From the NCBI RefSeq assembly GCF_002993975.1, contig NZ_POSO01000004.1, positions 1-64,000 on the forward strand: 64,000 bases of DNA, given 5' to 3'. The DNA comes from Apilactobacillus micheneri. Its GTDB lineage: Bacteria > Bacillota > Bacilli > Lactobacillales > Lactobacillaceae. Both the position numbers and the translations under genes were made by a program. Of the stretch, positions 1-64,000 are shown one piece after another (the first letter of the stretch is position 1; each line of letters starts with the position of its first letter). The notes below the pieces were generated by a model. The model saw only the letters and a list, made by a program, of their open reading frames with translations, did not search any database and was not told the origin of the DNA.

Positions 1-72
1 ACTCGTTCGACTTGCATGTATTAGGCACGCCGCCAGCGTTCGTCCTGAGCCAGGATCAAACTCTCATCTTAT
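1..72 (-). rRNA. 16S ribosomal RNA, 5' end only
   Basis: The complement of the first ~70 bases is the universal 5' end of bacterial 16S rRNA, including the primer-27F site (AGAGTTTGATCCTGGCTCAG) and the following GACGAACGCTGGCGGC block. The gene is read leftwards out of the window, so only its start is present. The mature 5' end is placed by similarity and is good to a few bases. Four promoters lie upstream at 253-548. Confidence 0.97.
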
Positions 73-245
73 AGATGAAAAGCTTTTAACTAGCTCATCA
101 AATTAATTGTTTTTTATAAGCGAATTGACTTCGCAATGTTTAATTTCTTATGATCTAAATCATAAGAATCCTTACACATCATCGATTATCAATCTTGTTC
201 AGTTTTCAAAGATCTACTTATCAGTTAACTGCTTTCAACAAGCAG
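73..245 (-). promoter_or_regulatory. rRNA operon leader with boxA-like element and hairpins
   Basis: This transcribed leader precedes 16S. On the minus strand it contains GATCTTTGAAAACTGAAC (about 198-215), which resembles the boxA-type antitermination/processing motif of Firmicutes rRNA operons. A perfect 10-bp inverted repeat (145-154 with 159-168, 4-base loop) and a smaller GCGAA/TTCGC hairpin (120-134) lie closer to 16S and could help processing or antitermination. The boxA assignment rests on motif resemblance. Confidence 0.6.
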
Positions 246-252
246 CTCTTTA

Positions 253-281
253 ATTATATCAGGTCATCAACTTAATGTCAA
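253..281 (-). promoter_or_regulatory. rrn promoter P1
   Basis: Perfect sigma-A promoter on the minus strand: TTGACA (276-281), a 17-base spacer and TATAAT (253-258). It is the promoter nearest to 16S, with transcription expected to start near 246. AT-rich sequence upstream of the -35 could act as an UP element. Confidence 0.9.
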
Positions 282-298
282 CAACTTTTTATAATTAA
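277..298. repeat. 22-bp direct repeat, copy 1 (rrn promoter region)
   Basis: These 22 bases are identical to 375-396. Both copies cover most of a -35 hexamer plus the T/A-rich tract just upstream of it, so promoter P2 may have arisen by duplication of P1 or the reverse. Confidence 0.8.
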
Positions 299-350
299 AT
301 TTTTGAATTAATTTGTTACTCTTTGTCATATCAACAACGCAACATTAATT

Positions 351-379
351 ATTATGCCATTTTAAAAAATGAAAGTCAA
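351..379 (-). promoter_or_regulatory. rrn promoter P2
   Basis: TTGACT (374-379), 17-base spacer, CATAAT (351-356) on the minus strand, about 98 bases upstream of P1. The -35 region and upstream tract share an exact 22-base repeat with P1, which suggests a local duplication. Confidence 0.75.
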
Positions 380-396
380 CAACTTTTTATAATTAA
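375..396. repeat. 22-bp direct repeat, copy 2 (rrn promoter region)
   Basis: Exact copy of 277-298, overlapping the -35 region and upstream tract of rrn promoter P2. Confidence 0.8.
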
Positions 397-438
397 TTTT
401 GAATTAATGTTTAACAAATTTAAAATTAAGCAACTAAG

Positions 439-467
439 ATAATATCAAAAGCTAAATTTAAAGTCAA
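439..467 (-). promoter_or_regulatory. rrn promoter P3 (candidate)
   Basis: TTGACT (462-467), 17-base spacer, TATTAT (439-444) on the minus strand. It has the same spacing and orientation as P1 and P2 and lies 88 bases upstream of P2. Confidence 0.6.
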
Positions 468-519
468 CATTTTTTAATAAATAAAATATAAAAGCATGTC
501 GTAAATGACAACAAAAATA

Positions 520-548
520 ATAATACCAATAAAACAAAATATAGTCAA
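520..548 (-). promoter_or_regulatory. rrn promoter P4 (candidate)
   Basis: TTGACT (543-548), 17-base spacer, TATTAT (520-525) on the minus strand. It is placed directly after the stop codon of the cyclophilin gene. It is the most distal of four similarly spaced promoters driving the rRNA operon. Confidence 0.55.
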
Positions 549-551
549 TAA

Positions 552-1139
552 CTATTTATATATTTCTATTTTATTTATTAAAACTTCTGAAACTGGGCGA
601 TCATTATTATCAACTTCAACATCCGCTATTTTATCAACTACATCAATTCCCTTAATTGTTTGACCGAAAACTGTATGTCTAAAATCTAGCCATGGAGTTC
701 CACCATTATTTTTATATGCATCAATAACTTCACTAGCAAACTTAGACTTTTTCATAGGTTCTATTAAATTGTCTGCTAAATGTTTATTTTGAACAATAAA
801 AAATTGACTACCATTAGTATTAGGACCGGCATTAGCCATTGATAATGCACCTCTAAAATTATATAAATCGTCAGAAAATTCATCATCAAATGGTTGATTC
901 CAAATGCTTTCACCACCAGCACCTGTATCAGTTGGATCACCAGATTGAATCATAAAGTCTTTAATAACTCTGTGAAAATTAATTTGATCATAATAACCTA
1001 CTTCAGCAAGTTTAGTAAAGTTTTCAACTGCCATTGGTGCTTGTTCAGGAAATAATCTAATTTCAATATCACCATAATTAGTCTTTATAATAGCTAAAGG
1101 ACCATTTTCTTCATCTAAATTCAACTGCGGATAATTAAT
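552..1139 (-). CDS. cyclophilin-type peptidyl-prolyl cis-trans isomerase
   Basis: Catalyses cis/trans isomerisation of peptide bonds before proline; no signal peptide is visible, so it is probably a cytosolic folding helper. The cyclophilin core is clear: FHRVIKDFMIQSGDP with the catalytic Arg, then GALSMANAGPNTNGSQFFI, and a C-terminal HTVFGQTIKGIDVVDKI. The length (195 aa) is usual for lactobacilli. Start choice is odd. A TTG at 1152-1154 is the first ordinary start codon in frame but overlaps the Shine-Dalgarno sequence GGAGG (1148-1152) and has no binding site of its own. Eight bases after GGAGG comes ATT (1137-1139), which gives a protein beginning (M)NYPQLNLDEENG, like family members. 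I therefore place the start at ATT. The gene stands alone between the rrn promoters and dedA. Confidence 0.9.
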   Translation of the reverse strand: MNYPQLNLDEENGPLAIIKTNYGDIEIRLFPEQAPMAVENFTKLAEVGYYDQINFHRVIKDFMIQSGDPTDTGAGGESIWNQPFDDEFSDDLYNFRGALSMANAGPNTNGSQFFIVQNKHLADNLIEPMKKSKFASEVIDAYKNNGGTPWLDFRHTVFGQTIKGIDVVDKIADVEVDNNDRPVSEVLINKIEIYK

Positions 1140-1300
1140 AGTAAATTCCTCCAAATAATTATTTATTTAACAAACATATAATATAATAAAATAAAATTGG
1201 ATAAATGATAAGTCTTTTTTCATAATTTATTTTATTATTATGCATTTATTCTTATAAATTTGGTAAAATTACTCTATACATTTAAATTAAGGAGAAAAAT

Positions 1301-1939
1301 ATGAATACTTTAATAGATTTTATACTCCATATAGATAATCATATAATCAATTTGGTTACTTATTTTGGTAATTGGACATATATTATACTTTTTGCTGTTA
1401 TATTCGTAGAAACAGGAGTAGTTATTATGCCATTTTTACCAGGCGATTCTTTACTATTTGCAGCATCAGCTATTTCAGCAAATCCTCAATATCATTTAAA
1501 TACTTGGATATTTATAGTTGTATTCCTATTAGCATCATTTTTAGGTGATACTTTAAACTTCTATTTAGGAGATAAAATAGGTTATAAGATAACAAAACAA
1601 AAATGGGTAGCAAAAGTTATAAAACCGGAACAAATAGATAAGGCAAAATCTTTTTTTGATAAATATGGTATATTAGCAATATTCATAGCTAGATTTATGC
1701 CAATCATTAGAACATTAGCCCCCTTTATTGCTGCTACAAGTGGTTATAAATATAATAAATTTATAAAGTATAATTTATCAGCATGTATAGTTTGGGTACT
1801 ACTTTGTTGTGGTGCTGGTCACTTTTTTGGTAACATTCCATTTGTTCAAGAACATTTTTCAGTAGTAGTCATTGGAATTATATTAATTACTTTAATACCT
1901 GGAATAGTAGCTTTTATAAAAGAGAAAAAACAAAAATAA
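1301..1939 (+). CDS. DedA/VTT family inner membrane protein
   Basis: Integral membrane protein of the DedA (SNARE-associated, VTT-domain) family. Members are linked to membrane homeostasis and lipid-carrier flipping; the precise job of this copy is unknown. At 212 aa it has the usual size. The re-entrant motif FVETGVVIMPFLPGDSLLF lies around residues 35-53, the second signature ARFMPIIRTLAPFIA around 129-143, and the C-terminus is a membrane helix followed by a lysine-rich tail. The SD AAGGAG lies 7 bases before the ATG. It is the only plus-strand gene in the first 17 kb and converges on the Lit-like gene across a shared terminator. Confidence 0.9.
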   Translation: MNTLIDFILHIDNHIINLVTYFGNWTYIILFAVIFVETGVVIMPFLPGDSLLFAASAISANPQYHLNTWIFIVVFLLASFLGDTLNFYLGDKIGYKITKQKWVAKVIKPEQIDKAKSFFDKYGILAIFIARFMPIIRTLAPFIAATSGYKYNKFIKYNLSACIVWVLLCCGAGHFFGNIPFVQEHFSVVVIGIILITLIPGIVAFIKEKKQK

Positions 1940-1940
1940 A

Positions 1941-1967
1941 AAGAGTGGAATAATATTCCGCTCTTTT
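1941..1967. terminator. bidirectional intrinsic terminator between dedA and the Lit-like gene
   Basis: AGAGTGGAAT pairs with ATTCCGCTCT around a 2-base AT loop (one G-T wobble), flanked by A-rich and T6 tracts. It can serve dedA on the plus strand and the converging minus-strand operon. Confidence 0.85.
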
Positions 1968-2594
1968 TTATTGGAGTTCTTTTTTACCCTTGCTTAAAAT
2001 AAAAGAACATAAAAACAAGAATATAAAAAATAATCCTAATGAACATACAAAAAAGTATCTGTCAGGAAAAGCTAAAATAATAGGATTTTGTTTAATATTA
2101 AATATCCAATCATTATTGTTAAAAAATATTTGATGAAATTTTATAAAAATGTCATTAAAATCAAGAATAATTAAAACAAACATAAAAATAGATATATAAA
2201 TAGTTAATTTCAAAAAATTGATCCATAAACTAATAAATTTTTTAATTGCATATTTATAATAAACTTTTAATGAGATTGGCAAAGAAAAAAACATAAATAA
2301 GTTATTAAAAATAACTAATTGCTTTACATTATAAAAATGATGAATTCCTCTTCTATCTATAAGAAAACTAGCATTTAAATGATCTATAAAAGGAGATTGT
2401 AAATAAGTAACAATATTATAATAATTATTCATTAGCTCATTTATTGTTTTATGGGAATTAATATCAATGTGAAACATTAATATCGACGAATAGTATAAAA
2501 AAGGTATATTTATAATTATAAATATACCTAAACTTATTACAGATAAAAGAATAAGAGTAATACTTAATATATTAATACAGTTAAATTTAAACAT
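1968..2594 (-). CDS. DUF1461/TIGR01906 membrane protein, Lit-like (lipoprotein transacylase family)
   Basis: Predicted polytopic membrane protein, 208 aa, with hydrophobic segments near residues 8-30, 92-108, 127-146 and 180-200. Two blocks match the DUF1461 family as I know it: HHFYNVKQL (85-93) and FHQIFFNNNDWIF (153-165), then NPIILAFPDRYFF. Some family members are Lit, which moves an acyl chain within lipoproteins to make lyso-form lipoproteins and uses two conserved histidines; H85/H86 and H154 are candidates here. The usual Asp of the H-F-x-D-V-K block is Asn89. The gene starts one base after yutF ends and is the last of the yunD-yutD-yutF operon. Family membership is fairly secure; Lit activity is inferred. 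Confidence 0.72.
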   Translation of the reverse strand: MFKFNCINILSITLILLSVISLGIFIIINIPFLYYSSILMFHIDINSHKTINELMNNYYNIVTYLQSPFIDHLNASFLIDRRGIHHFYNVKQLVIFNNLFMFFSLPISLKVYYKYAIKKFISLWINFLKLTIYISIFMFVLIILDFNDIFIKFHQIFFNNNDWIFNIKQNPIILAFPDRYFFVCSLGLFFIFLFLCSFILSKGKKELQ

Positions 2595-2595
2595 T

Positions 2596-3369
2596 CTAAA
2601 CTATCCAATCATCCAATGAATCAATTTCGTTAGTTGGTTTTATATTCATCTTAGAAACTTGATTTTTAGTTGATAGTCCTGAATAAACTAATAAAGTATC
2701 AATGCCAAAATTAATTCCTGCAGAAATGTCAGTCATATAATTATCGCCAACCATTACGACCTCATCTTTATTTAATTTAATTTTATCTAATGCGTTTTCT
2801 AAAATAATGCTTTCAGGTTTACCAATAAATATTGGATCAACTTGTGTTGCATACCTAACCAAATCAACTAAAGAACCAGCACCTGGAAGCATCCCCTTTT
2901 CATTTGGAATGTTACTATCAGGATTTGTACCAATAAATTTAGCACCTGCTCTAATGTACAATACAGCTTTACTTAATTTATCGTAGTCAGTATTAGAATC
3001 CAAACCAACTACTACATAATCTGGTTGTTCATCATATACAATTTCAAATCCATTATTTTCTAAAGCAGTGATTAAACCTTTTTCCCCCACTACATAAACT
3101 TTGCGTTTCTTTCCAGCAATTTTGTCCATATAATCAGCAGTTGCTAATCCAGCAGTATAAACATTATCTTCTCTTACATGAATGTCGTGATTATCAGATA
3201 AGTTTTTAACAACATCAATAGGCATTTTAGTAGTGTTATTAGTAACAAACATAAAAGAAATATCCTTATTTTGTAATCTTTCAATAAATCTTTTTGCAGC
3301 AGGAATTCTTTTACTACCTGCATAAATCGTCCCATCTAAATCAATAAAGTATCCATTATATTTTTTCAT
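2596..3369 (-). CDS. yutF: HAD-superfamily IIA phosphatase (NagD/YutF family)
   Basis: Haloacid dehalogenase-type phosphatase, probably acting on small sugar or nucleotide phosphates in the cytosol; the substrate is not known. The HAD motifs are in order: DLDGT at residues 11-15 (nucleophile Asp), the TNN block near 43, a lysine in the IGKPE block and GDNYMTDI (metal-binding Asp) near 208. The 257 aa match the TIGR01457 group. It is two bases downstream of yutD and directly upstream of the Lit-like gene, so it is probably co-transcribed with both. The order yunD-yutD-yutF is also found in Bacillus. Confidence 0.9.
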   Translation of the reverse strand: MKKYNGYFIDLDGTIYAGSKRIPAAKRFIERLQNKDISFMFVTNNTTKMPIDVVKNLSDNHDIHVREDNVYTAGLATADYMDKIAGKKRKVYVVGEKGLITALENNGFEIVYDEQPDYVVVGLDSNTDYDKLSKAVLYIRAGAKFIGTNPDSNIPNEKGMLPGAGSLVDLVRYATQVDPIFIGKPESIILENALDKIKLNKDEVVMVGDNYMTDISAGINFGIDTLLVYSGLSTKNQVSKMNIKPTNEIDSLDDWIV

Positions 3370-3371
3370 AA

Positions 3372-3920
3372 CTAATCTCCCTGTTTAATTGTAAAATGAC
3401 GCTTACCCTTACCATCACTTTTAGTAATACGCATATGTTTACGCTTGTTAATAGGCTTTTTATGCTTAGTTACTTTCTCTTCAAAATTATGATTTCTATT
3501 TTTACGTTTTCTACGAGGATTGCGACGCTTTTTACTGAAATGACTATTTCTAAAGTTATTTTTAGCTTCTAAATTATTAATAACAAAATACTTAGCACCT
3601 ACATTAGCATACTCATAAATGTAGTCTTCAATTGAGCTATATTGATATTGTGGGGGTACTTTAGCATCATCTTTAAGAAAACCCTTTAATCTTAGAACCC
3701 CATAAGCATAATCACCTACAATATAATTATATTTACTGAAAATTGGATTATATTGTTGTTTAAAGATTTCTAAATCAAAACAATTTTCAACATTCTTAAT
3801 TATTTCATAATCATGTCCATTAATGAGCAGTCTATCATCATTTTCTTGTGATATTTTTGCCAATGGCTTTTTAGATGATCTATTTTCTTCTACTGTTTCT
3901 TCAATAGTCTTACGATCCAA
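3372..3920 (-). CDS. yutD: YutD family protein (DUF1027)
   Basis: Conserved Firmicutes protein of unknown function. The YutD core spans about residues 30-115 (NGHDYEIIKNVENCFDLE...YNYIVGDYAYGVLRLKGF...YVINNLEAKNNF-like block). The last ~60 residues are very rich in Lys and Arg (KKRRNPRRKRKNRN), a tail that could bind nucleic acid; that is only an inference from charge. The gene sits between the disrupted yunD and yutF with tiny gaps, so it is in one operon with them. Confidence 0.88.
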   Translation of the reverse strand: MDRKTIEETVEENRSSKKPLAKISQENDDRLLINGHDYEIIKNVENCFDLEIFKQQYNPIFSKYNYIVGDYAYGVLRLKGFLKDDAKVPPQYQYSSIEDYIYEYANVGAKYFVINNLEAKNNFRNSHFSKKRRNPRRKRKNRNHNFEEKVTKHKKPINKRKHMRITKSDGKGKRHFTIKQGD

Positions 3921-3931
3921 ATAAAACTCTC

Positions 3932-5322
3932 CTAATCTTTTTTGTTTAAAGGATATTTTTTTGATAAATAAGTGGCAAATACATCCCTTAATGTTTGATC
4001 ATATAAAATATGATTATCACCTACAATAGCAATAGTTGGGAAAAATGGAATAAATGAATAATGATCCAATAAGGCAATGTCATAACTATCATTATCTTTA
4101 ATAATTTTACCATTATAAAAAACTTTACGGGTCTTCATATCAACATCAATACCGGAATAATTTAATTCACCAAAGTATTTACCACGAAATCCCATTCCTT
4201 TTTGTTCAAATTGAATTAAAAATTTACGATTTTTTCCATTTCCATCATCATACGCCATAAATCATAACCCTTTAAGGTGGTCTTCATTACATGCATAGAG
4301 TGAGGAAGGATTTTATGCAATTGATTTTTATCAACTATTCCTTTAGGTAAATCATCTAGAAATAACCCATCATTCATAATTGCAACGTCTGTTTGAGCTT
4401 TCTCTTTCATAGCTTCGAGACCTTCTTTCATAATAGAAGGTTCACCTCTTAATGATGTATGCATGCTATAAGGAATATCTGCTACTTTCGATTGTGCTAA
4501 TATATTTTCACCACGTTCTTCTAATCCTTGGATATAATGTTCATCATCAGCTTGTTCTGGTAAATTTGATGTTTTAACCACTGAAGCAACCTTATCAGTA
4601 ATCTTACCATCTGATACGGATAACTTAATTTCTCCAACATAATGACCATATTTACCAGCTGCAGCTAATAATGATTTATTATCATATTCACCATTCTTAA
4701 ATAAATGATGTGTATGACTGCCAATAATAATATCAAATTGTGGGAACTTACTAGCAATTAAACGATCCTGAGTAACACCTAAGTGTGATAGCAAGACCAT
4801 CACGTCATAATTGTCATTATCATTTTTTATAAGATCAGGAATAATTTTTTGATCATCAACAGGATTCCATCCTTCTAACTCATAAGTAGAATGATAAGGA
4901 GCCGTTAACCCTAGTAATTTTACTTTAGTACCATTTTTACTTTTAATAATCTTTTTTCTTTTTGCCCAAGTTGGTTGTTTACCAGTTTTTAGATCAAACA
5001 AGTTATCCAAAACTACATCAAAGTTAGCATCGTCATATAGATGGTTTAATTCATCTTTACTATTAGTTAATCCTTCATTATTTCCAATAGTGGCAGCATC
5101 GTAATGAACTTGATTTAATAAATCTATATTCGCTTTGCCATCAGTTGCTTCTGTTAACGGATGAGCACGATCCACTGCATCCCCTAAATCAACAGTTATA
5201 ACAAAATAGCCCTGATTTTCTAGCTTATGTTTTTCTGAGGCCAAATATCTAACAATTTTAGGCCAATTTTCAAAATGAGAATGTAAATCGTTTGTATGCA
5301 AAATAGCAATTTTATCTAACAA
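3932..5322 (-). pseudogene. yunD: YunD-like 5'-nucleotidase/metallophosphatase, frameshifted
   Basis: Two consecutive frames together make one ~463-aa YunD-type protein of the UshA/5'-nucleotidase family. The first piece (4216-5322) has the metallophosphatase motifs ILHTNDLHSHF, DLGDAVD, GNNE and GSHTHH and breaks off after LWRMMMEMEK. The second piece (3932-4258) continues with FLIQFEQKGMGFRGKYFGELNYSG, the C-terminal domain. The join is at an A6 run on the coding strand (complement of 4230-4235): the reading GAA AAA ATC GTA runs to a stop four codons later, whereas one extra A restores GAA AAA AAT CGT and the conserved frame. The gene may be a recent pseudogene, a sequencing error, or expressed through slippage. 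The SD of yutD follows directly. Confidence 0.85.
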
Positions 5323-5338
5323 TTCACTTACCTCCTAA

Positions 5339-5947
5339 TCAATGTCTTTTCGCAAAGTCAATACTCTTACCCAAAACCATCTCCTGTACTTCAGATTCAG
5401 ATAATGGAGCACCAAAAGATGGTTTTGATTTTAAATAGTCTAATTCTGGAGAATCTACACCTACGTTCAAATCATCTTTAATTGGCACCGAATAATGATG
5501 AATATGGCCATGAAGATTAATAATTTTTTCAACCTTACCCATCATCATTGGATAATGAGTCATGTAGTACTGACAATGGTTCATCTTTATTAATACACCA
5601 ACATCATGAAATTCAAATTTAAGTTTTCCATTAATGTAATAGTTATGATTACTTAAGAACTTAAATAAATCACGACTATCATGATTACCTTTAATTAAAA
5701 TTAAATTACCATGCAATTTTTTCAAAACATTAAAAATTGCTTCATAGGCTTTCTTTGCTGGCTTTATGTGATGTACAGCAATATCACCTAAATGGTATAC
5801 CGTATCATTAATTTGAACTTTACTATTCCAATTATCAATAATTTTATTATTCATATCATCAACAAAGAAAAAAGGTCTTGGAGCAAAGTCATCAATACCT
5901 AACATATGTTTATCAAAAAAATGCGTATCAGAAATAAAGTACTGAAT
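5339..5947 (-). CDS. calcineurin-like metallophosphoesterase
   Basis: Small cytosolic metallophosphoesterase; the substrate is unknown. The metal-binding motifs appear in order: FISDTHFFD near the N-terminus, HLGDIA, KGNHD, MTHYP and LHGHIHH. At about 202 aa it is typical for the stand-alone family. The first in-frame TTG (5963-5965) overlaps the ribosome binding site AAAGGGAG and has none of its own; seven bases after GGGAG lies ATT (5945-5947), which would give (M)QYFISDTHF, as in homologues. I place the start there. It lies upstream of yunD in the same direction, with a 16-base gap. Confidence 0.82.
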   Translation of the reverse strand: MQYFISDTHFFDKHMLGIDDFAPRPFFFVDDMNNKIIDNWNSKVQINDTVYHLGDIAVHHIKPAKKAYEAIFNVLKKLHGNLILIKGNHDSRDLFKFLSNHNYYINGKLKFEFHDVGVLIKMNHCQYYMTHYPMMMGKVEKIINLHGHIHHYSVPIKDDLNVGVDSPELDYLKSKPSFGAPLSESEVQEMVLGKSIDFAKRH

Positions 5948-5975
5948 ATAATTACTCCCTTTCAATATTAACTAA

Positions 5976-7424
5976 CTATATATTACAACAATAAACGTAA
6001 AAATATAAATTGCAAAATAAAAAGATAACTCCAAAATTGGAATTATCTTTTTGATGAACTTCATCTGTTAATGATTTTATAATGTATAATGTTATAATCC
6101 AAACGATTGAACCAATCAGAGCAAATAAAGTATTCATTCTAAATAACATTACAATTGCTACAAAAACCAAGAATCCTAAAACAAAATAATTAGAATAAGG
6201 GAAAAATGGCATCTTAAAAGTTAATTTGTTAGTTTCATTTTTACTTGAAACTACTTTACGATATTTTAAATGGGCTAAAACAATCAATCCCCAAATAAAT
6301 AAGAAACATGTAGTAGCAATACTAGAAACTAGTTGAAATACACCATCAGGCATATAAGCATTTAAAATTAATGAAAGTGTAATTATTACAATAGAAAATA
6401 AAATACCTTTAGAAGGAATTTGATGTTTATTTAAAGATCCTAATTGCTTTCCTAAAGGCTTTTTAGATCCATATGTTAATGAATAAATCATTCTTCCTGT
6501 TGTAAAAATAGCAGAATTACATGCTGAAACAGCAGCTGTCAGTACAACAAAATTAATAATTGCGGCGGCAGAACCAACCCCTATATTTTGAAATACTTGT
6601 ACAAAAGGACTAGAAGCAGCATTAATATGATTCCATGGATAAATACACATTAAAGCTATTAATGAACCAATATAGAAAATTAGTATTCTAGATGGGACTT
6701 CATTAATTGCTTTAGGGATTACTTTTTCTGGATCATTAGTTTCAGAAGCAGTCATTCCAATCATTTCGATTCCTGCAAAACTAAATATAACCATTTGAAA
6801 GCTTAAAAGAAAACCACTAAGGCCATGTGAAAACATTGAGTTTCCAAATAAGTTGCTTAAACTAGCATGTCCTACTGGTGTTTTGTAATTCATTATGACT
6901 AAAACTACACCTGTAGCTATTAAGGCTAAGATTGCAACTACTTTTATTAAAGCAAACCAAAATTCAGTTTCGCCAAAAGCAGAAACATTAATTGAGTTAG
7001 CCAAAAATAATACAATAAGTAAAAATAAACCTGTTACCCATTGTGGTATTCCTGGAAACCAAAAATGCACATACAAACCAGCAGCAGTAATTTCGGCCAT
7101 CGCAATTGAAATCCAACAGGCCCAATAAGTCCATCCTGCAACGAAGCCTATTTTTTTACCTAAATATTTATCAATAAATTCAATATATGAATGACAATTA
7201 ACATCAGATAATAATAATTCTCCAAGAGATCTCATAATGAAGAATCCAGCTACTCCGGCTATCAAATAAGCAAGAACAATTGATGGACCTGCAAACTGAA
7301 TTGATTCACCAGCACCTAAAAATAGTCCTGTTCCAATTGTTCCTCCAAGAGCTATTAACTGAACATGACGATTCTTTAATCCCTTAGATAATTGTTCATT
7401 ATCTTTGTTGGGCGTATCTTTCAT
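5976..7424 (-). CDS. amino acid permease (AAT/APC superfamily)
   Basis: Twelve-helix amino acid:proton symporter of the amino acid transporter (AAT) family. The N-terminal signature LIALGGTIGTGLFLGAGESI (about residues 25-44) and FSFAGIEMIGMTASET with NDPEK are typical. The substrate cannot be named. The ATG at 7422-7424 is preferred over the upstream GTG, which overlaps the SD GGGAG. The C-terminus is unusual: the last ~20 residues are encoded by an intrinsic terminator and the AT-rich sequence beyond it, giving a tail (FLFCNLYFYVYCCNI) with no family character. This suggests that an older stop codon was lost. Confidence 0.88.
   Translation of the reverse strand: MKDTPNKDNEQLSKGLKNRHVQLIALGGTIGTGLFLGAGESIQFAGPSIVLAYLIAGVAGFFIMRSLGELLLSDVNCHSYIEFIDKYLGKKIGFVAGWTYWACWISIAMAEITAAGLYVHFWFPGIPQWVTGLFLLIVLFLANSINVSAFGETEFWFALIKVVAILALIATGVVLVIMNYKTPVGHASLSNLFGNSMFSHGLSGFLLSFQMVIFSFAGIEMIGMTASETNDPEKVIPKAINEVPSRILIFYIGSLIALMCIYPWNHINAASSPFVQVFQNIGVGSAAAIINFVVLTAAVSACNSAIFTTGRMIYSLTYGSKKPLGKQLGSLNKHQIPSKGILFSIVIITLSLILNAYMPDGVFQLVSSIATTCFLFIWGLIVLAHLKYRKVVSSKNETNKLTFKMPFFPYSNYFVLGFLVFVAIVMLFRMNTLFALIGSIVWIITLYIIKSLTDEVHQKDNSNFGVIFLFCNLYFYVYCCNI
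6018..6055 (-). terminator. intrinsic terminator inside the 3' end of the permease gene
   Basis: On the minus strand AAAAAGATAATTCCAA pairs with TTGGAGTTATCTTTTT around a 1-2 base loop, a stem of about 16 pairs with one G-U wobble, ending in a U-rich tract. It lies within the last 26 codons of the permease frame rather than after the stop. Confidence 0.8.
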
Positions 7425-7505
7425 AAGTCTATGCACTCCCTTTACTAATTTAATTATACATAATAATTATTTATAAGATACTGTAGTAAAAGTAATTTAA
7501 AGAAA

Positions 7506-7534
7506 AATTTACTTTATAAATATTGCTTTGTCAA
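7506..7534 (-). promoter_or_regulatory. candidate promoter of the amino acid permease gene
   Basis: Minus strand: TTGACA (7529-7534), 17-base spacer, TAAATT (7506-7511), about 80 bases before the permease ATG. The -35 is perfect and the -10 is weak. The remaining part of the 200-base gap holds short palindromes (such as CATTTAAATG) and the ackA terminator. Confidence 0.45.
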
Positions 7535-7589
7535 CATTTATTCATGATTTTGACATTTAAATGAATTTTATTCATCTATCAATGAAATA

Positions 7590-7620
7590 AAAAAAAGAAC
7601 TCAAAATGAGTTCCTTTTTA
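7590..7620 (-). terminator. ackA terminator
   Basis: GGAACTCAT pairs with the matching arm of AAAGAACTCAAAATGAGTTCC around a short loop, followed on the minus strand by a run of more than six T. It lies immediately after the ackA stop. Confidence 0.85.
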
Positions 7621-7624
7621 TTAA

Positions 7625-8815
7625 TTATTTACGTAGTCTTTCAATATCTTTAACAATCATTAATTCTTCATTAGTTGGAATCAATAAAGTCTTAATTGAT
7701 GAATCATCAGAACTAATATCTCTTTCTACAGCACGAATATGGTTCTTTTCTGGATCAACACCAACACCAAAGTAACTTAATTTGTCGGCTACTTCTTGTC
7801 TAATGCCAATATCATTTTCACCAACACCGGCAGTAAATACAATAGCATCTACACCATTCATTTCAGCAACATATTGACCAACATATCTAATAATACGATT
7901 CATGTACATATTACGAGCTAATTCAGCTTGATGATTGTCAGCTTTTACAGCTTCCAAATCACGCATATCAGCTGATACTTCAGAAACACCTAACAATCCA
8001 GACTTCTTGTTTAGAATGTTAATCATTTCATTAACATCAGTAATGCCTTCTTTTTCCATAATATATGCAAGTAATGAAGGATCAACATCGCCAGAACGAG
8101 TTGCCATCATAACACCAGTTACTGGAGTAAAGCCCATTGATGTATCAAGTGACTTTCCATGATCAATAGCACAAATAGAGGCACCAGCACCTAAATGCAT
8201 TACAACTAATTTTAAATCTTTTAGTGGTTTACCAAGCATATCAGCAGCACGACTTGAAACATAACGGTAGCTAGTACCATGTGCTCCATATTTACGAGCT
8301 TTATGTTCACGATAGTATTTATATGGTAAAGCATACATGTAATTTTCTTCTGGCATTGAAGTATGGAATGAAGTATCAAAAACAGCAACACTAATTACAT
8401 TAGGCAAAATCTTCTTGAATGCCTTAATACCTAAAATATTTGCAGGTTCATGTAATGGTGCTAATTCTGATAATTCTTCAAGTTTTTTCAAAACATCATC
8501 AGTAATAACAACAGAATCAGTAAAGAATTCACCACCAGCAACAACACGATGACCTACACCTGTAATTTCATTGTAATCATCAATGATATCTAAACTTAGT
8601 AGTTTATCTAAAACTAATTTAATAGCTTCTTCATGATTTTCAATATCCATAGTTTTATGGAATTTCTTACCATCACCATATTTAATAGCAACATCAGATT
8701 TAGTTAAACCAATACGATCAATGGCACCACTTGAAATTAGTTTTTCAGAAGGCATTTCAAATAATTTGAATTTTAATGTGGAGCTTCCAGCATTAATAGC
8801 AATAGACTTTCCCAT
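7625..8815 (-). CDS. ackA: acetate kinase
   Basis: Transfers phosphate between acetyl phosphate and ADP, giving acetate and ATP in the cytosol, the energy-yielding step of mixed-acid or heterolactic metabolism. The ASKHA-fold signatures are present: INAGSSTLKFKLF at residues 6-18, GHRVVAGGE near 88, VVMHLGAGASICAI with the DTSMGFTPVTGVMMATRSGDVDP region, and FTAGVGEND near the C-terminus. The 396 aa are full length. SD AAGGAG is 7 bases from the ATG. It follows the ytxK gene after 21 bases, the order usual in lactobacilli, and ends at a strong terminator. Confidence 0.97.
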   Translation of the reverse strand: MGKSIAINAGSSTLKFKLFEMPSEKLISSGAIDRIGLTKSDVAIKYGDGKKFHKTMDIENHEEAIKLVLDKLLSLDIIDDYNEITGVGHRVVAGGEFFTDSVVITDDVLKKLEELSELAPLHEPANILGIKAFKKILPNVISVAVFDTSFHTSMPEENYMYALPYKYYREHKARKYGAHGTSYRYVSSRAADMLGKPLKDLKLVVMHLGAGASICAIDHGKSLDTSMGFTPVTGVMMATRSGDVDPSLLAYIMEKEGITDVNEMINILNKKSGLLGVSEVSADMRDLEAVKADNHQAELARNMYMNRIIRYVGQYVAEMNGVDAIVFTAGVGENDIGIRQEVADKLSYFGVGVDPEKNHIRAVERDISSDDSSIKTLLIPTNEELMIVKDIERLRK

Positions 8816-8836
8816 AATAGTTCTCCTTAATTTGTT

Positions 8837-9856
8837 TTATTTTAGTAAGTTATTTTCTTCCCATTCAACAATTTCAGCTAAATATTTTTGGAAAGCTGAT
8901 GGATTTTTGAAAGAAGGAAATTCCCCTAACATTATTTTATCAACTTGTTTAGCATCATTACCATGTTTTTGTAAAATTAAAATAGCTTTTTGAGCTTTAA
9001 CATTAGTAAATAATTCTTTAGGTAAGTTTAATAACCCTTGCATATATGCATTATCTTGGTTCCATTTTAATAATTCCTTAGCTGCAGGAGTATTAAAAAG
9101 ATTACTTGGTACTAAGAAAACACCAAATCCACCTGGCTTAACATGGTTCATCCCTTGTTCAATCAACAAATGATGTGCATATGAATGACCATCATTAGAT
9201 CTAGTTTTATAATTCTTAGTATTTTCATCAATTGGGTAATAACCAACCGGTAAATCAGAAATAACTAAGTCTGAATCATCCACCAATAAATTATCAACTG
9301 CATCTTGATGAATTAACTCAACATCGTCAATCTTATTTTGCATTTGAAAGTTTAAACTAGCAATAGCCAACATAGAATCATCATTATCGACACCGACACC
9401 ATGTATATTTGTTTTAAGTGCATCTGATAACTGATTAATAACGGTACTTAATAAATTACCAGTTCCAACAGCTAAATCAAGCACACTTAAATTAGACTTA
9501 TTTTTATATAGTCTAATAATTAAATATCCCATAATTGAGGCAATTGTATCAGGAGTTATTTGATGATTTGCTTGAACAGCATCTTCTTTAGTTGCTTTAA
9601 TCATAGCCATCTGAATAGCCTTTCTAATTGACTCAGCATCTATAGAATTATAATCTACTTTATTATACAGCTTTTCTAATTTAGAAACTATATCTTCATT
9701 AGGCTTATCATCTTCAACATGAACAGTATTATTATTTATCATATTATCACCATTTTCGATAAAGGCATCTAAATATGACACATCTAATTCTTTTTTCAAT
9801 ATTTCAGTAGATTTGTCCAATACATTAAACAAAGTTTCTGTATCTTTCTCAGCCAG
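8837..9856 (-). CDS. YtxK-like class I SAM-dependent methyltransferase
   Basis: SAM-dependent methyltransferase related to the N6-adenine DNA methylase fold; the substrate is unknown. It has the SAM site VLDLAVGTGNLLS, then GVDNDDSMLAIA, and DLPVGYYP, which replaces the classical NPPY in the YtxK group. Length is ~339 aa. The first in-frame GTG (9863-9865) overlaps the SD AAGGGAG and has no binding site upstream. Candidates at normal distance are CTG (9854-9856, 8 bases) or ATA (5 bases), so a near-cognate start is likely; I use CTG. In lactobacilli this gene habitually lies between comG and ackA, as here, and has its own promoter. Confidence 0.85.
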   Translation of the reverse strand: MAEKDTETLFNVLDKSTEILKKELDVSYLDAFIENGDNMINNNTVHVEDDKPNEDIVSKLEKLYNKVDYNSIDAESIRKAIQMAMIKATKEDAVQANHQITPDTIASIMGYLIIRLYKNKSNLSVLDLAVGTGNLLSTVINQLSDALKTNIHGVGVDNDDSMLAIASLNFQMQNKIDDVELIHQDAVDNLLVDDSDLVISDLPVGYYPIDENTKNYKTRSNDGHSYAHHLLIEQGMNHVKPGGFGVFLVPSNLFNTPAAKELLKWNQDNAYMQGLLNLPKELFTNVKAQKAILILQKHGNDAKQVDKIMLGEFPSFKNPSAFQKYLAEIVEWEENNLLK

Positions 9857-9892
9857 TATTCTCACTCCCTTAAAAGATTTAATACAAGTTTA

Positions 9893-9922
9893 ATATTACC
9901 AGATTATTATTAATTAATTCAA
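9893..9922 (-). promoter_or_regulatory. candidate promoter of ytxK-ackA
   Basis: Minus strand: TTGAAT (9917-9922), 18-base spacer, TAATAT (9893-9898), placed between the end of comGG and ytxK. It would let ytxK-ackA be expressed without the competence operon. Confidence 0.5.
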
Positions 9923-9944
9923 GATAAACAAATAATTACTTATA

Positions 9945-10085
9945 TTAATAATTTTTTATTAATTCATTAATTGTAGTTATTTCAGCATTATAATTTAAAA
10001 ATTTAATTGATAAAATAATTGATAAAACTATTAAGAATATTAATGCAATCATTGTAGCAGAACCATTATGTTTAACTTTTTTCAA
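9945..10085 (-). CDS. comGG: ComGG-like minor pseudopilin, very short
   Basis: A 46-codon reading frame starting with TTG (10083-10085) inside the end of comGF. Seven bases before it is GTGAG, a usable SD. The product has a short basic start (LKKVKHNGSATM), one hydrophobic helix (residues 12-30) and a small polar end. Position and topology match ComGG, the last minor pseudopilin of the DNA-uptake pilus, but known ComGG proteins are two to three times longer. It could be a minimal or decayed version. The 80 bases that follow before ytxK hold only a promoter. Confidence 0.6.
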   Translation of the reverse strand: MKKVKHNGSATMIALIFLIVLSIILSIKFLNYNAEITTINELIKNY

Positions 10086-10503
10086 TAGAAGTCTCACTTT
10101 CAAATTCTTGATGATTAATAAATTTCAACTTAATAAACAGATGATTTTTATGAATACTAAAATATGTTGAAGCAATATTTTCTAAGATTGGTACATGTCC
10201 ACTTTTATTGCCAGAAAGTCTTAACATATTTTTATAGGTTTGAATCCTATATTCTTTATGATTTGATGGATTAATTAAGGTTATATTATTATCATCTATT
10301 TTAACAACTCTTAAATTTAACTTTTTAGATTCAATTGTGCTTAAAAAAACGTGATAATTAATAATCTCACTTCTTTGGTGTCTATCAGAATTATTAATAT
10401 ACAAATTTGTGGTATTAATTATCATAGCAATTAAGCTTAAAATTAATAAACCAATAATACTTTCTATTACTGTAAAACCTCTTCTATTTAAGGTTATTCT
10501 CAT
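10072..10503 (-). CDS. comGF: ComGF minor pseudopilin
   Basis: Competence pseudopilus component, 143 aa. The N-terminus carries the type IV pilin-like processing site and helix: NRRGFTVIESIIGLLILSLIAMII, with Gly9 before the mature Phe and Glu14 at position +5. The rest is a weakly conserved beta-rich domain ending in the FESETS region. It overlaps comGE upstream by 20 bases and comGG downstream by 14 bases, typical of the tightly coupled comG operon. Confidence 0.82.
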   Translation of the reverse strand: MRITLNRRGFTVIESIIGLLILSLIAMIINTTNLYINNSDRHQRSEIINYHVFLSTIESKKLNLRVVKIDDNNITLINPSNHKEYRIQTYKNMLRLSGNKSGHVPILENIASTYFSIHKNHLFIKLKFINHQEFESETSIEKS

Positions 10504-10657
10504 ATTTTTTTCTACTTTCGATTAAATGATTTTCAGCATGTTTTATACCATTATTAATAGATTGATCACATTCAATATAAAATAATATACCTAAAGTAAT
10601 TAAAATAATTGCTATTAAACTATCTATAATCACAAACCCATCTAAATTTTTATTCAA
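10484..10657 (-). CDS. comGE: ComGE-like minor pseudopilin
   Basis: Short product (57 aa) with a membrane helix starting at GFVIIDSLIAIILITLGILFY, in the position of comGE. A Gly precedes the hydrophobic stretch and Asp takes the place of the usual Glu at +5. I start it at TTG (10655-10657), just before the comGD stop; the longer in-frame ATG at 10702 would overlap comGD deeply. The sequence diverges strongly, as ComGE does generally, so the name rests on gene order. Confidence 0.65.
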   Translation of the reverse strand: MNKNLDGFVIIDSLIAIILITLGILFYIECDQSINNGIKHAENHLIESRKKYENNLK

Positions 10658-11108
10658 TATGATATACACCCCATCCAAGCTGAAAAGTTTGTATATAATC
10701 ATTCTTTAACAGATTAGAATGCCAACGGTAAGTTGCAGGAGCAACATACCCACCACTTTTAATATCAATTATATAAGAATTACCATAAATGCTCATAGTA
10801 TTCGGGATATTAAGAGATTTATTAACACCATTCCAATAAATAAAATGAACATTATTTTTATTTACGATAATTGTACTTGTTATTTTAGATTTTTCATTTT
10901 TGTTAATTTTTGTAGACATAACAATACTATCCCATTGATATTTAAAAGAATTCCAAAATTTTTGTTCATCATTACGCTGATAATTTTTAATATTAGGATA
11001 AATAAAAAGTGTAATACCTATAAACAAAGAAGTAATCATTAATACAATAATCATTTCGATATTAGTAAATCCAAACTTACTCTTTTTTAATTGCTTTATT
11101 ATTATCAA
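10650..11108 (-). CDS. comGD: ComGD minor pseudopilin
   Basis: Competence pseudopilin-like protein, 152 aa, with N-terminal KSKFGFTNIEMIIVLMITSL: processing Gly followed by F, Glu at +5 and a hydrophobic helix. The start is TTG (11106-11108), eight bases after AGGG and inside the end of comGC, a 32-base overlap. It helps assemble the pseudopilus that pulls transforming DNA through the wall. Confidence 0.8.
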   Translation of the reverse strand: MIIIKQLKKSKFGFTNIEMIIVLMITSLFIGITLFIYPNIKNYQRNDEQKFWNSFKYQWDSIVMSTKINKNEKSKITSTIIVNKNNVHFIYWNGVNKSLNIPNTMSIYGNSYIIDIKSGGYVAPATYRWHSNLLKNDYIQTFQLGWGVYHIE

Positions 11109-11388
11109 TATTAATGCCCTGTTTTTCTGCTCGTGAAATTTGTGATGAATTCAAATAATCATTTTCCTTCAAAGATTGATACGTAACATTAGCATCACCC
11201 TTATCAATCAGATAAGCATCGATTTGACTTTGAACCAAAGATATCATTGCATTGTTATGAATAGATTCAGCCTTTTTTCTTTGACCATTTAAATTAGGTA
11301 CAATTATTAAAATTAATAATGAAATAATGAATAATACAATGGTCATTTCAATTAAAGTAAATCCAGATCTTTTTTTACATATTTTCAT
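11077..11388 (-). CDS. comGC: ComGC major competence pseudopilin
   Basis: Major subunit of the competence pilus, 103 aa. The prepilin motif KKRSGFTLIEMTIVLFIISLL is textbook: cleavage after Gly9, Phe+1, Glu+5, then a 20-residue helix. Substrate of a ComC-type peptidase not present in this window. An A7 run in codons 5-7 is intact, a useful control for the A6 frameshifts in yunD and minC. It follows comGB by two bases. Confidence 0.93.
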   Translation of the reverse strand: MKICKKRSGFTLIEMTIVLFIISLLILIIVPNLNGQRKKAESIHNNAMISLVQSQIDAYLIDKGDANVTYQSLKENDYLNSSQISRAEKQGINIDNNKAIKKE

Positions 11389-11390
11389 GT

Positions 11391-12368
11391 TTATATTCCC
11401 CTTAATGAGTTATAAATGGGCATCAAAATTGATAAATATCCTAATATAATTCCGATACCAATTAATAAAAATAAAATTGGTTGAACTAAGTTAATCAAAC
11501 GATTACTTTTATTAATCATGTCTTCAAATTGAAGTCTTGAAAACATAAATAAATTGTTAATTATTTTTCCCTTAGAATTACCTTGTGACAAAAATAAAAT
11601 AAATTCTTTAGGGATAAAATTATATTTTTGTATAAGTTTTGTATAATTCATCCCATTTTCTAGTTCTTTTTTTATTTCATTACTTAATGAATAAATAATT
11701 GTTGATTTGTCGAAGCTATTCATTATAAATAATATATTTTTAATATCAATACCATTGCTTAACATTAAATATAAATTATATGACAAATAATATCCCATAT
11801 AATACTGATATATTTTCCCAATAAAAGGTATTTTAATTAAAAATTCTTTTCTTTTTAAAAAGGATAAACTTTTGTAATAAATAAAAATTAGCAATAAGAA
11901 CATAAATATTAATAATATAAAAAAATATAAATAACTTAAATCATATTTTTCAACACTACCGATTGCTCCTATCTGTGGAACAATGACTTTATTGATACCA
12001 ATTAATGCCATTAAAAGCATCAATATTAAAAATAACGGATACATTAAAACTTCTTGTATTTTTTTGTTTTGTTTATTTTTAATAGAAATATATTTATTTA
12101 TTTCTTTTAAGCAGCTAATCAAGTTACCATTCTTTTCACTAATATATATTTGATTATAAAATTCACCATCTATATATTTTCTAATACTATAACTAAAGTG
12201 ATATCCTTGTTCCAATTTTGATAAAACATCATCAATAATATTTTCCTTAATTGTTGTTTGTTTTATGAAAATTAATGATTCCTTAAGGTTAAATCCTGAA
12301 TCTAATAGTTCACTAAGCGTTTTAAACAATAGCTGCTGTTCTGGTCCTTTTAGTCTTGTATTAAACAA
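11391..12368 (-). CDS. comGB: ComGB, type II secretion-like inner membrane platform protein
   Basis: Membrane platform of the competence pilus (GspF/PilC family), 325 aa. It has two cytosolic four-helix domains separated by hydrophobic stretches around residues 108-126 and 145-165, with a terminal membrane helix near 297-318. The second F-domain signature (ELENGMNYTKLIQKYNFIP) is visible. TTG start (12366-12368), nine bases after GGAG and six bases after comGA ends. Confidence 0.88.
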   Translation of the reverse strand: MFNTRLKGPEQQLLFKTLSELLDSGFNLKESLIFIKQTTIKENIIDDVLSKLEQGYHFSYSIRKYIDGEFYNQIYISEKNGNLISCLKEINKYISIKNKQNKKIQEVLMYPLFLILMLLMALIGINKVIVPQIGAIGSVEKYDLSYLYFFILLIFMFLLLIFIYYKSLSFLKRKEFLIKIPFIGKIYQYYMGYYLSYNLYLMLSNGIDIKNILFIMNSFDKSTIIYSLSNEIKKELENGMNYTKLIQKYNFIPKEFILFLSQGNSKGKIINNLFMFSRLQFEDMINKSNRLINLVQPILFLLIGIGIILGYLSILMPIYNSLRGI

Positions 12369-12374
12369 AATTTA

Positions 12375-13232
12375 CTACTCCTCATTTATATCCATATATG
12401 CAGTCATATTTCCATCTTTATCATTTACTAATTTCTGGTAAACAACTGTATTAATGGCATGATTTATGTCCGATGAATCAACATTTAATTGTTTTAAACG
12501 ATTAATTACCCCATTTTTATTATTGGCATGAATAGTACTGATTACTAAATGGCCAGAAAGTGCGGCTCTTATTGCAGCATTAGCAGTTCTAGTATCTCTT
12601 ATTTCGCCAATAATAAATATATCTGGTCGATGCCGTAGCCCAACTTTAATCAGCTCATCATATCCCATATTAGCAGAATCATTTACTTGTAATTGTAAAA
12701 ATTCATCTTCAATTATTTCTACTGGATCTTCAATCGTCATTATAATTTTTTTAGGACTAATGCTTTTAGCTAATTTATAAGCCGATGTTGTTTTTCCAGA
12801 ACCAGTAGGACCTGCAAACAAAATCATTCCTCCTTTGTAGAATCTTTTCTTTAGAGATATCAAATTATTATAATCTGCATAACTCAAATCAGAGTCTTCT
12901 ATACTATAAATAATTCTAATTACCATCGATTCTTTATTACTAAAATTACTAACCGATGAAAATCTTAAATAATATTTTTGACTATCTAATTTATATACAA
13001 ATGAACCTATTTGTGGCCTTCTATTTTCACTAATAGCCATATTCGATATATATTTACAATAATTAAGCAAAGTTTTAGAAAAAGAACTATCTATTACTGA
13101 ATGTTCTAATATTCTTACATTCGTGTGCATTTTAATATTAAAATTATCACCTGCTGGAAATATATAAATATCACTTGCTTTAATATCAATGGCATGATTA
13201 ATTAAATCATTAAAGTACTCCTTCATTTTCAT
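12375..13232 (-). CDS. comGA: ComGA competence pilus assembly ATPase
   Basis: Cytosolic ATPase of the GspE/PilB family that drives pseudopilus assembly. Walker A AGPTGSGKTTS near residue 140, the Asp box with IEDPVE, and GEIRD with histidine-rich ISTIHANN are present. It is ~285 aa, short because Firmicutes ComGA lacks the extra N-terminal domains. ATG at 13230-13232 is eight bases from GGAGG and is preferred over the GTG that overlaps it. It is the first gene of comGA-GG. A competence-sigma-like element (13253-13265) lies just upstream. Confidence 0.93.
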   Translation of the reverse strand: MKMKEYFNDLINHAIDIKASDIYIFPAGDNFNIKMHTNVRILEHSVIDSSFSKTLLNYCKYISNMAISENRRPQIGSFVYKLDSQKYYLRFSSVSNFSNKESMVIRIIYSIEDSDLSYADYNNLISLKKRFYKGGMILFAGPTGSGKTTSAYKLAKSISPKKIIMTIEDPVEIIEDEFLQLQVNDSANMGYDELIKVGLRHRPDIFIIGEIRDTRTANAAIRAALSGHLVISTIHANNKNGVINRLKQLNVDSSDINHAINTVVYQKLVNDKDGNMTAYMDINEE

Positions 13233-13252
13233 ATAAATATCCTCCACTAATA

Positions 13253-13265
13253 TATTCGCAAAAAA
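13253..13265 (-). promoter_or_regulatory. CIN-box-like ComX/SigH promoter element before comGA
   Basis: Minus strand TTTTTTGCGAATA: a T6 tract followed by TGCGAATA, 7 of 8 matches to the streptococcal/lactococcal com-box TACGAATA. The first transcribed base would fall just before the SD. It lies between the yebC terminator and comGA, and no good sigma-A promoter is visible there. Assignment is by motif and context only. Confidence 0.55.
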
Positions 13266-13282
13266 GTGTATGTATTTTTTAT

Positions 13283-13315
13283 AAAAAAAAGATGTGTAGA
13301 ATAACTACACATCTT
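13283..13315 (-). terminator. yebC terminator
   Basis: AAGATGTGTAG pairs perfectly with CTACACATCTT around a 5-base loop and is followed on the minus strand by eight T. It separates yebC from the comG operon. Confidence 0.92.
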
Positions 13316-13329
13316 AAATCATTATTTAA

Positions 13330-14064
13330 TTATTCAGCATCTTCTGGTAACTTAGCAGCTTCATAGACGTCTTGAACATCGTCATTTTCATCTAATTCAT
13401 CAATTAAGCCAGTATATTGTGATGCTTTATCACTAGGAACTTCAGTAACAGTTTGTGGGAACATTGTTACTTCGGCAGTATCTAGTGTATATTTCTTTTG
13501 CAATTCATCACGAACAGCATTTAAATCTGAAGGAGTAACAAAAATTTCAAATTTTTCATCGCTAGCCTTCATATCATCTGCACCAGCATCCAATGCATCC
13601 ATTAACATATCATCTTCATCAACATCTAAGCCATCACGTAAAATTACAATGTAACCCTTACGATCAAACATATATGAAACAGAACCATTAGAACCTAGAG
13701 ATCCACCATGATGAGTGAATGCAGAACGAATAGCTGCAGCAGTACGGTTTTTATTGTCTGTTAAACAAGAAACCATAACGGCTGTACCAGCTGGTCCGTA
13801 TCCTTCATAAGTTATTTCTTCATAATTAGCTCCACCAACACCAGTTGCTTTATCTAGTGCACGTTGGATATTATCTTTAGGCATGTTAGCAGCATGTGCC
13901 TTATCAATAACTAAACGTAATTGAGGGTTACCATCTACTTCTGCACCCCCTGCTTTAGCTGCTTGGTATAAATCACGTGAAATCTTTTGGAAAATCTTAC
14001 CACGTTTTTTATCTTGGGCACCTTTACGACCTTGTATGTTATGCCATTTTGAATGTCCTGACAT
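13330..14064 (-). CDS. YebC/PmpR family protein (TACO1-like)
   Basis: Cytosolic YebC family protein, 244 aa. Members have been reported as DNA-binding transcription regulators, and more recently as helpers of ribosomes translating proline-rich stretches; which applies here is not shown. The family start [20 protein letters not shown] is exact, followed by the [11 protein letters not shown] and [11 protein letters not shown] blocks. It is a single-gene unit with its own terminator, downstream of ccpA by 90 bases. Confidence 0.93.
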
Positions 14065-14154
14065 GATCTCAGCACTCCTCTCGTTTAATTCAAATTCTTC
14101 ATTTTACAAACATATTAATTATATCAATGCGAATATTAATAATCAAGTACATTA

Positions 14155-15156
14155 CTATTTTGTTGATTGTCTTTCAACAATATCATAATTTAATAGCACT
14201 TGTTTTTTATCAACATCTTCATTATTCATTATTTTAGTAAGTAATCTCATCGCAACAGCTCCAACATCATATAACGGATGAGTTATTGATGACAATTGAG
14301 GTCTTACCAATCTTGATATTTTGGTGTCGTTGCTAGTAAATATTTCAAAGTCATCTGGTACTTTAATATTCAGATCCGTTAAACCATTTAGTAAACCTGC
14401 AGCCAATTCGTCATTAGTAACAACTGCTGCTGTTATATTTTTAGATAAAATACTATTAACTAAATTATAACTGGATTGATAATTACCATTTGTCGAAAAT
14501 ACCAATGACTTATCAAATACATAATTCTTTTCTTGTAGGGCCTTTTTATATCCCACTAATCGATAATCTAAATTAATTGGCTGATTTAAAGAACCAGAAA
14601 TAAAAGCAATTTTCTTATTACCATTGTTAATTAATTTACTAGTCTCAGTTTTAACAGCAGAAATATAATCAATATTGACGCTGGGAACAGAATTACTTTC
14701 ATCTACAGATCCAGCTAGTACTATAGGAACATTAGAATTTTTAAATTCTTGGCGTAATTTATCATTAATCTCGTTTCCCATAAAAATAATACCATCAACT
14801 TGCTTGCTCAATAGATTATTCAAAACTTTAACTTGTTTAGATGAATCATCGTCTGAGTTGGCTAAAATAATATTATATTTATACATAGAAGCGATGTCAT
14901 CTATACCTCTGGCTAAAGATGCAAAATATTCATCAGTAACATCAGGAATAATAACTCCTACAGTTGTAGTCTTTTTGCTAGCTAATCCTCTAGCGACAGC
15001 ATTAGGACGATATTCCATCTTATTAATTACATTCATTACCTTATTTTTCGTGGCAGGTCTAACATTAGAATTACCATTTAAAACTCTTGAAACTGTTGCC
15101 ATTGAAACTTTAGATTCCCTAGCAACATCATAAATAGTTATATTTTGCTTATTCAT
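14155..15156 (-). CDS. ccpA: catabolite control protein A
   Basis: LacI-family repressor/activator that, with HPr phosphorylated at Ser46, controls carbon catabolite repression. The N-terminal helix-turn-helix TIYDVARESKVSMATVSRVLNG and hinge YRPNAVARGLASKKTTTVGV match CcpA closely, and the sugar-binding-like core runs to residue 333. A cre-like site (15191-15204) sits just behind the -10 of its promoter, implying negative autoregulation. It is the master regulator most likely to act on sugar and acetate genes of this organism. Confidence 0.93.
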   Translation of the reverse strand: MNKQNITIYDVARESKVSMATVSRVLNGNSNVRPATKNKVMNVINKMEYRPNAVARGLASKKTTTVGVIIPDVTDEYFASLARGIDDIASMYKYNIILANSDDDSSKQVKVLNNLLSKQVDGIIFMGNEINDKLRQEFKNSNVPIVLAGSVDESNSVPSVNIDYISAVKTETSKLINNGNKKIAFISGSLNQPINLDYRLVGYKKALQEKNYVFDKSLVFSTNGNYQSSYNLVNSILSKNITAAVVTNDELAAGLLNGLTDLNIKVPDDFEIFTSNDTKISRLVRPQLSSITHPLYDVGAVAMRLLTKIMNNEDVDKKQVLLNYDIVERQSTK

Positions 15157-15190
15157 ATTTTAATCCTTTCTAAACAAATAATAGAAAGTT

Positions 15191-15204
15191 TTATAGCGCT
15201 TTCA
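15191..15204 (-). promoter_or_regulatory. cre-like operator at ccpA
   Basis: Minus strand TGAAAGCGCTATAA matches the left half and CG core of the cre consensus (TGWAANCGNTNWCA) but ends AA rather than CA. It begins 11 bases downstream of the ccpA -10 hexamer, a position suited to blocking transcription. Confidence 0.6.
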
Positions 15205-15215
15205 TTTATTGTATA

Positions 15216-15244
15216 AATATAGCAGATTAAAATAAAAATAACAA
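15216..15244 (-). promoter_or_regulatory. ccpA promoter
   Basis: Minus strand TTGTTA (15239-15244), 17-base spacer, TATATT (15216-15221). The cre-like site follows immediately downstream. Confidence 0.65.
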
Positions 15245-15250
15245 GTAAGC

Positions 15251-15297
15251 AAAAAAGACTTAGGATTAATCATTTTAATTAATTCTAAGTCTTTTTT
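15251..15297 (-). terminator. terminator after the YtxH/DUF948 pair
   Basis: AAAAAAGACTTAG...ATTAAT pairs with AATTAAT...CTAAGTCTTTTTT, a long stem with one mismatch and A/T tracts on both sides. It ends the minus-strand unit 15304-16124 and insulates ccpA. Confidence 0.88.
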
Positions 15298-15303
15298 GTT
15301 CAA

Positions 15304-15732
15304 TTACTTGTCACTATCTTTTTTTAAAAAATCAGGATCTACGACAACGTCTTCGTTATCATCATTATTTTTATTATTAACATCCTTAGATTTTTCTCTT
15401 AAATTATTAGCAGCTTTATGAAATTGAGTACTACCTTCATCATAGTAGTATTGAGCCTTATTCATTACGTTATCATTAGCCTTGCCTGCAGCATCTTTAA
15501 TTTTAGATGTAGCATCTGAAGTCTTAGATTGTAATGATTGTTTAGCATCATCTACTGAATCCATAGCATAAAACGCATAGTCTAATGCACGATCTTTCAA
15601 ACTATTAGCTGCATCTTTAGTAGTATCTACTAATTTTTTGGCTTTGTCGTCATCTAATTTACGATAAGCAACATAAGCAGCTGCCGCAGCTCCAGCAGTT
15701 AGTCCCATAAAAAATAATCCTGCTTTTTTCAT
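15304..15732 (-). CDS. YtxH domain-containing protein
   Basis: Small envelope-associated protein, 142 aa: one N-terminal membrane helix (LFFMGLTAGAAAAAYVAYRKL) followed by a long Lys/Asp/Ala-rich amphipathic region with apparent coiled-coil character and an acidic tail. Members of this family are linked to general stress in Bacillus, but no molecular role is known. ATG at 15730-15732 lies nine bases after GGAGA; the GTG upstream is within that spacer. It follows the DUF948 gene closely, the pair usual in lactobacilli. Confidence 0.8.
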   Translation of the reverse strand: MKKAGLFFMGLTAGAAAAAYVAYRKLDDDKAKKLVDTTKDAANSLKDRALDYAFYAMDSVDDAKQSLQSKTSDATSKIKDAAGKANDNVMNKAQYYYDEGSTQFHKAANNLREKSKDVNNKNNDDNEDVVVDPDFLKKDSDK

Positions 15733-15746
15733 AAAAAACACTCTCC

Positions 15747-16124
15747 TTATTTTCTAAATACTTTAAAGCCTATACCTGCTAGCTTTTCAAGAAAAGAAGG
15801 TTTGTTTCTCTCTTGAAATTTCTTTGTTAAGCTTTGAGTAGCACTATTCAAATCAGAAACACTTTGACCAACATCAGCAGCAGCTTGATATACAGGATCT
15901 AATGTATTAACTTTTTCATTTAAATCTTTAATCATAGAATTAGAACTGATCATAATTTCTTCAGTTTGCTTAGACAAAACATTAACATCTTGAGAAATTG
16001 AGTTAATATTCTTATTAACCTCATCAACGGTTTTTGAAAGTTTAATTAAAACAAACGCAGCACTTACAGCTAATATTAAAAATGCAATTGCAGCAATTAA
16101 ACCAGCTAGAGCTCCTATTGTCAT
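15747..16124 (-). CDS. DUF948 domain-containing protein
   Basis: 125-aa protein with an N-terminal membrane helix (residues 5-28) and a cytosolic coiled-coil segment (30-95, repeated V/I/L heptads with Asn and Ser) ending in a basic tail. DUF948 proteins have no known activity. It is the first gene of a two-gene unit with the YtxH protein; the SD GGGGGAGG is strong. Confidence 0.85.
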   Translation of the reverse strand: MTIGALAGLIAAIAFLILAVSAAFVLIKLSKTVDEVNKNINSISQDVNVLSKQTEEIMISSNSMIKDLNEKVNTLDPVYQAAADVGQSVSDLNSATQSLTKKFQERNKPSFLEKLAGIGFKVFRK

Positions 16125-16197
16125 ACAATTCCTCCCCCTTATTTATACTATGCTTTTAGAATAGCATTTTCGTAAAAATTTTACAATTAGTTAACAT

Positions 16198-16791
16198 TTA
16201 GTTGAGCCACCAATTGTCAAATTCATTGAACAACTTTTTCATTGCGTTACCACGATGACTAATCTTATTTTTTTCTGTTCTATTCATTTGCGCCAACGTC
16301 TTTTCCATACTAGGTACATAGAATAATGGATCATATCCAAAACCATTGTCTCCCCTGGATTCTTCTAAAATAGTACCATTCAATTCCCCATTAACAACTA
16401 ATTTTTTACCATCATGTTTAATTAAAACCAGGCAAGTCTTAAAATTAGCACTTCGATTCTTTTTACCTGATAATTTGTTTAGTAATTTTTTATTGTTAGC
16501 AGAATCATCATGATCACCGGCATATCTAGCTGAATAAATGCCAGGTTCATCATTAATAACATGAACTTGTAATCCCGAATCATCAGCAAGAACTGGCAAA
16601 TTTGTCATCCTATGAACAGCTTGTGCCTTAATAGTAGCATTTTCTTCAAAAGAATTACCATCTTCCTTAATAGCGCCTATTTCTGGAAAGTCTTTTAAGG
16701 TCTTAAAATTAATATTTTTAGATGCAAACATATTTCTAAATTCAATAGCTTTATTTTCATTATTAGTAGCAATTACAATCGTATTTAACAT
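16198..16791 (-). CDS. XTP/dITP diphosphatase (RdgB/HAM1)
   Basis: House-cleaning nucleotide pyrophosphatase that removes non-canonical purine triphosphates (ITP, dITP, XTP) before they enter DNA or RNA. The conserved IATNNENKAIEF start, EEN block and LADDSGLQV, RYAG, and C-terminal SHRGNAMKKL are all present in 197 aa. Its start ATG overlaps the racE stop by one base, so the two are translationally coupled, as in Bacillus. Confidence 0.94.
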   Translation of the reverse strand: MLNTIVIATNNENKAIEFRNMFASKNINFKTLKDFPEIGAIKEDGNSFEENATIKAQAVHRMTNLPVLADDSGLQVHVINDEPGIYSARYAGDHDDSANNKKLLNKLSGKKNRSANFKTCLVLIKHDGKKLVVNGELNGTILEESRGDNGFGYDPLFYVPSMEKTLAQMNRTEKNKISHRGNAMKKLFNEFDNWWLN

Positions 16792-17603
16792 TAATATTCC
16801 TCCAATGTTTTCAAAGAAACTTTTTTAATATCAATATCTCGGTCTAACCATTCTTCTGCTACGAAGCGGAATTTTTCAACAGAACCAGTGGTATAAAAGT
16901 TTAATGTTCTAGTATGCGATAAACTATTTTTTAAGTTTAATTCATCAATTGTTTGCTTAATATCTTTAATTACAGCAATTCCTGGATCAACTAATCTAAC
17001 ATCAGCACCTACAGCATTTTGAATTAATTTACGCATAATTGGATAATGGGTACATCCCATTACTAAAGTATCAACATTATCTTTTATAATAGGCATTAAA
17101 TCTTGGGTTACTAATTTCTGATCTTCTTGACTCTTATAATGTCCATCTTCAACCATTGGAATAAATCTAGGACAACCTAGGCTAAAAATTTTAACATCAT
17201 TATTAATCGAACTAATAGTTTTTTCATAAGCTTTACTTTTTATGGTTCCATTAGTAGCAATTACACCTATACGCTTTTCTTTAGAAATATTAACTGCAGC
17301 TAAACTACCAGGATAAATTACACCTATAACTGGAATGTCTAAGGTATCTTTTAATAAGGATAGTGCATGAGCAGTAGCGGTGTTACATGCAATAACTAAA
17401 ATCTTAATTCCCTTATCAATCAAGAAATCGGAAATTTGTTGAGCGAATTTTTTTATTTCTTCAGGACTTTTTTCACCATATGGCAATCTAGCTTCATCCC
17501 CAAAGTAAATAATATTCTCATTGGGAAATTGTTTAATAGCCTCCTTAGCCACAGTGAGTCCCCCAACACCTGAATCCATAAAACCAATTGCACGTTTATC
17601 CAA
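16791..17603 (-). CDS. racE: glutamate racemase
   Basis: Makes D-glutamate for peptidoglycan from L-glutamate in the cytosol. The two catalytic cysteines are in VIACNTATAHA and MGCTHYP; DSGVGGLTV at residues 10-18 and PYGEKSPEEI are typical. 270 aa. The start is TTG (17601-17603), eight bases after AAGG. It heads an operon with the dITP diphosphatase. The 160 bases upstream are shared with the divergent yslB gene and hold the promoters of both. Confidence 0.94.
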   Translation of the reverse strand: MDKRAIGFMDSGVGGLTVAKEAIKQFPNENIIYFGDEARLPYGEKSPEEIKKFAQQISDFLIDKGIKILVIACNTATAHALSLLKDTLDIPVIGVIYPGSLAAVNISKEKRIGVIATNGTIKSKAYEKTISSINNDVKIFSLGCPRFIPMVEDGHYKSQEDQKLVTQDLMPIIKDNVDTLVMGCTHYPIMRKLIQNAVGADVRLVDPGIAVIKDIKQTIDELNLKNSLSHTRTLNFYTTGSVEKFRFVAEEWLDRDIDIKKVSLKTLEEY

Positions 17604-17779
17604 TTACTTAACCTTCTTTCAAAAAGTGTTTAAATATATATTATCATCCTTTTGGAAGTTTTGAGCAACCTAGCAACGATATTTAGTAACACATTCCAAA
17701 TTTTCTTGGATAAAATATACAAATCAATGATAAATTATAATATAATGAAAAATGACAAAAGGAATTGAGGTTAGTAAGT

Positions 17780-18268
17780 ATGAATAATAATCTTTATAAA
17801 AAAATCATGGGTAATAAATCTACTAGTCAATATTGGGGACAAGAATTATTAAGAGATATATTGATAAAAGATTTATTAGGTACTGATGATCATAGTATCC
17901 TTTATTGGGCTGGGAAAAAAATTGCACGAAGATTTCCACTTAGAGATGCTTTAGATGTTAGTTTATTTTTTAAGCAATCCGGCTTAGGCGAGCTATCAAT
18001 TATTTCAGAAAATAAACATGAAATAAAATGGACTTTAAGTGGAGAAATAGTGAAAGCTAGACTTGAATCTTCAGCTGATGCTGATTTTATGTTTGAAGCG
18101 GGCATTTTAGCTCAAATTGCACAACAACAAATGGGCGTTATTGCAGAAGCTGAAATGAATCCCAAGGAAGAAAAAAATGGTAAAGTAACAATTAGAGTAC
18201 ATATGGATCCAAAAAGTCCTACTAATGATTCTGATGATATTTCAAATTTTGATTTATATTCAAACTAA
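17780..18268 (+). CDS. YslB family protein (DUF2507)
   Basis: Cytosolic protein of about 162 aa with no known activity. The YWGQELLRDILIKDLLG start, LYWAGKKIARRFPL and FEAGILAQIAQQQMG blocks fit the DUF2507 family; the fold resembles NO-binding/V4R-like domains. The ATG at 17780 follows GAGG by nine bases; the TTG at 17765 overlaps it. It is transcribed away from racE and ends at a shared terminator with trxA. Confidence 0.85.
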   Translation: MNNNLYKKIMGNKSTSQYWGQELLRDILIKDLLGTDDHSILYWAGKKIARRFPLRDALDVSLFFKQSGLGELSIISENKHEIKWTLSGEIVKARLESSADADFMFEAGILAQIAQQQMGVIAEAEMNPKEEKNGKVTIRVHMDPKSPTNDSDDISNFDLYSN

Positions 18269-18306
18269 AAAAAGGCAACTTGTAATAAAACAAGTTGTCT
18301 TTTTTG
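18266..18306. terminator. bidirectional terminator between yslB and trxA
   Basis: AAAGGCAACTTGT pairs with ACAAGTTGTCTTT (one G-T pair), flanked by an A7 and a T6 tract, so it can end both converging transcripts. Confidence 0.9.
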
Positions 18307-18310
18307 TTAA

Positions 18311-18622
18311 TTATAGATATTGATTTAAAATTTTAGCTAATTGTTCTTTGCTGTGATAGCCAACGATGCTATCAACAACTTTGCCATCTTTTTTAACTAG
18401 TAAAGTAGGTATACTCATAATCCCAAACTTTTGAGGGGTTTCAGGATTTTGGTCAACATCCATTTTATTAAAGGTAACTTTATCCCCCATATCTTCTGAC
18501 AATTGTTCAACAACAGGTGATTGCATACGGCAAGGACCACACCAAGTTGCCCAAAAATCAGTTAAAGTAACCCCATCAGAAGTATCTTTTTCAAAAGTCT
18601 TATCTGTAGTTTCGGAAACCAT
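18311..18622 (-). CDS. trxA: thioredoxin
   Basis: General cytosolic disulfide reductase that donates electrons to ribonucleotide reductase, methionine sulfoxide reductase and peroxidases. The active site is WATWCGPC around residue 30, followed by the conserved cis-Pro in MSIPTLLV. 103 aa after choosing the ATG at 18620-18622, which is eight bases from GGAGG; the longer frame has no binding site. It lies 80 bases downstream of mutS2, as often in lactobacilli. The thiol peroxidase at 54433 is a likely client. Confidence 0.95.
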   Translation of the reverse strand: MVSETTDKTFEKDTSDGVTLTDFWATWCGPCRMQSPVVEQLSEDMGDKVTFNKMDVDQNPETPQKFGIMSIPTLLVKKDGKVVDSIVGYHSKEQLAKILNQYL

Positions 18623-18704
18623 ATTAATAACCTCCTTCGTATTTACTAAAAGTAAGTTTAGCATTTTAATATAAGATTGCAAATAATATGTCTTATACGA
18701 TATA

Positions 18705-21059
18705 TTATCTTAGCTTAACAACCGTAGATCCATCTCCACCAGCATTAGGCGCAGAATATCCAAAGTCAGAAACTCTGCGATCACGTTTTAATAAATTAGT
18801 TACACCCTTACGTAAGGCTCCAGTTCCTTTACCATGAATAATAGTAATGGAAGGATAGCCAGCTAATACAGCTGAATCCAGATATTGATCTACTTCATGC
18901 ATTGCATTTTCATAACGGTGACCTCTTAAGTCAAGGGTAGTCGATAATCCAGATGAACCAGACCTTTTTACACGCGTAGTAAAATTGTTTTCTTTTTCGG
19001 GTTTAACCTTTTCCAAATCAGTATCATCAATTTTCATCTTTAAAATACCAAGCTGTACTTCCCAACTATGGTTACCCATTTTACTCATTAATACTCCACG
19101 TTGGCCATAAGATTTAACTAGTACGTCGTCACCTTTGTGAAAATCATGCTTAGCTTTTTCTTTCTTTAATACTTTATTATTAGATAAACTAATATCCTGT
19201 CTCAATGAATTTAATTCACCCTTAGCGTTAATTAATTCATTTTCTTTAACTGAAACTTTACCAATCTGATCTTGTTTTTTGTGTAATTCTGCAATAATAT
19301 GATCAGCTTTATTTTTAGCCTTTTTAGCAATTTCATTAGCCTTTTCTTTAGCTTCAGTAACAAGACGTTCTTTTTGATTTTGATACTTACTAAATTTATC
19401 GCTCAATTCTGCATGCAATTTAGTGGCATCAGCTAGCTGTGTTCTCAAATATTCAGCATTTTCTCGAGCTTGTTTAGTTTGATCAGTTAGTTCAACAATC
19501 ATATTGTTTAAATCTTGACTATCTTGATCAGTTAATGAACGAGCTTCATTAATAATCTGATCTGATAATCCCAAGCGCTCTGCAATATTAAGCCCATTAC
19601 TTTGACCAGGAATTCCCATTAATAAATGATATGTTGGTTGCAAAGTATCAACATCAAATTCCATTGAAGCATTAGTAGTTTTTACACGATTATAAGCATA
19701 AACTTTTAATTCGGGATAATGAGTAGTTGCAACAACTTCAGAATTAACTTCACCAATTTTATCTAAGATAGAAATAGCAAGTGCCGCACCTTCTTTAGGA
19801 TCAGTACCTGCACCTAATTCATCAAGTAAAACCAAGCTTTTACTAGTAAGATTATTTAAAATATCGACAATGTTATCCATATGTGATGAAAAAGTACTTA
19901 AATTTTGTTCAATAGACTGTTCGTCACCTATGTCAGCAAAAACATTATCAAAAACACCAATTGTTGATTCTTCATTAGCAGTAACGAATAAACCAGACTG
20001 TCCCATTAATTGTAAAATACCTAACGTCTTAATAGTAATAGTCTTACCACCAGTATTAGGTCCAGTAATAACAATTGCACGGTTATATTCACCAATTTTT
20101 AAATCATTAGCAACCACTTTATCTTGATCAATTAGTGGATGTCTAGCTTGTTTTAAATTAACCCTATTGTCTGTAGAGACTAAAGGCTTAGTTGCTTTCA
20201 TCTTACGAGCATACTTAGCTTTAGCATTTATTAAATCTAAATGACCTAAAATTTTAGAGTTATTAATTATTTCCCATTGATATGGTCTAATTAAGTCAGA
20301 TAATTCAATTAAGATGCGTCTTTCTTCTTGTCTTTCAGCAATTTGATTTTGTCTAAGTTCATTATTTAATCCAATTACAGAACTAGGCTCTACGTATAAA
20401 GTTTGTCCGGAAGAACTACGATCATGAACTATTCCACCAAACTTATTTTTATATTCAGATTTAACCGGAATAACCATGCGATCTTCACGAATAGTTACTA
20501 TTGGCTCAGTTAAATATTTAGCTTGTTTTTTGGTGTACCCATTCATAATATTACGAATGTCTGTTTTTACTTTATCAATTCTTTTACGAATGCCATTTAA
20601 TTCTTTCGATGCAGAGCTTAATATGTTTCCTTCATCATCAATTGAAAAGGATAATTGTTTTGAAATAGTGGGTATAGTTTGAAATTCATCAACAATATCA
20701 TAAAGTCTTTTAAAAGAAACATGGTCTTCATACATTTTGTCAAAAAAAGATACTAAAGCATTAGCAGATTTTAAAACTTTATTAATTTTAGATAGTTCAC
20801 TGCCATTTAAAGTAGCATCAATTTTTAATCTCTTCATATATGGAGTTATATCATCCAATTTAGGAATCGATATTTCTTTATCTAAACGTAAAACATGCAT
20901 TCCATCGTCAGTTTCATCCAACCAAAGATTAATAGACTTATCGTTGTTAGTTGGAACCAACGAAGATAATTCATTTTTACCATTTTTAGTAGTTAAATAC
21001 TCATAAATTTTATTTTTTATTTTATTGTATTCTAAAGTATCAAAAACTTTAGTATCCAT
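18705..21059 (-). CDS. mutS2: MutS2 endonuclease/ribosome rescue ATPase
   Basis: MutS-like ATPase without the mismatch-recognition domain, 784 aa. MutS2 suppresses homologous recombination in some bacteria and in Bacillus splits collided ribosomes. Walker A GPNTGGKT, Walker B with LLDELGAGTDP and STFSSHM-type loop are in the middle; a long coiled coil (about 510-620) follows; the C-terminus is an Smr domain with LDLRGHRYENA and IIHGKGTGALRKG. ATG at 21057-21059 lies 12 bases after AGGAGG. It follows cvpA, the usual zapA-cvpA-mutS2-trxA order. Confidence 0.94.
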   Translation of the reverse strand: MDTKVFDTLEYNKIKNKIYEYLTTKNGKNELSSLVPTNNDKSINLWLDETDDGMHVLRLDKEISIPKLDDITPYMKRLKIDATLNGSELSKINKVLKSANALVSFFDKMYEDHVSFKRLYDIVDEFQTIPTISKQLSFSIDDEGNILSSASKELNGIRKRIDKVKTDIRNIMNGYTKKQAKYLTEPIVTIREDRMVIPVKSEYKNKFGGIVHDRSSSGQTLYVEPSSVIGLNNELRQNQIAERQEERRILIELSDLIRPYQWEIINNSKILGHLDLINAKAKYARKMKATKPLVSTDNRVNLKQARHPLIDQDKVVANDLKIGEYNRAIVITGPNTGGKTITIKTLGILQLMGQSGLFVTANEESTIGVFDNVFADIGDEQSIEQNLSTFSSHMDNIVDILNNLTSKSLVLLDELGAGTDPKEGAALAISILDKIGEVNSEVVATTHYPELKVYAYNRVKTTNASMEFDVDTLQPTYHLLMGIPGQSNGLNIAERLGLSDQIINEARSLTDQDSQDLNNMIVELTDQTKQARENAEYLRTQLADATKLHAELSDKFSKYQNQKERLVTEAKEKANEIAKKAKNKADHIIAELHKKQDQIGKVSVKENELINAKGELNSLRQDISLSNNKVLKKEKAKHDFHKGDDVLVKSYGQRGVLMSKMGNHSWEVQLGILKMKIDDTDLEKVKPEKENNFTTRVKRSGSSGLSTTLDLRGHRYENAMHEVDQYLDSAVLAGYPSITIIHGKGTGALRKGVTNLLKRDRRVSDFGYSAPNAGGDGSTVVKLR

Positions 21060-21076
21060 ATTGGCATAATACCTCC

Positions 21077-21562
21077 TTATCTTAACCATTTCTTATATAA
21101 ATCATGTGATAACAATGGTGTTCTATTAACAACAAAAGTAGCTACTTTAGAATCATAATATTGCTTCTTTATATTATTATCGGGCAGAACTAGTATAATA
21201 TTTAAGATTAAAAAAATCATAAAATATGAAATTATAAAACTAATAAGAGCTCCACCAAAGGAATTTAATTCATGAATAACTGGAATAGAAGTTACATGGT
21301 TTATTATTCTCATAATAAATCTCACAACCACAGAAAGAATAATAAATAATATTAAAAAACTAATACTATTACATAAGAGATGATTACTAATAATATTAGT
21401 ATGGGAAAATAAAATATCACTCAAATTTCTTGAATAAAGCAATGATAATAATAAAGTAGCTAAGAATCCAATAATTCTGATTATTTCTTGTGCTAATCCT
21501 TTTTTATATCCACTGTAAATACTAAAAATAAGTATTAAAGATATAATAATTGTAAATAACAT
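21077..21562 (-). CDS. CvpA family membrane protein
   Basis: Membrane protein of the colicin V production family, 161 aa, with four hydrophobic segments (about 2-20, 28-45, 64-90, 102-126). The GYKKGLAQEIIRIIGFLATLL motif after the first helix is typical. The family's role in Firmicutes is not settled. It overlaps the zapA stop by one base and runs into mutS2. Confidence 0.88.
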   Translation of the reverse strand: MLFTIIISLILIFSIYSGYKKGLAQEIIRIIGFLATLLLSLLYSRNLSDILFSHTNIISNHLLCNSISFLILFIILSVVVRFIMRIINHVTSIPVIHELNSFGGALISFIISYFMIFLILNIILVLPDNNIKKQYYDSKVATFVVNRTPLLSHDLYKKWLR

Positions 21563-21813
21563 TATTCTTTATAGTCCTTTTTTTCTAATTGATTAATCTT
21601 ATTTTGCAATTTTACCTGCTCCGAAAAAGCGTTAAATGCCAATAATATTGCAGCATCAGCCTTATCTATATCAGGTGATAATTCTTTTAATTGATTTAAT
21701 TGTTCATTCATTAATTCGGTAACTGTTTTCATATGTTCAACTGAACTTTTACCTACAAATGTATATGTTTTATTGTCTATTTTTGCTTTAAAGCGCTGAT
21801 TTGCACTAGTCAT
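21562..21813 (-). CDS. zapA: cell division protein ZapA
   Basis: Small cytosolic protein (83 aa) that bundles FtsZ filaments at the division ring. The N-terminal FKAKIDNKTYTFVGKSSVEHM and the C-terminal helix with ADAAILLAFNAFSEQVKLQNK match ZapA of Firmicutes. Start ATG at 21811-21813 is ten bases after GGAGG; the upstream TTG overlaps the binding site. First gene of zapA-cvpA-mutS2. Confidence 0.9.
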   Translation of the reverse strand: MTSANQRFKAKIDNKTYTFVGKSSVEHMKTVTELMNEQLNQLKELSPDIDKADAAILLAFNAFSEQVKLQNKINQLEKKDYKE

Positions 21814-21880
21814 GTTACACAAACCTCCTGATTATTCAATCACTATTTTAGCATAAAAATAAATTTAAAACAGTTATGCA

Positions 21881-21914
21881 TAAAAAAAGAGCGTCCTATA
21901 AGACACCCTTTTAA
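21881..21914 (-). terminator. terminator after the yrzB-type gene
   Basis: Minus strand AAAAGGGTGTC pairs with GACGCTCTTTT (two G-U wobbles) around a TTATAG loop, then T7. It separates the alaS-ireB-ruvX-yrzB operon from zapA. Confidence 0.87.
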
Positions 21915-21924
21915 TGAATAATAA

Positions 21925-22227
21925 TTATTCTTTTTTGTCATCATCTTTAGCTAAAAATGTGTTCAAGACAGATTCAACCATATCCCATTCTTCATCAGAA
22001 TCAATAGTTTTTAAATCTCCACCTTGAGGATCAGTAGGATCATCATCATCTGGTAATACATAAGCTTCAATGTTTACTTCATCGTCATCTGATTTACCAA
22101 CTGGATAAAGTAAAATATATGATTTTCCATAATCTTCTGATTGGAAAGTGAATAAAACATCATATAATTCTTCATTTCCATTTTCGTCAACCATTGTAAT
22201 TTGTTGTGTTTGTTCTTCGTTATTCAT
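21925..22227 (-). CDS. DUF1292 protein (YrzB family)
   Basis: Acidic 100-aa cytosolic protein of unknown function. The DENGNEELYDVLFTFQSEDYGKSYILLYP core and the EAYVLP block are characteristic of DUF1292. It is the last gene of the alaS-ireB-ruvX-yrzB cluster, the conserved order in Firmicutes, 15 bases after ruvX. Confidence 0.9.
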   Translation of the reverse strand: MNNEEQTQQITMVDENGNEELYDVLFTFQSEDYGKSYILLYPVGKSDDDEVNIEAYVLPDDDDPTDPQGGDLKTIDSDEEWDMVESVLNTFLAKDDDKKE

Positions 22228-22242
22228 TAATAAGCCTTCTCT

Positions 22243-22677
22243 CTATATATTTGTTAGTTTACCTTTACGATCTAAATAAGTTTGCAAAATTAATTCAGAA
22301 GCAATCTTATCAATGACCTTTTTACGACCTTTTCTAGAAGTATCAGCTTTCTCAATTAACATCCGTTCTGCTTCAACAGTCGTCAATCGTTCATCTTCAA
22401 AATCAACTGGTAAACCAAACTTTTCTTTTAACAGTTCACCATAGTGCTTTGATGCATCGACTCTAGGTCCGGAAGTGTTATTCATATTTTTTGGTAATCC
22501 GAGCACAAATCCTTGTACACCGTATTTTTCAACTAATTGATCAACGCGATCTAAACCAAATTCCTCTTCTTCTTCTTTAATCGGAATAATTTCAACTCCT
22601 TGAGCTGTCCATCCCAATAAATCACTAACAGAAATTCCAACGGTTCTAGAACCAACGTCCATTCCCATTAATCTCAT
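22243..22677 (-). CDS. ruvX: Holliday junction resolvase-like RuvX/YqgF
   Basis: RNase H-fold protein of 144 aa involved in the maturation of pre-16S rRNA, and related to Holliday junction resolvases. The acidic active-site motifs are in place: [16 protein letters not shown] near the N-terminus, LGLPKNMN, and [10 protein letters not shown]. It is placed three bases after ireB, in the typical cluster with alaS. Confidence 0.93.
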
Positions 22678-22680
22678 AAA

Positions 22681-22950
22681 CTATTTATCCTCACTGTTAT
22701 TCTTAACCAAATAGAAACGAACTAATTCTTCAATAATTTCGTCTCTTTCATAACGACGAATTAGATTCCTTGCATCATTAAAACGAGGAATATATGCAGG
22801 ATCTCCTGAGATAAGATATCCTACAATTTGATTATATGGATCATACCCCTTTTCTTCCAAAGATTTATATACTAACAATAAAGTATCATGAACATCCTTA
22901 GGAGTATTATTATTTAAATCAAAATACATTGTTTTATCTGAAGCACTCAT
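22681..22950 (-). CDS. IreB family regulatory phosphoprotein
   Basis: Small protein (89 aa) of the IreB/DUF965 family. In Enterococcus, IreB is phosphorylated by the PASTA kinase IreK on N-terminal threonines and tunes cephalosporin resistance. Here the N-terminus [11 protein letters not shown] keeps a Thr (T7), and the [21 protein letters not shown]-like core is conserved. It lies between alaS and ruvX. Confidence 0.92.
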
Positions 22951-23016
22951 TCCAAAACACCTCTATATCTATGATGTAAGATAACATAATTTCAATAAAA
23001 CATTAATTATAAAATA

Positions 23017-25659
23017 TTATAATTTTTGTAACCATTCAATGGCAGCATCCATAGCCTTAGCAAGTCCTTCTGGATTAGATCCACCGGCTTGTGCTAAATT
23101 AGGACGGCCACCACCGCCACCATTAATTTCACTAGAAATAGCTTTAATCAAATCTCCAGCTTTGATACCAGCTTTAACCTGATCATCACTAACGGCAACA
23201 ATTAAATTAGCTTTACCCTTAATGCTTGTACCTAATACTAACACATCTGAGAGATTTTTATTACGCCAAGTATCAGCTAACTGTCTTAATTGACCCATAC
23301 CGGAAACTTTTAATACACCTGTAATTACCTTTAGATTGCCAGCATTTTGTACATTTTCAAATACAGAATCTGCTTGTTGGTTGGCAATTTTAGTTTCTAA
23401 AGTTTCTTGTTTTTGTTGCAATTCTTTAATTTCTTCTTGTAGTTGATTTATTCTATTTGGAACTTCTTCAAGTTTATTGGTCTTAGTATTAATAGCAATT
23501 TGTTTCAAAATATTTTCTTCATTGTTCAAATATTTAAACGCATCACCAGAAGTAACGGCTTCAATTCTTCTTACTCCAGCACCAACTCCAGATTCAGAAG
23601 TAATCTTAAATAAGCCCAATTCATTAGTATTTTTAACATGATTTCCACCACAAAATTCTACAGAAAAATCACCAGCACTAACAACTCTTACTTTATCGCC
23701 ATATTTATTATCAAATAAGGCAATTGCTCCCATTTTTTTACCATTTTCTTGGTCAGTTTCAACAGTATTAACAGGTAATTCCTTAAAGATTTGTTCATTA
23801 ACTAGTTCTTCAACTTTATTTAAATCATCTTCAGTAACTGAACCAAAATGAGTAAAATCAAATCTTAGATAATTAGGTTCAACTAAAGATCCAGCTTGTT
23901 GAGTATGATCACCTAAGATATTTCTTAATGATTGGTCTAACAAGTGAGTGGCAGTATGATTTTTCTCAACTTTACTGTGGAAATGACGATCAACATCTAA
24001 TGAATAACTATTATTTTTGTTCATAGGTTTTAGAACTTCAACAGTGTGTAAATTCTGACCATTAGGCGCATTTTGCACATCAGTTACCTTAGCACAAATA
24101 TCACCATTGGCATCTTTAATTATACCTTGATCAGCAACTTGTCCACCCATTTCAGCATAAAATGGAGTTTTATCAAAAATAAATTCAGCAATTCCTTTAT
24201 CAACTGAATCAACTAATTTTTCATTAACGATAATGTCAAGCAATTTAGCATCAGGAACACTTAGTTGATCATATCCAACGTACTTACTTGGTGTCTTAAT
24301 TTCAATTAATAAGTCACGTTGTACACCCATTGATTTCTTATCTCCACGTGCATTACGTGCTCGATCTTTTTGCTTTTGCATTTCAGATTTAAAGCCATCT
24401 TCGTCAACAGAATAGCCTTCATCATTTAGATATTCTCTGGTCATTTCTAATGGGAATCCATAAGTATCATAAAGCTTAAATGCATCTTTTCCACTAACAA
24501 CCTTATCGTCAGATTCTTTTAATCCATCTAAAAGATTATTTAATAAGTCTAAACCATCAGATAATGTTTCATTAAATCGTTTTTCTTCAGAATGAATAAC
24601 TTTTGCCAAGTAATCCTTTTGTTCTAATACTTCTGGATAATAAGATTTCATTATTTCACCAACAATTGGTACTAATTTGTATAAGAAATCTTTTTCAATT
24701 CCTAATCGATGTCCTGAAACAATTGCTCTTCTAATTAATCTTCTAATAACATAGCCACGACCAACATTAGATGGAAGTGCACCATCGCCGATAGCAAATG
24801 TAATCGCACGTGCATGGTCAGCAATAATCTTGAAGTCCACATCATCTTGATCATTCACACCATATTTTTTATTATTACTAAATTCTTCAGTTTTATGAAT
24901 AATTGGTAAAAATAAATCAGTTTCAAAGTTAGTTGGTGCATTTTGAAAAATAGAAGTTACACGTTCTAACCCCATCCCAGTATCAATGTTTTTTCTTGGT
25001 AGAGGTTCATAAGTATCATCAGGTTTATGGTTAAATTGTGAAAATACAATATTCCATACTTCCAGGTAGCGTTCATTTTCACCACCAGGATAGTTTTCTG
25101 GGTCATCTGGTTTTAAATCATCATGTTCAGGTCCACGATCATAAAAGACTTCAGTATCAGGGCCTGAAGGTCCTTGACCAATATCCCAAAAATTATCATC
25201 CATATCAATTAAATGATCTGGAGCAACTCCAGCAGCTTCCCAGTATTTTTTAGCATCAGTATCCTTAGGATAAACAGTCATATATAATTTGTCTTTATCC
25301 CAGCCAAACCAATCTGATGAAGTTAATAATTCAAAAGCCCAAGTAATGGCTTCTTTTTTAAAATAATCACCCACTGAGAAATTACCTAGCATTTCAAATA
25401 AGGTATGATGACGAGCAGTTTTACCAACATTTTCAATGTCATTAGTTCTAATACTCTTTTGTGAACTAGTCAAACGATGATTTTTAGGAACCACACTACC
25501 ATCAAAATATTTTTTCATAGTAGCAACACCGGAATTAATCCATAACAAGGATGGATCATCTTTAGGTACTAATGAAGCACTAGGTTCAATAGTATGACCA
25601 TGTTGCTTAAAAAAGTCCAAATACATAGCTCTAATTTGACTACTACTTAAGTTTTTCAT
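23017..25659 (-). CDS. alaS: alanyl-tRNA synthetase
   Basis: Charges tRNA-Ala; 880 aa, full length. The class II catalytic core begins at residue 1 (SSQIRAMYLDFFKQHGH), the editing domain has NHTATHLLDQSL and CGGNHVKNT zinc ligands, and the C-terminal DHHA1 domain ends with the Gly-rich GGGGGRPNLAQAGG. Its expression is controlled by a T-box leader with a GCT specifier (25660-25890) transcribed from a perfect promoter. Confidence 0.97.
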   Translation of the reverse strand: MKNLSSSQIRAMYLDFFKQHGHTIEPSASLVPKDDPSLLWINSGVATMKKYFDGSVVPKNHRLTSSQKSIRTNDIENVGKTARHHTLFEMLGNFSVGDYFKKEAITWAFELLTSSDWFGWDKDKLYMTVYPKDTDAKKYWEAAGVAPDHLIDMDDNFWDIGQGPSGPDTEVFYDRGPEHDDLKPDDPENYPGGENERYLEVWNIVFSQFNHKPDDTYEPLPRKNIDTGMGLERVTSIFQNAPTNFETDLFLPIIHKTEEFSNNKKYGVNDQDDVDFKIIADHARAITFAIGDGALPSNVGRGYVIRRLIRRAIVSGHRLGIEKDFLYKLVPIVGEIMKSYYPEVLEQKDYLAKVIHSEEKRFNETLSDGLDLLNNLLDGLKESDDKVVSGKDAFKLYDTYGFPLEMTREYLNDEGYSVDEDGFKSEMQKQKDRARNARGDKKSMGVQRDLLIEIKTPSKYVGYDQLSVPDAKLLDIIVNEKLVDSVDKGIAEFIFDKTPFYAEMGGQVADQGIIKDANGDICAKVTDVQNAPNGQNLHTVEVLKPMNKNNSYSLDVDRHFHSKVEKNHTATHLLDQSLRNILGDHTQQAGSLVEPNYLRFDFTHFGSVTEDDLNKVEELVNEQIFKELPVNTVETDQENGKKMGAIALFDNKYGDKVRVVSAGDFSVEFCGGNHVKNTNELGLFKITSESGVGAGVRRIEAVTSGDAFKYLNNEENILKQIAINTKTNKLEEVPNRINQLQEEIKELQQKQETLETKIANQQADSVFENVQNAGNLKVITGVLKVSGMGQLRQLADTWRNKNLSDVLVLGTSIKGKANLIVAVSDDQVKAGIKAGDLIKAISSEINGGGGGRPNLAQAGGSNPEGLAKAMDAAIEWLQKL

Positions 25660-25890
25660 AATTTTCCTCCAAAAAGCACAAAAACACCGTTGCAGTAAAG
25701 ACGCTTACACGCGGTACCACTTTACTTGCAACGATGTTTTCGTTTACCTCTTTATTCTCAATAACGCTGAGTAGCGATTCAATTCATCATAAAAAGACAG
25801 CATTTATAAAAATAACTCACCTTTCGCACCAGCCAAGATGTCTCTTAAATAGTTATTTAATATAAATATATTCTCTTCGTCATTCTCATA
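25660..25890 (-). promoter_or_regulatory. T-box riboswitch for alaS (specifier GCT, Ala)
   Basis: On the minus strand the leader has the stem I apical motif GGCTGGTGCGAAAGG, a base stem AATGACG/CGTTATT, the specifier GCT (25773-25775) followed by A, the T-box GTGGTACCGCG (around 25711-25721) and a terminator stem ending in T5. The terminator arm reuses the T-box region, so uncharged tRNA-Ala would favour read-through into alaS. The specifier agrees with the downstream gene. Confidence 0.93.
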
Positions 25891-25894
25891 TACG

Positions 25895-25923
25895 ATTATA
25901 AAATTTGTTAAAAATGGTGTCAA
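25895..25923 (-). promoter_or_regulatory. alaS leader promoter
   Basis: Minus strand TTGACA (25918-25923), 17-base spacer, TATAAT (25895-25900): a perfect consensus promoter immediately after the cshB stop codon. Confidence 0.9.
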
Positions 25924-25926
25924 TAA

Positions 25927-27288
25927 TTATCTATAGCGTTGAGAACTATTCTTTCTTGACTTACGTTTGCGACGACCTTCTTCTCGTTGTTCAACTCGAC
26001 GATTCATTTCATCATTACGTTTTAATTCATTCTTAATCTTACGTTTATAACCAGGTTTAATATTACGTTTTTTCTTCTTAATCATACCAATCATGTTTGG
26101 TTGAAGTTTATCATGACCACGACGATGAGATTTACGACGGTTGCGATCATAAGTATCTACAATACGACCACCCTTGATAGCCTTAGGTTTAAATGAAATC
26201 CCCATTTTTTCTAAAGCATCAATTTCATCCTCTTCATCTGGATCATACAAAGTGATAGCAGTTCCAGACATATTGTTTCTACCAGTTCTACCAACACGAT
26301 GAATAAAGTATTCTAAATCTTCGGGAATGTCATCATTGATCACATCAGATACCCCTTCAATATCAATACCACGAGCAGCTAAATCCGTAGCCACTACAAA
26401 TTGGAAATCAAGATTTTGAATTTGTTTCATCATACGCTTACGTTCACGAGGAGTCAAAGCACCCGATACCATTCCAACTTTTAATCCTTGATTACGTAAA
26501 TATTCATATAGCTCTTCAACTCTTTTTTTAGTATTGGCAAAAATCAATACTAAATATGGTTCACCCATCGTAATTAACTTATAAATTAAATCATTACGAT
26601 TTTCACCTTTGGTCGATATCAATAAATTATCAATATTAGGATTAATTACAGAAGCATTTGGAATATTTTCAATATATGGATTAGTCATATACTTTTTCAA
26701 AAATGTACGTAACTTTTGTGGAATAGTAGCTGAAAATACCATCATTTGAACATCTTTACCAAAACTAGCAGCAATGGTATCAACCTCATTTAAGAAACCT
26801 AAATCCATTGTCATATCAGCTTCATCAATCACTAAGTTTTTAGCTGTATGAACATCTAAATGTTGACTTTTAATTAAATCTGCAACTCTTCCTGGAGTCC
26901 CGATTACAATTTGTGGTTGTTCATTTTTTAATTTTTCAATCTGACGTTTTTTATCAGTACCACCAACATAATTGGCCAAATGAATAACTTGATCACTATG
27001 TTTAGCTAATTGCTTAGCATTTTCATAAATTTGATAAGCCAATTCACGACTTGGCGTAGTAATTACTGCTTGAACACTGTTTTCATCAGGATTAACTTCT
27101 TCAAAAATAGGCAATAAAAAGGCATGGGTCTTACCACTACCAGTAGCAGATTGACCAATTACACTTCTCCCTTTCATAATTTCGGGAATTATATTTTCTT
27201 GTATTTTTGTTGGTTCTTTAAAATTTAATTCATCTAAGGCATTCATAATAAATGGCTTAAAATTGTATTGCTTAAAAGTAGTTGTCAT
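25927..27288 (-). CDS. cshB: DEAD-box RNA helicase (CshB-like)
   Basis: ATP-dependent RNA helicase, 453 aa, likely in ribosome assembly and cold adaptation. The motifs are in order: Q-motif region YNFKPFIMNALDELNFKEPTKIQ, SATGSGKT (motif I), TPSRELA, DEAD, SAT, and HRVGRTGR near residue 330. The last ~80 residues form a strongly basic tail (RRKSHRRGHDK..KKKKRNIK..RRKRKSRKN) suited to RNA binding. It starts one base into the nrnA stop and is followed by the alaS promoter. Confidence 0.9.
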   Translation of the reverse strand: MTTTFKQYNFKPFIMNALDELNFKEPTKIQENIIPEIMKGRSVIGQSATGSGKTHAFLLPIFEEVNPDENSVQAVITTPSRELAYQIYENAKQLAKHSDQVIHLANYVGGTDKKRQIEKLKNEQPQIVIGTPGRVADLIKSQHLDVHTAKNLVIDEADMTMDLGFLNEVDTIAASFGKDVQMMVFSATIPQKLRTFLKKYMTNPYIENIPNASVINPNIDNLLISTKGENRNDLIYKLITMGEPYLVLIFANTKKRVEELYEYLRNQGLKVGMVSGALTPRERKRMMKQIQNLDFQFVVATDLAARGIDIEGVSDVINDDIPEDLEYFIHRVGRTGRNNMSGTAITLYDPDEEDEIDALEKMGISFKPKAIKGGRIVDTYDRNRRKSHRRGHDKLQPNMIGMIKKKKRNIKPGYKRKIKNELKRNDEMNRRVEQREEGRRKRKSRKNSSQRYR

Positions 27289-28268
27289 TATTTATCTCCT
27301 TTATAATCAGCAACTAACGTATCTAATTGTTCGATGACCTGCTTAATTTCCTCATCATCTTTAGCAACAGCTCCACTTGCTAATGGATGACCTCCGCCAC
27401 CAAATTTCTTAGCTAGTTCATTAATTGATGGTCCCTTAGAACGTAGTCTAATGCGATAACTACCATCTTTTTGTTGAACAAAAATTGCCCATGAACTAAC
27501 CTGTTTAATATTTCCAGGTAATGGAACAACCGCAGAAGTACTCTCATCCCCTAAATTAAATGGTTCTAGGACTTTATCACTTAATATTAAGTAAGCTGCT
27601 CCACTATCTTTAATATTTAAATTTTCGTATACATAAGCTGACAAACGTGCTAATGGGATATCAATTTCAGATTCGATATTATTAACTTCAGTTGTAGAAA
27701 AATTTAATTTTGCTAATTCAGAAGCTACCCTAAAAGTATTAGCAGACGTTGAAGGATATTTAAATCGGCCAGTATCTCCAACAATTCCTGCATACAATAG
27801 TCGGCCAGCTTCATCATTAATTTTTAGTTTCTTAGAAGCATCATATAAATCATAAATAAGCTCAGAAGTACTTGATGCTTCCGGTTTAACCCACATAATA
27901 TCACCAAACTGATCATCGTTAGGATGATGATCAATTTTAATCATCATTTTACCCTTAGTATAACGAGAATCATCAACACGAGGTTGATTAGCAGTGTCAC
28001 AAACAATTACTAATGCATTTTTGTAGACATCATCGTCAATATTATCAGTCTTACCTAACCAGTCAAAACCATGGTATTGTTTACCCACACAATAAACTTT
28101 TTTGTTAGGAAAAGATGTTTTAATAATATTTGCTAATCCCATTTGAGATCCATAAGCATCTGGATCTGGTCTTTGATGACGATGAATGATAATCGTATCA
28201 AAATCACAAATGGCTTTAATAATTTTCTTTTCGGTTGATAAATTAAATGCTTTTAAAATTTTTTGCAT
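27288..28268 (-). CDS. nrnA: DHH-family nanoRNase / pAp phosphatase (NrnA-like)
   Basis: Degrades very short RNAs and removes the 3' phosphate of pAp in the Bacillus homologue. The DHH/DHHA1 signatures are clear: HRHQRPDPDAYGSQ near residue 30, CDTANQPRVDD, IDHHPND and the terminal GGGHPLASGA. 326 aa. It overlaps cshB by one base and starts about 90 bases after the terminator of yajC. Confidence 0.93.
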   Translation of the reverse strand: MQKILKAFNLSTEKKIIKAICDFDTIIIHRHQRPDPDAYGSQMGLANIIKTSFPNKKVYCVGKQYHGFDWLGKTDNIDDDVYKNALVIVCDTANQPRVDDSRYTKGKMMIKIDHHPNDDQFGDIMWVKPEASSTSELIYDLYDASKKLKINDEAGRLLYAGIVGDTGRFKYPSTSANTFRVASELAKLNFSTTEVNNIESEIDIPLARLSAYVYENLNIKDSGAAYLILSDKVLEPFNLGDESTSAVVPLPGNIKQVSSWAIFVQQKDGSYRIRLRSKGPSINELAKKFGGGGHPLASGAVAKDDEEIKQVIEQLDTLVADYKGDK

Positions 28269-28361
28269 AACTATAACTAATGACCTTCAATCTATTTCTT
28301 ATCTTAATATATCTAATAATTATATCACACGCTTAAAATGTTTAAATAAAATTATTAGAAA

Positions 28362-28400
28362 TAAAAAAAGCAACTTTCATTATCTTGAAAATTGCTTTTT
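28362..28400 (-). terminator. yajC terminator
   Basis: AAAAAGCAACTTTCA pairs with TGAAAATTGCTTTTT with one mismatch around a short TTATCT loop; T-tract on the minus strand follows. Ends the mutS-mutL-ruvA-ruvB-yajC run. Confidence 0.85.
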
Positions 28401-28403
28401 GAA

Positions 28404-28739
28404 TTAATCTTCTTTTTCTGATTTTTCTTCAGTTTTACTTTCTGAACTTTTATCATCATTTGAAGTTGCTTCACCAACACGTTCAGTTACCTTGGCAACT
28501 GCGTTCATATCAAATACTAAGTAAATACCATCACAATCTAATGTAATAGTCTTATTTTCAGTATCAATATCATCAACTACACCATGAAGGCGACCAATTG
28601 TAACAACATGATCACCCTTTTGTAATTGCTTTAAAGTTTCGGCATGCTTTTGTTGTTGTTTCTTTTGTGGTCTAATAATCAAGAAATACATAACAGCAAA
28701 AAGGACGATCATAATTCCAAATCCTGCGAAATTACCCAT
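28404..28739 (-). CDS. yajC: preprotein translocase subunit YajC
   Basis: Small accessory subunit of the Sec translocon, 111 aa: one N-terminal membrane helix (AGFGIMIVLFAVMYFLIIRPQKKQQQ) followed by a soluble domain (LQKGDHVVTIGRLHGVVDDID). The C-terminal tail is rich in Ser, Glu and Lys. ATG at 28737-28739 is preferred over the upstream GTG. It lies after ruvB, as in many Firmicutes that carry ruvAB-tgt-yajC, although tgt and queA are missing here. Confidence 0.92.
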   Translation of the reverse strand: MGNFAGFGIMIVLFAVMYFLIIRPQKKQQQKHAETLKQLQKGDHVVTIGRLHGVVDDIDTENKTITLDCDGIYLVFDMNAVAKVTERVGEATSNDDKSSESKTEEKSEKED

Positions 28740-28817
28740 TATTTTCACCTACTCTTTCAATTCATAACATCTCTATATAATAGGTTATCAGAACTACTAT
28801 TAATAGTCTACCATAAA

Positions 28818-29825
28818 TTAATTATTATTAATTGGATAATCTAAATGTTTGTATGCAGCTTCGGTAACCATTCTTCCACGAGCTGTCCTTTTTAAATAAC
28901 CAATTTGTAACAAATATGGTTCATACATTTCAGCAATTGTATCAGTTTCTTCACCAATATTAGCAGCCAATGTATTTAATCCTACCGGTCCACCATTGTA
29001 ATATACAATCATTGTTTTCAATAATTTTATATCAGTGCTATCTAGTCCCTCGTCATCAACACCTAGCATATTCAAAGAATGATCAACAATTTCCACATCA
29101 ATATTTTCTTTATCAGATACCTGTGCAAAGTCACGTACTCTTTTTAGTAAACGATTAGCAATTCTAGGAGTTCCTCTAGAACGACGAGCAATTTCATGAG
29201 CTCCTTTTGCAACAATTTCAGCGTTAAAAATATCAGCCGAACGTTTTACAATCTCTTCTAAATCTTTAGTTTCATAATATTTCATATGCTCTACAATGCC
29301 AAAACGATCACGAAATGGTGCTGATAAAATTCCTGCTCTAGTTGTAGCACCAACTAAAGTAAATGGTGGTAATGGAAAATGAACTGGATGTGCCGTTGGT
29401 CCTTGACCAACAACAATATCAACATAAAAGTCTTCCATTGCAGAATATAGCATTTCTTCAACCATTTTAGGTAATCGATGAATTTCATCAATAAATAAAA
29501 TATCACCTGGTTGTAATTCATTCAGTAAAGCTACTAAATCACCTGGTTTTTCAATTGCAGGACCACTAGTGGTCTTAATACCAACATCCATTTCATTAGC
29601 AATAATCATTGCTAAAGTCGTCTTACCTAATCCAGGAGGCCCATAAAGTAAAACATGATCTAATGACTCTTCTCTTTGTTTAGCCGCTTTAATATAAACA
29701 GATAATTCTGATTTTAAATCATCTTGACCAATATATTCTGATAAATGTTGTGGGCGTAGAGATTTTTCAACTGATTCTTCATTATCACTGGCACTGTCAC
29801 CAGAAACAATTCGATTATCGTCCAT
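28818..29825 (-). CDS. ruvB: Holliday junction branch migration ATPase RuvB
   Basis: Hexameric motor of the RuvAB complex that moves Holliday junctions in recombination and fork repair. Walker [10 protein letters not shown], Walker [11 protein letters not shown], sensor GATTRAG and the C-terminal winged helix [16 protein letters not shown] are visible in 335 aa. It follows ruvA by 16 bases in the operon mutS-mutL-ruvA-ruvB. Confidence 0.97.
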
Positions 29826-29841
29826 ATTAGTATTCCTCCTT

Positions 29842-30456
29842 TTAGTATTGGGTTAATAATTTTAGTCCGCTACTTAGGTATTCATCAGTGGTCATGGATT
29901 TTTCATTAGACAACTTCTTCTTAACTTTTTCAACATCACGATGTGTATATCCTAAAGCTTCTAATGCCTGTAATGCATCGCTTAATTCTTGATTATTTGA
30001 ATCATTAGTATCATTTGATTTAGCTTCATCCACATCATCAAATAACGATGGTGCAAGATCGTCAATCTTTCCTTTTAAGTCTAAAATAATTTGTTTAGCT
30101 GTTTTCTTCCCAACACCAGGAAATTTAGTTAAATAAGTAACGTTTTCTTCATTAATTGCTTTCACTAAAGACTTAGGATCATTGCCAGCTAAAATTGCTA
30201 GTGCATTCTTAGGTCCAATACCAGAAACACTTAGTAATTTTTCAAAAATACTTTTCTCTTCTCTAGTATAAAATCCATATAAAGTCTGTGATGAATCACT
30301 TACTGCTTGATAAATAAAAATCTTAACTATTTTTTCTTCATCAGAAGAATAGCGATAAGGATCAGAAGTATGCACTAAATACCCTACTCCTGAAACATCA
30401 ATAACAACATATCCGGGTTTTACATCTGCTATGATTCCCTTTAAATATTCATACAT
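29842..30456 (-). CDS. ruvA: Holliday junction DNA-binding protein RuvA
   Basis: Tetrameric Holliday junction-binding partner of RuvB. The N-terminal OB fold ([21 protein letters not shown]), two helix-hairpin-helix motifs ([16 protein letters not shown] and [19 protein letters not shown]) and a C-terminal RuvB-binding domain after an acidic linker are all present; 204 aa is normal. Confidence 0.96.
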
Positions 30457-30479
30457 ATTTTTTACATCCTTTTAAATAA

Positions 30480-32420
30480 TTATTCGCTTTTATGTGGATC
30501 TTGAATACGTTTAAACATCCTTTCCATATCAGCGTTAGAAAATGAAACTAATACTGGTCTACCATGAGGGCAATTAAATGGATTCTGAACTTTTGATAAA
30601 TTATCAATTAAATTAATTGCTTGCTTACGATCAAGGTGATGGTTAGCTTTAATTGCACGTTTACAACTCATCATAATCGCAGTTTTAGCACGAAATGATG
30701 CAACTGATATCTTTTTATTTTCAATAACCCAATCAATCATTGATCGAATTGTTTCTTCTTCATCAGAACCCTTAATCCAAGTTGGATGTTGTTTGACCAC
30801 AAAGCTATTTTTACCAAAAATTTCAATATTAATTCCAACACTGTGCAAAACATCAATTTTTTGTTTAATAATAATTGCATCTGATGCTGGATAATCAAGA
30901 ACTATTGGCACTAACAAGTTTTGTTGATCATCTGAAACATCCCCAATTTCAGTTCTAAACTTTTCATAATTAATTCTTTCTTGAGCAGCATGCTGATCTA
31001 AAATGTACATTCCATTATCTGACTCAGCAATTAAATAAGTTCCGTGTAATTGACCAATATAACGTAAATTAGGAAAACGAGTTACTTCAACATCATCCAA
31101 ATTAGATTCATCAGAATTTAATTCAGATTTAGTTTCTCCAAATGGTAAAGCATCTGATTCATTATCATATTTTTCTTTAAAGTTAATTACTGAAGAACTA
31201 ATTAAATCAGACTTATTTTTAATAATAATCGAGTTTTCTACATTACTAGCTTCAACATCTGATTTCACCGATTCGTCAATTGTGTCGTCCAAATCATAAC
31301 TTTTGTTATTATCTTTAAACTTTTCAAGACTACTTACTGGATGGTGAGTCGATGCTTTATTTAAATCCATTTGAATTTGACTAGTTTCATAATGTGGTTT
31401 AACTGATCGATCACGATTCATCGCATCTGGAATTAAATTTTGTGGAAAAATAGCATCATAAACAGTTTTAGAAATTAAATTGCATAATTGTTCTTCTTTA
31501 CTGATACGCACCGTTTGTTTGGTTGGATGAACATTAACATCAATTAAAGTTGGGTCTAAATTGATATTTAAAGTGACAATTGGATAACGTCCAACCATTA
31601 ATTTAGATCCGTATCCATCGGTTAAGGCTTTAAAAATATTATAATTTTTCACATACCTGCCATTTAAAATAATGGTGACATAGTTTCTAGATGCCCTAGT
31701 TAATTCTGGCAAACTAATATAACCATTAATCTTAAAGTCATCATCTTGATTATTGATTTTAATAATTCGTTTTAAATTTCTAGCACCATAAATATCGCCA
31801 ATTACTTGTTGGAGATTATTACGACCCGAAGTACGAATTAGTTCTCGATTATTATGCACAAGTGAAAAGGCAATATTGGGATGCCCAATTGCTAACCTAT
31901 CAACAATATCAGTAATCTTAGCTAATTCAGTTTGTAAGGACTTCATATATTTTAATCTTGCTGGAGTGTTATAAAATAGATCACTAACTGTGATTGATGT
32001 CCCTCTTCTAGATTCAGAAGGCATAATAGATTCAATCTTGCTTCCTCTAATATGAAGTTTAGTACCTTCATCCCCGGTAGAAGTTTTTAATTGCACATCC
32101 GAAACAGATGCAATAGAAGGCAATGCTTCACCTCGAAAACCTAATGAATGAACTTTAAATAAGTCTTGAGGATTATTAATCTTACTGGTGGCGTGACGCT
32201 TAAAAGCCAATTTAATATCATCGTTTTCAATTCCGATACCATCATCAACAACTTGCATACTATTTAACCCAGCATCCTTAACGTTAATATCAATCTGCGT
32301 GCTTTTGGCATCAATAGAATTTTCCACTAATTCTTTAATTACTGAAGCAGGTCTTTCAACAACTTCACCAGCAGCAATCTGATCAGCTAAAACCGGTGTT
32401 AATTCATGAATTTTTGACAA
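30480..32420 (-). CDS. mutL: DNA mismatch repair protein MutL
   Basis: Mismatch repair ATPase and endonuclease, 646 aa. The GHKL ATPase motifs ELVENSIDA, DDGIGI and HSLGFRGEAL are at the N-terminus; the C-terminal domain has DQHAAQERINYE, the metal-binding DQHA(X)2E(X)4E motif of nicking MutL proteins, as expected in a species without MutH. TTG at 32418-32420 sits seven bases after GGAGG and gives (M)SKIHELTPVLADQIAAGE; the upstream GTG is an artefact of the open frame. It directly follows mutS. Confidence 0.96.
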   Translation of the reverse strand: MSKIHELTPVLADQIAAGEVVERPASVIKELVENSIDAKSTQIDINVKDAGLNSMQVVDDGIGIENDDIKLAFKRHATSKINNPQDLFKVHSLGFRGEALPSIASVSDVQLKTSTGDEGTKLHIRGSKIESIMPSESRRGTSITVSDLFYNTPARLKYMKSLQTELAKITDIVDRLAIGHPNIAFSLVHNNRELIRTSGRNNLQQVIGDIYGARNLKRIIKINNQDDDFKINGYISLPELTRASRNYVTIILNGRYVKNYNIFKALTDGYGSKLMVGRYPIVTLNINLDPTLIDVNVHPTKQTVRISKEEQLCNLISKTVYDAIFPQNLIPDAMNRDRSVKPHYETSQIQMDLNKASTHHPVSSLEKFKDNNKSYDLDDTIDESVKSDVEASNVENSIIIKNKSDLISSSVINFKEKYDNESDALPFGETKSELNSDESNLDDVEVTRFPNLRYIGQLHGTYLIAESDNGMYILDQHAAQERINYEKFRTEIGDVSDDQQNLLVPIVLDYPASDAIIIKQKIDVLHSVGINIEIFGKNSFVVKQHPTWIKGSDEEETIRSMIDWVIENKKISVASFRAKTAIMMSCKRAIKANHHLDRKQAINLIDNLSKVQNPFNCPHGRPVLVSFSNADMERMFKRIQDPHKSE

Positions 32421-32437
32421 ATAATCCCCTCCATTCA

Positions 32438-35059
32438 CTATTTTTCAATTTTTTGTTTCCACTTATAAACAGCGTTCATAATTTCCATTGGTGTTTTAGA
32501 CATTAAATCCATACGCTTAATTTCATTAATAATTTTAATATCTGCAACATTTTGTTTCTTATTTTTAGGATTGTCATCATTAAATAATGATAATTGATGT
32601 TCTTCTTCATCATTTTTAGTTTCATCTTTTGCAACTGGTGAGGTCTGAATGTTCATCACTTTCTCATTATCATCATCTTTATTTTCAAGTGTTTCCAAAA
32701 TATTATCTGCACGTGATAACAGTTTATCAGGTAAACCTGCCAATTTAGCAACATGAATTCCATAAGATTTATCAGCAGCACCTTTTTTGACTTTATGCAA
32801 AAATACAAGTTCACCATTTTTTTCAACAGCTCCAACATGAACATTGGTTAAATGATGTAAAGTCGTTTCTAGTTCAGTTAACTCATGATAATGAGTAGAA
32901 AATAGAGTTTTGGCATGAATATTATTATGAACATATTCAATTATTGATTGAGCTAAGGCCATTCCATCATAGGTAGCAGTTCCACGACCAATTTCATCAA
33001 ATAAAATCAGGCTATTTTCAGTTGCATTTTGAATTGCCTCGTTAGATTCTTTCATTTCCACCATGAATGTACTTTCACCAGAAATTAAATCATCAGCTGC
33101 GCCAATTCTAGTGAATATTTTATCAAAAATTGGCATTTGAGCTGATTTAGCAGCAACAAAGCATCCTATCTGAGTCATGATAACTGCTAATGCTAATTGA
33201 CGCATATAAGTACTTTTACCAGACATATTAGGACCTGTAATTAATAATACATTAGTATCAGGATCCATTTTTACGTTATTTGGCACATATGATTGATGCC
33301 CCATAACTTTCTCAACTACTGGATGTCTGCCATCAATAATTTCTAAATCATGATTATCATTTAAAGATGGCTTAACTAAACGATAATTTTCAGATATAAC
33401 TGCAAAACTTTGTAACACATCAAGGGTTGACACTGCAGTTGCTAATTTTTGTAATCTTTTAATTGATTTTTTTACGTTTTCACGTACTTTACTAAATATC
33501 GTATATTCTAATGTTTTAGATTTTTCTTGCGCTTCAATAATTAATTTTTCTTTTTCTTTTAATTCTGGTGTAGAAAATCTTTCAGCATTAGTTAAAGTTT
33601 GCTTTCTCTCATAACGATCCTCTGGTAACTTATTTAAATTAGCCTTAGAAACTTCAATATAATAGCCAAAAACATGGTTATATCCAATTTTAAGGTTACT
33701 GATACCTGTTGCATTGCGCTCTTTGTTTTCAAGCTCAGCTATCCATTTTTTACCATTATTCATTGCATCACGATAATCATCTAAAGTTTTATTATATCCA
33801 TCTTTAATCAAATCACCATCAGTAACTGAAATTGGTGGTTCATCAATAATAGAATCATTAATCATTTGTGCAACATCATCCACCGGATCTAAGGCATCAT
33901 AAATACCATTAAAAGAAGTAGCGTCCATTGATGCTATTTCATACCTTAACTTAGGAATTTGTTCCAAAGAAGACTGTAATTGAATCAAGTCACGACCATT
34001 CACAGAACCAAAAGACACTTTTCCAGCTAATCTTTCTAAGTCATAAACTTTAACCAAAATATCACTAATTTCATTGCGTTCATAATAATGATCTAGTAAT
34101 TCTTGAACCGCATTTTGACGTTGAATAATTTGCTTTTTAACTATTAATGGACGATCTAACCATGTTTTCAGTTTACGACCACCCATTGCAGTTTTAGTTT
34201 CATCTAAAAGCCATAATAAACTACCTGATTTTTTATTGGTACGAATATTTTTATTCAACTCTAAATTATACTGCGAGTTATGATCTAATTTTAAAAATTC
34301 AGTAGGACGATAAGATTCAGCCGCCTTCATATGAGATAAACTACGCTTTTGAGTTTTGATAATATAAGTGATTAAAAGTTCAGCTGTCTTTTTTTCTAAA
34401 CTATTAATCAAATTATTGGTTAAATTATTCATATCATCTTCAATATCAATGTCAGATTGATATGACACTAAAATTCCTAATTTATTAAAAGTATTAATAT
34501 CATCTTCTGAAACATTATCATCAACAATAATTTCTTTAGTTTGTAAACTCATAACTTCATTAATTAAAGTATCAACATTACTTAAAACACTCGTTTTTAA
34601 TTCACCAGTAGAAAGTTCAGCATAAGCAAAGCCATACTTTTTACTATCTTTGTCGTACTCTAAAGCAGTTAAATAATTATTATTTTTGGCATTTTCAGCA
34701 CCAGTTTCAGTTTTTGTTCCAGGGGTTAATAATTGTGTAACTGCTCGTTTAACCATTCCCTTGGCAACTCTTGGATCTTCCATTTGTTCACAAATGGCTA
34801 CTTTATAACCCTTATCTACTAAAGTATTGATGTAAGATTCAACCGCTTTATGAGGAATTCCACACATTGGTATTGGATTACTAGAATTTTTATTTCTAGC
34901 CGTTAATGTTAGTTCCAATATTTGTGCTCCTTTTACTGCATCATCATTAAACATTTCATAAAAGTCACCCAAACGATAAAATAAAAAAGCATCTTTATAT
35001 TGATCTTTAACTTTTTGATATTGTTCCATCATTGGTGTTAATTTCGCCGATTTTACCAT
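32438..35059 (-). CDS. mutS: DNA mismatch repair protein MutS
   Basis: Recognises mismatched bases and recruits MutL. The mismatch-wedge motif is in [11 protein letters not shown] near residue 35, with Walker [10 protein letters not shown], the DEIGRGT Walker B and STHYHELT in the ATPase domain; the C-terminal tail ends with the tetramer/beta-clamp-type region. 873 aa. It heads the mutS-mutL-ruvA-ruvB operon, 25 bases after ymdB. Confidence 0.97.
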
Positions 35060-35083
35060 TAGATACCTTCCTTACTAAAAATC

Positions 35084-35887
35084 CTATCCTTGATAAGGAT
35101 GATCTGGACTAATTAATATTTTCTTTATAGATTTAGCCTTCATACTATGATTATCAATATCAATAATACAACCAGAAACAATTCCACCGCCGTTTTCTTC
35201 GACTTCAAATCTAGTGGGACGTTGTGTTAAAAAGCGATGGATAATATTTTCATATTTCATCCCTAAAACACCATCTGTGGGTCCACACATACCTGCATCA
35301 GTCATAAAGGCAGTTCCCTTTTTCAAAATACGATTATCATTAGTTTGAACATGAGTGTGAGTACCTACCATTGCACTAATTCTGCCGTCTAAATACATAG
35401 CCATAACTTGCTTTTCGCTGGTTGTTTCAGCGTGAAAATCAACAAATATATTATCAACTTTTGAACTTAATTTATTGACTAATTCGTCAATCATTCTAAA
35501 TGGATCATCAATCGGATCCATAAAAATACGTCCTTGTAAATTAATTACAGCAACTTTTTTGCCATTGACGTTAATAATAGTATAACCATTTCCTGGAACA
35601 TCTTTACCCGGAAAGTTTAAAGGACGAACTAATTTTTTAGTTTCATCTATAAAATCAAATATTTCCTCATTATTCCATGCATGATTACCTAGAGTAATTA
35701 CATCAGCTCCAGAATCCATAATATCTTTATAAACCTTGCGATTAATTCCACGACCAAAGGATGTAGCATTTTCTCCATTAACAATTGTTAATTGTGGTTT
35801 ATAATCTCTTTTTAAGATTGGTAGATATTGTTTTATCATTTTCATTCCGATATTTCCAACAACATCACCAAGAAATAAAATTTTCAT
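35084..35887 (-). CDS. ymdB: YmdB-type metallophosphoesterase (2',3'-cNMP phosphodiesterase)
   Basis: Metallophosphatase of the TIGR00282 family, 267 aa. In Bacillus YmdB hydrolyses 2',3'-cyclic nucleotides and influences RNase Y-linked gene control. Metal ligands are intact: FLGDVVGNIG, NGENA, TLGNHAW, VDFHAETTSEK and GTHTHVQT. ATG at 35885-35887 follows GAGG. It is next to rny, as in Bacillus; note that the adjacent RNase Y has a damaged catalytic site while this enzyme does not. Confidence 0.93.
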   Translation of the reverse strand: MKILFLGDVVGNIGMKMIKQYLPILKRDYKPQLTIVNGENATSFGRGINRKVYKDIMDSGADVITLGNHAWNNEEIFDFIDETKKLVRPLNFPGKDVPGNGYTIINVNGKKVAVINLQGRIFMDPIDDPFRMIDELVNKLSSKVDNIFVDFHAETTSEKQVMAMYLDGRISAMVGTHTHVQTNDNRILKKGTAFMTDAGMCGPTDGVLGMKYENIIHRFLTQRPTRFEVEENGGGIVSGCIIDIDNHSMKAKSIKKILISPDHPYQG

Positions 35888-35945
35888 ATTTATCCTCAAT
35901 TCATTTATATATATGTAATTAATTTTACACCGATTTAATAAAAAT

Positions 35946-35970
35946 AAAAAAGGCCAAATGGCCTTTTTTA
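35946..35970 (-). terminator. rny terminator
   Basis: AAAAAAGGCCA pairs perfectly with TGGCCTTTTTT around a 2-base loop, beginning at the rny stop codon. The T-tract lies on the minus strand, so rny ends before ymdB. Confidence 0.92.
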
Positions 35971-37533
35971 TTTTGCATATTCAATTGATCTTACTTCTCT
36001 AATGATGGTTACCTTAATATGTCCTGGGTACTCCATATCAGATTCAATTTTATTCTTAATGTCTCTTGCTAAAACAATTGCTTGAGTATCAGATAGTTTA
36101 TCTGGTTTAACAATTATGCGAATTTCTCGACCTGCTTGAATAGCATAGCTCTTTTTAACTTGATCGAAACTATCACCAATTTTTTCAAGACTTTCAAGAC
36201 GATGAACGAAACTTTCCAAAGACTTGCTTTTAGCTCCCGGTCTAGAAATTGCAATTTTATTAGCAATACTTACTAATTCTGAAATAATATACTTAGGTTT
36301 TCTACTTTCATCATCACTGGCAATTGAATCAATAATAGCGGGACTTTCATGATATTTCTTAGCCAGATCAATTCCAATATCAATATGAGAACCTTCAGTT
36401 TCATTATTAACAGAACGACCTATTTCGTGTAATAATCCTGCGCGTTTTGCTAAAACAACGTCTTCGCCTAGTTCAGATGCTAATACACCAGATAATTTTG
36501 CGACTTCGATTGAATGACTCAATACATTTCTGCCATAGTAAATTTTGAATTGTAATTTACCAATCATTCCAATCATTTCAGGATTCATAGAATGAATTCC
36601 TAAGTCAAAGACAGTTTCTTCACCGATTTCTTGAATTTTTTCGTCAAGTTCACGACGACTTTTATCAACCATTTCCTCAATACGAGCTGGATGAATGCGA
36701 CCGTCTTTAATCAATTTTTCCAATGCCATTTTAGCAACTTCACGTCTAATTGGATCAAATCCACTCAATACAACAGCTTCTGGAGTATCATCAATGACTA
36801 AATCAATCCCAGTGAGGGTTTCAAATGTACGAATATTGCGACCTTCTCTACCGATAATACGACCTTTCATATCATCACTTGGTAAAGTAACCACTGAAAC
36901 AGTAGTTTCGGAAACAATATCAGCAGCACTTTGTTGTATTGCTTCAATCACAAGATTCTTAGCGTTATTACTTGATTCTTTTTGGGCTTCATTATAACTA
37001 TCTTTAACCATTTTAGCCCTTTCATCTGCTAATTGATCACTAGTTTCTTTAATAATCAAGTCCTTAGCTTCGTCTTGAGAAAGTGCGGATATTTTTTCCA
37101 ATTCAGTTTGGCGTTGTTCAACCAATCTATCGGCTTCCTGCTGTTTTTGTTCCAACTTCTTTTGATTAGCGTTAAGTTTTTCATCTCTTCTATTAAGAGA
37201 ATCTTCCCTTTTATCGAAAGCATCATCTTTTCTATCTAAAGCATCTTCTCGTTGAATTAAACGATTTTCTTGTCTCTGTACTTCTAGACGTCTTTGTTTA
37301 ATTTCTTTTTCAATATTAGAACGATACTGATTGCTCTTCTCTTTAGCTTCAAGAATTTTTTCTTTAGAAGATGTTTTTGCTTGTCGTTTAGCATTATCTA
37401 AGATGTCTTTAGCACTTTTGTGAGCAATAGCCAATTTCTTTTCAACTATGTTTTTGTGTAAAAACATACCAACAAAAGCACCTAAAACAACAGCGATGAT
37501 TACGAGGATTATATCAATTAATATATAATTCAT
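35968..37533 (-). CDS. rny: RNase Y with altered HD catalytic residues
   Basis: Membrane-anchored protein of the RNase Y family, normally the main mRNA-initiating endonuclease of Firmicutes. Domains in 521 aa: N-terminal membrane helix (3-24), long charged coiled coil (about 30-200), KH domain with [13 protein letters not shown] (223-235), HD domain (about 335-430) and the conserved C-terminal domain ending [11 protein letters not shown]. Compared with the Bacillus protein as I recall it, the HD site has changed: H340 and H383 remain, but the signature HD is H369-E370, the later HH pair is D407-D408 and the last ligand Asp is N425; the EH before it is also lost. The codons are clear (GAA, GAT, AAT). 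It may be non-catalytic or use other ligands. Ends at its own terminator before ymdB. Confidence 0.93.
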
Positions 37534-37680
37534 AAAATTAAGTTACACCTCCAAACCATCAAAAAATGAATTAAATTATATTTTAAGTGTAATTAAATTA
37601 TTTAAGTACTACTATATTTTAAATTTTACTGATAAAAGTGTCAATATATCTACTTTAATAAACATCGATATTAAGCGAAA

Positions 37681-37721
37681 AAATAGAGTTATTTAGCATT
37701 ATAACTAAATAACTCTATTTT
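37681..37721 (-). terminator. recA terminator
   Basis: AAATAGAGTTATTTAG pairs perfectly with CTAAATAACTCTATTT around a 9-base loop, followed on the minus strand by an AT-rich, T-containing stretch. It separates recA from rny. Confidence 0.88.
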
Positions 37722-37727
37722 TATTGA

Positions 37728-38783
37728 TTATTTACTCTCTTTTTGCTTATTATCTTCTGATTTAGTATCATCAGGTTCTTCTTTTGAGTCATCTTCATCC
37801 ATGCCATAAGCAACACGAACTTTTTTATTAATTTCACTCATTTTATCAGGATTATCGACCAAGTATTGCTTAGCATTTTCTCTACCTTGTCCGATACGTT
37901 CATCACCATATGAATACCAAGAACCAGACTTATTAATAATATCTTGATCAACAGCCATGTCTACCAATTCACCGGTTTGAGAAATACCTTTACCATACAT
38001 AATATCAACTTCAACACGTTTAAATGGAGGAGCTACCTTATTTTTAGCAACTTTAATCTTGGTACGATTACCTATAACATCAGTACCATTCTTAATTTGT
38101 TCTGCTCTTCTAATGTCTAATCGAATAGTTGAATAGAATTTTAGAGCACGTCCACCAGGAGTAGTTTCAGGATTACCAAACATAACTCCAACTTTTTCTC
38201 TAATTTGATTAATAAATAGAGCAATAGTTTTAGTCTTATTAATAGATCCAGATAATTTTCTAAGGGCTTGTGACATTAAACGAGCTTGTAGTCCAACATG
38301 GGCATCACCCATTTCACCTTCAATTTCTGCACGTGGTACTAATGCAGCAACAGAATCAACTACTACTATATCAACGGCACCACTAGAAACTAAAGCATCA
38401 CAAATTTGAAGTCCTTGTTCACCAGTATCAGGTTGTGATAATAATAAATCATCAATATTAACACCTAAATTATTAGCATAAACTGGATCTAGAGCGTTTT
38501 CAGCATCAATATATGCTGCAGTCCCACCTTGTTTTTGAACTTCAGCGACTGCTTGTAATGCAAGTGTTGTTTTACCGGAACTTTCTGGGCCATAAATTTC
38601 CACAATTCTTCCACGAGGGAATCCACCCACTCCAAGTGCATTATCTAATGCAAGTGAACCAGTTGGAATTGTTGAAATTCTAGTGTCTCCACGATCTCCC
38701 ATTCTCATAATGGATCCTTTACCGAATTCTTTTTCAATTCGTTTTAAAGCACCATCTAGAGCGGCTTTACGTTCATCAGCCAT
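37728..38783 (-). CDS. recA: recombinase RecA
   Basis: Forms the nucleoprotein filament for homologous recombination, SOS induction and transformation. Walker [10 protein letters not shown] near residue 65, the [18 protein letters not shown] region, L2 loop [15 protein letters not shown] and an acidic C-terminal tail are normal in 351 aa. An SOS box and a sigma-A promoter lie upstream (38833-38883). Confidence 0.98.
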
Positions 38784-38832
38784 TCAATGACCTCCTTAAA
38801 AAATACTTCATTCCTAAATATTCAATATTTAT

Positions 38833-38861
38833 ACTATACTAATCTATACTAAAAAAAGCAA
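38833..38861 (-). promoter_or_regulatory. recA promoter
   Basis: Minus strand TTGCTT (38856-38861), 17-base spacer, TATAGT (38833-38838), about 50 bases before the recA start. Confidence 0.55.
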
Positions 38862-38869
38862 GTAAAAAA

Positions 38870-38883
38870 GGAACAAATGTTCG
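38870..38883. promoter_or_regulatory. LexA (DinR) SOS box of recA
   Basis: GGAACAAATGTTCG fits the Gram-positive SOS box CGAACRNRYGTTYG at all but the first base; the GAAC/GTTC arms are perfect. It lies eight bases upstream of the recA -35 and overlaps nothing but the end of cinA's downstream region. It implies LexA control of recA in response to DNA damage. Confidence 0.72.
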
Positions 38884-38885
38884 CG

Positions 38886-39356
38886 CTATTTATTATACTC
38901 ATCTGCAATCATTTTCAGGGCAGCATTCACAGATTTAACCCTTACATCATTACGATTTCCATCAAAGTGAAACTCTTGAGCATAAGGTAATTGGTCTAAA
39001 AAATCTATTCCTATAAAAACGGTTCCCGCAGGATTATTTTCTAAGGAATCAGGACCTGCTACCCCTGTGAAAGAAACTCCAATGTTAGTATGCATTTTTG
39101 TCTTAGATTGCTTAGCCATCCAAATTGCAGTTTTATCAGACACAACTCCATTTTTATTAATAATATCGTTTGGAATATCTAATAATAACTCTTTGGCAGC
39201 ATTAGAATAAGTAACAAATCCACCAGGAAAAATGGCAGATACTCCTGAAACGTTTCCTAAAATGGATTGAAACATGCCTGCAGTTAAACTTTCAGCGGCT
39301 GTAATCGATATATTATCTTTAATAAGACTTTTAATGATTGAATAATCAATATTCAT
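38886..39356 (-). CDS. CinA C-terminal domain protein (PncC-type nicotinamide mononucleotide deamidase)
   Basis: 156 aa corresponding only to the C-terminal CinA domain, which in PncC enzymes deamidates nicotinamide mononucleotide. The conserved ITAAESLTAGMFQSILG, FPGGFVTYSN and VSFTGVAGPDS..PAGTVFIG are all present. Competence-associated CinA of most relatives is ~400 aa with an N-terminal MoaB-like domain; that part is absent and the 47-base gap to pgsA leaves no remnant. Position between pgsA and recA marks it as the cinA orthologue. A T6-ACGTATT element upstream may be competence controlled. Confidence 0.88.
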   Translation of the reverse strand: MNIDYSIIKSLIKDNISITAAESLTAGMFQSILGNVSGVSAIFPGGFVTYSNAAKELLLDIPNDIINKNGVVSDKTAIWMAKQSKTKMHTNIGVSFTGVAGPDSLENNPAGTVFIGIDFLDQLPYAQEFHFDGNRNDVRVKSVNAALKMIADEYNK

Positions 39357-39380
39357 TATTATTTCGACCTTTCAATATTA

Positions 39381-39393
39381 AATACGTAAAAAA
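39381..39393 (-). promoter_or_regulatory. possible CIN-box-like element before cinA
   Basis: Minus strand TTTTTTACGTATT: T6 tract with TACGTATT, 6 of 8 matches to TACGAATA, about 25 bases before the cinA ATG. Its layout is the same as the element before comGA. Weaker than that one. Confidence 0.35.
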
Positions 39394-39403
39394 CTATACT
39401 TAT

Positions 39404-39985
39404 TTAAAAAGAATCAGAAAATAAATCTTTGCTTCTTACAAAGTATTCAATCCCTGAATAAACTGTAAAGAATAAACAAATATACAGTATAATTGTTCCT
39501 AATCCAATATTAAATGGTAATGTAATGAAATCATTCATTAGTAACAAGATAATTGAAATCATTTGACTTGCAGTCTTAATTTTTCCAGGCCAGGCTGCAG
39601 CAATCACTTCACCATCATTTTCAACGGCTATTAATCTTAGTCCAGTAACTGCTAATTCACGGCATACAATGATTGCAGCTACCCATGAGGGAACTAAACC
39701 ATATGATACCAAAATAATGAAAGCAGACATTACAATCATTTTATCAGCTAATGGATCAGCAAACTTTCCAAAATTTGTAACTAGCTTTTGTCTACGAGCA
39801 ATTTGCCCATCTAAGAAATCAGTGATACATGCTAATGCAAATATAATAGCACCAATAATTCTAACGATAGGAACCGTTGTACCAAATAAAATAGTAGTTC
39901 CTAAATTCAAAGGAAATGCCAATAATAAAATAAAAATGGGAATCATAATAATTCTAATCAATGTTAATTTATTAGGTAAATTCAA
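39404..39985 (-). CDS. pgsA: CDP-diacylglycerol-glycerol-3-phosphate 3-phosphatidyltransferase
   Basis: Makes phosphatidylglycerol phosphate, the committed step to phosphatidylglycerol and cardiolipin, in the membrane. The CDP-alcohol phosphotransferase motif DG(x2)AR(x8)G(x3)D(x3)D is intact in DFLDGQIARRQ...NFGKFADPLADK. 193 aa with about six hydrophobic segments. TTG start (39983-39985), nine bases after GGAG. Lies after rodZ across a short terminator. Confidence 0.94.
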   Translation of the reverse strand: MNLPNKLTLIRIIMIPIFILLLAFPLNLGTTILFGTTVPIVRIIGAIIFALACITDFLDGQIARRQKLVTNFGKFADPLADKMIVMSAFIILVSYGLVPSWVAAIIVCRELAVTGLRLIAVENDGEVIAAAWPGKIKTASQMISIILLLMNDFITLPFNIGLGTIILYICLFFTVYSGIEYFVRSKDLFSDSF

Positions 39986-40016
39986 AATATAATACTCCTT
40001 TTTTGATATTTCAGAT

Positions 40017-40046
40017 TAAAAAAAGGGCTATTAAGCCCCATTTTTT
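40017..40046 (-). terminator. rodZ terminator
   Basis: Minus strand GGGGCTTAATAGCCC: GGGCT pairs with AGCCC around a short loop, followed by T7. It starts right at the rodZ stop codon. Confidence 0.8.
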
Positions 40047-40911
40047 ATTTAAATTTTATATTTAAAACAGTAGTCATAGGCACACTCTTATCAAGATTTA
40101 ACAACTTATTGTTAATTAAAATCTTAGTTGATGGCACATTTCCTAATGACATAGAAACATCTTTAGTTCCACTAGGTAATTTAACAGATTTCTTATTACC
40201 AGATTCTTGTGAACCTGAAAATAGTGACTTACCATTAGTTGAAATAGATGACCAAGCACGATTACTTGCATCTAATGTAATAGTATTTTCCTTACTACCA
40301 CTAACTTCATATTCAGTTGCATTAACCTTTTTAATAGAGGTTTTATTGATATTTTTCTTAGGAGCAGGCTTTTTGTCTTGTTTTTTATTATTATCAGCAT
40401 TTGATGATTCAGATTTTTCAAAAGAACCACTAACTGAAACAGAACTATTGTTACTATTAATATTTGTATCTGCAGATTTATTGGTTTTAGCAACAACTCC
40501 CCAAATAACAAAAATAACAATTAATACAACAATAACAACGCCAACAATTGGAACAAATTTTCTAAAAGAATTAATTTTTTCTTCTTTATTTTGACGCTCA
40601 GATCGTTTTGATAAAGTATCTTCTGATACTTTTTGACTATATTCTTCGGTTTGAGTATCAGGTAAGCTATCATCATGTTCATTGAGCAGTTCCATTCCAT
40701 CGATACCTACAGTATCTGCATACTGTTTAATGAAAGCTCTAACATAAAAATCACCTGGTAGTTCTGAAAAATCTTCATTTTCAATTGCTTCCAAATAGTG
40801 AGCCTGAATTTTGGTAATCTTTTGTACATCTTCTAATGACATACCTTTTGCAACACGTGCATCATGTAGTGATTTACCGATTTCTACTTCTTTATTTTCG
40901 TCTTTTGCCAT
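40045..40911 (-). CDS. rodZ: RodZ-type cell-shape protein
   Basis: Bitopic membrane protein that links the MreB cytoskeleton to the membrane. The N-terminal Xre-type helix-turn-helix domain (about residues 10-85, LHDARVAKGMSLEDVQKITKIQ) is followed by a basic stretch, one membrane helix (FVPIVGVVIVVLIVIFVIWGVV, 128-149), a Ser/Asn/Lys-rich linker and an extracellular beta domain (205-288). 288 aa. Between the M16 genes and pgsA, as ymfM in Bacillus. The open frame on the other strand in the linker region is a shadow. Confidence 0.9.
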   Translation of the reverse strand: MAKDENKEVEIGKSLHDARVAKGMSLEDVQKITKIQAHYLEAIENEDFSELPGDFYVRAFIKQYADTVGIDGMELLNEHDDSLPDTQTEEYSQKVSEDTLSKRSERQNKEEKINSFRKFVPIVGVVIVVLIVIFVIWGVVAKTNKSADTNINSNNSSVSVSGSFEKSESSNADNNKKQDKKPAPKKNINKTSIKKVNATEYEVSGSKENTITLDASNRAWSSISTNGKSLFSGSQESGNKKSVKLPSGTKDVSMSLGNVPSTKILINNKLLNLDKSVPMTTVLNIKFK

Positions 40912-40988
40912 AGAAATTACTCCACTTAAATATATTTTTCATAATTTTAGTATATCACAACATAATGAAAATTTAGGAATTAAAATAA

Positions 40989-42266
40989 TTATTTATTAGA
41001 ATATGGAATAATTATATTAGAAATAATATTATCGCCTAATAACAACTTAGCACCATATTCCTTTAAATCATTGATAGTAATATCATTAATTAGCCTAATT
41101 TCATCATATAAATTTATAAAATTATTATCACTATCCCCTAAATTGTTAGCTGTAGCTTCAATAGAATTCATAATCAAAATGTGTTGACCAATTTCTTCAC
41201 GTTTAATTAACTCTAAATCATCAGTATAATTATCTAAATTATTAATTGCGTTCATCAAAATATCTTTGATGTTATTTATAAATTCTTTTGGATATTCAGT
41301 ATCTCCAGCAATAATGGAAAAATTAAAGTTTCTATTGCAATCAAAATCAAATCCAAAGGAGTCATCAATAATGCCATGATTATACAAATAAGCATAATTA
41401 TCAGAATCCTCAGAAAATAATATTTCTAATAGTAATGAAATTGAAAGCTCATACTTAATATTTTTGCCTAATGCTGAATCTCCCTTAATTCCAACAGCAA
41501 CTTTAGGGTTAAAAACATCCATTTGTCTTCGATTCGAGTTATTAATTTTTTTAGAAGGAACTTGAATTCTTTCAATATCTTTCGCAGGTAAAAAAGTCTT
41601 GTTATCTTGATTTTCTTTAATGATTTTAATTACTTCATCAGGATCAACATTTCCAACAATGTTTAATTGCATATTAGCTGGCTGATAAAAAGTCTTGTGA
41701 GCAGTATATAAATCATCAGCAGTGATTTTATTAATAGACTCTACAGTTCCAGCAATGTCAACATTAAGATGACTATCAGGATACATATTTTGAATTGTAT
41801 TGAAATATAATGCAGCATTAGGATCATTGTTATACATCTTGATTTCTTGAGCGATAATTTCTTTTTCTTTATTAACTTTTTTTTCATTAAAATAAGGAAT
41901 TTGAACAAAATCAAGTAAAGTATTCAAATTTTCATTAACATAGTTAGTACAAGAAAATAAATAACTAGTACGATTAAAGCTAGTAAATGCATTAGAACTA
42001 GCCCCATACTTGGAAAAAACATCCATTGCATCATAGCCGTCTTTATCAAACATTTTATGTTCTAAAAAATGTGCAATTCCAGCCGGCATCTCTTTTTTTT
42101 CATTATCATAACTAATAAAAGTATTATCAATTGAACCATATTTTATAGTTAAAGAAGCATAGGTTTTCTGAAAACCTTTTTTCGGTTCAATAACCACTGT
42201 TAGCCCATTTTCTAATTGTTCTTTATAAACAGTTTCATTATATTGAGGATATTTAAGTTCTATCAT
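40989..42266 (-). CDS. ymfH: M16 family zinc peptidase (YmfH-type)
   Basis: Pitrilysin-family metallopeptidase, 425 aa, probably cytosolic. The inverted zinc motif HFLEHKMF (about residues 66-73) is intact, with a downstream Glu-rich segment (EKEIIAQEIKMY) supplying the third ligand. It pairs with the inactive-type YmfF partner upstream, with a two-base gap; the pair is likely a heterodimer. In Bacillus the ymfF-ymfH pair is linked to modification of elongation factor P; the true substrate here is unknown. Confidence 0.9.
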   Translation of the reverse strand: MIELKYPQYNETVYKEQLENGLTVVIEPKKGFQKTYASLTIKYGSIDNTFISYDNEKKEMPAGIAHFLEHKMFDKDGYDAMDVFSKYGASSNAFTSFNRTSYLFSCTNYVNENLNTLLDFVQIPYFNEKKVNKEKEIIAQEIKMYNNDPNAALYFNTIQNMYPDSHLNVDIAGTVESINKITADDLYTAHKTFYQPANMQLNIVGNVDPDEVIKIIKENQDNKTFLPAKDIERIQVPSKKINNSNRRQMDVFNPKVAVGIKGDSALGKNIKYELSISLLLEILFSEDSDNYAYLYNHGIIDDSFGFDFDCNRNFNFSIIAGDTEYPKEFINNIKDILMNAINNLDNYTDDLELIKREEIGQHILIMNSIEATANNLGDSDNNFINLYDEIRLINDITINDLKEYGAKLLLGDNIISNIIIPYSNK

Positions 42267-42268
42267 TT

Positions 42269-43531
42269 TTATTTATTATCTCCCTTCAATAAAAAAACAG
42301 TTTGTAACTGAACTTTTTTAGCAACATTCGCAATTTGATCAACATTAATTGATTCAATATTTTTACGCCATTTTTCAAAATTCCATTTTTTATTTAATAA
42401 CGAATTAACAAATGATTGTTCTAAACTTTGTCTAGGATTATCCAAAATAGATCTTTTAGCAGTGATCATCTCAGATTTAATACTGTTTAAAATATCAAGA
42501 TTGATCTCTTTGTTTTGAATAGAAACCAATTGTTCATTGATAATGGACTGCACTTTTTCAGCATTATTGGCATCAATTCCGGAGTTCACCATAATGACTC
42601 CATTCAAAGAATTAAACATACTATTTGCATAATATGCCATACTATATTTTTCTCTAACATTTTTAAATAATTTGGATTGAGCACTACCACCAAAAATAGC
42701 ATTAAACAGCAATGCTGCAAAAAAATCATTAGAATCATAATAAATAGGCAAATTATATGCCATATTAAGATTACTTTGTGTAGCATTTGTATTTTCAGTA
42801 ATGTATTCAATTGCATTATCATTATGCTTAAAACAATCTATTTTATAAATTTCATCACGATCAGATAAATTAATTTCATTAATATATGAAATTAACTTAT
42901 CATCATCAAATTTACCTAGCGCAGAAATTCTAATGTTATTATCTTTTATAACATCTTGGTAGTATTTATATTCGTCAGAAGAATTAATTTTATCGTATTG
43001 ATCAACATCCCCAAATAAAAATTTACCTCGATTAATATCATCTTGATAATAAGATTTCTTAAGCTTAATTGATGCATAATATTGTTTATCATCAGCAACT
43101 GAAGAAATATATTTTTGCATATTTGATTTTTGTAAATTAAAGGTATCATTATCAAAAGCATTATTAGATATTAATGGGTGCATCAAAATTGAATTTAAAA
43201 ATTGAATAGCATCTTTTAACAATGATGAAGAATTCCCCGGAATAAATTCAGGATTAGGGATGCTTAAATTTATTCTAATAACCGATAAGTTTCCATATCT
43301 CAATAAATTAGTACCAAAACTAGCCCCATACATTTTAGATAATTGACGAGCAAGTTTTGTTTGTGTTGGATAATCTGCATTGTTAGTTTCAAAAAGTTCT
43401 GCCAATAATGCCCTTTTTTCAAAATTATTGATATTCAAAGGTTCGATTAAATCACAAGTAATTGTGATTGTTTTAAATTTATCATCATGAATAGTATTCA
43501 AACTAACTCCATTTGAAATATATTTTTGCAA
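42269..43531 (-). CDS. ymfF: M16 family protein without zinc motif (YmfF-type)
   Basis: 420 aa, same fold as its neighbour but with no HxxEH motif near the N-terminus (FEKRALLAELFET stands at that place), as is normal for this half of the pair. The C-terminal domain keeps the SRLFKNVREKYSMAYYA-like block (KLFKNVREKYSMAYYANS). TTG start (43529-43531), seven bases after GGAAGG. It is 3 bases after the amino acid ABC transporter operon, so it may be transcribed with it or from an internal promoter. Confidence 0.88.
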   Translation of the reverse strand: MQKYISNGVSLNTIHDDKFKTITITCDLIEPLNINNFEKRALLAELFETNNADYPTQTKLARQLSKMYGASFGTNLLRYGNLSVIRINLSIPNPEFIPGNSSSLLKDAIQFLNSILMHPLISNNAFDNDTFNLQKSNMQKYISSVADDKQYYASIKLKKSYYQDDINRGKFLFGDVDQYDKINSSDEYKYYQDVIKDNNIRISALGKFDDDKLISYINEINLSDRDEIYKIDCFKHNDNAIEYITENTNATQSNLNMAYNLPIYYDSNDFFAALLFNAIFGGSAQSKLFKNVREKYSMAYYANSMFNSLNGVIMVNSGIDANNAEKVQSIINEQLVSIQNKEINLDILNSIKSEMITAKRSILDNPRQSLEQSFVNSLLNKKWNFEKWRKNIESINVDQIANVAKKVQLQTVFLLKGDNK

Positions 43532-43534
43532 TAT

Positions 43535-44407
43535 TTAACCTTCCTTTTGTTGTGATTGTTTTTCTAAGTTTAATAATGGGGATTTATATTTCTCACCAAA
43601 CCATTTATGACAAATTTTTTTCAATTCACCAGTCTTGGCTAGTTCACTAAGACCAGCATTGATTTTATTCTTCATTGTTTTATCGCCCTTACGCAATCCA
43701 ACAGAAAATTCTTCATTGGGGAATTTACCCGTTGATACTTTATACATTGATGGATCAGATTGATGAGCAATATAGTAATTAGCATAGTTACTATCTATTA
43801 ATAAACCATCAATTCTACCATGAGTTAGATCAATAAAAGCATTAGTAAATGAGTTATATAAAATTGGATAATTATTTTTAATTTTATCTTTTAAAACTTT
43901 AGGATTATTATTTATATCATTTAATCCAGAAGATCCACTTTGAGCACCTAATATTTTATTATGCATATCATTGAAATTATTAATATGTGAAGACTTTAAA
44001 GTAACTAGTTCTTGCTCATTGGATAAGTATGGTTTAGTAAATGCAACATTTTTCTTTCTTTCTGGAGTTGCAGAAAATCCATTCCAAATTAAATCAATAG
44101 TTCCATTGCGCAATTCAGTAACATTCATTGACCAATCAATTTGTTGAAAGATTGGTTTAATATCATATTTTTTGAAAACTGCTTTAGCTAAATCAACGTC
44201 AAATCCTGTAATTTGACCATTTTTATTTTCATATCCCATTGGTACAAAGGTCACATCAAGTCCAATTGTAACTTTCTTATCTTTTTTTATTTTACTCCAA
44301 TTATCTTGCGTATTGGCTCTTTGCGTTAAAGACTGACATCCAGTTAGAGTCATCACACATAAAAAAGATAACAGCAATATTAGAATGCTATAAACTTTCT
44401 TGTTCAT
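43535..44407 (-). CDS. amino acid ABC transporter, substrate-binding lipoprotein
   Basis: Extracellular solute-binding protein of the polar amino acid family (SBP family 3), 290 aa. Signal peptide with lipobox LTGC (Cys24), then DVTFVPMGYENKNGQITGFDVDLAKAV, the typical family-3 signature. As a lipoprotein it is a potential substrate of the Lit-like protein at 1968. Last of a permease-ATPase-SBP operon under T-box control. Confidence 0.9.
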   Translation of the reverse strand: MNKKVYSILILLLSFLCVMTLTGCQSLTQRANTQDNWSKIKKDKKVTIGLDVTFVPMGYENKNGQITGFDVDLAKAVFKKYDIKPIFQQIDWSMNVTELRNGTIDLIWNGFSATPERKKNVAFTKPYLSNEQELVTLKSSHINNFNDMHNKILGAQSGSSGLNDINNNPKVLKDKIKNNYPILYNSFTNAFIDLTHGRIDGLLIDSNYANYYIAHQSDPSMYKVSTGKFPNEEFSVGLRKGDKTMKNKINAGLSELAKTGELKKICHKWFGEKYKSPLLNLEKQSQQKEG

Positions 44408-44421
44408 AAGTCATTCACCTC

Positions 44422-45048
44422 TTAAATTGGTTTTACTTCTTTTATTTTGTCAGAAATTTGATTAGCAAATTGGATATCATGAGTTACAACTAACTGTGTA
44501 ATGTTTTTATTTTTTAAGTTCAAAATAATATTTCCAACTTCCTCACTTAATTTGGGATCCAAGGCAGAAGTCGGTTCGTCGTAACAAATAATTTTAGGAT
44601 GCATAGCTAAAGTCCTAACAATTGCTACACGTTGCTTTTGCCCTCCAGATAATTGATATGGATATAATTCTTCCTTACCACTTAAATTTAATTGATCAAT
44701 TAATTTTTGAGCTTCATTTTCTGCTTCTTCTTTTGATTTCTTTAAAACTAATTGAGGAGCTAAAGTTATATTATCAATAACCGTTAAATTAGGAAATAAT
44801 CCATAGTCTTGGAAAACAACTCCTATCAAAGATTCAGAACTATCACTAGGATCAAACTTCTTACCATCAATGTAAAAATCACCTGAATCAAATGATTCTA
44901 ATCCCGTGATACATCTTAATAGTGTAGTTTTACCTGCTCCTGAAGGTCCCACTATTCCAAGAATTTCGTTGCTATCTACAGACAAATTCATGTTTTTAAT
45001 TATTTGTTTATTTTGAAAACTTTTATTTAGATTTTCTATTTGAAACAT
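44422..45048 (-). CDS. amino acid ABC transporter, ATP-binding protein
   Basis: ATPase of a polar amino acid importer, 208 aa (short for the group, which is usually ~240). Walker A GPSGAGKTT, Q-loop VVFQDYGLFP, signature LSGGQKQRVAIVR and Walker B IICYDEPTSALDP with the switch His in VVTHD are intact. Between permease and binding protein genes with gaps of about 12 bases. Confidence 0.93.
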   Translation of the reverse strand: MFQIENLNKSFQNKQIIKNMNLSVDSNEILGIVGPSGAGKTTLLRCITGLESFDSGDFYIDGKKFDPSDSSESLIGVVFQDYGLFPNLTVIDNITLAPQLVLKKSKEEAENEAQKLIDQLNLSGKEELYPYQLSGGQKQRVAIVRTLAMHPKIICYDEPTSALDPKLSEEVGNIILNLKNKNITQLVVTHDIQFANQISDKIKEVKPI

Positions 45049-45060
45049 TAAAATCGCCTC

Positions 45061-45699
45061 CTATTTCCAGTAATTAAAACGTTTTTCTAATTTTCGTAAA
45101 ATTAAAGTTAATAATGCCGTTAAAATCAAATAAAACACTGCTACTAAAATCAATGGTAATAAAGTGACATCTCTCGCAGTAGCGATATTACCGGCTTGCA
45201 ATAAATCACCAATTCCAATTACATATACTAAGGAAGAATCCTTAACTAAATTAATAACTTCATTTCCAATTGATGGTAAAACGATTTTAAAAACTTGTGG
45301 AATAATAATTTTTCGTAGTGTTTGCCAGTTAGATAAACGTAACATTTTGGCACTCTCAAATTGATTTTGAGGGATTGATTGAAAACCACCACGAAATATT
45401 TCAGCAAAATATGCGGCATAATTTAGAGAAAATGCAATTAATGCTGCTTCAAAACGTGGAAAAACAATTCCTATGATGGGTAAACCATAAAAGATAAAAA
45501 TCAATTGCAATAATAGAGGTGTCCCCCTCATTATCCATACATAAAATTCGAAAATAGATTTTATAAAACTTTTACCTGTTAAAGCTAATGAAACTAAAAT
45601 TCCCAATGGAATTGAAATTAATAAAGTTAACCCAAATATTTCTAAAGTTGTTAATACTCCAGAAAATAATGATGGTAGTATTTCAAATATATAATGCAT
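45061..45699 (-). CDS. amino acid ABC transporter, permease
   Basis: Inner-membrane permease of the HisM/GlnP family, 212 aa with five likely helices. The start SLFSGVLTTLEIFGLTLLISIPLGI and the EAA loop EIFRGGFQSIPQNQFESAKML are typical. First gene of the three-gene importer; a T-box leader immediately upstream indicates regulation by a specific uncharged tRNA. Confidence 0.93.
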   Translation of the reverse strand: MHYIFEILPSLFSGVLTTLEIFGLTLLISIPLGILVSLALTGKSFIKSIFEFYVWIMRGTPLLLQLIFIFYGLPIIGIVFPRFEAALIAFSLNYAAYFAEIFRGGFQSIPQNQFESAKMLRLSNWQTLRKIIIPQVFKIVLPSIGNEVINLVKDSSLVYVIGIGDLLQAGNIATARDVTLLPLILVAVFYLILTALLTLILRKLEKRFNYWK

Positions 45700-45723
45700 T
45701 TAATATCGACCTCCTTAAATAAA

Positions 45724-45985
45724 AAAACGTCCTCTTAGTTAATTCACTAAAAGGACGTTCAAACGCGGTTCCACCTAATTTTCTACTTTACTCGCATAAA
45801 GTAGCTTGTTGAGTATAAAACTCAAAAGATAACGGATTAAAACCGGTCTATTCTTAATAACTTCAGAATAACAATTTACAGACGTGAAACGTTAATAATA
45901 ATTGTCTAATTTCACCACAAATAGACTCTCTATAAATTATCATTTAACGTGCTTCTGATCATAATTTTTTTAATTTATAAAAATA
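45724..45985 (-). promoter_or_regulatory. T-box riboswitch of the amino acid ABC transporter
   Basis: Minus strand: candidate promoter TTGATT-17-TATTCT (46009-46014 and 45986-45991), AGAGAGT motif, apical GTGGTGAA loop, base stem GATAATTTAT/GTAAATTGTT, T-box AGGTGGAACCGCG (45764-45776) and a 14-bp terminator stem (ACGTCCTTTTAGT / ACTAAGAGGACGT) followed by T7 at 45721-45760. The specifier is not certain: by distance from the base stem it is TTC (Phe, 45886-45888, followed by A) or CAC (His, 45884-45886, followed by G). Related His T-box transporters are known in lactobacilli. Confidence 0.88.
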
Positions 45986-46021
45986 AGAATAACTTAATTT
46001 AATGATTAAATCAAATTTAAT

Positions 46022-46834
46022 TTATTTTTTATGACTAAATAGATGGGTCAGTTTGCTCCAAAAGCCCTCTTTTTTAGCTGAATTATGAATGTTCATAAGA
46101 GGAACTGTTTCTCCTTCTAATCTTCTTGCAACATTGCGATAGCCCTGTGCAGTTGGATTTTCTGGATCCATAACAATGGATTTACCAATATTAGAAGTAC
46201 TGATAACTTTATCATCATCAAGAATCACACCCAATAAATCGATGCCTAAATGAGTAGTTATTTCATCAATATCCATATAACTATCATCTTGCATCAAAGA
46301 GGTTCTAATTCTGTTTATAATTAATTTAGGTGATTCTTTTAATGGATGTTGTTCTAACAAACCAATAACACGATCAGCATCTCTAACGGCAGATATTTCA
46401 GGAGTTGTTACCACAATTGCTCCATCAGCTCCAGAAACAGCATTAATAAATCCTTGTTCAATTCCTGCAGGGCAATCGATGAACACGTAATCAAAGTCAG
46501 GCTTCAACTCATCAACAATATCTTTAACTTGTTCTTGATTGACAGCATTTTTATCAGTATTTTGTGCAGCCGGTAAAAGATATAACAAATCATCAAATCT
46601 TTTGTCTTTTACTAATGCTTGAACTAATTTAGCTCTTCCATCAGCAACATCAACAATATCGTACATAACTCGATTGTCTAGACCTAAAACAACATCTAAG
46701 TTTCTTAAACCAATATCTAAATCAATTAAACAAACTCTTTTACCCATCATTGCTAAAGCAATTCCAATATTAGCACTAGAGGTAGTTTTACCAACTCCAC
46801 CTTTTCCTGATGTAATTACAATGGCTTTTCCCAT
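46022..46834 (-). CDS. minD: septum site-determining ATPase MinD
   Basis: Membrane-cycling ATPase that places the division septum by recruiting MinC. The deviant Walker A KGGVGKTTSSANIG is at residues 10-23, with DLDIGLRNLDVVLG and FIDCPAGIEQGF; the C-terminal amphipathic membrane-targeting helix EGFWSKLTHLFSHKK is present. 270 aa. Its ATG overlaps the minC stop (TAATG). No minE, consistent with Firmicutes. Confidence 0.95.
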   Translation of the reverse strand: MGKAIVITSGKGGVGKTTSSANIGIALAMMGKRVCLIDLDIGLRNLDVVLGLDNRVMYDIVDVADGRAKLVQALVKDKRFDDLLYLLPAAQNTDKNAVNQEQVKDIVDELKPDFDYVFIDCPAGIEQGFINAVSGADGAIVVTTPEISAVRDADRVIGLLEQHPLKESPKLIINRIRTSLMQDDSYMDIDEITTHLGIDLLGVILDDDKVISTSNIGKSIVMDPENPTAQGYRNVARRLEGETVPLMNIHNSAKKEGFWSKLTHLFSHKK

Positions 46835-47504
46835 TAAATAATACCTCCAATCCGATTAAAAAACTTTGGATTAATTTCTTTTAAATCATTAATTTTACCA
46901 TAACTCAATAGATGTAAATCATTAACATAAACAACCGTATTTTCTTCATCATCAATTGGGTTATCTGAAACAATATCATATTGCTCACCAACTCTAACTT
47001 GTTGAGCGTTATGTAAATTACCAATAATTAATTTATCTTCATTATCAGGATATCCTGCCTGAATAATTCCCTTAACATTACCCATATTATAAATGTTACC
47101 TGATGCAAATAGTTTACCACCTTCATGAACAGTTCCAAAAAATAATACATCTCCATCGACATTTACCTCTTGCCCATTTCGGATAGTTTTGCTCATTGGT
47201 TCAATATACTTTTGTTTAAATTTAGCTTTTGCATCTTCTTTAGTTAAAACATTGGAAATAAAATGTCCAACTGATAAACCATGATAACTATTTATATTAT
47301 CTATTATAATATTTTTTGCTCTTGAGAAAATAAACGATTACCAATACGAATATTTAATTTAATATTTTCTGATTTTTTTAAATTGTTTTCACTCAACCTA
47401 TTTAAAAGATTTTTTAAATCTATATTAATTTGTTCTAAGCTTGAAGATTCATCTAAAATTACTTCATAACCAGATTGAGTTCCCTTTAACACAGCCGATT
47501 GCAT
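46834..47504 (-). pseudogene. minC: septum inhibitor MinC, frameshifted
   Basis: Two frames make up one ~223-aa MinC. The N-terminal part (47304-47504) has AVLKGTQSGYEVILDES and stops after IGNRLFSQEQKIL; the C-terminal domain (46834 to about 47320) resumes with NIIIDNINSYHGLSVGHF, then the beta-helix IRNGQEVNVDGDVLFFGTVHEGG. The break is at an A6 run (complement of 47313-47318): CAA AAA ATA TTA TAA reads to a stop, one more A gives CAA AAA AAT ATT ATA. The phase and context are the same as in yunD. A sequencing error, true loss of MinC, or translational/transcriptional slippage are all possible. If real, MinD stays intact without its effector. Confidence 0.85.
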
Positions 47505-47531
47505 TAATCAATTGCTCCTCTTTCAATATTT

Positions 47532-48050
47532 TTAATCTAAACGTTCAAATAAAATTTGACATGGGATGTATAAAATAATTAAAAATATAATATTAATTAT
47601 TAGCGTAGGTCCCAAGACATGAACTAAGAAAAAGCTGTCTGACATACTAGTTAAATTTTGTAATTTATTTGCAAAAAAAGATAACAAATAGATTATTGAT
47701 AAATCAATAAAATAAATCAAAATTGCACTAAAAATATCGACAGAAAGTAATTTATATAATTTTTTACCTATATATATTGCTAGCGGAAATATAAATAAAT
47801 ATACACCTATAATACCAGTATAATACATATCAAATATCAATCCAGCTAGTGCCGCCCACAATTCAATTCTAATATTAATTCTTTGTATGAAAAACATAGC
47901 AAAAAATAACCATAAGAATGTTAGTTGAGGAATAAAGTAGTAATTACTAAATAATAAATGACTGAATACTAAGGAAATTGATCCATCAAAAAATAATGCA
48001 ATAAATATTCCAATTGGTAGAATATATTTTAAAGGAGAGTGACTTAGCAT
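47532..48050 (-). CDS. mreD: rod shape-determining protein MreD
   Basis: Membrane subunit of the elongasome, 172 aa with five to six hydrophobic segments filling nearly the whole length. MreD is poorly conserved; the name comes from hydrophobicity, the PLAIYIGKKLY-like segment and its place between mreC and minC. It starts 13 bases after mreC. Confidence 0.88.
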   Translation of the reverse strand: MLSHSPLKYILPIGIFIALFFDGSISLVFSHLLFSNYYFIPQLTFLWLFFAMFFIQRINIRIELWAALAGLIFDMYYTGIIGVYLFIFPLAIYIGKKLYKLLSVDIFSAILIYFIDLSIIYLLSFFANKLQNLTSMSDSFFLVHVLGPTLIINIIFLIILYIPCQILFERLD

Positions 48051-48063
48051 ATTTATATCCTCC

Positions 48064-48915
48064 CTATTCTTTCTTAGCAGCTACGGTGACAACTTCTAAG
48101 TCATTCATACTAGCTGGAGTTTTAATATAAACTTTAGATGAAGTTCCATAATCATCAGTAGTATTCTTAGCTACTGATCCGACATAAAGTCCCTTAGGTG
48201 TAATGCCTCCAAGACCATTAGTCGAAACTTTATCACCCTTTTTAAGTTTAATTTCAGTATTCAAGTGTCCCATTATTAGTTCGCCAGTATTTCTATCAAA
48301 ACCATTGATTAAACCATTAACAGTTTTACCATCTTTATTGGTAATTGCTACTGAGAACTTATTACTAGAATCAGAATTATCTGAAATTAATTCAACTTTA
48401 CTATTAGTAGTGTTAACTTCTGAAACTCTTCCAATTAATCCATTACCGCCTAATACTGGCATGTTTTTTTGTACGCCAGCACTACTACCTTTGTTAATAA
48501 TAAATTGGCTCTGCCAAGCAGAAGGTGTTCTAGATAATACATTTGAAGTAATTGCTTGATAATCAGTTAAACTAGCGTTCATTTTTAGTTGTCTTTTTAA
48601 CTGTGCATTTTCTTGTTGTAATGCTTGATCTTTAACTTTAGTTGAAACTACAGTTGATACTTGAGATTTTAATTGTTGATTTTCTTTATAAGTATTAATT
48701 AAGTTGTTAATATTTTCTGATCCATGACGCACAGTATTAACTGGAAAAGCAACAACTGTACTTGTAATACCAACAATATCGTTCCCAAATCGTTGAATAA
48801 AGGGAGGCATTGAACGATTGTTTCTAGTGCTAACCGATAAAGTCATAAATCCAAGCGCTAAAACAATACAAACAATTATAATTACCCATTTACGATTGGA
48901 GAAAAACTTATGCAT
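48064..48915 (-). CDS. mreC: rod shape-determining protein MreC
   Basis: Bitopic elongasome protein, 283 aa: N-terminal membrane helix (WVIIIVCIVLALGFMTLSV), coiled coil (about 70-110) and extracellular beta-barrels with the family block VLGGNGLIGRVSEV and TNGLGGITPKGLYVG. Follows mreB and precedes mreD. Confidence 0.94.
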   Translation of the reverse strand: MHKFFSNRKWVIIIVCIVLALGFMTLSVSTRNNRSMPPFIQRFGNDIVGITSTVVAFPVNTVRHGSENINNLINTYKENQQLKSQVSTVVSTKVKDQALQQENAQLKRQLKMNASLTDYQAITSNVLSRTPSAWQSQFIINKGSSAGVQKNMPVLGGNGLIGRVSEVNTTNSKVELISDNSDSSNKFSVAITNKDGKTVNGLINGFDRNTGELIMGHLNTEIKLKKGDKVSTNGLGGITPKGLYVGSVAKNTTDDYGTSSKVYIKTPASMNDLEVVTVAAKKE

Positions 48916-48943
48916 CTTTAATTCCTCCGGACTTAATAAATAA

Positions 48944-48972
48944 GTGGGAAGATTTTAAATCTCCCCACTTAA
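48944..48972 (-). terminator. hairpin between mreB and mreC, possible attenuator
   Basis: AAGTGGGGAGATTT pairs with AAATCTTCCCACTT (one mismatch/G-U) with almost no loop, followed by TATTTATT. The T-tract is weak, so partial termination or mRNA processing between mreB and mreCD is as likely as full termination. Confidence 0.6.
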
Positions 48973-48978
48973 ATTAAT

Positions 48979-49983
48979 TTATTTTCTCTTCATAACATCA
49001 ATATTCTTTAATGATTCACCAGTTCCGATTGCAACACAATCAAGCGGGGTCTTAGCGATAGAAACAGGTACTTTAGTTGCTTCAGAAATAACTTGTGGTA
49101 AGTTTTTAAGTAAAGCTCCACCACCAGTTAAAACAATTCCATGATCAATAACATCAGCTGAAATTTCAGGAGATGTTTCTTCCAAGGTTTCTTTTACAGT
49201 ACTAATAATTTCTTGAATAGGTTCTTCGATTGATTTAGCCACATCTTCAGCTGAAATTTCAATGCTCTTTGGTAAACCAGTTAATAAATAACGGCCACGA
49301 ATAGTAACATTTTCAATATCTTTAGCTGCTTCAAGTGAAGCCGAACCAATATCCCATTTCAATTTTTCAGCAGTTCTTTCACCAATTAACAAATTGTAAT
49401 GTTTACGAATATATGTAGCAATTGCATCGTTTAAACGATCTCCAGCTACTCGTAATGAACGACTGGAAACAATTCCACCAAGTGAAATTGTAGCAACATC
49501 AGTTGTTCCACCACCAATATCAACTACCATACTACCAGTAGGATCCATAATTGGTAGTCCAGCACCAATAGCAGCAGCGAAAGGTTCTTCAATTACATAA
49601 GCATCCCTAGCTCCAGCTACCCTAGTAGCATCAATAACTGCACGTTTTTCAACAGCAGTAATCCCACTTGGTACACAAACCATTACGTATGGTTTACCAG
49701 CTGAATGACCAATAGTCTTATTAATATAATATTTTAACATGGTTACAGTAGTATCATAATCAGCAATTACTCCGTCTTTCATTGGACGAATAGCAGAAAT
49801 ACTAGCTGGAGTACGTCCAATCATATCTCTTGCTTCTTGCCCTACCGCAACAATTTCTCCAGTTTTAGTATTTTTAGCGACAACTGAAGGTTCTCTTAAC
49901 ACAATTTGTTTACCATCAACATAAACAATTGTGTTTGCAGTTCCTAAATCAATTCCAATGTTTTTAGTTCCAAATCCAAACAC
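48979..49983 (-). CDS. mreB: rod shape-determining protein MreB
   Basis: Actin-like filament protein that guides lateral wall synthesis. The actin-fold motifs are clear: [16 protein letters not shown] (residues 9-24), [12 protein letters not shown], and [15 protein letters not shown]. 334 aa. An extended -10 promoter (TGATATAAT) lies about 60 bases upstream. It heads mreB-mreC-mreD-minC-minD. Confidence 0.96.
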
Positions 49984-50039
49984 AATTTTTCATCCCTTCA
50001 TAATTCATTTGGTTGGCTTATTATTTTTTTCACCTTATT

Positions 50040-50048
50040 ATTATATCA
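50040..50048 (-). promoter_or_regulatory. mreB promoter, extended -10
   Basis: Minus strand TGATATAAT, an extended -10 element (TGnTATAAT) with no good -35, about 55-60 bases before the mreB ATG. The 144-base gap to folC holds nothing else with clear function. Confidence 0.5.
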
Positions 50049-50127
50049 TAATTATCTCTTCTAAAATTATAATAACATACCCTAGTGTAAACGATTTTAA
50101 ATTATTTATCATTAATGTTTTAAAAAT

Positions 50128-51429
50128 TTAATAAAAAAGTTTTCTAACATCTGATATAAAATATAATGATCCGGTAATTAATAGTAAGTCATTACTAGAC
50201 ATCTCATTAACACTTTTCATTATTGCCAATTTCCATTTTGGCACAAACCTTACTGGATGTTTAGCATTTACAGCTTTTAAAATATCATTCATATCCGCAG
50301 CTTTACGATTCTCAGGGCCTGAAAATTCAGTTAGTATTAAATGAACATTACTAATGCCAGCCAGTGTATTAATCATTTTTAGATACTGTTTATCTGACAA
50401 AATTGCAAGCACAATATAAATCTCATTATTCGAAAAATGATTTTTTAATAACTTAGATAGCTCTAAAATAGCAGGTTCATTATGAGCTCCATCTATTACT
50501 ACTATTGGATTCTCATCTAATTTTTCAAAACGACCTGCCCAAAAAGTTTCCATTAATCCCTTTTTTAATATCTTATATTCTATTGATTGGTTATTAATAG
50601 ATTTATATCTAATATAAGTTTCAATAGCACAAGCAGCATTATCAATTTGATATTGACCTAACATTTTAATCGTTAAGTTATTCAATGAAACTAAGTCATT
50701 GGAAAAAGAAAAATCTTCCTTCCATGATGTTTCCTTACAATTTGAAATGAAATAATCTTTTTCCGGAACAAATAATTTACTTTTATGTTTTTGACAAACT
50801 TGATTAATTACATTGAAAGCATCATTAGGTAGTTTACCTACAACACAGTCAACCTTATCTTTAATAATACCAGCTTTTTGATTAGCAATTTCACCTATAG
50901 TATTACCTAATATCTTCATATGATCATAACCAATGGTAGTAATTACAGATACTTTAGGAGTAAAAACATTAGTAGAATCAAGTAAGCCTCCTAGACCTAC
51001 TTCTACTAATACAATATCCACTGGATTATTAGCAAAATATAAAAACATCATTGCAGTTACAATTTCGAACTCAGTTGGTCCAAGATCTTTAAGATTTTTG
51101 TCCATATCGTCAACAATTGGTTTAATCTTTGAAACTAATTCAATAATTTCTTGATCACTAATCGCCACACCATTCACACTAATTCTTTCATTAAAACGAA
51201 TTAAAAATGGTGATGTAAATGATCCAACTTTTAATCCTTCTGCTTGAAAAATATTGCGCAAGAATGCCAGGGTTGATCCTTTACCATTAGTACCAGCAAT
51301 ATGAATACCATTAATTTTATCTTGTGGATTATTTAATTTTTTCAGTAATAGTTTTATAGTATTTAAATTGGGATGTTTTTTAAATTTTTGTCTACCGTGA
51401 ATGAAATTTAAAGATTCTTCATAATTCAT
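50128..51429 (-). CDS. folC: folylpolyglutamate synthase / dihydrofolate synthase
   Basis: Mur-ligase-like enzyme that adds glutamates to folates so they are retained in the cell. ATP site GTNGKGSTLAFL (residues 47-58), the lid with TSPFLIRFNERI, VEVGLGGLLDSTNVF and VIDGAHNE are typical; 433 aa. It follows valS after a strong terminator; the valS-folC order is common in Firmicutes. Confidence 0.94.
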   Translation of the reverse strand: MNYEESLNFIHGRQKFKKHPNLNTIKLLLKKLNNPQDKINGIHIAGTNGKGSTLAFLRNIFQAEGLKVGSFTSPFLIRFNERISVNGVAISDQEIIELVSKIKPIVDDMDKNLKDLGPTEFEIVTAMMFLYFANNPVDIVLVEVGLGGLLDSTNVFTPKVSVITTIGYDHMKILGNTIGEIANQKAGIIKDKVDCVVGKLPNDAFNVINQVCQKHKSKLFVPEKDYFISNCKETSWKEDFSFSNDLVSLNNLTIKMLGQYQIDNAACAIETYIRYKSINNQSIEYKILKKGLMETFWAGRFEKLDENPIVVIDGAHNEPAILELSKLLKNHFSNNEIYIVLAILSDKQYLKMINTLAGISNVHLILTEFSGPENRKAADMNDILKAVNAKHPVRFVPKWKLAIMKSVNEMSSNDLLLITGSLYFISDVRKLFY

Positions 51430-51443
51430 TTTATTATTTCTCC

Positions 51444-51474
51444 TAAAAAAGCCGAGCTTAAGCTCGGCTTTTTA
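51444..51474 (-). terminator. valS terminator
   Basis: AAGCCGAGCTT pairs perfectly with AAGCTCGGCTT with no more than a minimal loop, followed by T6 on the minus strand. It lies between valS and folC. Confidence 0.93.
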
Positions 51475-51482
51475 TTGTTTAA

Positions 51483-54143
51483 CTATTTTTGATTTTTAAT
51501 ATCTTCTAGTCTTTGTTTAGCAGCTTCTAATTTAGATTCATTATCTGATTTTTTACCTTTTTCAGCATCAACAACCTGCGTTGGTGCATTATCAACAAAG
51601 CGTTTATTAGCTAGTTTTTTCTCAGCACGTTGAACTTCAAAAGTATAATTATCAATATCTTTTTGAATACGTTTAATTTCTTCGTCTAAATCAACGAGTT
51701 CAGCTAGAGGAATACTAATTTCAGCATCGGTAATAATTCCAGTCATTGAAAGTTTAGGTGCATCAACATCAGAACCTACACTAAATTCCTTTGGATGACA
51801 GAAACGATCAATATAGTGTCTGTTAGTGTTAAAGATATCCTTCAAATCATCATTATCAGTTTTAATCAACAAATCAATGGATGATGACATTGGAGCATTA
51901 GCTTTGGCACGAATATTTCTTACAACCTTAATTAGTTCAATTAATGCAGACATATTCTTTTCAGCTTGAGCATCATTAAATTCTTTGTGTTCAACTGGGT
52001 ATGGTGCAACCACAATAGATTTTCCTTCATGAGGCATAGTTAACCAAATCTTTTCAGTAACAAATGGCATCATTGGGTGCATTAATTTTAGAATCTTATC
52101 TAATACATAGGCTAAAATATTTCTTGTATTTTCTTTAGCTTTCGCATCCTCACCATTAAGAGTTTCCTTACTCATTTCAATATACCAATCACAAAAGTCA
52201 TTCCAAATGAAGTCATATAAAGAACGACCAGCTTCACCAAAATTATATTTTTCAAATAAATCTGTAACTTGAGTTACAACATTATTCAAACGACTTAAAA
52301 TCCAGCGATCAGCTAAATTCCATTGATCTTTATTAGGTAATACAGGCTTATCCATATCACCAAGATTCATAATTACATAACGACTAGCATTCCAAATTTT
52401 ATTAATGAAATTCCATGCTGATTCAATTTTTTCATAACTAAAACGAACGTCTTGTCCAGCAGTATTACCAGTAGCTAAGAACCATCTAAGTGCATCAACA
52501 CCATATTTGTCAATAACTTCCATTGGATCAATTCCATTGCCCAATGATTTACTCATTTTACGGCCTTGTGCATCACGCATTAAACCATGAAGTAAAACAT
52601 CTTTAAATGGACGTTCATTAGTGAATGTTAAGCTTTGGAAAATCATACGTGAAACCCAGAAGAAAATAATGTCATATCCAGTAACTAAAGTATTAGTAGG
52701 GAAATAACGTTTGAAATCTTCTGAATTTTCATTAGGCCAGCCCAAAGTTGAAAATGGCCATAATGCAGATGAGAACCAAGTATCTAGCACGTCAGGATCT
52801 TGTTCCCATTTTTCGGCATCTTTAGGTGCTTCCATTCCAACATACATTTCTCCACTTTGTTTGTTATACCAAGCAGGAATTCTATGGCCCCACCATAGTT
52901 GACGTGAAATAACCCAATCATGAATGTTATCCATCCATTGAGTGAATGTATGTTCAAAACGTTTTGGAATAAAGTTTACTTTATCATCAGTTGATTGATT
53001 TTCAACAGCACGATCTGCTAATGGTTTCATCTTTACGAACCATTGAGTAGAAAGTCTTGATTCAACTTGCACACCAGTTCTTTCTGAATGACCAACTGCA
53101 TGGACGATAGGATCAATATTTATCATATAACCTTGATCTTCAAGATCATTAACCATTGCTTTTCTAGCTTCAAAACGATCCATGCCATTATATTTACCGG
53201 CATTTTCGTTCATAGTAGCATCACCATTCATAGTATTGATGCGTTCTAAATCATGACGGTTACCAACTTTAAAGTCATTAGGATCATGAGCAGGAGTTAT
53301 CTTAACCATTCCAGTTCCAAATTCAGGATCTACATATTTATCAGCAATAATTGGAATTTCACGATTAACTAATGGGACTACAATCTTTTTACCAACTAAT
53401 TCTTTATATCTTTCATCATCAGGATGAACTGCTACAGCAACATCCCCAAACATAGTTTCGGGACGAGTAGTAGCAATTTCAATATAATCTTTACCATCAA
53501 AGGTTACTCCATCAGCAAATGGATATTTAACATGGTAAAATGCACCTTTATCGTCTTTATGAACAACTTCAATATCTGATAAGGCTGTTTGTGCTTGTGG
53601 ATCCCAGTTAATAATATATTGTCCACGATAAATTAGCCCTTTATTGTATAAGTCAACGAAAACTTTTTTGACAGCATCGGATAATCCATCATCTAAAGTA
53701 AAACGTTCTCTACTGTAATCTAAAGAAAGGCCCATTTTTGCCCATTGTTCTTTAATAGTAGCAGCATATTCATCTTTCCATTCCCAAACTTTATCGACAA
53801 ATTTTTCACGGCCTAAATCATATCTAGTAATACCCTGTTCTCTTAGCTTAGCTTCAACCTTAGCTTGAGTAGCAATTCCAGCATGATCCATTCCTGGAAC
53901 CCATACAGTGTCATAACCAAGCATTCTTTTTTGTCTGATTAACATATCTTGTAAAGTTGTATCCCAGGCATGGCCTAAATGTAACTTACCAGTAACATTT
54001 GGTGGGGGTAAAACAATTGAATATGGTTTTGCTTTTTTATCACCACTTGGTTTAAAGACATCTTCGTCTAGCCAAGTTTTATAACGACCTTGTTCAACAG
54101 CATTATGATCATACTTTGTTGACATTTCTGTTTCTCTAGACAT
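51483..54143 (-). CDS. valS: valyl-tRNA synthetase
   Basis: Charges tRNA-Val; about 886 aa. Class I signature [16 protein letters not shown] (HIGH variant HLGH) near residue 45, editing domain in the middle, KMSKSLGN near 530 and a C-terminal coiled coil ([24 protein letters not shown]). ATG at 54141-54143 is six bases after GGAGG; the longer frame runs into the leader. Controlled by a Val T-box. Confidence 0.97.
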
Positions 54144-54159
54144 AATTTCCCTCCAAATT

Positions 54160-54412
54160 ATAAAAAAAGAGCACCTCATCCAATAGGACGAAGTGCTCGT
54201 GGTACCACCTAATTTAGAATACTAAAACAATTAATATTCTCACTTAATTCCATTTAACGATGGTCCCGTTCATATCTATTCTAAGTTCAATATGAAAGCT
54301 CCCAAGCTACCTTCAATTTAAAATAAAGGAAAATTTTTCATCAATTAATTTTCTTTCTGTTCACATTATTTTAAAAATACTCTCTTGTTCAACACTTTCT
54401 TTATCAATAACT
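54160..54412 (-). promoter_or_regulatory. T-box riboswitch for valS (specifier GTA, Val)
   Basis: Minus strand: AAGAGAGTA motif, base stem GAAAG/CTTTC, specifier GTA (54308-54310) followed by G, T-box AGGTGGTACCACG (about 54199-54211) and a terminator stem GAGCACTTCGTCCTA / GGATGAGGTGCTC with T7. The T-box has ACG where GCG is usual. The specifier codes for valine and so agrees with the gene. Confidence 0.9.
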
Positions 54413-54414
54413 AT

Positions 54415-54443
54415 ATATTAGACAATTTTTGACTAGTCGTCAA
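54415..54443 (-). promoter_or_regulatory. valS leader promoter
   Basis: Minus strand TTGACG (54438-54443), 17-base spacer, TAATAT (54415-54420). The -35 lies inside the last codons of tpx. Confidence 0.75.
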
Positions 54444-54942
54444 CATTGTTACTTAATTTTTCAATAGATTTCAAAACTTCATTGAAGTCTGGTAGTGTTC
54501 CAATTTCTGGAACTACTTGGCGATAAACTACCTTACCATCTTTATCCAGAACAAAAATCATTCTAGCTAAAGCATCAATATCTGGAACATAAGTATGAGT
54601 AGCTTTACCGAAAGATAAATCTTTATCTGATAATAATTCTATATTTTTTACACCTTTAGCAGAACACCAGTCTTTTTGTTCATCGACTGTATTTTTAGAA
54701 ATAGTTAAAAAGTTTACATTTGAAAAGTCATCAGCCTTACGATTAAACTTCTTCGTTTCTAAACTACATACATCGGATGTAATATCTGGAACCGAACTAA
54801 TTACAGTAATTTTACCTAAAACGTCTTTATTAGTTTCGGTTTCATTATTAGAATTTAAAACTTTAAAGTCTGGTAATGTATTACCAACATTAATTGGTTC
54901 ACCATCAGTATTAACTTTTTTACCTAAAAATGTTAATTCCAT
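54433..54942 (-). CDS. tpx: thiol peroxidase (Tpx, 2-Cys peroxiredoxin)
   Basis: Thioredoxin-dependent peroxidase reducing H2O2 and organic peroxides. Peroxidatic Cys in TSDVCSLETKKF (about residue 58), resolving Cys in DWCSAKG, and the ending with PEIGTLPDFNEVL are normal; 169 aa. Thioredoxin (18311) could supply electrons. It is downstream of thiI and its end overlaps the valS promoter. Confidence 0.93.
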   Translation of the reverse strand: MELTFLGKKVNTDGEPINVGNTLPDFKVLNSNNETETNKDVLGKITVISSVPDITSDVCSLETKKFNRKADDFSNVNFLTISKNTVDEQKDWCSAKGVKNIELLSDKDLSFGKATHTYVPDIDALARMIFVLDKDGKVVYRQVVPEIGTLPDFNEVLKSIEKLSNNVDD

Positions 54943-54982
54943 TTTAAATCATTCCTATTCATTTAATAATTATAAAATAAAT

Positions 54983-56200
54983 TTATAGTAATTCAGAGAA
55001 AACATCTTCATTAGCATTTAAGAATTCTTCTCCTGGTTTAATATCAACAATTTTGACATTATCTAGAGCACGTTCCATTAGACCTTTTACATCAATCATG
55101 TTCTCACATTCTCTTGTGCGATATAAATTAGGTTTAGTTCTTGGTGCTGGTGGTGTAAATACAGTACAACAGTCCTCAAATGGCATGATAGATAGTTCAT
55201 AAGTATCAATGTTTTCAGCAATTCTAATAATTTCAGTTTTGTCCAATGAAGTTAATGGCCTTAAAACTGGCATATTAGTTACATCATTAATTGCCATCAT
55301 ACTTTCTAATGTCTGAGAAGCTACTTGGCCTAATGATTCACCAGTAAAAATACCTTTACAATGTCTACTAATTGTTAACGCAGCAGTTAGTCTTAACATC
55401 ATTCTACGTTGAACAGTCATTAAATATCCTTCAGGAACTTTTTCCTTAATCTCTTCTTGGATTTCAGTAAATGGTACTTGAAGGAATTGAATATTACCAC
55501 CAAAACGAGTTAATTTTTCAGTTAATTGTTTGGCTTTGGCTAAAGCTTGTTCACTAGTATATGGAGGACTATAAAAATGAACCATATCTAGTTTAACACC
55601 ACGTTTCATCCCTAAATATGATGCAACTGGAGAATCAATTCCACCAGATAACATCATAGTTGCACGTCCACCAGTACCAACTGGCAAACCTCCAGATCCA
55701 AGAATTGTTAAGCTAGACAAGAAAACCCCATTCATTCTAAATTCTGCACGAATAGTAATGTCGGGTTTATTCATTTTAGCTTTTATTCCATCAATATTAT
55801 CAACAATTGCACTTCCCAGTGCTTCATTGATTTCATGAGTATCTAATGGGAAATTCTTATCTTGACGTCTAGTGTCAATTTTAAATGTCATACCGGGTTT
55901 ATATTGGTCTTTAACCATTTCTAAAGCCACTTTTTTTACAGCATCTATATCTTTTTCTACCTTCATAGCAGGAGAAAAAGTTTCAATCCCGAAAACATCT
56001 TTTAAACGATCAATAACTTTATCAGAATTTTCACCATTTAAAGTTACATGCAAGCGATCTCTTCTAGCATTAATTTTAAGATGATCAAAATTATGCAAAA
56101 CTCGTTTAACATTCTTACCAAGTTGCTTAATAAAATCTTTACGGTTCTTACCCTTAGTAGATAATTCACCGTATCGAACCATTATCTCAGTATATTGCAT
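54983..56200 (-). CDS. thiI: tRNA 4-thiouridine synthase ThiI
   Basis: Adds sulfur at U8 of tRNA and can take part in thiamine thiazole formation. N-terminal ferredoxin-like and THUMP domains (about 1-165), PP-loop motif [14 protein letters not shown] (about 183-196). 405 aa, without the rhodanese domain, which fits use of a dedicated desulfurase; that enzyme gene lies 15 bases upstream. Confidence 0.95.
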
Positions 56201-56214
56201 CGATTCATTCCTTT

Positions 56215-57363
56215 CTAAGCATTAATTTTCTTAAACTTTTCATAAAGTATATCAAAAATTTGAATAAATTTCTTAGCTTCATCCATTGTATTATTTTCAT
56301 CCAATGAAATTCTAACCGCACTAGTAGCATCTTCTTCGGGAATCTTCATTGCTGTTAAAGTGCTAGAAGTTAAATGCTTTTTAGATGAGCACGCACTAGT
56401 AGTAGATATAAATATACCATAGCTTTCAAATGCATGAACAATTGTTTCTCCCCTTACTCCTTTAATTGCAAAACACAAGATATGAGGAGCAAACTCAGCA
56501 TTATCTTTAGAAAAAGTTATAACATTATCAAATTTAGAAATATAATTGAAAATAAAGTTTTTGATTTCTGCTTGCTTTGCAACTTTTTCTTTTTCATTAT
56601 CAGTTAGTAACCTCAAAGCTCTAGCCATTGCTACTATTGCAGGAAGATTTTCTGTACTACTTCTTAAGTTCTTTTCTTGTCCCCCACCTGCTAGTAGTGG
56701 CTCAACTTTTTTACCACGACGCTTATACATAAAGCCTACACCACGAGGTGCATGAAATTTATGGCCAGAAAAAGTTATCAAGTCGGCACGATCATTAAAT
56801 ATGATATCATGCAAGCCTTTCCCTATTCCCTGAACTGCATCAATATGATATTGAATTGTAGGATATTTTGTTAATAATTCACCAATTTGTTCAATTGGTT
56901 GAATTGAACCAACTTCATTATTAACAGCCATAATGGAAATTAAAATCGTAGAATGCTTGATTGATGCTTTAACATCTTCAACGCTTACTTTTCCATTTTG
57001 ATCTACAGGTAGATATGTCACTTCAAAGCCTAACTTTTCTAGTTGTTTCATAGAATTTATTACTGCGGGATGTTCAACCGAAGAAGTAATAATATGATTA
57101 CCATATTTTCTTTTGGCCATTGCTGTACCCTTAATAGCCCAATTATCGCCTTCGGTACCTCCACCAGTGAAAAAGATTTCATCTGGAAAGACGTTTAATA
57201 TCTTAGCTATCTGCTGACGAGATTGTTCTAAAAGATTAAAAGATTGCTCTCCAAATTGATGAAGACTAGATGGATTACCCCAAATATTTTTGCTGACTTT
57301 AGAATAAGTATCAACAACACTCAAATCAGGCTTAGTTGTAGCACTATTATCAAAATAAATCAT
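56215..57363 (-). CDS. cysteine desulfurase (NifS/NifZ-type)
   Basis: PLP enzyme releasing sulfur from cysteine as a persulfide. FDNSATTKP at the start, [12 protein letters not shown], the PLP-lysine in [12 protein letters not shown] and catalytic Cys in TTSACSSKK are all present. 382 aa. Paired with thiI, as nifZ-thiI in Bacillus, it is most likely the sulfur donor for tRNA thiolation. Confidence 0.94.
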
Positions 57364-57432
57364 TATTATTCGACCCTCTTTTCATAATACTTACTCAAAG
57401 TAATAAAATAAACAATCTTATAATTATAACAG

Positions 57433-57472
57433 AAAAAAAGAAGTAATGTTAGTTTATAGACATCACTTCTTT
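57433..57472 (-). terminator. ezrA terminator
   Basis: AAAGAAGTGATGT pairs with ACATTACTTCTTT (one G-U) around a 10-base loop, followed by T7 on the minus strand. It separates ezrA from the nifZ-thiI operon. Confidence 0.87.
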
Positions 57473-57478
57473 ATCAAT

Positions 57479-59197
57479 TTAATTTTTTTTCGATTCATTT
57501 TGCTTATTTTGATAGTATTCTTTCTTTATGCGATTGAAAGCCCCTGAATCAACATTTTCTATTGCAGAAGAAATAATTTTTAAGCTTTTTTCATAGTCGA
57601 AGTCATTATCAAAATGATTTTTTGCTTCAACACAAGCAGCATTAACTTCTTCATTATTGTTTCTATATCGATTAGCATATTGCATCAATCGTTCAGCCAA
57701 AATTGCATTGTCTACTATTTCTTCTGTGTCAGAAATTAATTCTTCCATAGCTTTATCCATAGTAGTTAATTTTTTATTAATTTCATCCATACTAATTTTA
57801 ACTTGATTAATAGTAGAACCTAATTCAGAAACTTTTTTGTAAGAATACTTATATTTTTCCATAAAATCATCTTGTAAACCAGGTAAATTTAAGTTATCAA
57901 TTTTACGACGAATGTTTAAAAGTTGAAAATCAAATTTTTGAATTAATTCACGTGCTGTATTTTCTTCCTCATTTAAATCAGCAACAGAATCATTAATATC
58001 TTTTTGCTCTTTTTCAATAGCACTTAATTGTTTTTTAGAATCTTGTTGATGAGATTGAACTTCAGAATAAACGGCTTTTTTGTCCATAATAAGTTGATAA
58101 TCATTATTATAAATATTTTCAATTTGATGAATTTGTTGTGAAAATGACTTAGCCTTTTTTATTTCATCATGTTCTAAAGTATAATTTTTACTTAATTGAT
58201 CTAGTTCTGAAAGTAACATATGATTCTGACGACGTGCATGATAAATATAATCATAAACTAATTTAATGTTTTTACGAACTTTACGTTTAGCAATAACTTC
58301 TTTTTCCATCATTTCGTACATAGAATCAATAGTTTTTTCAATTTTATAATTTTCTTGCTTAACATCATCAATCTTTAAGTCAGAAAGCAAAGAAATAGCT
58401 TTATTAATTGATGATTTTATTATTTCAATATTTTCATCAATATTATCATCTGAGAAATTATAATCTGTCTCAATCATAGTTCTATGGCCACGATCAATTT
58501 CATCAATTTGTTTTGGAAAGTCTTTAGATAAAGATAAATAAAGCTTAGGCGTTTCTTTCATTAACGATTCAATTATTTCAATTTTTTTAACTAAACTATT
58601 TAAGATATCATCAGCTGTATATTGATCACCTGATTCAACAGTCTTAATAAATTCTTGATATTCAGATTTGATGTTGCTTAACTCATCTTCTATTTTGTCA
58701 CTACTAGGACCATAAGAATAATTCTTAGATAAAATGTTTTTATTTAAGTCTTTTATTTGTTTATCTAATTCATCAATAGCTCTTGTATGCTGCTCATCCA
58801 AATCTTTAAGTTGATTTAAGCCATCATCAATTTTACCCATAGAATCTTCAATTTCATTAAGTGAATTAACAGATTCGGACAATAATGAATTAGCCTGTAA
58901 TAAGCTAAATGTCTTAGCATTACTGTTGGCATCATTTAATGCAACATTAATGCTTGGTAAATCATCATTGATGATCTTTTCATATTTTTCTTTGTAATCA
59001 TTAAATTGATCAAAAGAATCACCAGTTAAATTTAATTTAGAAGTAGCTTCAATATTGTCACCAATTGGTGCTTTACTTAAAGTGTCCTTTTTATTAATAG
59101 CATCTTGAATCTTTTTCAAAACACTTTTTTGATAAACAACTAATATTAGCATAATTATTATGGCAACTACTAATATAGCAGATACTATTACAATCAT
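57479..59197 (-). CDS. ezrA: septation ring formation regulator EzrA
   Basis: Membrane-anchored protein that restrains FtsZ ring formation away from midcell and links division to wall synthesis. One N-terminal membrane helix (VIVSAILVVAIIIMLILVVYQ) followed by ~540 residues of spectrin-like coiled coil; EERLMQYANRYRNNNEEV-like block near 510 (AERLMQYANRYR) is the conserved QNR-type patch. 572 aa. With the Min and ZapA genes it is part of the division set in this window. Confidence 0.93.
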   Translation of the reverse strand: MIVIVSAILVVAIIIMLILVVYQKSVLKKIQDAINKKDTLSKAPIGDNIEATSKLNLTGDSFDQFNDYKEKYEKIINDDLPSINVALNDANSNAKTFSLLQANSLLSESVNSLNEIEDSMGKIDDGLNQLKDLDEQHTRAIDELDKQIKDLNKNILSKNYSYGPSSDKIEDELSNIKSEYQEFIKTVESGDQYTADDILNSLVKKIEIIESLMKETPKLYLSLSKDFPKQIDEIDRGHRTMIETDYNFSDDNIDENIEIIKSSINKAISLLSDLKIDDVKQENYKIEKTIDSMYEMMEKEVIAKRKVRKNIKLVYDYIYHARRQNHMLLSELDQLSKNYTLEHDEIKKAKSFSQQIHQIENIYNNDYQLIMDKKAVYSEVQSHQQDSKKQLSAIEKEQKDINDSVADLNEEENTARELIQKFDFQLLNIRRKIDNLNLPGLQDDFMEKYKYSYKKVSELGSTINQVKISMDEINKKLTTMDKAMEELISDTEEIVDNAILAERLMQYANRYRNNNEEVNAACVEAKNHFDNDFDYEKSLKIISSAIENVDSGAFNRIKKEYYQNKQNESKKN

Positions 59198-59352
59198 TTT
59201 ATCGTATGTCCCCTTAATTTTTATTTAATAATATTTTTTATTTGTAATTTATTTTTAATAATAATAGAATAACTCCATATATATTTAAATTATATCAGTA
59301 TGTAAAGATTATTAAAACACCTAATAAACAATTTATAAGGTAGGTAGTAAAT

Positions 59353-59823
59353 ATGAGCGAAATTAAATCAATGATTGCTAAACAATTAGATGCACTTTTA
59401 AGTAACGAAAATAATAATATTGCTAATATGGCGAATGCATCCGCACTGTTAATGCAAAGCATGAAAGATATCAGCTGGGCTGGATTTTATTTATATGATA
59501 AACAAAATGATGAACTAATTCTTGGTCCATTTCAGGGAAAAGTAGCATGTGTTCATATTAAAAATGGCCGTGGAGTCTGTGGTACTGCTTTAAAAGAACA
59601 AAAAACAAAACGAGTTAAAAATGTTAATGAATTTCCCGGACACATTGCTTGTGATTCAGATAGCAAATCTGAAATTGTTATACCTATTATGAAAGATGGC
59701 AAGAATTATGGTGTGTTAGACATTGATGCCCCTATTTTAAATCGTTTTTCAATAGAAGATGAAAATATATTAAGAGAATTTGTAAAAGTGTTCATTAATC
59801 ATTTGAATATTGACAAAGTATAA
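59353..59823 (+). CDS. GAF-domain free methionine-(R)-sulfoxide reductase
   Basis: Reduces free L-methionine-R-sulfoxide with thioredoxin. The GAF fold of 156 aa carries the three Cys of the fRMsr group: GKVACVHI, RGVCGTAL and HIACDSDSKSEIVIP; WAGFYLYD and GVLDIDAP are conserved. SD AGGTAGGTAG lies ahead of the ATG. Its last codons contain the -35 of the rpsD promoter. The 155 bases before it are shared with divergent ezrA. Confidence 0.93.
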   Translation: MSEIKSMIAKQLDALLSNENNNIANMANASALLMQSMKDISWAGFYLYDKQNDELILGPFQGKVACVHIKNGRGVCGTALKEQKTKRVKNVNEFPGHIACDSDSKSEIVIPIMKDGKNYGVLDIDAPILNRFSIEDENILREFVKVFINHLNIDKV

Positions 59824-59838
59824 AAATGAACGTAGAAT
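59810..59838 (+). promoter_or_regulatory. rpsD promoter
   Basis: TTGACA (59810-59815), 17-base spacer, TAGAAT (59833-59838): a near-perfect promoter straddling the stop of the preceding gene, with start expected near 59845. Confidence 0.85.
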
Positions 59839-59844
59839 ACTTTT

Positions 59845-60018
59845 TGTGTAAAATAATGCAGCAATATACGGTAAGCTCGTCAACATATTGATGCCGCAAC
59901 ATTGGTCCTACTAGTAACTTCACGGCTGCTGAAGCGAAAATCGCAAAACAATATGCACGAATACTAAGTATATAAATGATTATTTTACTCCAAAACAAAT
60001 TTATTGGAGGATATTTTT
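59845..60018 (+). promoter_or_regulatory. structured 5' leader of rpsD, probable S4 autoregulatory site
   Basis: About 170 transcribed, non-coding bases, richer in GC than the flanks. GCAGCAATAT pairs with ATATTGATGC-type sequence (59857-59900), then TTCACGGCTGCTGAA (59920-59934) and GCGAAAATCGC (59934-59944) form hairpins. In Bacillus S4 binds its own rpsD leader and represses translation; this leader is in the right place. Its homology to the known rpsD leader was not tested. Confidence 0.6.
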
Positions 60019-60627
60019 ATGTCTAGATATACAGGTCCTAGTTGGAGAATTTCACGTCGTCTTGGTATTTCATTATCAGGTACTGGTAAAGAATTAGCTC
60101 GTCGCCCTTACGCACCAGGTGATCACGGTCAAGGTCGTCGTGGTAAATTATCTGAATATGGTACTCAATTAAAGGAAAAACAAAAATTACGTTACATGTA
60201 TGGTTTAACTGAACGTCAATTCTCAAAATTATTTACTCGTGCAGGTAAAATTAGAGAAGGTCGTCACGGTGATAACTTCATGATTTTACTAGAACGTAGA
60301 TTAGATAACGTTGTTTACCGTTTAGGTTTAGCAACCACTCGTCGTCAAGCTCGTCAATTAGTAAACCATGGTCACATTACTGTAGATGGTAAACGTATTG
60401 ACATTCCTTCATACGAAGTAAAAGTAGGTCAAGTTGTTTCAGTTCGTGAAAAATCAAAAGATCTACAAATCATCAAAGATGCTGTTGACGCCGTTGTTGG
60501 TCGTCCACAATACGTATCATTTGATGCTGACAAACTTGAAGGTTCAATCACTAGATTACCTCAACGTGATGAAATGAATGCTGATATTGATGCTTCACTT
60601 ATTGTTGAATACTACAACAAACTATAA
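60019..60627 (+). CDS. rpsD: 30S ribosomal protein S4
   Basis: Primary 16S-binding protein that nucleates the 30S body. The start [26 protein letters not shown] and the S4 RNA-binding domain ([35 protein letters not shown]) are clear; 202 aa. ATG at 60019 is eight bases after GGAGG. Codon use here is more GC-rich and CGT-heavy than neighbours, as expected for a highly expressed gene. Confidence 0.98.
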
Positions 60628-60647
60628 TTCAATATTTCATTTTTATC

Positions 60648-60681
60648 GAAAGTGTTTTGCTTATGCAAAACACTTTTTTGT
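60648..60681 (+). terminator. rpsD terminator
   Basis: AAGTGTTTTGC pairs perfectly with GCAAAACACTT around TTAT, then T6. Confidence 0.93.
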
Positions 60682-60743
60682 TACCATTATTTAATAAATG
60701 ATAGAATGGCATTTATTAAGTGCAAATAAAAAGGAGTTTTATT

Positions 60744-61217
60744 ATGAGCGAAAATAATGTAAATGATAGATTAGAACAGTCTTCAATGGGAGGCACTCCT
60801 AAAGTAAACCCAGACGAACAAAGAAAGTATTTAGGAACTTTTAGAGAACGAGTTTCATTTGCAATTAAAATAAAAGATTTAGGTAATTCTAATGCCATTC
60901 AAGATTTAAATAAAGAATTTGAAAATAATTCTAGTTATCAACTAATATTAAATGGAAATTTATCACACGATTTAATTTCCCCTTTTATTAAATTAGCTTC
61001 ACAAAATAATATAAAATTTGTTATAAAAACTGATTCATTTTATAAAACTGAACCTGAAAATTATGGTGTTGTTTACGCTAATAAACAATCCATTAATATT
61101 AATAAAATAGATTTTGAAAATAAATATAATCATAATAATGATTCACAAAAAAATGATTCAATTAAAAAGGATTCAAAGTCTTCATTTATGGATAAAATTA
61201 AAAATATTTTTAAATAA
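60744..61217 (+). CDS. YueI family protein (DUF1694)
   Basis: 157-aa cytosolic protein of unknown function. DEQRKYLGTFRERVSFAIKI and KTEPENYGVVYANKQSIN match the YueI/DUF1694 family; the C-terminal 35 residues are Lys/Asp/Ser-rich. ATG at 60744 is eight bases after AGGAG. A promoter TTGTTA-18-TAGAAT (60678-60707) lies between the rpsD terminator and the gene. Followed by rarA after 16 bases. Confidence 0.85.
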   Translation: MSENNVNDRLEQSSMGGTPKVNPDEQRKYLGTFRERVSFAIKIKDLGNSNAIQDLNKEFENNSSYQLILNGNLSHDLISPFIKLASQNNIKFVIKTDSFYKTEPENYGVVYANKQSININKIDFENKYNHNNDSQKNDSIKKDSKSSFMDKIKNIFK

Positions 61218-61233
61218 TTAAGGTGGTGATTAT

Positions 61234-62523
61234 TTGCATCCTTTAGCTTATCGAATGAGACCCAAAAAGATTGAGGATGTGGTTGGTCAACAACATTTAG
61301 TTGGTAAGGGAAAAATTATTAATCGAATGGTTAAAGCCAAAATCTTATCATCAATGATTTTATATGGACCTCCTGGAACCGGAAAAACAAGTATCGCAAG
61401 CGCAATTGCTGGTTCTACAAAATATGCCTTTCGACAACTAAATGCTGCCACTGATACTAAAAAAGATTTGCAAATAGTTGCTGAAGAAGCAAAAATGTCA
61501 GGTACTGTAGTATTACTTTTAGATGAAATACATCGACTTGATAAAACCAAACAAGATTTTTTGTTACCACTATTAGAAAGCGGAAATATTATTTTAATTG
61601 GTGCAACTACTGAAAATCCATATATAAATATTAATCCTGCTATAAGAAGTAGAACTCAAATTTTTGAAGTCTATCCCCTAACTTCTAATGATATTCACAA
61701 TGCAATAAAAAGATCATTAGAGGATAAAAATGATGGACTAGGTAATATGGATATAAAAATTAATGACGATGCCATGAGTTTTCTAACTAATAGTACAAAT
61801 GGTGATTTAAGAAGTGCATTAAATGCTTTAGAATTAGCTGCTAAATCTACCAAAATCAATAATGAAGGTATAGTAGAAATAACATTATCAGATATAGAGG
61901 CATGTTTACAAAAGAAAGCTCTAACTCAAGATAAAAATGGTGATGCTCATTATAATGTAGTATCAGCATTTCAAAAATCTATCCGTGGATCCGATGTAAA
62001 TGCAGCCTTACATTATGCAGCTAGGCTATTGGAAGCTGGAGATATAAATTCTGTTAGCCGTCGATTAATGGTTATTGCTTATGAAGATATTGGATTGGCT
62101 AATCCTCCTGCTTGTGCTAGAGCTGTTGAAGCTATTAATGCAGCAAATAAAGTTGGGTTACCAGAAGCGAGAATCCCAATAGCAGATACAATTATTGAAC
62201 TATCATTGTCACCTAAATCTAATTCTGGTATTAAAGCTATCGATAGTGCTATTGAACGTATTAAAAGTGGTAACTATGGAGAAATACCTAATTATCTAAA
62301 AGATTCACACTATTCTGGAGCCAAAAAATTAGGCCATGGCATTGATTATAAATATGCTCATGATTATCCAAATGATTGGGTTAAGCAACAATACTTACCC
62401 GATAAAATAAAGAATGATGAATATTATGAACCAAAGAGTAATGGAAAAATTGAAACTGCATATAAAATACAATATGAAAAATTAATCAATGCACAAAGAC
62501 AAAATAATGGAGGATCAAAATGA
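61234..62523 (+). CDS. rarA: replication-associated recombination ATPase RarA (MgsA)
   Basis: AAA+ ATPase acting at stalled replication forks. YRMRPKKIEDVVGQQHLVG start, Walker A GPPGTGKTS, Walker B LLLDEIHRL, sensor GATTENP and the C-terminal YAARLLEAGD..SRRLMVIAYEDIGLANP block are typical; 429 aa. TTG start, after AAGGTGG. It overlaps the next gene by 4 bases (ATGA). Confidence 0.95.
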   Translation: MHPLAYRMRPKKIEDVVGQQHLVGKGKIINRMVKAKILSSMILYGPPGTGKTSIASAIAGSTKYAFRQLNAATDTKKDLQIVAEEAKMSGTVVLLLDEIHRLDKTKQDFLLPLLESGNIILIGATTENPYININPAIRSRTQIFEVYPLTSNDIHNAIKRSLEDKNDGLGNMDIKINDDAMSFLTNSTNGDLRSALNALELAAKSTKINNEGIVEITLSDIEACLQKKALTQDKNGDAHYNVVSAFQKSIRGSDVNAALHYAARLLEAGDINSVSRRLMVIAYEDIGLANPPACARAVEAINAANKVGLPEARIPIADTIIELSLSPKSNSGIKAIDSAIERIKSGNYGEIPNYLKDSHYSGAKKLGHGIDYKYAHDYPNDWVKQQYLPDKIKNDEYYEPKSNGKIETAYKIQYEKLINAQRQNNGGSK

Positions 62524-62807
62524 TTATTATAATTTTGATGATAATATTTACAATTATCCTATCAATAATGGGGATATATCTATATAAGCATCGTAATAAA
62601 CCATTCATGTTACTTCATCCTGAAAATAACAATTTATTAAGCTCAATGGTTAAAAACTACGGTCTAATATTTATTGGTTTAGCAATATTATCTTTAATAT
62701 CAATAATAATAAATAGCATTCCATTTATTATCATAATATTAATCATTAGTTGTATAATGTCCTTAGTGATGGAATTAACATTAATTAAATTTCTACCACA
62801 AAAATAA
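62520..62807 (+). CDS. small hydrophobic membrane protein, unknown
   Basis: 95 aa, almost entirely membrane: helices at about 2-21, 46-64 and 66-87, with a short polar loop (KHRNKPFMLLHPENNN) between the first two. I do not recognise a family. ATG overlaps the rarA stop, with GGAGG in the last rarA codons, so translation is coupled to rarA. Codon use and AT-richness resemble the surroundings. Confidence 0.75.
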   Translation: MIIIILMIIFTIILSIMGIYLYKHRNKPFMLLHPENNNLLSSMVKNYGLIFIGLAILSLISIIINSIPFIIIILIISCIMSLVMELTLIKFLPQK

Positions 62808-62824
62808 ATATTGGGGTGCATAAT

Positions 62825-63280
62825 ATGTTAAAAAACTACGAACAAATTTTAGTTCCAATTGATGGATCAAAATATTCTAAATTAGCTTTCAATAAAGCAG
62901 TAGAAGTAGCCAAAAGAAACAATGCTAGCTTACACATTGCACATGTTATTGATACAAGAGTTTTTAACGATTTAGCCACTTTCGATACATCAATGTTAGA
63001 TGAATTAACCTCTGATGCAAAAAAGACATTAGATAAATATAAACAAACAGCAATTGATTCCGGAGTTAAAAATGTTGATTATGTTATTGAATATGGAATG
63101 CCAAAATCAATTATTGCAAAAGATTTAGTCAAAAAATTTAATACGGATTTAATCATGATTGGTGCTAACGGTAAGAATATGACTGAAAGAATTTTAATTG
63201 GTTCCGTAGCTTCATATGTAACAAGATCAGCAAGTTGTGATGTTCTAATGGTAAAAACAGATTTACAAAATAAAGAATAA
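62825..63280 (+). CDS. universal stress protein UspA family
   Basis: Single Usp domain, 151 aa, cytosolic. ILVPIDGSKYSKLAF at the start and the ATP-binding type motif IGANGKNMTERILIGSVASYVTRSASCDVLMV near the end (GxxGx9GSVS-like) are present. ATG at 62825 follows GGGGTG; the upstream GTG overlaps it. Last gene of the yueI-rarA-orf-usp run. Confidence 0.92.
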   Translation: MLKNYEQILVPIDGSKYSKLAFNKAVEVAKRNNASLHIAHVIDTRVFNDLATFDTSMLDELTSDAKKTLDKYKQTAIDSGVKNVDYVIEYGMPKSIIAKDLVKKFNTDLIMIGANGKNMTERILIGSVASYVTRSASCDVLMVKTDLQNKE

Positions 63281-63282
63281 AT

Positions 63283-63314
63283 AAAAAAGCTCATTTATTT
63301 GAGCTTTTTTATTT
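63283..63314. terminator. bidirectional terminator between usp and the Rgg-like gene
   Basis: AAAAAAGCTCA pairs perfectly with TGAGCTTTTTT around a short loop, with A and T tracts on both sides, serving two converging genes. Confidence 0.93.
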
Positions 63315-63999
63315 ATTCTAAATTATGTTTTTCAACAAGTTTTTGAAAATTATTTGGTAACTTTATTCCTAAACTACATATATAATTACATAAGTTATTA
63401 AATTGAACATCATCAGGTCTATTTCTTTTATGATCTCTTAAAATAATTTCAAAGTTTGAAATAAAGGCTAATTCTCGGTATTCGATTAAATTAGATATAC
63501 ATTTTGCATCTTTAAATCTCTTAATTTTGCATAAAACATAATGCAACATATTGTAAGCATCTTTTATATGTTCCAGAGAATGGTCAATACTATCATCTGC
63601 ATGAATAATTGTTAATGCATTATTAATATAATAATTAGACTCATCATAACTATTTATTAAATAATATGATTTAGCAAGATAGCTACATGTCCAAACATAA
63701 TATGATAGATTTTTTTTATCCTTATAAAAACAGTAATATGCATTTAACATTAAAGGAATTACTTTAACATAATCTTTTTGCTGATAAAAAGTAATATAGC
63801 CACTATAAAAATAATATTTACCTTTTGTAATAGTATCATCAATATTAAAAGCAATAATTCCATCCAAACAATGCTTAGCAGAATCTAATTTACCGTCTAA
63901 AATATATTCATAAATTTTATCCAATTTACGATGTGTAAGTTGAAAGGTATCATTAGAAAAACTTTCGATTGGAATATTTAATATATCAGATATTAATGA
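63313..63999 (-). CDS. probable Rgg/PlcR-type transcription regulator, N-terminus outside window
   Basis: The frame is open to the right edge, so the start lies beyond 64000. From the edge it reads SLISDILNIPIESFSND, which looks like the end of an Xre-type helix-turn-helix domain, then ~200 residues of short paired helices with many Tyr and Asn (IYEYILDGKLDSAKHCLDG, KAYYFYSGYITFYQQK-like repeats), the layout of Rgg/PlcR regulators that sense short peptides through TPR-like repeats. The apparent TTG start at 63922-63924 would remove the DNA-binding part. Family call is by architecture; no pheromone gene is visible. Confidence 0.6.
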   Translation of the reverse strand, partial: SLISDILNIPIESFSNDTFQLTHRKLDKIYEYILDGKLDSAKHCLDGIIAFNIDDTITKGKYYFYSGYITFYQQKDYVKVIPLMLNAYYCFYKDKKNLSYYVWTCSYLAKSYYLINSYDESNYYINNALTIIHADDSIDHSLEHIKDAYNMLHYVLCKIKRFKDAKCISNLIEYRELAFISNFEIILRDHKRNRPDDVQFNNLCNYICSLGIKLPNNFQKLVEKHNLE

Positions 64000-64000
64000 A

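Follow-up and report, generated by a model that had tools for sequence, protein, structure and literature searches.

The window, by which we mean the whole stretch of 64,000 nucleotides of Apilactobacillus micheneri under analysis, carries on its reverse strand a gene of the RNase Y family that lies between recA and ymdB, with mutS as the next gene downstream of ymdB (Table 1). Herein the recA-linked copy, namely the gene of the window, is taken as RnyA and a second copy found elsewhere in the genome as RnyB, both names being labels of this analysis. The frame of rnyA has no internal stop, and its translation of 521 residues is matched by the TIGR03319 model of RNase Y at 702.8 bits over positions 1-514 of the 514 of the model, the cut-off being 454.35. 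Moreover, Pfam recognises RNase_Y_N (PF12072, residues 8-205, 208.3 bits), KH_1 and HD in it, and the GREGRNIR loop of its KH domain (residues 228-235) is intact. The product is by sequence a full-length member of the RNase Y family with normal domains, just as an earlier note on this DNA had described it. As for the neighbours, YmdB beside rnyA appears intact (PF13277, 354.8 bits); its start codon in the list of open reading frames is TTG, and the true start may lie a few codons downstream. The genes mutS and mutL (window 30480-35059) are both full length with good family matches.

Table 1. Features of the rnyA locus in the window, and the second RNase Y gene of the same genome
Feature	Position	Strand	Basis or remark
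rnyA, RNase Y-family protein, 521 aa, HD catalytic site lost	35968..37533	-	TIGR03319, 702.8 bits
N-terminal membrane helix, about residues 4-24	37462..37524	-	hydrophobic stretch in translation
Coiled-coil region, about residues 25-205	36919..37461	-	PF12072 match and alignment
KH domain, about residues 206-276	36706..36918	-	PF00013 (KH_1) at 216-272
HD domain, about residues 336-430	36244..36528	-	PF01966 at 337-425
C-terminal domain, residues 431-521	35971..36243	-	last residues EYAK, no extension
recA, upstream neighbour	37728..38783	-	marks the rny locus common to most single-copy relatives
ymdB, downstream neighbour	35084..35899	-	profile match
mutS, next gene downstream of ymdB	32438..35059	-	profile match
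rnyB	G000:C10:291100-292680 (L003:8101-9681)	-	TIGR03319, 497.2 bits, above cut-off

The HD domain of RnyA merits a closer look. In fact H340, H369 and H383 are retained in its catalytic site, while E370, D407, D408 and N425 stand in place of D, H, H and D, and the residues listed in the earlier note (H340, E370, H383, D407-D408 and N425) are all present in the translation. When six ligands are scored (H340, H369, D370, H383, H408 and D425), three of the six conserved ones are gone, by the changes D370E, H408D and D425N. The first His of the SHHGD motif, H407, is changed as well but was left out of the ligand count, as it is S in 1 of 118 references and in 9 of 64 RnyB. The residues E370 and N425 and the lack of His at 407 and 408 recur in all 16 genomes examined of the window's genus, so that chance, a sequencing error or the oddity of a single strain is ruled out.

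A first alignment contained the window RnyA and 79 RNase Y-like proteins and covered 60 genomes (20 RnyA, 20 RnyB and 40 single copies); none of the 40 single-copy genomes in it shows loss of an HD ligand. For the reference set used thereafter, which has 137 members, the 40 single copies were joined by 78 proteins of named records and by 19 that belong to the closest two genera with a single copy. The named-record scan gave at least 80 loci, of which 78 (L118-L195; Bacillus, Staphylococcus, Streptococcus, Enterococcus, Clostridia and others) were used as references; the other two are L116, which is the RnyB of Levilactobacillus hammesii, and L117 (Paucilactobacillus wasatchensis), whose genome is G017 and had thus entered the count before. 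One full copy is present in the genomes of 59 references from the window's family and order and in 49 named genomes, and the other 29 named records are of unchecked copy number. Across this set the catalytic ligands of RNase Y (H, HD, H, H, D) and both glycines of the GxxG loop are kept by 137 of 137, including the single-copy neighbours Paucilactobacillus (g3) and g6 (21 of 21 intact), and the window RnyA departs from this ligand set. With the ligands lost throughout the genus and kept throughout the references, the loss of the HD active site that the earlier note had proposed is confirmed. The same note had conceded that its claim would fall if E, DD and N were common at these positions in active RNase Y; they occur in 0 of 137 references, and the loss stands. 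The changed EH of the motif KEHP, which it also listed, has to be dropped as meaningless, since the residue after E396 is H in only 23 of 137 references and S in 33.

The question is then how selection acts on a protein of this kind. Two sets of pairs were used for dN/dS, where the first comprises 12 RnyA/RnyB pairs (two of them share a genome) and 4 reference pairs, and the larger comprises 15 RnyA/RnyB pairs and 13 reference pairs in which no genome occurs twice and pairs of the same genus may share tree branches. In the first set, RnyA has a pooled dN/dS of 0.059 at a dS of 0.66 (KH 0.010, HD 0.064), the references have 0.041 (KH 0.008, HD 0.016), and RnyB has 0.100 (KH 0.053, HD 0.046, N-terminal part 0.161); RnyA and the references are at 0.096 versus 0.102 in the N-terminal part and at 0.036 versus 0.036 in the C-terminal domain. 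In the larger set, scaled by the dS of the whole gene, the values for KH and HD are 0.018 and 0.058 in RnyA, 0.027 and 0.027 in the references, and 0.049 and 0.043 in RnyB; the KH value of the references thus exceeds that of RnyA here, and the HD contrast between RnyA and the references, which is fourfold in the first set, becomes about twofold (0.058 versus 0.027). As dS approaches saturation in RnyB and in part of the reference pairs, comparisons of one domain with another inside a given pair carry more weight. The HD/KH ratio of dN is 3.26 (2.51-4.79) in RnyA, 1.01 (0.74-1.56) in the references and 0.89 (0.64-1.26) in RnyB, and the KH/C-terminal ratio is 1.02 (0.69-1.44) in RnyB versus 0.60 (0.45-0.80) in the references, a sign of relaxation in the KH domain of RnyB with intervals that overlap. 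RnyB has the higher dN of the two copies in every domain. When both copies are compared with the Paucilactobacillus enzyme, the KH domain has an identity of 0.88 in RnyA and 0.40 in RnyB, and the HD domain 0.63 in RnyA and 0.68 in RnyB. Altogether, RnyA is under purifying selection that is relaxed mainly in the HD domain; the relaxation there is two- to fourfold, which leaves the domain well short of neutral evolution, as a need to preserve the fold would predict.

RnyA hence combines the two marks of a pseudoenzyme, namely loss of catalytic residues and purifying selection. Because the ligands are lost while the whole protein is strongly constrained and the KH loop is kept, being as conserved as in the references, the reading of RnyA as a pseudoenzyme or scaffold, which the earlier note had raised, is well supported by sequence. 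It could be argued that the gene is instead decaying and heading for loss, as it has lost the catalytic site and shows an HD rate above that of the references. This we find scarcely credible, considering the low pooled and KH values of the first set, the open frames of at least 518 residues in all 48 RnyA that were read, and the two matches in each of the 83 sampled genomes from nine genera described below; a decaying pseudogene is ruled out by dN/dS in both pair sets. It could also be argued that RnyA has remained active, as a nuclease or a phosphodiesterase, by means of a rebuilt metal site consisting for example of H340, H369, E370, H383 and the acidic residues at 407 and 408. The constancy of H340, H369, E370, H383, D or E at 407 and N425 within the window's genus (16 of 16 genomes) would fit such a site; however, the patterns in sister genera are different (R340 and Y383 in g43; Y383, Q407 and A408 in g16), and the HD domain outpaces the KH domain in RnyA, not in the references. 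Moreover, the RnyA of G129 is the extreme case with none of the six ligands, and hence no alternative site is common to the orthologues. A remodelled active site is therefore very improbable, and a different metal site, the other option named in the earlier note, finds no general support, as the ligand positions drift to many residues across the orthologues; it may at most apply to the window's genus by itself.

Besides RnyA, the genome of the window (an assembly of 1.46 Mb in 12 contigs, 93% complete) has a second full-length RNase Y, which is 35% identical to RnyA. The HD motifs of this RnyB are intact (LLHDIGKA, GTHVELG, SHHGD and TADSM), while its KH loop reads GRDEQHIR versus GREGRNIR in RnyA, with GRDE for GREG. 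Within the window's genus the loop varies as GRDE, GKDE, GKEE and MHDE, thus bringing in acidic residues. RnyB has its own hydrophobic N-terminus, and at the other end it bears a lysine-rich tail that is absent from all 137 reference RNase Y. Such a tail, with a net charge of at least +3 beyond the usual end, is found in 51 of 52 RnyB outside g5, and the 12 RnyB of g5 have 0 or 4 residues beyond that end; no such residues occur in 48 RnyA or in the 137 references. This tail may substitute for a lost grip of the KH domain. In Levilactobacillus G090, as in the genome of the window, both copies exceed the TIGR03319 cut-off. RnyB is presumably the catalytically active enzyme, going by its intact motifs. 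The earlier note had also reasoned that, if the loss is real, some other nuclease must start mRNA decay. This holds in form, the obvious candidate being RnyB, an RNase Y whose HD site is intact, rather than an unrelated enzyme.

To see how far this contrast extends, 48 RnyA and 64 RnyB were read, with both copies from 48 genomes and RnyB only from 16. All 48 RnyA have both GxxG glycines and 44 of them have lost one or more ligands, where the number kept out of six is 0 in 1 protein, 2 in 8, 3 in 16, 4 in 13, 5 in 6 and 6 in 4. The four RnyA with all six ligands are those of G035, G094, G208 and G288 (the last from a genome 76% complete), and by genus they make up 2 of 6 in g5, 2 of 5 in g21 and 0 of 37 in the other seven genera. 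RnyB, on the other hand, has all six ligands in 64 of 64, both GxxG glycines in only 25, one in 31 and none in 8, and the Arg following the KH loop is Gln in 58 of 64. The RnyB with both glycines come from g5 (12 of 12), g16 (7 of 7) and g21 (6 of 7), and there are none among the 38 of g1, g14, g43, g49, g51 and g53. In the window's genus, intact RnyB ligands go together with the loss of one or both glycines in 16 of 16 genomes; thus in the genome and genus of the window the partner keeps what RnyA has lost and has lost what RnyA keeps, as in a subfunctionalised pair. Alignment within the family further confines the loss of HD ligands to the recA-linked copies.

The reciprocal damage is not uniform across the clade. 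With 4 of 48 RnyA keeping all ligands, the split is incomplete in some lineages, and since both glycines remain in the RnyB of g5, g16 and g21, the loss of KH grip is doubtful for them. The genus g16 is mixed in that RnyA ligands are lost and RnyB glycines kept. Damage of both kinds is strongest in the inner genera, including that of the window, and weakest in g5 and g21, which we read as early stages.

The distribution of the two-copy state was examined at several levels. Within the family, for which 301 genomes were sampled, at least two RNase Y matches are present in 83 of 83 sampled genomes of nine genera, namely g1, g5, g14, g16 (Levilactobacillus), g21, g43, g49, g51 and g53. Both copies were read in 47 of these 83 genomes and RnyB alone in 16, with 20 unread; one further genome with both copies, G008, lies outside the 83. 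A second match at E 0.001 also appears in 13 genomes of other genera of the family, where the extra matches are probably short HD matches; for example G024, G025 and G027, which are three of these 13, have one match to the full protein, and G022 with its short second match was counted as single-copy. Paucilactobacillus has one match in all sampled genomes, the other families of the order have one in 23 of 23 genomes, and one RNase Y is present in 49 of 49 named genomes, a few of which are from the window's family. In a phylum sample of 299 genomes at E <= 1e-60, in which Bacilli outside the family are thinly sampled, 287 genomes have one match, 9 have none and 3 have two. Those with two are the window's own genome, G521 and G537, and the last two, whose best scores are weak (1e-133 and 3e-170), probably have split genes. 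As far as sampled, a second RNase Y is close to private to the lactobacillus clade. A separate observation in the same family is that an RNase Y match is absent in 7 of 7 genomes of the genus g46 (G066, G101, G130, G155, G178, G200 and G220), two of which are only 65-68% complete; two RNase J are present in the two g46 genomes checked.

The two copies differ in their surroundings. At least one of recA, ymdB and mutS adjoins the gene in all 39 RnyA loci examined and 27 of 40 single-copy loci, with flanks of about 1 to 1.5 kb inspected. RnyB lies beside a putative alpha/beta hydrolase gene in 16 of 16 g1 loci and in the single loci checked of g14, g16 and g21, and a putative 5'-nucleotidase family gene also adjoins these RnyB except at one locus that ends at a contig edge. 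In a tree of 96 rows built from residues 160-521 with the trait columns removed, RnyA forms one clade (SH-aLRT 95) and RnyB another (SH-aLRT 94, under a warning of long branches), and both fall within the family. The closest neighbours of RnyB in this tree are the Paucilactobacillus and g6 single copies and not RnyA, a placement that the long branches make uncertain. This placement could mean that RnyB was gained from a relative and did not arise by duplication in place, or it could be a long-branch effect. When one RnyB group is removed, the g5 RnyB moves, while the main RnyB group stays near Paucilactobacillus and g6; the long branches make this shift uncertain too.

The behaviour of g5 raises the possibility of two origins, in which the second gene of g5 and that of the other eight genera were gained independently and the HD loss of RnyA came after both. 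The neighbours of the g5 RnyB (one locus checked) differ from those at the other RnyB loci, its KH loop is different (GNSG/GNAG), and it is the group that shifts in the tree; against this, all RnyB form one clade in the full tree at the support given above, though long branches meet there. We hold two origins to be possible and a single one to be somewhat favoured. The matter concerns history and not the present mechanism, so that two origins can hold together with the division of functions proposed below.

As for the losses themselves, unordered parsimony needs 4 changes for ligand loss overall, and every row with a lost ligand is an RnyA; taken ligand by ligand, the changes are 7 for H408, 5 for D425, 3 for H383, 2 for H340, 2 for D370 and 1 for H369, and the GxxG glycines need 2. 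If loss is treated as irreversible, the 96-row tree requires at least five separate ligand losses, all in RnyA: three within g5, one in g16 and one in a clade that joins three g21 species with six inner genera. The count of three within g5 rests on G288, and the total is three without that genome. Since there is no ligand whose loss extends to every member of the clade of g21 and the inner genera, the true number of losses is probably higher than five.

The ligand loss and KH retention of RnyA, the ligand retention, KH change and basic tail of RnyB, the purifying selection and the co-occurrence of the two genes together point to a division of RNase Y functions over two proteins. We consider it probable that RnyA is an RNA-binding scaffold, a pseudoenzyme serving a catalytic RnyB, most likely within mixed coiled-coil oligomers. 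In such a scenario the ancestor of the lactobacillus clade would have gained a second RNase Y gene, via duplication or from a relative. RnyA, at the recA-rny-ymdB-mutS locus, would have kept the membrane helix, the coiled coil and the canonical KH domain and lost its HD ligands stepwise, whereas in RnyB the HD site would have stayed complete and the KH loop would have changed, with the GxxG glycines lost in six of nine genera and a lysine-rich C-terminal tail present outside g5. The two proteins would pair through the parallel coiled coil and the C-terminal strand, as has been proposed for homodimers of RNase Y; RnyA would supply RNA capture by its KH domain and contacts with the degradosome, RnyB would cut, and both would be anchored in the membrane.

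The pairing step is suggested by work on RNase Y of other bacteria. RNase Y dimerises via its coiled coil and the C-terminal strand has also been modelled as a dimer contact (PMC9775385). In S. aureus, replacement of HD by AA left RNase Y without activity, and the dead but anchored protein partly reversed the phenotype of an anchorless RNase Y, which the authors attribute to re-anchoring by dimers (PMC4608709). A mixed coiled-coil oligomer would be the simplest way for both copies to be needed. A stricter version, in which the pair is an obligate two-subunit endonuclease with RNA capture (the KH domain of RnyA) and catalysis (the HD domain of RnyB, helped by the polybasic tail) on separate polypeptides, has in our view slightly less than an even chance of being correct.

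Alternatively, labour could be divided with no complex at all. RnyB would then do the cutting by itself, and RnyA would act apart from it in the membrane, either as an RNA-binding protein or as a degradosome scaffold, by bringing in partners or protecting RNAs from cleavage. The constraint on RnyA in the first pair set, which matches that of the references in the N-terminal part, the KH domain and the C-terminal domain, agrees with this, as do the own hydrophobic N-terminus of RnyB and its basic tail outside g5, which could bind RNA. The rates of RnyA and RnyB do covary (partial r of 0.84 given RecA and 0.67 given MutS, over 18 pairs, leaving out pairs in which RecA, 5 of 18, or MutS, 2 of 18, was missing or too short), but no signal specific to the pair stands out, as the controls given RecA reach 0.76 for RnyA with MutS and 0.95 for RnyB with MutS. 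Yet the regions proposed to mediate dimerisation of RNase Y are retained in both proteins, two related coiled coils in one membrane would need insulation from each other, and the S. aureus work is suggestive of pairing between dead and live RNase Y (PMC4608709). We therefore regard a division of labour with separate proteins as unlikely, though clearly less so than a remodelled site. The length of the coiled coil in the alignment (positions 25-213) is 189 in 48 of 48 RnyA and 64 of 64 RnyB; this was dropped as evidence for a heterodimer, for 33 of 36 single copies of the family share it. The net charge of the coiled coil is -1.5 in RnyA, -7.4 in RnyB and -6.6 in the references, a contrast that is suggestive at most.

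The other factors of RNA decay were surveyed in 14 genomes, among them that of the window, two single-copy genomes and two that lack RNase Y. Two RNase J-family proteins above the cut-off are present in 14 of 14. The PSP1 family, to which YaaT of the B. subtilis Y-complex belongs, is absent in all 14. The YlbF family, whose proteins are related to specificity factors of RNase Y, is absent in 3 of 14 (G000 of the window, G015 of the same genus, and G071) and present in 11. Because of these absences, RNase Y of these bacteria cannot use a complete Y-complex of the B. subtilis type.

It is instructive to compare the pair with systems already described. RNase Y (Rny/YmdA/CvfA) of Bacillus subtilis and Staphylococcus aureus has, like RnyA and RnyB, a membrane helix, a coiled coil, and KH, HD and C-terminal domains; however, one protein binds and cuts there, while RnyA and RnyB each have only one of the two features intact, the KH loop in the former and the HD site in the latter. 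RNase J1 and J2 of Firmicutes are also a pair of paralogous decay nucleases, one of which does most of the catalysis with the other acting chiefly as its partner, yet they have an unrelated metallo-beta-lactamase fold, and the damage in RnyA and RnyB is reciprocal, with HD in one and KH in the other. The archaeal exosome likewise joins catalytic and non-catalytic paralogues, Rrp41 and Rrp42, in one ring, but it is a phosphorolytic exonuclease without a trade-off of KH and HD within the pair. Closest to RnyA is the HD-to-AA mutant of S. aureus, which is likewise full-length and anchored, is inactive, and is taken to pair with live RNase Y (PMC4608709). That protein is a mutant made at the bench, whereas RnyA is natural, conserved, and accompanied in the same genome by a paralogue that its motifs mark as live. 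No report of a second or inactive RNase Y in lactobacilli was found in the titles and abstract beginnings of the open-licence literature; the RNase Y family is known, and a reciprocal division of its binding and cutting over a pair of paralogues is new as far as found.

RNase Y is a main decay-initiating endonuclease of Gram-positive bacteria, and the contribution of its KH domain to cutting is hard to separate from catalysis, as both are normally on one protein. In the lactobacillus clade, evolution appears to have separated KH binding and cutting, with intermediates alive today. A practical consequence concerns annotation, in that the family model labels the recA-linked gene 'ribonuclease Y', so that probably the wrong gene is named as the enzyme. 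If the two-subunit reading is true, these bacteria would offer a natural series, from the intact RnyA of some g5 and g21 genomes to the RnyA of G129 with none of the six ligands, that shows the division of a nuclease. In the clade one can thus test directly if an RNase Y oligomer allows KH binding, anchoring and cutting to act in trans.
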